The position numbers were made by a program, and so were the translations under genes. Below are positions 1 through 23,400 of a stretch of DNA of 23,400 bases, one piece after another (the stretch's first letter is position 1; every line of letters starts with the position of its first letter). Location of the stretch: positions 1 to 23,400 of the IMG/VR virus record IMGVR_UViG_3300044996_000770. The stretch is one strand, 5' to 3'. Source of the DNA: a virus. The notes beneath the pieces are model-generated. The model worked only from the letters and a program-made list of their open reading frames with translations. It searched no databases and was not told the origin of the DNA.

Positions 1-660
1 GGTCGCCCAGCCGCGGCGGTTTAGCTGTTCGGCAGTCTCCAGAAGTGACTGGTGCTCGGCGTACAGCTCAAAAATCTGGCGGACTTGCTCGGCCTCCGTC
101 GGTTCGACCACAAGCTTCTTGTCCACGACGGTGTAGCCCAGGATCGGTATGCCCCCGGACCAGCGGCCCTTGCGGCGTGTGGCGGCGATCTTGTCCCGGG
201 TGCGCTCGCTGATCATCTCGCGCTCGAATTGCGCGAACGAGAGCAGCACATTGAGCACCAGGCGGCCCATGGAAGTTGCCGTATTGAACTGCTGGGTCAC
301 GGACACGAAGGCCACCTTGTGGCGATCGAACGTTTCGATGAGGCGGGCAAAGTCCATGAGACTGCGGCTCAGGCGGTCGACCTTGTAGACGATTACCGTG
401 TCCACGCGACCCGCGTCGATGTCGGCCAACAGCCGCTGGAGCGCCGGACGGTCCATGTTGCCGCCGGTAAAGCCGCCGTCGTCGTAATGGTCCGGAAGGC
501 ATTGCCAGCCCAGGCTTTCCTGGCTCTTGATGAAGGCCTCGGCCGACTCTCGTTGGGCGTCGAGTGAGTTGAATTCCTGCTCCAGCCCCTCCTCGGTGCT
601 CTTCCGCGTGTAGACGGCACAGCGGACAGACGGGGCAGGTTGATGTTTCGTGCGAATCAT
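1..660 (-). CDS. Large serine recombinase (site-specific), C-terminus cut by window edge
   Basis: Serine-family site-specific recombinase, expected to cut and rejoin DNA through a phosphoserine link. Reading leftwards from the ATG at 660-658, 220 residues are open to the window edge. Residues 14-22 read CAVYTRKST, with Ser21 as the probable catalytic nucleophile. The rest of the resolvase domain follows: FNSLDAQRE near residue 30, VYKVDRLSRS near 90, and an FEREMISERT stretch near 145. After that comes a segment of the recombinase domain type (PILGYTVVDKKLVV). The DNA-binding C-terminal half would lie left of base 1. The ATG shares an ATGA overlap with the stop of the DUF2924 gene upstream, so the two are probably translationally coupled. 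It could serve as the element's integrase or be a resident recombinase; the sequence does not decide. The family call is secure. Confidence 0.95.
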   Translation of the reverse strand, partial: MIRTKHQPAPSVRCAVYTRKSTEEGLEQEFNSLDAQRESAEAFIKSQESLGWQCLPDHYDDGGFTGGNMDRPALQRLLADIDAGRVDTVIVYKVDRLSRSLMDFARLIETFDRHKVAFVSVTQQFNTATSMGRLVLNVLLSFAQFEREMISERTRDKIAATRRKGRWSGGIPILGYTVVDKKLVVEPTEAEQVRQIFELYAEHQSLLETAEQLNRRGWAT

Positions 661-1145
661 GCCTTCCCCCCTTTCCGCAGGCCGAAGAACAAGTGGCCAT
701 TCCAGTGGGCGCCGGTCACGGCCTTGGCGATGGCCGACAGCGACCTGTACCGCTCTCCCTCAAACGCGTAACCGTTCTCCAGGACGGTGACCACGATGGT
801 GCGCCCCTTGTACTCCCGCGTGAGCGTGCCGGACGCCATGGGGACGCCCGCCGGTCGGACATTGGCCGTCACGATCTTCGTGTGGCCGCTACCCGACAGC
901 TTGGCCACACGGGGTGCCGTCACCCGCAGGTCCGCGTCGTTGGCCAGCTCTCTGGCTCGCTGCAGTGCCCGCTCCGACAGACCGCCCTCAGCATTGGCCT
1001 GCATCCGCCAGGCGATCCGCCGGATCAAGTACTGCTTGTGTCGCGAGCGCGTCGATTCCCCGCACACTTCGGCGTACTTTTCCACCAATTCCCCCGTTGT
1101 CATCCGCTCCATCGCGGCGACTTCCTTCTGCACGTTCAGCGTCAT
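657..1145 (-). CDS. DUF2924 domain protein
   Basis: A 162-residue protein that I recognise as a DUF2924 family member, a family commonly found beside serine recombinases. Its molecular role is not known to me. The N-terminal third is helical and basic (YAEVCGESTRSRHKQYLIRRIAWRMQ). The C-terminal half has the pattern LTREYKGRTIVV ... GYAFEGERYRSLSAIAKAVTG, followed by WNGHLFFGL; this resembles a small sequence-reading or nucleic-acid-binding module (inference). The ATG at 1145 is preceded by AAGGAG at a good distance, which supports this start. The stop overlaps the recombinase ATG (ATGA), and the small ORF upstream ends 32 bases before this start, so the three probably form one transcript. 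The conserved pairing suggests an accessory role in recombination, but this is inference. Confidence 0.9.
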   Translation of the reverse strand: MTLNVQKEVAAMERMTTGELVEKYAEVCGESTRSRHKQYLIRRIAWRMQANAEGGLSERALQRARELANDADLRVTAPRVAKLSGSGHTKIVTANVRPAGVPMASGTLTREYKGRTIVVTVLENGYAFEGERYRSLSAIAKAVTGAHWNGHLFFGLRKGGKA

Positions 1146-1177
1146 GGGCGCTCCTTGTCTCTGGAGTCTCGAAGCCG

Positions 1178-1351
1178 TTAACCACGCTGGACACTGAGCA
1201 CGGTTTCACGGGGAAGATCAAGGTCCGGCAGCGGGGATTCTGTGGGGAGCTGCGGCTGGTGTAGCCGCAGCACGCCGCGGGCGAGGATAGTGGCGATTTC
1301 GGAGAGGCGGGCGTCGGGGGACATAAGTGACGGATGGTCGGAGGCGGGCAT
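1178..1351 (-). CDS. Small hypothetical protein heading the recombinase operon
   Basis: A 57-residue ORF, MPASDHPSLMSPDARLSEIA at the start and ending ETVLSVQRG. The ATG at 1351-1349 has GGAGA a few bases upstream; a longer in-frame version could begin at 1411 but has no better signal. The central segment (ARLSEIATILARGVLRL) is predicted to form an amphipathic helix. The C-terminal third is rich in Pro and Leu. Small proteins with this helix commonly precede DUF2924 genes in planctomycete genomes as far as I recall, so it is likely real, but I do not know its function. It lies 32 bases upstream of the DUF2924 start on the same strand. Confidence 0.6.
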   Translation of the reverse strand: MPASDHPSLMSPDARLSEIATILARGVLRLHQPQLPTESPLPDLDLPRETVLSVQRG

Positions 1352-1775
1352 GGTCGTTCTCCGATTGACTATCTTGAGAGCCAGCGGCGGGTTCAAGTGA
1401 GTCGACCGCATCTACTCTGGTTAACAACCCGGTTGCCAAGAGAACTGACGAATGCACGCACGGATTCAACATTGGTGGTCGACGATAGTTTCACAGGAAA
1501 TCGCCGCTCGCATGGGCGACGCAAGTGGCTTCTACAGCGTGCGTTATGCCGTTTCCTGGAAAATTGCCAGGGCAGTATTGCAGCCCTCAAAGTCGCTGCT
1601 ATCATAATCGCGAAAGTGAACGTCAGTATACTTCAGCGTTTCATTCCGGTGCCGGGATAGACGGGCTCCGGGGATAGTTGCGGCTCACCCCGATCCAACG
1701 CCGCACAACCAGCGATCCAACGCGCCATCCGCGTGTCCCGCTGCGCGCGTAGCGATCGATTGGAGGTGGCCATCA
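1352..1775. other. Divergent intergenic region between recombinase operon and unknown three-gene block
   Basis: A 424-base stretch without a supported gene, lying between divergent transcription units, so promoters for both should be here. I see a short inverted repeat CCTGG/CCAGG (1555-1571), a weak promoter-like pair TTGCAG (1578-1583) and TATCAT (1600-1605) with 16-base spacing pointing right, and a direct repeat at 1691-1723 (listed separately). The right end carries GGAGG (1762-1766) as ribosome binding site of the next gene. The promoter match is poor in the -35 box. An attachment site for the recombinase could also lie here, but nothing proves it. Confidence 0.4.
1691..1723. repeat. 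Direct repeat CGATCCAACGC, two copies 22 bases apart
   Basis: CGATCCAACGC occurs at 1691-1701 and again at 1713-1723. The 22-base period is about two helical turns, so both copies face the same side of the DNA. They lie about 50 bases before the start of the 1776 gene, a reasonable place for an operator. Eleven bases twice could still be chance; function is inference. Confidence 0.4.
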
Positions 1776-2978
1776 ATGGCTTCACGACAGTTCTCGCTTC
1801 ATTCTGTCCTGCGCTTGGTCCCCAACGTGTTGCTGAAGGAGCTGTTCGACGCACTGGGCCATGCGTGTTGCGATCCGGGCTGGGCGGAGCGAAAGGAAAA
1901 GGACATCGGTCCGTTCCTTGAATTCCTGGATTCGCTGCCCCGCAACAAGTTGAACGAAATCGAAAGCGCGCTACGGAGCGTGGCCGAACTTGCCTGCGAG
2001 TCCGGCATGACCGCCTTGGTGGAGGCGTGCTCGATCTGCGGCGAGCCGAGTTTGGCGGAGCAGCTGCCCGACTACCTGAGCGTGTGGGGCCGCGCTATGT
2101 TCATGTGGCTCCGCCACCGGGGTGTCTTTGACAAGGCCCAGGTTATCCACCAGGTTGACCACGTGGCGTGGTGGCGAAAAAGAAACGACCTGCCACGGAA
2201 CGCTCCCGACACTTCGCCGGCGGCCATCGACCAGCTGGAACGTGACATCTCCGCGCTGCTCAAGGCTCAAGGGCGCGGCAAGGACTGCACCGTCGAGGTG
2301 CTCAGCCGTGGTGACGTCGACTACTTCTGTGCGTTCCCGGACGACTTTGTGCAGAATGTCCTGGTCCACGACGAGGACCACAAGTTGGCTCCAGCGACCT
2401 TCCGACGCACGCTTCACATCGTCTTCGCCTACAACCGAGAGGACGGATCGCTGGACACGTACGCCAAGCTGACCAAGCCGATCAAGGAAGGGTTGGAGGT
2501 CATCTTTGCCGACACGATCCTGCACTGGGAATTGGATGCCTACGATCCGGACGCGGCTTACGAGCTGGACCAACTCAAGGATGCGTGGTTCGACATGACG
2601 ACGGATCCGGCGGATCAGCTCCGAGTCCGCATTCGCAAGCTGCGGTTATCGAGCAAGCACAACGGTCGGCGCGTGCTGATCGAAATTGACGACGACGACC
2701 CGGACGACGACATTCACACGGCGATTGAGGAATGCGTTCATCTCGAAGCGGTGCCGCTGTCCGAGTGGCACGTGACGCTGGTCACATTCTGTTTTGAGTT
2801 CCTGCCGATGCCGGGCCGCAAACCGGGCCGACAGACTTTCGCTGTGTGCTACCCCCGATCGTGCAGCCTGCGGAACGCCCGCCCCGAGCGCGTCGAAATC
2901 ATCCAGAAGTACCTGAAGCGTTGGAAGATCGACCTTGCCAAATCCCCTACGCCCGATCTTGTCCCGGTGGGCGGTTGA
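1776..2978 (+). CDS. Conserved-looking hypothetical protein, 400 residues
   Basis: A 400-residue soluble protein that I cannot assign to a named family. The ATG at 1776 has GGAGG nine bases upstream, and long uninterrupted frame and GC-rich third positions support coding. The N-terminal 130 residues look alpha-helical with several cysteines (HACCDPG, ELACESG, EACSICGEP). A middle segment from about residue 175 to 255 (VEVLSRGDVDYFCAFPDDF ... DTYAKLTKPIKEGLEVIFA) looks like an alpha/beta domain. A strongly acidic run IDDDDPDDD lies near residue 303-313. There is no signal peptide and no membrane segment. It sits directly before a cysteine-cluster/HTH-like protein and a 90-residue protein on the same strand, probably one transcript. 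A distant relation to conflict-system associated modules is possible but unproven. Confidence 0.85.
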   Translation: MASRQFSLHSVLRLVPNVLLKELFDALGHACCDPGWAERKEKDIGPFLEFLDSLPRNKLNEIESALRSVAELACESGMTALVEACSICGEPSLAEQLPDYLSVWGRAMFMWLRHRGVFDKAQVIHQVDHVAWWRKRNDLPRNAPDTSPAAIDQLERDISALLKAQGRGKDCTVEVLSRGDVDYFCAFPDDFVQNVLVHDEDHKLAPATFRRTLHIVFAYNREDGSLDTYAKLTKPIKEGLEVIFADTILHWELDAYDPDAAYELDQLKDAWFDMTTDPADQLRVRIRKLRLSSKHNGRRVLIEIDDDDPDDDIHTAIEECVHLEAVPLSEWHVTLVTFCFEFLPMPGRKPGRQTFAVCYPRSCSLRNARPERVEIIQKYLKRWKIDLAKSPTPDLVPVGG

Positions 2979-3030
2979 CCCGCCGGCAGTTTATGCCCCG
3001 GAAGCACGCGGTGATCTTCGGAGTGTCTTC

Positions 3031-3942
3031 GTGACGCTCCGAGACCAAACGGTTCTGCGCCCAATGACGCCCGCCAGCGCTGCCGACTGCAACGAGTGCG
3101 GTCGGCGCTGTCGGGTGGAGTACGTCGCGGACACGATCGGCAAACAGCGCAGCTACATCAACTGCGGCGACTGCGGCCTGGCGGAGATTGATCCCGACCT
3201 GCTGCAGCGGTGGGAGATCGACACGAGAGCGATGCTCGCGGCGATTTTCCGCAGCGGTGGCCTGGCCATTGAAGAGCGCATCGTTGGGCAGCTCTGGCAG
3301 GTTGGCAAGGCGACCTGGGCCGGTCGATCGCGGGAAGTGTGGTTCGCCCGGACTTTCCGGCGCGGCCGCGTTGACTCAGCGGTCAAGTTGCTGCGAAGCC
3401 GCCCCAAGGCCATCGTGTTTGCGCCGACGGAAGCTGGTGCCCAACACTGGCACGAGGCGACAGGGAACCTGGTGGTGGCTCTCGATCTGGCTGTCGCTCT
3501 AGAGGCGGGGACGATCCGCCTGGACACCGAGTACGTCGAGGGTCGGATTGTGGACGCCGGTATGGGACCGGATGGCGTGCCGAAGCGACCGCCAAAGAAA
3601 CGCAGTCCTCGGACGGCAAAGATCGAGTCACTGAAGGTCGAATTGGTCAGACACCTTCGAGCCGCCCGTGACCATGCGTTCTTCACGAAGGACGAAACCG
3701 GCACGCCCGAGCTGTTGCCACGGCCGACGCAGAAAGACCTGGGATTCCGCGTGGGTCTCAGCGCGTCCGACGTGAGCCGGTGCCTCAGTGATGAAGACGC
3801 TGGCGAACTGCGGCTCTATTGGAACGTGGCCGCTGACTTGGACGAGATCATGCGCTGGCACGGCGGTGTGAAGCAGCGCGGCAATCGCACAAGGACGCGA
3901 CCGCTATGCCACGACAGGAAGGCTTCCGCCACCACGGACTGA
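3031..3942 (+). CDS. Cysteine-cluster and HTH-like protein, putative regulator
   Basis: A 303-residue protein if translation starts at GTG 3031, which has GGAG seven bases upstream. In-frame alternatives are TTG 2935 (overlapping the previous gene by 44 bases) and ATG 3064. Near the N-terminus there is a cysteine cluster, CNEC-x3-C at residues 20-27 and CGDC at 45-48, which looks like a zinc ribbon. The C-terminal region has TQKDLGFRVGLSASDVSRCL (about 233-252), which fits a helix-turn-helix. It is followed by ELRLYWNVAADLDEIMRWHG. The middle (REVWFARTFRR ... RSRPKAIVFAPTE) looks alpha/beta. This layout suggests a DNA-binding regulator or a DNA-binding subunit working with the 400-residue neighbour. 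The family is unknown to me; the motif readings are by eye. Confidence 0.85.
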   Translation: MTLRDQTVLRPMTPASAADCNECGRRCRVEYVADTIGKQRSYINCGDCGLAEIDPDLLQRWEIDTRAMLAAIFRSGGLAIEERIVGQLWQVGKATWAGRSREVWFARTFRRGRVDSAVKLLRSRPKAIVFAPTEAGAQHWHEATGNLVVALDLAVALEAGTIRLDTEYVEGRIVDAGMGPDGVPKRPPKKRSPRTAKIESLKVELVRHLRAARDHAFFTKDETGTPELLPRPTQKDLGFRVGLSASDVSRCLSDEDAGELRLYWNVAADLDEIMRWHGGVKQRGNRTRTRPLCHDRKASATTD

Positions 3943-4178
3943 TCGTCTACGCCATCCAGTACGAGCTCGACACGAAACTGCGGTCGTGGTTGATCGTGTG
4001 GTTGGACAACGACGGAAATTCGCTGCACCCGTGGGTCCGTCCGGCGAAAGCCGGAAGGCGGATCGTGGCGACCAAGCCGGGCGACGTGATCGTGCATCGC
4101 GGCGAGCCGAAGACCGTCGCGGGAGTCAAGGTGTACCGGGCGCTGGGGGTTGAGCCAGGAAGGGAGGTGGTGGGGTAG
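3906..4178 (+). CDS. Small hypothetical protein, 90 residues
   Basis: A 90-residue protein starting at ATG 3906, inside the end of the previous gene (37-base overlap) in another frame, with AAGGA ten bases upstream. The sequence (IQYELDTKLRSWLIVWLDND ... PGDVIVHRGEPKTVAGVKVY) reads as a beta-rich, SH3-like small fold with basic and Trp-rich strands. No membrane segment or cysteine motif is present. The overlap suggests translational coupling to the HTH-like protein. Its stop is only 24 bases from the end of the convergent kinase gene. Function unknown. Confidence 0.65.
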   Translation: MPRQEGFRHHGLIVYAIQYELDTKLRSWLIVWLDNDGNSLHPWVRPAKAGRRIVATKPGDVIVHRGEPKTVAGVKVYRALGVEPGREVVG

Positions 4179-4202
4179 AAGGCCTTCGAGTGCTTCAGTT
4201 GC

Positions 4203-7200
4203 TCAACGTTTCCACCACTCGCCTGCAGCCTTTACATCTTCCGGCGTGGCGGCACGCCACAAGCGAATTGCCCCACCGCGATCTCGGCAGACAATCAGAT
4301 TCCTCTCTGGCCAAAAGGCTAGGCCTTCGTCTATTGACCTGTTCTGCATGAGGCGGAATTTCTGCTGACGTGTAGGCAGATCCCAGAGTACTGCAACGCC
4401 CTCTCCCCCAGCCGAAACGAGCGTCCTCGCATCACCCATGAAAATGAGCGAGCAGACCTGTTTAGTGTGTTGCCCCAGAACATAGGTCGTGTCTTCAGTG
4501 CCGGTTCTGTCCCGCAACTTAATCGTTCCGTCAAGTCCCCCTGACGCCATGATCTTGCCGTCCGGAGAGAACGCCACACACCACACCTCGTCGCTGTGGT
4601 CATGGTAGGTGCCGATAAGATTGCCCATTTCTGCGTTCCAGAGCTTCACAGTGTGGTCGGCGCCGCCAGAGGCCAATACTTTTCCGCCCCGCCCAAACCC
4701 GAGACACGTCACTGCGCCTTCGTGACCCGCTAGTCGGCGCTGCAGACGTGGGGGATCGAGTCCACAGAGTGTCACCGAGCCATCGTTGGCGCCGACGGCA
4801 ATGACACTCCCGTCGTCAGACGATGTCAACTTCGTCACGGTCGCGCTACCACGCAGCTGAATTGGCTTCAACCAAGCGCTCTCCTGCAGATCCCAAAGGT
4901 TGATCCTATCAGGAAGTGCTACAGCGAGCACGGCACCGCGGCACCTTGTGATGTCTCGAATCAGCCTTGTCCCAGTGTCGACACAAGCCGCCTCTTTTCC
5001 AGCCTGCAACGACAATAACGTCACCGATCCGCTAATGGCTCCGTCGCCAATGTCTCGTGCGAATACAGCCAAAACCTCTTGCTCCGGAAAGACTACTAGC
5101 TTGCCACCGCCGCTCTGCGAGGCAAATGTCTCCAGTTCCTGTTGGTCAAACTTCCACAGCTTCACCGACCGATCATAGTCGGCAGCTGCCAAGACACTGC
5201 CGTCGAACGAAATCGCAACTGACTCAACGCCAAAGGAATGCCCCTTCAGCGTTGTATATAAAGTCTGTGACGTCACGTCCCACAAATTGACGGTGTTGTC
5301 ACGACTTCCGGACGCGAGTATTTTCCCATCCGGTAGAAACGCCAACGATTGCACTTCATCCCGGTGGCCCCTAAAGGTTGCCACGTCTTTTCCGCTTATC
5401 GAATTCCATAACTTGACAATTCCATCATCGCCTGCGGATGCAAGGAGCTCACCGTTTGGCTGAAATGCAACGGACCTGACTACGTCTGTGTGTCCCTGAA
5501 GCTTGAACATCTCTTGCTTCGAGTCCAAATTCCACACCCTGACGGTCCGATCTCCGCTTCCGGAAGCGAGGAGCTTCCCATCTGAGGAGTACGCGACGGA
5601 CGTGACGCGATGTGAATGCCCGCGGAACTGTTCCTCTATTTCGCCCGTGTCAACACGTCGAATCTCGATGGTGTTGTCTCGGCCGCACGACGCCAAAGAC
5701 TTTCCGTCCGACGAGAACACCGCCGATTGATATTCGTCGTAATTGCCCGTGCTAATGTCTTCCAGCTTTGTTCCTCCGGACACTCGCCAGATAATGATTG
5801 TCCCATCTTGACTCGCCGTCGCGAGGAGCGCTCCGTTGGGAGAAAAGGAAATCGAGACAACCGTGTCTTTGTGACCATGGAGTGGTATGGCTTCCTTGTT
5901 GCTGTCGAAGTGCCAGATTGTGAGAAGGCCGTTCTGCCCTCCGGTCGCTAACACTCTCTCAGTCGGCGAGAACGCAACCTCGTACACCTTATCCGGCTGG
6001 GGCACATTCGTCGCACGCTTGGTTCTCTGACAGAGCCTCCAGAGGTAGTACCACTCAAATCCTCGTAGATCTTGCTGGTCGTGCTCCGGTTCGTGCCTCT
6101 TGAGCAGCATTACAGTACGATCCACCTCGTTCTCTTCCCAAGCATGTGAGGCGGCGATCATATCACTCGCATATTGTTGACAACGGCGGCGTTCCGCTTC
6201 TTCTTGAGCAAGCACTCTCGCCTCATTTGCCTCGCTCGCGTTGTTGCTGGCGACTACGGCGAAGTGCGACGACAACAACGAACCTGCAACCAGCAGGATT
6301 GCGACCACTGTAACAAGAGTCGCCACTTGGGGATTCCGCCGAGACCATCGCCAGACTCGCTCCGTTGGTCTCACAGGCCGCGCGTGTATCGGGATATTCT
6401 TAAGGAACCTTCGCAGGTCCGCCGCAACATCTGACGAAGTGGCATAACGTCGATTTAGGTCCTTCTCCAGACACTTCAGACAGATGGTCTCCAGATCCCG
6501 CGGCACACTGCCGTTCAGCCGCCTGGGACTAGGCGGCTCGTCGTTGACCACCTGATGCATGAGCATGCGGACATTCCCACGGAACGGTCGCTCCCCCGTG
6601 AGCATCTCGAACAGGATCACGCCCAGCGAGTACACGTCGCTCCGCCGATCCGCCGTGTGCGCTGCCCCCTTCGCCTGTTCGGGAGACATGTACGCCGGTG
6701 TCCCCAGCACGCGCCCCTCGACGGTCATGGTTACCTCGCCGGCCTCACGCCGAGCCAACCCGAAATCCATGATGTGCGGCTCGCCAGCGGCATCCAACAT
6801 GATGTTGCCCGGCTTCAGGTCCCGGTGAATGACGCCGTGCTCGTGGGCGTGGTGCAGGGCATCGGCGATCTTGGCGCACAGCTCGGCGGCTTCCCGCACT
6901 GAGAACCGTTGGGCCGTAAGCCGATCCGCGAGCGTCGTGCCCTCGACGAAATCACTGACGATGAACACCGTGTCATCCGCACGACCGACTTCGTGGACGC
7001 TCACAATGCCCGGATGGCGCAGCTGAGCAGCCGCTCGCGCCTCCCGTAGAAACTGCTCCGTCTCTTCGGGGTCCAGCTGTCCCTTGCGGGGTATCTTGAT
7101 GGCCACCGTGCGGTCCAGGTCCGTGTCTCGAGCTTTCCACACGAAGCCGAACGTGCCCACGCCGATCTTGTCCACGAGCTCGAAGTGGCCGATCGTCTTG

Positions 7201-7340
7201 GTGCCAGTCTCATACGCGACGGTTTCGGCGGTGCCCAGGAGACTGAAGCTGCTGCCGCACGCCGGACACGCGATGTCGGAGAGCTGACCGTCGCCATCCA
7301 GATCAATCGGAGCGTGGCATTGGGGACAGCGAACTTGCAT
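4203..7340 (-). CDS. Membrane Ser/Thr protein kinase with WD40 repeat C-terminus
   Basis: A Hanks-type Ser/Thr kinase of 1045 residues from the ATG at 7340-7338 (an in-frame ATG at 7394 would add 18 residues). It opens with a zinc ribbon, CPQC at 5-8 and CPAC at 25-28. The kinase domain follows: Gly-rich loop GVGTFG at 60-65, ATP-binding Lys82 (VAIKIP), HRDLKPGN at 172-179, DFG at 192-194 and GTPAYMSPE at 213-221. One transmembrane helix lies at about 339-363. From about residue 430 to the end there are roughly 13-14 WD40 blades (repeated GH ... LASGS.D.TVKLWN pattern), enough for two propellers. All catalytic residues are present. The kinase probably faces the cytoplasm with the propellers outside. 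It lies antisense between two plus-strand blocks, and its WD40 part is lower in GC than its kinase part. Substrate unknown. Confidence 0.97.
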   Translation of the reverse strand: MQVRCPQCHAPIDLDGDGQLSDIACPACGSSFSLLGTAETVAYETGTKTIGHFELVDKIGVGTFGFVWKARDTDLDRTVAIKIPRKGQLDPEETEQFLREARAAAQLRHPGIVSVHEVGRADDTVFIVSDFVEGTTLADRLTAQRFSVREAAELCAKIADALHHAHEHGVIHRDLKPGNIMLDAAGEPHIMDFGLARREAGEVTMTVEGRVLGTPAYMSPEQAKGAAHTADRRSDVYSLGVILFEMLTGERPFRGNVRMLMHQVVNDEPPSPRRLNGSVPRDLETICLKCLEKDLNRRYATSSDVAADLRRFLKNIPIHARPVRPTERVWRWSRRNPQVATLVTVVAILLVAGSLLSSHFAVVASNNASEANEARVLAQEEAERRRCQQYASDMIAASHAWEENEVDRTVMLLKRHEPEHDQQDLRGFEWYYLWRLCQRTKRATNVPQPDKVYEVAFSPTERVLATGGQNGLLTIWHFDSNKEAIPLHGHKDTVVSISFSPNGALLATASQDGTIIIWRVSGGTKLEDISTGNYDEYQSAVFSSDGKSLASCGRDNTIEIRRVDTGEIEEQFRGHSHRVTSVAYSSDGKLLASGSGDRTVRVWNLDSKQEMFKLQGHTDVVRSVAFQPNGELLASAGDDGIVKLWNSISGKDVATFRGHRDEVQSLAFLPDGKILASGSRDNTVNLWDVTSQTLYTTLKGHSFGVESVAISFDGSVLAAADYDRSVKLWKFDQQELETFASQSGGGKLVVFPEQEVLAVFARDIGDGAISGSVTLLSLQAGKEAACVDTGTRLIRDITRCRGAVLAVALPDRINLWDLQESAWLKPIQLRGSATVTKLTSSDDGSVIAVGANDGSVTLCGLDPPRLQRRLAGHEGAVTCLGFGRGGKVLASGGADHTVKLWNAEMGNLIGTYHDHSDEVWCVAFSPDGKIMASGGLDGTIKLRDRTGTEDTTYVLGQHTKQVCSLIFMGDARTLVSAGGEGVAVLWDLPTRQQKFRLMQNRSIDEGLAFWPERNLIVCRDRGGAIRLWRAATPEDVKAAGEWWKR

Positions 7341-7487
7341 GGCCAGTACCCTGGATAACCTCGATTGGGGTGCGGACTCTGGCTGAACGCCCATCAGTTT
7401 GGCTGGCCCGCAATGCCGTGACAAGCTCCACCGGACGCCCCCCGGAACGGTTGGGTATTGTCCGCGACGCGTCGGTTTCCAGGGTGT

Positions 7488-7526
7488 CGAGTTGCAGTTG
7501 CGCCGTTTTCGTGCAACTGCAACTCG
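7488..7526. repeat. Perfect 14-bp inverted repeat with 11-base loop
   Basis: CGAGTTGCAGTTGC at 7488-7501 is the exact reverse complement of 7513-7526, with 11 bases between. There is no T tract behind it in either direction, so an operator or a 5' leader hairpin is more likely than a terminator. It lies about 150 bases from each of the divergent kinase and sigma factor starts, a good position for a site controlling both. Confidence 0.6.
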
Positions 7527-7605
7527 CATTTCTTGGAATCCTAGCCGCTGGCAGCATAGCGACTTGCGTCTTGCCGCCAATTTCTTTCGCCGATTTCGTG
7601 CAACT
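7501..7605. repeat. Direct repeat CGCCG(T/A)TTTCGTGCAACT, two copies 87 bases apart
   Basis: CGCCGTTTTCGTGCAACT at 7501-7518 returns at 7588-7605 with a single T to A change. The first copy covers the loop and right arm of the inverted repeat at 7488-7526; the second lies about 65 bases before the sigma factor start. Seventeen of 18 bases shared in a short intergenic region suggests binding sites for one regulator, possibly the HTH-like protein or the sigma factor itself (inference). Confidence 0.55.
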
Positions 7606-7670
7606 CCGGCGGTGGGTGTTGCCGTGCGTCGGGCACGGCGGGAATCAAACACCCCGCTGGAGATTGCGGA

Positions 7671-8312
7671 ATGAAAACGCTTCCCGTTTCAAGGAGCAAG
7701 GGCGGCACATCAACACCAGCCTGTCAGGAACTCGATGCTTTCACTTGCGGATACGTGCGCAAGGCGGCGAGGCAACTCGCCGGCCAATACGGCTTCCGGC
7801 GCGGCGACCGGGATGAAATCGAACAGCGGCTCTATCTCAAACTTGTCCGTCGCCTGCACCAAGCCGATCCGCAGGACCCGAAGTGGAAGGCCTTCGTGGC
7901 CAAGACTGTCAGCCGCCACATCGCCAGCATGATCCGCGATGCCAGGGCCGAAAAACGGGACCACCGCCGCACGACGTCCATTCACGTCGTAATCGGATCC
8001 GACGACAGCGGGCCGATCGAACTCGCGGACACGATCGGCGAAGACGAAACCCCGTCCCGGCGCCTGCGGGATTTGCGCGGCGCGCAGGATCTCACAGAAA
8101 TGCGGATCGACCTGGACGCTTGCATCGACACGCTGCCCGATGGGCGGCAACGCGAGTTCTGTGAGCGCCTCAAGCGGGACTCCATCTCCCAAGTCGCGCG
8201 AGACATGGGAATCGCGCGCACCACGCTCAACACCTGGCTCGGCAAACTGCGCCGCCGTTTCGAGGAATGCGGTCTGCGCGACTACGTCGAGCGTCCTTCG
8301 TCAGTTCGCTGA
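7671..8312 (+). CDS. RNA polymerase sigma-70 family factor
   Basis: A 213-residue sigma-70-like protein, about the size of ECF-type factors. Region 2-like residues 26-98 include DRDEIEQRLYLKLVRRLHQA and WKAFVAKTVSRHIASMIRDA, matching the core-binding/-10 recognition helices. Region 4-like residues 146-198 end in a helix-turn-helix, SISQVARDMGIARTTLNTWL, expected to read the -35 element. No extra C-terminal domain is present. The ATG at 7671 has GGAG eight bases upstream. It is the first gene of a long plus-strand run of replication and recombination genes, so it may direct host RNA polymerase to that operon or to later genes (inference). It could also be a phage-type transcription regulator with sigma-like fold. 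Confidence 0.85.
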   Translation: MKTLPVSRSKGGTSTPACQELDAFTCGYVRKAARQLAGQYGFRRGDRDEIEQRLYLKLVRRLHQADPQDPKWKAFVAKTVSRHIASMIRDARAEKRDHRRTTSIHVVIGSDDSGPIELADTIGEDETPSRRLRDLRGAQDLTEMRIDLDACIDTLPDGRQREFCERLKRDSISQVARDMGIARTTLNTWLGKLRRRFEECGLRDYVERPSSVR

Positions 8313-8364
8313 CCAACCGGGTTCTTAACCCAGTAGCGGCCACCAAACCTGCGAGGAGAACGAG

Positions 8365-8649
8365 ATGCCAACGGAACTGTATCGGTACGACTTTGACGCG
8401 ACCGTTTTGACCGAGGACATCGAAGCCGCGTTGTTCCTCGCGGTTTGGGGTTGCGAAGCGCTGCACGGCGAAGCGCAGACCCGTCTCGACGCGGCCCTCT
8501 ACTTCGCTCCCAACCGTCGTGCCTACGTAATCGACGCGGGCACGGCGGTGGGGCGGGACCTCAATCGTGTCTTTGTCGGCTTCATCACGCGCTGCGTTGG
8601 CGCGGATGTGTTCACGGTCGAACGCATCGCACAGGCAGCCTTCGCTTGA
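8365..8649 (+). CDS. Hypothetical protein, 94 residues
   Basis: A 94-residue protein starting at ATG 8365, with GAGGAG upstream at a good distance. It begins MPTELYRYDFDATVLTEDIE and contains a mainly alpha/beta pattern (IEAALFLAVWGCEAL, RRAYVIDAGTAVGRDLNRVF, VFTVERIAQ). No signal peptide, membrane segment or metal motif was seen. It lies 52 bases after the sigma factor; a small hairpin GGGTT/AACCC (8319-8331) without T tract lies between them. Function unknown; codon use matches its neighbours. Confidence 0.75.
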   Translation: MPTELYRYDFDATVLTEDIEAALFLAVWGCEALHGEAQTRLDAALYFAPNRRAYVIDAGTAVGRDLNRVFVGFITRCVGADVFTVERIAQAAFA

Positions 8650-8717
8650 GACGACCCAACCAGACAAGACGCACTGGCGACGGCAACTTAGCTCAGAACC
8701 AACGGAGGGAACCTGAC

Positions 8718-8906
8718 ATGCAGCGGAAGAAACGAACGTGCCTGAAGTGCGGCAAGCTCTTCGATTCGGCCGGACCAGGCAACCGCATCTGCAAACGGTG
8801 CCAGAAGATCAATGACCGTGTGCCCATCACCGAGGCGCAATTGCAGCAACAACGCGGCGCCAAGCGGCACAACGGCGAGCTGATTGAGCCCGTCCTGGAC
8901 GCCTGA
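8718..8906 (+). CDS. Small zinc-ribbon protein
   Basis: A 62-residue protein starting at ATG 8718 with a strong GGAGGGA site (8704-8710) seven bases upstream. A longer in-frame version from 8445 would overlap the previous gene and has no such signal. CLKCGKLF followed by ICKRCQK gives two CxxC pairs about 15 residues apart, a short zinc ribbon, in a very basic N-terminal half (MQRKKRTC). The fold suggests nucleic-acid or protein binding, for example a small transcription cofactor (inference). It lies just before the RecB/Cas4-like nuclease gene. Confidence 0.8.
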   Translation: MQRKKRTCLKCGKLFDSAGPGNRICKRCQKINDRVPITEAQLQQQRGAKRHNGELIEPVLDA

Positions 8907-8947
8907 TCGTGTGAACCACGCAACCACTTAACACCGGACGCACCCCG

Positions 8948-9988
8948 ATGACAGAAGCCACACTCGCCGCGCTGGTCAAGCTCATTCTGACCTTCTCAGC
9001 GCTCAACACGTTCCGCGGTTGCCCGCGCAAATTCAAACACCGCTTCCTTGATTTCCTGCAGCCGCGTGACAAGGCCGAGGCGTTGGCGTTCGGCTCCATC
9101 ATCCACGGCGCCCTCGAACTGTGGTACCGGCTCGTCGACGATCTCCATCGCCTGTGGACCGTGCTGGACTTCCTCGATCGGCAGTTTCCGCTGCGGGCCG
9201 GCGATCCGGTTCAGAAAGCCGGCTGGCAGTTGGCGCGGGCCATGATCACAGGATATGCCGCCCGCTACCCCAGGGAGGACTTTGAGATTGTCGCGGTGGA
9301 GCTGCCGTTCACGGGAGAGATCCGTAACCCGGATACCGGCCGGCTGAGCAAGACATTCAGCATGGCGGGCAAGGTCGACGGGATCGTGAAACGCAGCGAC
9401 GGGTTGTACCTGCTGGAGCACAAGACGGCCTCGACGATCGATTCCGCGTACCTCGATCGACTCTGGACCGACACGCAGATCGCACTCTATGCCCACCAAC
9501 TGCGTCAACTCGGCTACCCCATCGTCGGCGTGATCTACAACGTGCTGCTCAAGTCCCGATTGCAACAGAAAGCGGGGGAGACCGAGGCCGAGTTCGAACT
9601 CCGTCGCCTGGAATTGGCCGCCAAGAACAAGAGCGGCCGGTCCACAGCCCAACGACAGCTGCCGGAATCGGATGAGGAGTTTCAGGCACGCCTGAACGCA
9701 TGGTACGAGCGGCCGGAAGCCTTCCACCGCGAGCACATTTACCTGTCCGACGAGCGGCTGGCCATGCTGCAGGAAGAAGTCTGGGAAGTCACGCAGCAGT
9801 ATCTGGACGCCCGCCGCCGTGGCAAATGGCTCATGAATACGTCGCACTGCTTCTCCTACCAGCGGCCCTGCGAGTACCTGCCGTATTGCCAATCGGGATT
9901 CAATCCCAACGTCCGCGACAACCTGTACGACATCGTGCCGCCGCACGAGGAACTGACACCGGCCGATAACCGTGACCCCGTCTTCTAA
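8948..9988 (+). CDS. RecB/Cas4-like PD-(D/E)XK exonuclease with probable Fe-S cluster
   Basis: A 346-residue nuclease of the PD-(D/E)XK superfamily, RecB/AddB/Cas4 type, expected to process DNA ends. Conserved motifs: GSIIHGALE with His53, GKVDGIV with Asp144, and LLEHKTAS with Glu157 and Lys159. Cys25 (RGCPRKF) and Cys301, Cys308 and Cys314 near the C-terminus have the spacing of the four cysteines that hold a 4Fe-4S cluster in AddB and Cas4. No helicase domain is attached, so it acts alone or with the neighbouring ATPase. The ATG at 8948 lacks a strong ribosome site. The next gene starts 12 bases after its stop. There is no Cas gene or array nearby, so a role in phage recombination or end processing is preferred over adaptation. 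Confidence 0.9.
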   Translation: MTEATLAALVKLILTFSALNTFRGCPRKFKHRFLDFLQPRDKAEALAFGSIIHGALELWYRLVDDLHRLWTVLDFLDRQFPLRAGDPVQKAGWQLARAMITGYAARYPREDFEIVAVELPFTGEIRNPDTGRLSKTFSMAGKVDGIVKRSDGLYLLEHKTASTIDSAYLDRLWTDTQIALYAHQLRQLGYPIVGVIYNVLLKSRLQQKAGETEAEFELRRLELAAKNKSGRSTAQRQLPESDEEFQARLNAWYERPEAFHREHIYLSDERLAMLQEEVWEVTQQYLDARRRGKWLMNTSHCFSYQRPCEYLPYCQSGFNPNVRDNLYDIVPPHEELTPADNRDPVF

Positions 9989-10000
9989 AGGAGCACCCTC

Positions 10001-10786
10001 ATGGCTGTCACGCTACCGACGCAACGTACGAAACCGACGACCGATCTGGGTAAGCAGACCGTCTTGCTGTACTCAGCGCCCAAGCTGGGGAAGTCAACCT
10101 TCGCTTCCCGCTGGCCGGACGCGGTTTTCTTCGAATGCGAACCCGGCTTGAGCCATCTGGAAGTCTACAAGGTGCCCACGTACACGTGGGACGATTTCCT
10201 TGCCGCCTGCAAACTGGTCGCCCAAGGCAACCATCCGTTCCAGACGATCGTCGTGGATACGGTGGATAACGCATTCCGGTCCTGCACGGAAGCTGTCTGT
10301 GGCAAGCACGGCATCGAATATGAGGGCGACATGGCGCACGGCAAGGGTTGGGCCTTGGTGAAAAATGAGTGGCATCGAGTGCTCACACGTTTGGCCAGCC
10401 TGCCCTACGGTCTGATCCTCGTCTCCCATGCCGTGGACAAGACCATCGAGACGCGGACGGGCGAGTACACCAAGACCCAGCCCAGCCTGCCGGACCGCGC
10501 ACGCGGCGTCGTCCTGGGCCTGGTGGACATGATCCTGTACGGCGACGCGGTCCCCCGCAAAGACGCCGCTGGCAATGTGACCATCGATCGCGTGCTGCGC
10601 ACCAAGCCACACCCGACCTACGAAGCGGGTGATCGCACCGGGCGCCTGCCTGACGTTCTACCCCTCGACTACGACGCCTTCGTCAAGGCGTTCAGTTCCG
10701 CCGCCTCCGGCTCAGTTCCCGGCACCGGCGCTGCGGCGGAGCGTTCCAAGCCGGGAAGCACCCTGAACGGAAAGGTGAAGCCGTGA
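10001..10786 (+). CDS. Sak4-like RecA-fold ATPase (AAA_24), putative annealing/recombination protein
   Basis: A 261-residue P-loop ATPase of the phage AAA_24 type, related to Sak4 single-strand annealing proteins. The Walker A loop is SAPKLGKST at 25-33, and the Walker B-like strand is TIVVDTVDN around Asp86. A later strand LILVSHAVDK (about 140-149) fits the sensor position of RecA-like folds. The C-terminal 40 residues are low-complexity (SSAASGSVPGTGAAAERS). The ATG at 10001 has AAGGAG eight bases upstream. Its stop overlaps the start of the DUF669 gene (GTGA). Pairing of a Sak4-like ATPase with a small ssDNA-binding-like protein is known in phages and supports a role in homologous recombination of the element's DNA. 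Confidence 0.88.
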   Translation: MAVTLPTQRTKPTTDLGKQTVLLYSAPKLGKSTFASRWPDAVFFECEPGLSHLEVYKVPTYTWDDFLAACKLVAQGNHPFQTIVVDTVDNAFRSCTEAVCGKHGIEYEGDMAHGKGWALVKNEWHRVLTRLASLPYGLILVSHAVDKTIETRTGEYTKTQPSLPDRARGVVLGLVDMILYGDAVPRKDAAGNVTIDRVLRTKPHPTYEAGDRTGRLPDVLPLDYDAFVKAFSSAASGSVPGTGAAAERSKPGSTLNGKVKP

Positions 10787-11247
10787 GTGAGTACGACGAT
10801 ACGTTTGCTGCTAATTCCAGCTCGGTCGACCTGCGCGGATTCGACGACGACTTCCAGTCGGCCGAGGCACCGTCGCACGACGAGGTTCCGGACGGCAAGT
10901 ACCAAGCACGAATTGATGCGGTGCGGCTCGATCGCAGCCGGAAGGGCGACCCGATGATCAAGTGGGATTTGATCGTCATCGCCGGGCCGCAGACGAACCG
11001 CCACATCTTCAAGAACTCGGTGATCACGCCGGCTGCGCTGCCGTTCGTGAAGGGAGACCTCAAGACGCTGGGGCTCGAGTTGGCCAAATTCAGCGACTTG
11101 GGCCATCGCCTGGACGAACTGCTGGACGTGACGCTCGAAGTCACCAAGCGGACACGCGGGGAGTACACGAACGTGTACTTCAACAGGCGCTTCCAAGTTC
11201 CCCACAGCGACGTGCCACCCCCGACGCCGGAAGGCACGCCGTTCTAG
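10783..11247 (+). CDS. DUF669 protein, putative ssDNA-binding partner
   Basis: A 154-residue DUF669-type protein, a family found next to phage ATPases and thought to act as ssDNA-binding protein. It starts at GTG 10783, overlapping the previous stop by four bases. The N-terminal 35 residues are acidic and probably disordered (SEYDDTFAANSS). The beta-rich core runs from VPDGKYQARIDAV to TLEVTKRTRGEYTNVYFNRR. The tail ends PPTPEGTPF; the final Pro-Phe recalls the protein-docking tip of bacterial SSB proteins, although the acidic run before it is missing. It probably coats or hands over ssDNA for the Sak4-like ATPase (inference). Confidence 0.85.
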   Translation: MSEYDDTFAANSSSVDLRGFDDDFQSAEAPSHDEVPDGKYQARIDAVRLDRSRKGDPMIKWDLIVIAGPQTNRHIFKNSVITPAALPFVKGDLKTLGLELAKFSDLGHRLDELLDVTLEVTKRTRGEYTNVYFNRRFQVPHSDVPPPTPEGTPF

Positions 11248-11292
11248 AGATCAGCAACCCGGCGACCATGCACGCCTGGAACCACGGGTGCG

Positions 11293-11394
11293 GCCGGGGC
11301 GGGATGGCGTGCTGGCGGGCACAACCAGCGTGGAGATTTGCCGGGTCTCCACCGTGCCTGCCAGCCGGACTCCCTGAGCCCGCCCCGGCTTTTT
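11293..11394 (+). terminator. Triple-nested hairpin ending in T tract: terminator or structured RNA
   Basis: Three stems nest in one another. The outer one pairs GCCGGGGCGGG (11293-11303) with 11379-11389, 11 perfect base pairs, and TTTTT follows directly at 11390-11394. The middle one pairs GCTGGCGGGCAC (11311-11322) with 11354-11365, with a single G-T wobble. The inner one pairs GTGGAGA (11330-11336) with 11346-11352 around a nine-base loop. A terminator after the DUF669 gene is the simplest reading, but an ordinary terminator needs only one short stem, so a stable small RNA or a processing site is possible. It fills most of the only real gap inside the replication operon (11248-11419). Confidence 0.65.
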
Positions 11395-11419
11395 GTTCGC
11401 CCACACGGATGGTACCGGC

Positions 11420-11893
11420 ATGACGTTTCGCATTGTGGTTGATACACGGGAGCAGGAGGCATTCTCCTTCACTTGCCCCGTGCTGCACTGCAAGCTCGAT
11501 GCGGGCGACTACTCCGTCGCAGGATTCGAGTCGCGCGTGGCCGTGGAACGTAAGAGCCTGGCCGATTTCACGCATACGGTGATTCACGACTTCGCACGGT
11601 TCTGTGTCGAGCTCGACAAGCTGGCCCACATGGAGGCCGCCTGCATCGTCGTGGAGGCCGACCTGGACGCCGTATTGCGCGGCCGACACGCCGAAACCCT
11701 GAGGGGTGTCACACCACGGTCGTTACTCGGGGCGAGCGTGCATGTCGCGCAACGCTTCCACGTGCCCGTTTTTTGGTGCGGCTCCCGACAGGCCGCCTGT
11801 GCATTTACAGACGCATTTCTGCGCGCGTTTGTCCGGCAAACGGCGCAGCACTCAGGTACACCCGATGTCCCAGACGATCTGCGGAACAATTGA
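11420..11893 (+). CDS. ERCC4-type (XPF/Mus81-like) nuclease
   Basis: A 157-residue protein that consists of little more than an ERCC4 nuclease domain, expected to cut branched or flapped DNA. Hallmarks: VVDTREQ at 6-12, DAGDYSVAGFESR at about 27-39, and VAVERKSLADF at about 40-50, the ERK-type active site. The helix-hairpin-helix pair of eukaryotic XPF is absent, as is usual in phage homologues. ATG 11420 is the likely start; a TTG at 11393 would add nine residues but lies within the T tract of the hairpin upstream. The last 29 bases overlap the start of the RecD2-like helicase in another frame, so coupling is likely. It would work with the helicase on recombination intermediates (inference). 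Confidence 0.9.
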   Translation: MTFRIVVDTREQEAFSFTCPVLHCKLDAGDYSVAGFESRVAVERKSLADFTHTVIHDFARFCVELDKLAHMEAACIVVEADLDAVLRGRHAETLRGVTPRSLLGASVHVAQRFHVPVFWCGSRQAACAFTDAFLRAFVRQTAQHSGTPDVPDDLRNN

Positions 11894-14087
11894 ACGAGCC
11901 TATTTTTCGAGTCCCACGTTCTCGGCGGGCGTGATGGCCACGGACGCCGGCCAGCGCGTGCGGTTTCGGGGACCGTTCTGTGCGAATGAGGGGGATTTCG
12001 TGACGTTGGTTGGCCGGTGGAAAGACGACTCCAAGTATGGCCGCCAGTTCGCCGTCGAGAGTCTCACTTACGCGCTACCGGAGACAACCGAAGGCCTGGT
12101 CCAATACCTGGCCAAGCATCCGGCGTTCGTCGGCATCGGCGAGGCCACCGCCCGCAAGATCGTCCGGCATGCGGCCAGCGCTGCGCACCTCGATAAGCTA
12201 ATCCGCCAAGACATTGAAGAATTACACCGGCAACTTCGGATCCCACGCGCCACCCTGGAATCACTGCGGGAAGCCTGGATCGCTCACAGTGCCGACAACG
12301 AGGTGCGGTCGTACTTGGCCAGCTTTGGCTTGACGCACCATCAAATGGAGACACTGGTGGCGACGTTCGGCAACGCCGTTGTCGGTGTGCTCCGTGCGGA
12401 TCCGTATCAGCTGATTCAGCACGTCAGAGGTTACGGGTTCAAGAAGGTCGACAAGATCGCCCGAACGATGGGAACTCCCAAGGACCATTTCGGGCGCATC
12501 GAAGCCGGCCTCGTGTACCTGGTCGGTGAGGAAGTGTCCTCCGGAAACACCTGGATCGGCGGGGCCGACTTACTCGACAAAGCCAACGAATTACTGCTCC
12601 TGGACACGCTCGACAGCCGCGACGTGATTCAGGCGGCCGGAAGCCGACTGCTCACTCAAGGGCAACTGGTCGCCGACGGACACGCGGTGACGACACCGCA
12701 TTTCCTGCAGACCGAACAGTACATCCAATCGGTTTTCGATGATCACGGATGGGATGAGCGGCCGCTCGCCGGTATCCGACTGCAGATCGCCGGACTAAAG
12801 ACCCTGCAGGCGGAGGCGTACAAGGCCGCGCTGCATCACACCATCGTGGTGATCTCGGGCGGTGCCGGGACAGGAAAGACCCACGTACTGGCCCGTCTCG
12901 CCAAGACCTTTCAGGAAGCTGGTCTGGAGGTGGCTCTGTGCTCTCCCACCGGCAAGGCGGCCAAACGCATTGAAGAGTCTCTCCGCAGCCAAGGGTTGAA
13001 CTTGGGAGCCAGCACGATCCACCGGCTCCTGGCATACGACGGTCACGAGTTTCACCGCGACAGCCTGTCGCACATCCACGAGATCGTGGATGCCAACGGA
13101 GTCTGTCGCAAGGACGTGGGCTTCGACGTGATCATCGTCGACGAGTTCTCCATGGTGGACGTGTCGCTGATGGCCGAGTTACTCTCGCGCATCGACTTCG
13201 CACGGACGCGCTTGATCCTCGTCGGCGATCACAATCAACTGCCTCCCGTCGGACCGGGCAACGTGCTGCGCGACATCATCCAGCACAACCTGGTGCCCAC
13301 CGTGGTCCTCAACGAGGTGGTCCGCCAAGCCGGTGTGCTCAAGACCAATAGCATGGCGGTGCTCTCCGGCGTGGTCGCCCCGACCGCCGTGAATGATCCC
13401 GCCTGGACCGTAATCGACGCGTTCCAGGACCCGCAGCAGATCCAGATCTATGTGCGGGACTTGGTGCTCGACAAGATACCCAACCGCCTGCAGTTGGACC
13501 CGATCAGCGACGTCCAGATCATCACGCCGACACACCTGGGACCGCTGGGCACCAAAGCAATTAACCACATGATGAAGCAGGTCTTACACGGCAACGTCGA
13601 GCGGAAGCTGGAGGTTGGCGACAAGGTCATCCAGACGGTTAACGACTACGAGCTGAACGTGATGAACGGAACCATCGGCCGTGTGACTGAATCCGAACCG
13701 GGTGCCGGAGGCGGCTATTGGATCGAGTTCGATGGTTGCGGATTGCGGCACATCAAGGACGAGCAAGTGCTCAGCGTGCAGCTCGCGTACGCCCTGACCG
13801 CCCACAAGGCCCAAGGCAGCGAATTCCCGTGTGTCGTCGTCCTCTGCCACAAATCGCACTTCTTCGCCGATCGCAACTGGCTCTACACGGCCGTCACGCG
13901 GGCCTCGCAGTACTGCATTCTGCTCGGAGATCGCTGGGGCCTGCGGAACGCCGCCAAGAAGAACCACACGATCCAGCGGCGGACGTTCCTGAGCCTGTGG
14001 GCGGGCGGCGAAACCGCAGGCACGCTTCACGGCGTCGAGGAGGCTCCCTCACCGGATGAGGTTCCACATCAGGAGAGCAGACTGTGA
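11865..14087 (+). CDS. recD2: RecD2-like superfamily 1B DNA helicase
   Basis: A 740-residue 5'-3' DNA helicase of the RecD2 type. The frame is open from 11706, but the typical family start MSQTICGTIERAYF at ATG 11865 is the likely one. An N-terminal OB-like segment (residues about 1-70) and helix-hairpin-helix-like repeats (IGEATARKIVRH, VRGYGFKKVDKIAR) precede the motor. Motor motifs: Walker A GGAGTGKTH at about 331-339, Walker B VIIVDEFSMVD at about 422-432, LVGDHNQLPPVG at about 452-463, YALTAHKAQGSEF at about 642-654, and LYTAVTRAS near the end. All motifs look intact. It overlaps the ERCC4 gene by 29 bases and the next gene by four. It probably unwinds DNA during replication or repair of the element; it lacks RecB and RecC partners. 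Confidence 0.95.
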   Translation: MSQTICGTIERAYFSSPTFSAGVMATDAGQRVRFRGPFCANEGDFVTLVGRWKDDSKYGRQFAVESLTYALPETTEGLVQYLAKHPAFVGIGEATARKIVRHAASAAHLDKLIRQDIEELHRQLRIPRATLESLREAWIAHSADNEVRSYLASFGLTHHQMETLVATFGNAVVGVLRADPYQLIQHVRGYGFKKVDKIARTMGTPKDHFGRIEAGLVYLVGEEVSSGNTWIGGADLLDKANELLLLDTLDSRDVIQAAGSRLLTQGQLVADGHAVTTPHFLQTEQYIQSVFDDHGWDERPLAGIRLQIAGLKTLQAEAYKAALHHTIVVISGGAGTGKTHVLARLAKTFQEAGLEVALCSPTGKAAKRIEESLRSQGLNLGASTIHRLLAYDGHEFHRDSLSHIHEIVDANGVCRKDVGFDVIIVDEFSMVDVSLMAELLSRIDFARTRLILVGDHNQLPPVGPGNVLRDIIQHNLVPTVVLNEVVRQAGVLKTNSMAVLSGVVAPTAVNDPAWTVIDAFQDPQQIQIYVRDLVLDKIPNRLQLDPISDVQIITPTHLGPLGTKAINHMMKQVLHGNVERKLEVGDKVIQTVNDYELNVMNGTIGRVTESEPGAGGGYWIEFDGCGLRHIKDEQVLSVQLAYALTAHKAQGSEFPCVVVLCHKSHFFADRNWLYTAVTRASQYCILLGDRWGLRNAAKKNHTIQRRTFLSLWAGGETAGTLHGVEEAPSPDEVPHQESRL

Positions 14088-14425
14088 GTGAAACCGTAAC
14101 CACGTTTTCCACCGGCGCCGTGCGCAGTGCAGATGCGGCGAGTGTCCGCTACGACCTGATCACACCGATTGGGCTGCGCCGCTTGGCGGAAACCTGTGCC
14201 GAAGGTGCCCGCAAGTACGGTGACTTCAACTGGCAGAAGGGCATCCCCGCCAGCCAGATGCTGAACCACGCCATTCGGCACATCTACCTGTGGTTGCAGG
14301 GAGACGAACAGGAGGACCACCTGGCCCACGCGGCCTGGAACATCCTGGGCGTGTGCCACTTTGAGGAAGTGATGCCGGAAATGATCGACGTACCGGCACG
14401 ACATGCGGAGAGAACTGATGGTTGA
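14084..14425 (+). CDS. dATP/dGTP diphosphohydrolase N-terminal domain protein
   Basis: A 113-residue helical protein with the pattern of the dATP/dGTP diphosphohydrolase N-terminal domain family (DUF5664-like): GARKYGDFNWQKG, then MLNHAIRHIYLW, GDEQEDHLAHAAWN. The His and Asp/Glu residues in these helices fit a metal-dependent, all-alpha nucleotide hydrolase. Start is GTG 14084, overlapping the helicase stop (GTGA). A role in shifting the dNTP pool is suggested by the family name; relatives occur in phages with and without modified bases. No gene for a modified nucleotide pathway (such as a PurZ) is seen here. The domain forms the whole protein, with no second catalytic domain attached. Confidence 0.8.
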   Translation: MSETVTTFSTGAVRSADAASVRYDLITPIGLRRLAETCAEGARKYGDFNWQKGIPASQMLNHAIRHIYLWLQGDEQEDHLAHAAWNILGVCHFEEVMPEMIDVPARHAERTDG

Positions 14426-15815
14426 GAAGCTGACTCCACACAATGCGGCGAGCCTGATTCCGATGATGGCGGATTCGGAATACCAGGCACTCAAAGCCGA
14501 CATCGCGGCCCACGGACAGCGGGAGCCAATCGATCTTCACAACGGCCAGATCCTTGACGGTCGTCACCGCTACCGGGCGTGCCTCGAATTATCCATCGAG
14601 CCGAAGACCAGATCTTGGGACGGGAATGGTTCCGTGGTGGATTTCGTGGTCTCCCAGAATCTGCATCGGCGACACCTCACTGCCAGCCAGCGGGCCGCCG
14701 TGGCGGTCCAGGCGGATGCGATGAGAGTGGCCGAGCAGAGAGCCGTAGATCGAAAGCGGGAGGCCGGAGAGACGGCCGGACGGGTTTCAGGAGACTCTCG
14801 CAGGTCCAACACGAAGGTTGAGGCAAGATTGCCTCAACCTTCGCGGAGGCCACAGGTGCGTGACGAGATAGCCGACCAATTCGGGACCAGCCCGCGCTAC
14901 ATCCAGGATGCCAAGACCTTAAGAGAAGCCGCTCCGGAACTGCTCGATGAGGTCACCAAGGGTGAGAGGACCCTTCCCCAGGCGAAACAGGAACTGCGTC
15001 GCCGACAGAAGAAGGAAGTACTGGCTGCACAGGCGAAGGACGCCGCCGACAGCGACGCCCGAATGCCAGTCTGGGAAATCCGCAACGCGGAATGCGAGGC
15101 CATTCTGCCGGATCTGCCGGAGCGGGCCAGACTCATCATTGCCGACCCGCCCTACAACATCGGCGTTAACTATGGAGACGGGAAGATAGCGGACAGGCTT
15201 CCGGATGACCATTACCTGGAATGGGTCAACGAGTGGTTGGAGGCGTGCAGAGATGCCCTGACGCCGGATGGCTCGCTCTGGGTCTTGATCGGGGACGAAT
15301 ACGCGGGCGAATACGCCGTCACGCTGAAGCGGCTGGGCTTGACGATCCGCTCGTGGATCAAGTGGTTCGAGTCATTCGGCGTCAATTGCAGCCGCAACTT
15401 CAACCGCTGCTCTCGGCATTTGTTCTACTGCGTCCGCGATCCGAAGAACTTCGTCTTCCACGAAGATGCCGTTACGCGACCCTCCGATCGGCAGACCAAG
15501 TACGCCGACAAGCGGGCCGCGCCTCAGGGCAAGCTCTGGGACAACGTCTGGGGGATCGAGCCGGCGATTCCGAGGTTAACGGGGACCTGCAAGGAGCGAG
15601 TCCCCGATTTCCCGACGCAGCTGCCGCTGGCGTTGGTCACACCCATCGTGCTGTGTGCGAGCGATCCTAGGGATCTGGTAATCGATCCCTTCAGCGGTTC
15701 CGGGACCACCGGAGTGGCTGCCATCCAGAATGGCCGCCGCTACCTCGGTATCGAACGATCCGAGGCGTTTGCGAAGCTGTCCGAGCTGAGGCTGAAAGGG
15801 GTCTGCCATGCCTGA
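14418..15815 (+). CDS. ParB-like domain fused to DNA methyltransferase (first copy)
   Basis: A 465-residue fusion. The N-terminal ParB/sulfiredoxin-like domain (about 1-90) includes GQREPIDLHNGQILDGRHRY, with the family's DGRHR signature. A helical linker follows (about 90-215). The C-terminal methyltransferase has DPPY at 243-246 and FSGSGTT at 425-431, i.e. catalytic motif first and AdoMet motif last, the order of the beta class acting on N6-adenine or N4-cytosine. ATG 14418 has GGAG seven bases upstream and is preferred over ATG 14403. It overlaps the previous gene by eight bases. The linker contains a perfect inverted repeat in the DNA (14812-14843). No restriction enzyme is evident next to it, so it is probably an orphan methyltransferase protecting or regulating the element. 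Target sequence unknown. Confidence 0.93.
   Translation: MVEKLTPHNAASLIPMMADSEYQALKADIAAHGQREPIDLHNGQILDGRHRYRACLELSIEPKTRSWDGNGSVVDFVVSQNLHRRHLTASQRAAVAVQADAMRVAEQRAVDRKREAGETAGRVSGDSRRSNTKVEARLPQPSRRPQVRDEIADQFGTSPRYIQDAKTLREAAPELLDEVTKGERTLPQAKQELRRRQKKEVLAAQAKDAADSDARMPVWEIRNAECEAILPDLPERARLIIADPPYNIGVNYGDGKIADRLPDDHYLEWVNEWLEACRDALTPDGSLWVLIGDEYAGEYAVTLKRLGLTIRSWIKWFESFGVNCSRNFNRCSRHLFYCVRDPKNFVFHEDAVTRPSDRQTKYADKRAAPQGKLWDNVWGIEPAIPRLTGTCKERVPDFPTQLPLALVTPIVLCASDPRDLVIDPFSGSGTTGVAAIQNGRRYLGIERSEAFAKLSELRLKGVCHA
14812..14843. repeat. Perfect 15-bp inverted repeat inside the methyltransferase gene
   Basis: CGAAGGTTGAGGCAA (14812-14826) is the exact reverse complement of 14829-14843, with only GA between. 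It lies in the coding linker between ParB-like and methyltransferase domains and is translated through (residues about 132-142, including VEARLPQPS). A two-base centre disfavours an RNA hairpin with the full stem, but the DNA palindrome could be a protein-binding site or the mark of a small palindromic insertion. Confidence 0.8.
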
Positions 15816-16476
15816 TGTGACGTTCATCGCTTGCGGCCACTGTGCGGCCGAGGGGGAGGTCGCGCTGCCTCCCCACGGGGCCCCAGGACCACTGGTCTGC
15901 ACGCACTGCGGCGCCCTGATCAGCATGATCAGCGTCGAGCCATGGCAGGGATACATTGAACGGCGGGTGGCGCAGTATGCCGAATGCCAGCGATCCGGAC
16001 GGCTGGGGAGCAGGAAGCAGTCGTTTGGCCAGTCCGACCAGAGCATCGACCGCGATGGCCGGGAAGCCGAGCTGGCCGCCTGCCTGCTCTTGTGTCCGGG
16101 ACAACGCCACCATTGGCAGACAGCCGAGGGACCCAACCGGGGCAATGACCTGCCCGCTGAGTGGACGCTGCTGCCCAGACCCGTGGAAGTCAAGCAGACC
16201 CGCTACTGCGACGATCGTCGCGGTTGTCTCATCGTCCGCCCGCCACGAGGCACGCCCGGCCCGATGCGGCCCGAGTACGTCGACGACTGCCTGTACGTGC
16301 TCATGCACGGCCAGCGGGGGCTGTTCACGCTGTTGGGCTGGACGGACCGTGCGCATCTGTTGAGCGTCGGCGAGCTGAACCCAATTCCTGTTCGGCCCGG
16401 ACAACGGGAGTGTTGGGGAATGCATTGGATGCAGCTGCGAAGTCCGAGTTCGCTATTGGAGATCCTGCCGCGGTAG
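15808..16476 (+). CDS. Zinc-ribbon protein with putative PD-(D/E)XK nuclease motif
   Basis: A 222-residue protein not recognised as a named family. The N-terminus has CGHC at 9-12 and CTHC at 31-34, a zinc ribbon. Further on, REAELA (Glu86), GNDLP (Asp114) and VEVKQT (Glu127, Lys129) have the order and spacing of a PD-(D/E)XK active site, followed by strand-like segments CLIVRPPR and DDCLYVLMHG. It starts at ATG 15808, overlapping the methyltransferase stop by eight bases, and ends 17 bases before the primase start. A nuclease that works with the methyltransferase or with the primase is a reasonable guess; the nuclease reading is by eye and needs a structure-based check. Alternatively it is a DNA-binding protein without activity. 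Confidence 0.8.
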   Translation: MPDVTFIACGHCAAEGEVALPPHGAPGPLVCTHCGALISMISVEPWQGYIERRVAQYAECQRSGRLGSRKQSFGQSDQSIDRDGREAELAACLLLCPGQRHHWQTAEGPNRGNDLPAEWTLLPRPVEVKQTRYCDDRRGCLIVRPPRGTPGPMRPEYVDDCLYVLMHGQRGLFTLLGWTDRAHLLSVGELNPIPVRPGQRECWGMHWMQLRSPSSLLEILPR

Positions 16477-16493
16477 CCACGGAGGTGTTCTGG

Positions 16494-19055
16494 ATGGTCA
16501 ACGCCCAGCGAGGGAATCTGGACGCGGTGTTCCGCAATGCTCCGGCCTGCCTGCGCGATCGCCGGCAGTGGGTGGCGTGGAAGTACGTGGAGCGCGACGG
16601 GAAGCCAACGAAAGCGCCCGTCAATCCGCTCACAGGCGGACTGGCCGACTCCACGGACCCGGCGACGTGGGGCTCATTTGATGAAGCGGTCGCGGCGTGG
16701 CAGCAATCGTCCGAACTGGCCGGTATCGGCTTCGTCTTCTCCCAGGACGATCCGTACTGCGGCGTGGACCTCGACGATGCGCTGGATCCGGCCAGTCGAG
16801 AGATCAAAGGCTGGGGCGTGGCGATCATCGATCGCCTGGCCAGTTACACCGAGGTCAGTCCGTCTGGGACTGGCGTCAAAGCGTTCATCAAGGCCACCAA
16901 GCCCGGCTCCCGCTGCCGCAAGGCGTACGCGGACGGCGAAGTTGAGATCTACGACCGCGACCGCTTCTTCACGGTGACGGGACTCCGACTGACCGACATG
17001 CCACCCGACGTGGAGTTGCGGCAGGAGGAATTGGAATCCGTCTACGTCGCGGTGTTCGGCGAGGACGGCAAGAGCGGGATACAGGCCGCGGCACCGTCCA
17101 GTCCTCCCTCCGACAGCGGGCCCGTGCAGCTTGATGATGACGAGATCATCCGGTTGGCGTCCAGCCAACGGCGCAGCGGCCAGAAATTCGCCACGCTGTG
17201 GGCCGGCAACTGGAATGCCCACTTCAATTCGGCCAGTGAGGCCGATTCCTCGGTCGTTTTCACCCTGGCGTTCTACACGAAGGACGCGGCGCAAATCGAC
17301 CGGCTGTTTCGGCAGTCAGGACTGATGCGCCCCAAATGGGACGAATTGCACGGCGAGCAGACGTACGGCGAGACGACCATTGCCAAGGCACTCGCCAAAG
17401 TCACGAAACAGTACTCACCGAAACGCAAACGCAAATCCTGTCGCCCATCGCCACCGCCGCCCAAGAATCCCGGCCTGCCCTCTATCGTTATTGACGACAC
17501 ACAGCTCAACGAGCTTACGGACAAAGCGCTGGCCGCCGTCATCCACGCCAACACTCCGCCACGCGTGTTCGTGCGTGCCGGGAACCTGGCTCGGGTGGTA
17601 CGCGACGAGAACGGACTACCCAAGATCGAGCCGTTCGACCGCGTGCGCATGCGCTGTCGACTGTCGGAGGTCGCCAATTTCTTCACGCTCCGCAAAGGCG
17701 AGGGCGGCTACGAGCAAGTCGGCACCAATCCGCCGTTGTCGTTGGCCGAAAATGTTCTCGCGCAGACTGCCTGGAACCTCCCACCGCTGGCCGGCTTGGC
17801 ACGGGCGCCTATTCTGCGACACGATGGGACCATTTGCACGCAGCCAGGCTACGATCCGGTGTCGCGGCTCGTATACAGCCCCGACCCGAATCTTGTGCTC
17901 ACGGCCATTCCACCATTCCCGACCACGGATGAGGTTCAGGCCTGCGTCGATATCCTACTGAATGTCATTCGCGATTTTCCGTTCGCCGACGACGCCAGCC
18001 GCGCTAACGCGTTGGCCATTCTGTTCACGCTGCTCATGAGGCCTGTGCTCACAGGGTGCGTGCCGTTGGCCATTATTGACGCCCCCGTCCAGGGAACGGG
18101 CAAGAGCCTGCTCGTCACGTCGCTGGCGACCATTGCAGTCGGTAACGTGCCCAGCGAGTCGATTCCCACGCGAGACAACGACGAGGAATGGCGGAAGAAG
18201 ATCACATCGATCCTTTTGTACGCATCGCCCTTCGTGCATCTCGATAACATCCCGGACAACACGACCATCAACTCGCCGTCGCTCGCTGCCGCGCTCACCA
18301 CGGCCGAATGGTCGGATCGCATCCTGGGTCGCAGCGAGATCATTTGCTTGCCGTCGCGCTCCGTGTGGGCCGCCACGGGCAATAACCTGCGTGTGACGGG
18401 AGACTTGCCCAGACGCAGCTACAGCATCCGTCTTGACGCCAACGAGGAACGACCCTGGACTCGCACAGGGTTCAAGATCAAGGACCTGAAGTCGTATGTC
18501 CCCGCGCACCGCGGCAACTTGCTCTCTGCCGCGCTCACCATCATTCGGGGCTGGTACACCAACGGGAAGCCGATCATCGACGTGCCCGCTCTCGGCAGCT
18601 TTGAACAGTGGGCCAGCACCGTAGGGAGCGTATTGGCGTTCGCCGGAGTCGAAGGCTTTCTCTCCAACCTCGAGCGGACTCAGTTGATCCAGGACGACGA
18701 CACGTCGCAGTGGACCGCGTTCTTTGACGTCTGGTGGGACCGCTTCGGCGAGGAAGAAGTAACAGCAGATAGGCTGGCGCGCCTGATCCTGCCGCGCAAG
18801 GACGCCTCGGACACTGCCCCCAGCGACCCACTCGTTGAGTCACTACCTGAACCTCTGCTCGTCAACAGGGATCGGGGTGAAGGTTCGCTGAAGCGGTCCA
18901 TCGGTAGAAACCTGTCGCGACTTACAGGACGGATCTTCGAGCGCCGGAAGCTCTGCGCGGCCGGTGAGGAGAAGAAGCGGCATGTCCGGAAATGGCGATT
19001 GAAACCCATGGTTTCAACGGCTGCAGACGAGCTGCCTACCGAGGAGTTTGTGTGA
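16494..19055 (+). CDS. Primase-polymerase (AEP-like) / helicase fusion, replication protein
   Basis: An 853-residue replication protein. The N-terminal part resembles archaeo-eukaryotic primase-polymerases of phage/plasmid type: WVAWKYVERDGKPTKAPVNP near residue 26, GIGFVFSQDDPYCGVDLDD with acidic residues 92, 94 and 95 as metal ligands, SPSGTGVKAFIK near 122, and EIYDRDRFFTVTG near 151. The C-terminal part has an ATPase core: APVQGTGKSL (530-539, Walker A), FVHLDNI near 580 (Walker B) and WAATGNNL near 623 (sensor). A basic, Pro-rich linker lies near 310-325. ATG 16494 has GGAGG eight bases upstream; the longer frame from 16161 overlaps the previous gene and is unlikely. It should start and drive replication of the element. 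A repeat cluster follows directly after it, a possible origin. Confidence 0.93.
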   Translation: MVNAQRGNLDAVFRNAPACLRDRRQWVAWKYVERDGKPTKAPVNPLTGGLADSTDPATWGSFDEAVAAWQQSSELAGIGFVFSQDDPYCGVDLDDALDPASREIKGWGVAIIDRLASYTEVSPSGTGVKAFIKATKPGSRCRKAYADGEVEIYDRDRFFTVTGLRLTDMPPDVELRQEELESVYVAVFGEDGKSGIQAAAPSSPPSDSGPVQLDDDEIIRLASSQRRSGQKFATLWAGNWNAHFNSASEADSSVVFTLAFYTKDAAQIDRLFRQSGLMRPKWDELHGEQTYGETTIAKALAKVTKQYSPKRKRKSCRPSPPPPKNPGLPSIVIDDTQLNELTDKALAAVIHANTPPRVFVRAGNLARVVRDENGLPKIEPFDRVRMRCRLSEVANFFTLRKGEGGYEQVGTNPPLSLAENVLAQTAWNLPPLAGLARAPILRHDGTICTQPGYDPVSRLVYSPDPNLVLTAIPPFPTTDEVQACVDILLNVIRDFPFADDASRANALAILFTLLMRPVLTGCVPLAIIDAPVQGTGKSLLVTSLATIAVGNVPSESIPTRDNDEEWRKKITSILLYASPFVHLDNIPDNTTINSPSLAAALTTAEWSDRILGRSEIICLPSRSVWAATGNNLRVTGDLPRRSYSIRLDANEERPWTRTGFKIKDLKSYVPAHRGNLLSAALTIIRGWYTNGKPIIDVPALGSFEQWASTVGSVLAFAGVEGFLSNLERTQLIQDDDTSQWTAFFDVWWDRFGEEEVTADRLARLILPRKDASDTAPSDPLVESLPEPLLVNRDRGEGSLKRSIGRNLSRLTGRIFERRKLCAAGEEKKRHVRKWRLKPMVSTAADELPTEEFV

Positions 19056-19129
19056 ACTCGCCGCAAAGAAGGAGGCGCTCACGTGGTTCATTGTCCCTGG
19101 ACTAGGTGCGTCCTTGTCGTCGAAAACGT

Positions 19130-19303
19130 AACCTCGCCGCGAAACCTGCGCCATATCAAGCACTTACGGAAATGGCGAGGTTTGGCGAGGTTATTTCCCT
19201 GCCAATACACACGCGAGAATGTACGCACGCAATAAGGACGAGCGCGCAAAAGCGCATATAGAAGTAGTAGGGAAATAACCTCCAGAAACCTCTAACCTCG
19301 CCA
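19130..19303. repeat. Cluster of GGCGAGGTT repeats with a 14-bp inverted repeat: candidate origin or operator
   Basis: GGCGAGGTT or its complement occurs four times: 19130-19138 (minus), 19174-19182 and 19184-19192 (plus; TGGCGAGGTT twice in tandem, exactly 10 bases apart), and 19294-19302 (minus). GAGGTTATTTCCCT (19187-19200) is the perfect reverse complement of 19269-19282, with 68 bases between. Together they form a larger imperfect palindrome, 19173-19200 against 19269-19303. TCGAAAAC flanks the cluster at 19120-19127 and 19318-19325. The surroundings are the longest non-coding gap after the primase gene (19056-19381). Iteron-like repeats beside a replication initiator suggest an origin; an operator or promoter array is the alternative. 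Confidence 0.7.
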
Positions 19304-19381
19304 CGGAATGCCTGCGCTCGAAAACTCCCGGACGTGTCCGTCGACCGTTTTGCAGTTAATCCAACCCCGGAGATCCCACGC

Positions 19382-20044
19382 ATGTATGCTCACGAACGTA
19401 CGATGCTCGCCCGACTCGGCTTCGCCGATCCCGATCGCCGTGAACATTTGCACGACCTTGCCTGCCAGTATCTGGCAACGCCCGATGCGGTGCGACGGTT
19501 GATCACACATCTTGGTGTCGAGCGCGGGCCCACGCAGCACATGGAGGGGCAAGATCCTCAAGTGCGTTCGCTGGTTTCATGGGAAGTGCCATCCCACTTT
19601 GTGAATCATGAGGTCGAAATCTCAAAGGGTCATGGCGAGTACCGCACAACCATCGGCTTTGCGGATCTCGTTCTTACTCTAAACCGCTGGGAACGACATG
19701 TGAACGTTGAGCAGCGGAAACAGTTGTGGAGAAACGGCAATCGCCGGCAGGAGTGGTCCGATTGGGAGTCCCATCCCGATATCACGTATCGCATGCGAGC
19801 ACAGTATGGCGTGGAGGTGAAGATCACTCCAACACCCACCAGTGACGTGATTCGCCAGGTGAAGCTCTACCGCTCGTATTCCGGAATCGACAACTGGATT
19901 GTGGCCACCGCCTACGGCCTGGTCTTCCACGATGTGGCTCTCTTGGAGAATGAAAAGATCGGCCACATCCGGCTCGGCGAGCGATTTCAAGAGTACGTCG
20001 CCATGCGGCAGGCCGCTGAACTGGAAACAGGCGTGGAGATCTGA
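19382..20044 (+). CDS. Putative PD-(D/E)XK-fold protein beside the repeat cluster
   Basis: A 220-residue protein from ATG 19382, which has GGAG nine bases upstream; a GTG at 19334 would add 16 residues. The family is not recognised. IGFADLVLTL (Asp95), VEVKITPT (Glu145, Lys147) and SDVIRQVKLYRSY (154-166) match the order of PD-(D/E)XK active sites, where a Gln/Arg helix often follows the E-x-K strand; then comes NWIVATAYGL. The N-terminus is helical (MLARLGFADPDRREHLHDLA). Such proteins can be nucleases or structural DNA binders. It follows the candidate origin by about 80 bases, so a replication or resolution role is possible. Nuclease activity is inference. Confidence 0.85.
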   Translation: MYAHERTMLARLGFADPDRREHLHDLACQYLATPDAVRRLITHLGVERGPTQHMEGQDPQVRSLVSWEVPSHFVNHEVEISKGHGEYRTTIGFADLVLTLNRWERHVNVEQRKQLWRNGNRRQEWSDWESHPDITYRMRAQYGVEVKITPTPTSDVIRQVKLYRSYSGIDNWIVATAYGLVFHDVALLENEKIGHIRLGERFQEYVAMRQAAELETGVEI

Positions 20045-20174
20045 GTGCTGTCGTTCGCTTCACTCTCCCGCCGCGTTCGCCCGTGGCGAGGCGCGACTAC
20101 CGGGCGGGGAGGCGGCACGATCTGACTCGCGGCAGAACTGCCCTCCATTTGACCAAACCCAGGAGCACCAACCC

Positions 20175-20435
20175 GTGACCGAACTGACCAAACCCGTGTC
20201 CCGCAAAGTGCACCTGCGTGGCAAAGGCGATTTCGTGGTCACGCTGACAACCGTCGGCGTGTCTATCCGGAAGGCACGCAAGCGGAAGACCGTCACGTTG
20301 TCCTATGACCAACTGGCGCTTCGCGCACTGGAACAGGGAGGCTGGCTACTCAACGACCAGGAATGGAGCGATCCGTTGACGACACTCGGCAAGCTGCGCC
20401 GGCTTCGCAGCACGATGCGTGAGGATCGCACGTGA
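20175..20435 (+). CDS. Small basic hypothetical protein
   Basis: An 86-residue protein from GTG 20175 with AGGAG (20161-20165) nine bases upstream. A longer open frame exists from 19899, but it overlaps the previous gene heavily. The protein is basic with a beta-strand start (KVHLRGKGDFVVTLTTVGVS, then IRKARKRKTVTLSYDQLALR). The C-terminal half is helical and basic (LGKLRRLRSTMREDRT). It may bind nucleic acid. Function unknown. The 130 bases before it carry no other gene that I can support. Confidence 0.65.
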   Translation: MTELTKPVSRKVHLRGKGDFVVTLTTVGVSIRKARKRKTVTLSYDQLALRALEQGGWLLNDQEWSDPLTTLGKLRRLRSTMREDRT

Positions 20436-20518
20436 CGCGCCGGGCGGGAACGAAACAGCTTTGACTCACCGTATGGCCCACGTGGCAGCAGGGACCGGCA
20501 CTACGGAGCACTGATGGA

Positions 20519-21034
20519 GTGACGCAGCAATTCAGAATACAGCGAGTTTCCGTGAACGCGATCTGTCAGGGGGATTTCGTCATCCTGATTGACTGCCATG
20601 GTCAGCGATTATCCAGCCGAAAGCGACGTTCAGACATCGAGTGCGAGTTGGGTGCGTCCATCGCCGGCCAATGGGCTTGGCGCTTGGCTGTTCGACGAAT
20701 GAAGGACCGATTTACAGGTCGATGCACTCTTCGCCAGAAGACACCTTGGCAGGCAAAGGCGGACAACTTGGCCTCGTCGTTTCGCATACGAGCACGTTTC
20801 TTCCATTCCAACAAGGCCCGGAGTCGCCAACGATTCGAACGCTATTCGACAAGCACATGGGAGGCCGCGAGCAAGCGACTGTGGGAGCAGGGCCACAATC
20901 GCTTTCGCAGGCATAGGCGCGGTGGATGGGTCCGCTGGGCACATACCGTAGCCAACAACCATAACAAGAAGCAGGGAGGTCGATATGCCAACGCCCGCTA
21001 CCGTGACCGCCAAGATGATCATGGAACTAATTGA
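20519..21034 (+). CDS. Very basic hypothetical protein
   Basis: A 171-residue ORF from GTG 20519. It is strongly basic and rich in Arg, Trp and Gln. Segments such as TPWQAKADNLASSFRIRARF, SRQRFERYSTSTWEAASKRL and WVRWAHTVANNHNKKQGGRY look like real protein with repeated aromatic-basic helices rather than a random frame. The start is poorly supported (GGAG about ten bases upstream), and its last 50 bases overlap the HNH gene. Two other frames are open across parts of the region, but their sequences look unlike proteins. Function unknown; a nucleic-acid-binding role would fit the charge. Confidence 0.5.
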   Translation: MTQQFRIQRVSVNAICQGDFVILIDCHGQRLSSRKRRSDIECELGASIAGQWAWRLAVRRMKDRFTGRCTLRQKTPWQAKADNLASSFRIRARFFHSNKARSRQRFERYSTSTWEAASKRLWEQGHNRFRRHRRGGWVRWAHTVANNHNKKQGGRYANARYRDRQDDHGTN

Positions 21035-21266
21035 GCGTCAGGAGTTCCGCTGTGCCCTCAGTGGCCGCCTGCTAACACCTGAAACGGCCTCGCTCGATCA
21101 CCGAATTCCGCTTTCACGCGGCGGCACGCATCAACTCGGCAATTTGTGGGTCGTCGACCATCAAGTCAACGCAGCGAAGGGCTCGCTAACAGTCGATGAG
21201 TTCGTGGCGATCTGTCGCGAGGTCACTACCCGTCAGGCGGTATGCTCCCAAACCGAAGTCGCGTAG
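20985..21266 (+). CDS. HNH endonuclease
   Basis: A 93-residue HNH-family nuclease. FRCALSGRLL (Cys23), SLDHRIPLSRGG (Asp38, His39), HQLGNLWVVDHQVNAAKG (Asn53, His59, Asn62, Lys65) form the beta-beta-alpha metal site. Only one cysteine of the usual zinc pairs is present, as in compact HNH proteins. ATG 20985 has GGGAGG upstream. Small HNH proteins often sit next to phage terminase genes and help in packaging, but can also be homing or defence nucleases. Its neighbours here are small unknown proteins and a methyltransferase. Confidence 0.9.
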   Translation: MPTPATVTAKMIMELIERQEFRCALSGRLLTPETASLDHRIPLSRGGTHQLGNLWVVDHQVNAAKGSLTVDEFVAICREVTTRQAVCSQTEVA

Positions 21267-21373
21267 GTACTTGGCGGAAAAGTGGTATCTCGAAATGCCC
21301 GGCGGGAACAGTTGCGGAAGTAAGGACAGTTTGTTGCGTGGGTCAGAACCACCCTTTTTGAGGAGATTTCGGT

Positions 21374-21538
21374 ATGTCGCAAGATTCGTCCCATGATGAT
21401 CGCCGCGAGGCACGCATGCAATTCTGGAAGACCGTTGTGGTGCCAGCCGCCCGGGGACTGGAGAGATTCCTGTGGAACGCGCTGTGGTTCGCGTTCTTCG
21501 TCACGATCGTGTTCTACATCCTGGAGCGAGCGAAATGA
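21374..21538 (+). CDS. Small single-pass membrane peptide
   Basis: A 54-residue ORF from ATG 21374 with AGGAG (21361-21365) upstream. After a charged N-terminus (MSQDSSHDDRREAR) comes a hydrophobic helix, NALWFAFFVTIVFYILE, and a short ERAK end, so it should insert in the inner membrane. Its stop overlaps the next ATG (ATGA). Candidates include a holin-like or membrane anchor peptide, but one segment of this type does not prove either. Confidence 0.65.
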   Translation: MSQDSSHDDRREARMQFWKTVVVPAARGLERFLWNALWFAFFVTIVFYILERAK

Positions 21539-21819
21539 CCAGCAACGGATCCGCAGTCACCGAGTCTGTCACGGAGGGTTACCCAATGCCGGACTTCATT
21601 ACTTTGCCCGACAAACGGATCTGCCTGTTCTGCAACACGCGGCCCAAGGTGGGCAACGATGACTTGTGTCAGGCGTGCGCCGAGCGCTGGCTCGTGCCAA
21701 CGATGCCGCGCCGCACTCGCCGGTCCCGCAAGCCTCGTCTCACGAAGACGGAAGAAGACATGACGATCCAGGCCCGCACGTCGAGTCGCAACGACACTGC
21801 GGACAACGATCCGTCGTGA
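21535..21819 (+). CDS. Small zinc-finger-like basic protein
   Basis: A 94-residue protein from ATG 21535, coupled to the membrane peptide by an ATGA overlap. An in-frame ATG at 21586 has a better ribosome site (GGAGGG, seven bases) and would give 77 residues; both starts are possible. CLFCNTRPKV and LCQACAERW supply two CxxC pairs, a zinc-ribbon-like site. A basic segment follows (PRRTRRSRKPRLTK), and the end is rich in Ser, Asn and Asp. It may bind nucleic acid. Function unknown. Confidence 0.6.
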   Translation: MTSNGSAVTESVTEGYPMPDFITLPDKRICLFCNTRPKVGNDDLCQACAERWLVPTMPRRTRRSRKPRLTKTEEDMTIQARTSSRNDTADNDPS

Positions 21820-21892
21820 TCGGGATCGATTGGCCATTTGGAACATCAGGCCGGGGTGGAATCCCGGCGACAACAACGAGGAGAACGGAATC

Positions 21893-23236
21893 GTGAAAGT
21901 CGAACAATGGGACATCGATCGCGTCAAACCGTATCCGGGAAACCCGCGCCGCAACGAGGCGGCGATCGAGCCGGTGTCGCGGTCGATTCAGGAATGGGGC
22001 TTTCGGCAGCCGCTGGTCGTCGAACCAGACGGCACGATCGTCGTGGGGCACACGCGCTGGTTGGCAGCCAAGAAGCTGGGGCTGAAGAAGGTGCCCGTGC
22101 ATGTGGCGAAGGACCTCACACCGGAGCAGATCAAGGCCTACCGCCTGGCCGACAATCGTCTGGCCGAGATCGCCACATGGGACGCCGAGTTGCTGCCGAT
22201 CGAACTGGCCGAACTGCAGGGCCTGGACTACGACCTGAGCCTGCTGGGTTTTGACCAGGAAGACCTGGCCAAGCTCCTGGACCCCGGCGTGAAGGATGGC
22301 TTGTGCGATCCCGATGAGGTCCCCGAACCGCCCGATGAAGCCATCACGCAGCCGGGCGACCTGTGGATACTGGGCGAGCACCGGTTGCTGTGTGGCGACT
22401 CGGGGAGTGCCGCTGACGTGGATCGCCTGTTGAATGGTGCCGAGGTGCACCTTGTGAACACGGATCCTCCTTACGGAGTCCGCGTCGAACCGCGGAGCAA
22501 CAACGCCATCGCGGCCGGGCTCAGTTCCTTCCAAGGCACGAAGCATCACCAGAAGTTCGACGTCGAGCGGCATCCGGAGAAAGCGAAGCCAACGGGGAAG
22601 AAGCTGCGTGCCAAGGATCGGCCGCTGGTCAATGACTTTGTCAGTGACGAAGAGTTCGATCGCTTGCTGCACGCATGGTTCGGCAACCTGGCGCGCGTGT
22701 TGCTACCAGGCCGAAGCTTTTACATCTGGGGAGGTTACGCGAACCTCGGGAATTATCCGCCCGTCTTGAAGGCCCACAAACTCTATTTCTCGCAAGGGGT
22801 TGTGTGGGACAAATGCCATCCGGTGTTGACGAGAAAAGACTTCATGGGCGCGTTTGAAATTGCGTTTTACGGTTGGAGAGAAGGGGCCGCTCACCGGTTC
22901 TACGGACCCAACAATGTGACTGACCTATGGCAAGTGAAGAAAATCCCGCCTCAGAAGCTCGAGCATCTGACGGGCAAGCCGGCCGAACTGGCCGTCCGTG
23001 CGCTGCAGTACTCGTCGGTCCAAGGCGAGAACGTACTGGACCTGTTTGGCGGAAGTGGATCCACGTTGATTGGCGCCGAGCAAACTGGCCGTCGTGGCTT
23101 TCTCATGGAGATTGACCCGCTCTACGCGGACATCATCGCGGATCGCTTCCAGCGGTTCACCGGCAAGCCGGCCGTGCTGGAGCGCACGGGTGAATCGCCG
23201 ATTCCCATGAAGCCGCGCGAGGAACACATGCGATGA
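21893..23236 (+). CDS. ParB-like domain fused to DNA methyltransferase (second copy)
   Basis: A 447-residue fusion of a ParB-like domain and a beta-class methyltransferase. GTG 21893 has GAGGAG nine bases upstream, and MKVEQWDIDRVKPYPGNPR is a typical start of this family; TTG 21830 is less likely. The ParB-like domain (1-90) has GFRQPLVV and the GHTRWLAAKKLG signature. The methyltransferase shows DPPYGV (191-196) and DLFGGSGST (383-391), again catalytic motif before AdoMet motif. The region between them is long and differs from that of the first fusion, so the DNA target is probably different. It should methylate N6-adenine or N4-cytosine. No matching restriction enzyme is seen. Its stop overlaps the next start (ATGA). 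Confidence 0.95.
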   Translation: MKVEQWDIDRVKPYPGNPRRNEAAIEPVSRSIQEWGFRQPLVVEPDGTIVVGHTRWLAAKKLGLKKVPVHVAKDLTPEQIKAYRLADNRLAEIATWDAELLPIELAELQGLDYDLSLLGFDQEDLAKLLDPGVKDGLCDPDEVPEPPDEAITQPGDLWILGEHRLLCGDSGSAADVDRLLNGAEVHLVNTDPPYGVRVEPRSNNAIAAGLSSFQGTKHHQKFDVERHPEKAKPTGKKLRAKDRPLVNDFVSDEEFDRLLHAWFGNLARVLLPGRSFYIWGGYANLGNYPPVLKAHKLYFSQGVVWDKCHPVLTRKDFMGAFEIAFYGWREGAAHRFYGPNNVTDLWQVKKIPPQKLEHLTGKPAELAVRALQYSSVQGENVLDLFGGSGSTLIGAEQTGRRGFLMEIDPLYADIIADRFQRFTGKPAVLERTGESPIPMKPREEHMR

Positions 23237-23400
23237 CGCTGAAGTCGCGTACGACTGCAATCGAGAACTTCCGCCGTGCGTCGTTTACGGACTGCCAGCC
23301 CTATTTCTTCAGTCGGCGAGCCGTTGCAGTCATTTCCACGGCAGGCGACTTTGCTTTGAAGGCAAATGAGTCCGCGCCGGTCTTTTCCAACCGGATGGTT
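23233..23400 (+). CDS. Start of an unknown gene, cut by window edge
   Basis: An open frame of 56 residues from ATG 23233, overlapping the methyltransferase stop (ATGA) and running off the right edge. It begins MTLKSRTTAIENFRRASFTD and contains no motif that I recognise. The overlap supports it being a real gene in the same operon. A packaging or head gene is possible from position, but nothing in these residues shows that. Confidence 0.5.
   Translation, partial: MTLKSRTTAIENFRRASFTDCQPYFFSRRAVAVISTAGDFALKANESAPVFSNRMV

Follow-up and report, generated by a model that had tools for sequence, protein, structure and literature searches.

A repeat cluster behind a primase-helicase gene as the probable replication origin of a planctomycete-associated phage

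What is the role of a cluster of short repeats that lies in the gap behind a phage primase-helicase gene? The locus lies in the window, by which we mean the whole 23.4 kb stretch of DNA analysed here, the viral record IMGVR_UViG_3300044996_000770, which is linear and possibly partial. A preliminary description, made from the letters of the window, proposed a replication origin and named an operator for the genes to the right as the main alternative. Comparison of sequences leads us to the first of these readings: with a probability that we put at roughly 85%, a planctomycete-associated phage replicates its DNA from this cluster, which works as an origin together with the primase-helicase encoded directly upstream.

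The gene content of the window includes a RecB-like nuclease, an AAA_24 protein, DUF669, a RecD-like helicase, DNA methylases, and the primase-helicase. Because contigs of Planctomycetota metagenome-assembled genomes (MAGs) carry close relatives of this primase, the host is probably a planctomycete and the phage is probably planctomycete-associated. A search of a plasmid collection found no DNA similar to the window.

The repeat cluster and the gene before it

The gene and the parts of it that matter here are as follows.

16494..19055, + strand: primase-helicase gene, with PrimPol and HBD, a helicase with a QGTGK Walker motif, and a C-terminal predicted winged helix (PF22763, E 5e-26; NrS-1 N300 structures 6k9a/6a9w, E ~1e-37)
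17235..17420, + strand: HBD, the template-recognition domain in NrS-1 PrimPol (PF22763, ORF residues 359-420)
18849..19007, + strand: predicted C-terminal winged-helix domain, the putative iteron reader (AlphaFold2 model; recombinant comparison)
18981..18983, + strand: codon of His 816 (numbered from 16536) in the wing, which may determine the specificity for iteron base 4

Alignment favours a start at ATG 16494 over GTG 16161, the start of the longest open reading frame; GTG 16161 is probably the wrong start, and 16161-16493 would not be the beginning of the coding region. The Walker A sequence QGTGK is conserved in group A, and the protein resembles phage primase/helicase families, with no Pfam helicase model reaching threshold. 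We predict that the C-terminal tail is a winged helix. Its AlphaFold2 model (pLDDT 85) has helices (H87-93, H97-111) and strands (119-127 and 132-139), with residue 816 at the wing. VIA structural matches of the model were weak (Z 4-6) and mixed, winged helices being frequent among them, and a Foldseek search against the PDB gave no significant match.

The region behind the gene is built as follows.

19056..19381, unstranded: whole intergenic region holding the putative origin (326 bp; no Rfam match above gathering score, no promoter or terminator)
19129..19138, - strand: outer left iteron TAACCTCGCC
19173..19182, + strand: tandem iteron 1, TGGCGAGGTT
19183..19193, + strand: tandem iteron 2, TGGCGAGGTTA
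19177..19200, + strand: left arm of the large palindrome, including the 14-bp perfect arm at 19187-19200
19201..19268, unstranded: core (50% AT) enclosed by the converging iterons, where unwinding is proposed to occur (layout kept in relatives)
19269..19292, - strand: right arm, in which AACCTC recurs as two degenerate copies (19277, 19287)
19293..19303, - strand: right iteron TAACCTCGCCA

The window contains four exact copies of GGCGAGGTT against 0.31 expected, at 19130(-), 19174(+), 19184(+), and 19294(-), all of them within a stretch of 173 bp 3' of the primase (19130-19302); none of 100 shuffles reached four. The first iteron begins 73 bp past the primase stop codon, and the two copies on the + strand stand head to tail as an exact 10-base tandem. 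A perfect 14-bp inverted repeat (GAGGTTATTTCCCT at 19187-19200, AGGGAAATAACCTC at 19269-19282) is nested in 24-nt arms (19177-19200 and 19269-19292) that are 88% complementary and separated by 68 nt. This palindrome folds with a z of -5.3, a value that 0 of 200 shuffles equalled. Its arms are themselves made of iterons, degenerate AACCTC copies at 19277 and 19287 included, and extra iteron copies lie outside it. The preliminary description had seen four repeat copies in two orientations with a 10-base tandem, and a perfect 14-bp inverted repeat within a larger imperfect palindrome. Both observations hold up, as do its coordinates of 19120-19325, within which the functional part of the cluster spans about 19129-19303.

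A shared layout in relatives and in known systems

The preliminary description had proposed a search for the repeat in related elements. Scans with primase alignments yielded about 75 primase loci, and scans with the C-terminal half yielded 41 loci, several on the same contigs. The same layout follows related primases while the iteron sequence varies: tandem iterons of about 10 bp point inward on both sides of a core of about 70-100 bp. In the window's group the layout is constant and the iteron differs by clade (GCGAGGTTA, GCGGGGTTA, CCGAGGTTA, GCCGGGTTA), with GGTT(A) as its constant part. More distant relatives have GCGGGGACT, GCGGGGATA, or GTCGGTTTT, and the types in group B are GCGC-(C/A)(A/G)GGTT or GCGACGGT. 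In L002, a relative whose primase is about 80% identical, the element is 77% identical over 190 bp even though the gene at 19382 is missing there. Pattern scans of viral contigs added eight further loci with the full layout, all with the same kind of primase immediately upstream; that primase was absent from those pattern matches without the full layout that were checked. In the six records having GCGAGGTTA, all copies but one fall in a single cluster.

A motif-blind score based on exact 8-mers compared the 400 bp after the primase with every other window of the same locus. Of the 20 loci in the window's group, L032 among them, 18 had their top score in the post-primase region, as did 12 of 13 more distant loci. 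The region came out on top in few loci of group B, where the repeats are degenerate or shorter and were recognised by eye only. We left covariation of the hairpin aside, since iteron copies change together under any reader protein and would mimic base-pair covariation. The window and four longer relatives lack a clear switch in GC skew, a check that the preliminary description had suggested and that is uninformative here.

One locus, L179, encodes a DnaG-type N-terminus and yet has the same layout after the gene. In this locus and its relatives, a CHC2/Toprim DnaG-type primase is fused to a helicase-tail half of the kind that is fused to an AEP PrimPol in the window. Since the layout is kept with a DnaG-type primase, the origin goes with the helicase-tail half. 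GGTTA was considered as a universal initiation motif and rejected, as it fails in DnaG-type and other relatives.

Several known elements place an origin, or the same layout, at the corresponding position. In Lactobacillus phage A2 (AJ251789), GenBank annotates a rep_origin at 32208-32717 directly after a primase with an NrS-1-type HBD. As in the window, direct and inverted repeats point inward around a core; A2 differs in its iteron (ACGGGAGGAT), its AT-rich core, its Gram-positive host, and a C-terminal half of D5_N/DUF5906/Pox_D5 type. The layout occurs in the same place in Listeria PSA, NrS-1, Sphingomonas phage Birtae, Achromobacter phage shaaii_LB5, and Enterococcus phage phiEG37K, and automated 8-mer scoring did not pick it up behind the primases of JCL1032, SCUT-S4, Carvaje, phiAsp2, and ctUnS216.

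NrS-1 shares PrimPol-HBD homology with the window, and its recognition motif lies within an iteron cluster after the gene; its C-terminal domains and its iteron (GGTTACACTTT) differ. NrS-1 PrimPol recognises TTTGGTTA on the template and starts DNA synthesis just 5' of it (PMC8718748). We find 11 GTTACACT units directly 3' of the NrS-1 primase (AB746912, 17061-17380; 8061-8380 of locus L091), surrounding the only exact TTTGGTTA in the record, whereas two copies have been reported for this genome (PMC7102993). The stretch 17061-17380 is likely to be the NrS-1 origin. It mostly overlaps the annotated hypothetical gene NRS1_29, an annotation that may be spurious.

NrS-1-like and pRN1-like primases group together (PMC5862659). 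As predicted for the window, the Sulfolobus plasmid pRN1 (ORF904), and also phage BIP-1, combines an AEP PrimPol, a helicase, and a winged helix in one protein and has its origin directly 3' of the gene. In pRN1 the PrimPol-helicase-winged-helix gene is followed by a stem-loop of 100 nt, with a 21-nt stem and a 58-nt loop, which serves as origin and has to be intact for replication; that the replication protein binds this origin specifically could not be demonstrated (PMC4234260). The window resembles it in having a large inverted repeat with a loop of about 60-70 nt (24-nt arms, 68 nt between, z -5.3). However, the pRN1 stem-loop is described as iteron-free (PMC4234260), whereas the arms in the window are built from iterons, with extra copies outside. 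Satellite phage P4 offers a parallel in its alpha protein and ori, where primase and helicase share a single protein with a C-terminal winged helix that recognises the iterons of the origin, as predicted for the window. The P4 primase is of Toprim type (PMC4234260), unlike the AEP PrimPol at the N-terminus in the window. A second, crr-like cluster as in P4 was not seen in the 23.4 kb of the window, a linear, possibly partial record.

Thus, the best reading of the cluster is an origin of the pRN1/A2/P4 kind, a class already known from origins that follow PrimPol-helicase-winged-helix genes. The proposal of an origin in the preliminary description draws strong support from this comparison and from the position of the cluster, which is homologous to that of the annotated origin of A2 and of the genetically defined one of pRN1.

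Iteron sequence and the tail of the protein

Three natural recombinant pairs differ in which parts of the protein they share. In L095 and L096, PrimPol-HBD is 94% identical and the tail 48%, and the iterons differ (GCGGGGTT vs GCGAGGTT); DNA homology between the two stops at the HBD and resumes past the origin, with 88% nucleotide identity in the stretch that follows. L095 and L139 are 92% identical in the helicase and 49% in the tail, and L140 and L145 are 90% identical in PrimPol-HBD and 44% in the tail; in both pairs the iterons differ. At the level of sequence, these recombinants show that the iteron tracks the C-terminal tail (the last ~110 residues) and not PrimPol-HBD, the helicase, or the downstream ParB-methyltransferase. 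From this pattern it seems that the repeats are read by the tail of the primase-helicase, and that phages exchange the two together as a single unit. We regard it as good evidence for a modular, exchangeable specificity unit.

Six of about 840 aligned columns separate A-type from G-type iterons, and all six lie in the tail. Residue 816 is His in every A-type (GAGG) row and Lys or Asn in every G-type (GGGG) row, with 26 of 26 concordant. The distant L032 (His, GCGAGGTTA) fits this match, though its relatives are Lys/GCGGGG. Because the tree contains only two to three independent changes (sign test p 0.5), the residue-816 code is a hypothesis and not a proof.

A more ambitious proposal, which we advance tentatively and at not quite even odds, unites these observations. 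The tail and the iteron palindrome would form an exchangeable origin-specificity cassette, recombined between near-identical phages and paired with AEP or DnaG-type halves; His as opposed to Lys or Asn at residue 816 would switch iteron base 4 between A and G; and the NrS-1 start site would be one unit of the same kind of origin.

In two loci (L096, 7032-7376; L139, genome G001:C753:7561-7887) a small gene right 3' of the origin codes for the C-terminal tail of the primase-helicase as a separate protein. This protein may bind the same iterons and regulate copy number or transcription.

Alternative functions and a possible mechanism

Could the repeats instead be an operator or promoter, where a repressor, or the primase-helicase as autoregulator, binds to control the genes to the right? 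The cluster does lie in an intergenic gap ahead of co-directed genes, and the stand-alone tail genes of L096 and L139 could act as regulators. However, the gene that comes first downstream varies from one relative to the next without loss of the repeats, and a scan of 18900-19600 turned up neither a sigma-70-like promoter nor a terminator, so that we consider an operator quite unlikely. The iteron also occurs in one cluster per virus record and not at many promoters, and the same layout in A2 is annotated as a replication origin. The main alternative of the preliminary description is thereby weakened, and the repeat was not found upstream of many unrelated promoters, a distribution that description had said would speak against an origin. 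Its suggestion that the 19382 protein binds the site fares no better: of 17 close relatives in which this kind of origin is kept, only 2 have the gene, and a pattern scan of viral contigs found no relatives of the protein. The repeats may nonetheless have a regulatory side role besides that of an origin.

Another possibility is that the repeats are template start sites for PrimPol-HBD alone, as in NrS-1, without binding of double-stranded DNA by the tail. The constant GGTT(A) of the window's group resembles the 3' part of the NrS-1 motif TTTGGTTA, which itself lies within an iteron cluster, yet the GGTTA match could be chance, and start-site and tail-binding roles can coexist. Since the iterons of L095 and L096 differ at 94% identity in PrimPol-HBD and vary with the tail, and since the same layout occurs with a DnaG-type N-terminus, we think this explanation unlikely, if worth keeping in view. 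A partition or methylation site would call on the protein encoded at 21830-23236, a fusion of a ParB N-terminal domain with a DNA methylase; of the 17 close relatives tested, 16 have a homologue of it on the downstream side of the origin. This association is set against the 88% identity of L095 and L096 over the stretch holding the gene, where the iterons differ, and against a distance between gene and origin that varies from about 0.5 to 2.6 kb; we judge the idea very improbable. Still harder to credit is a structured RNA or transcription terminator. The single strand does fold better than shuffles, but it has no Rfam family at the gathering score (one chance match lies below it) and no terminator-like site, and the repeat copies vary in concert, as units of DNA, along with the tail of the protein.

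If the cluster is an origin, the C-terminal winged helix would bind the double-stranded iterons, with its recognition helix on the constant part and its wing on the variable bases. Helicase hexamers could then assemble from both sides and open the core, whereupon PrimPol-HBD would start DNA chains on the exposed strands. Iterons face the core in the window's group and also in A2 and PSA. Because NrS-1 PrimPol starts just 5' of its motif (PMC8718748), inward-pointing motifs would, if synthesis here begins likewise, give two diverging leading strands and thus a bidirectional origin.

Our findings assign a specific probable origin to a family of prophages and phages of planctomycetes, and tie the recognition motif of NrS-1 PrimPol to an origin-like iteron cluster in the genome of NrS-1 itself. 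Furthermore, the natural recombinants make a change of origin specificity by a replication initiator directly testable.

Elsewhere in the window, 7671-8312 has weak similarity to the phage sigma-factor family phrog_1740, and a gene at 4203-7652 (-) encodes a Ser/Thr kinase-WD40 protein of 1149 aa. The latter is oriented opposite to the adjoining phage replication genes and is possibly a host gene or a passenger.
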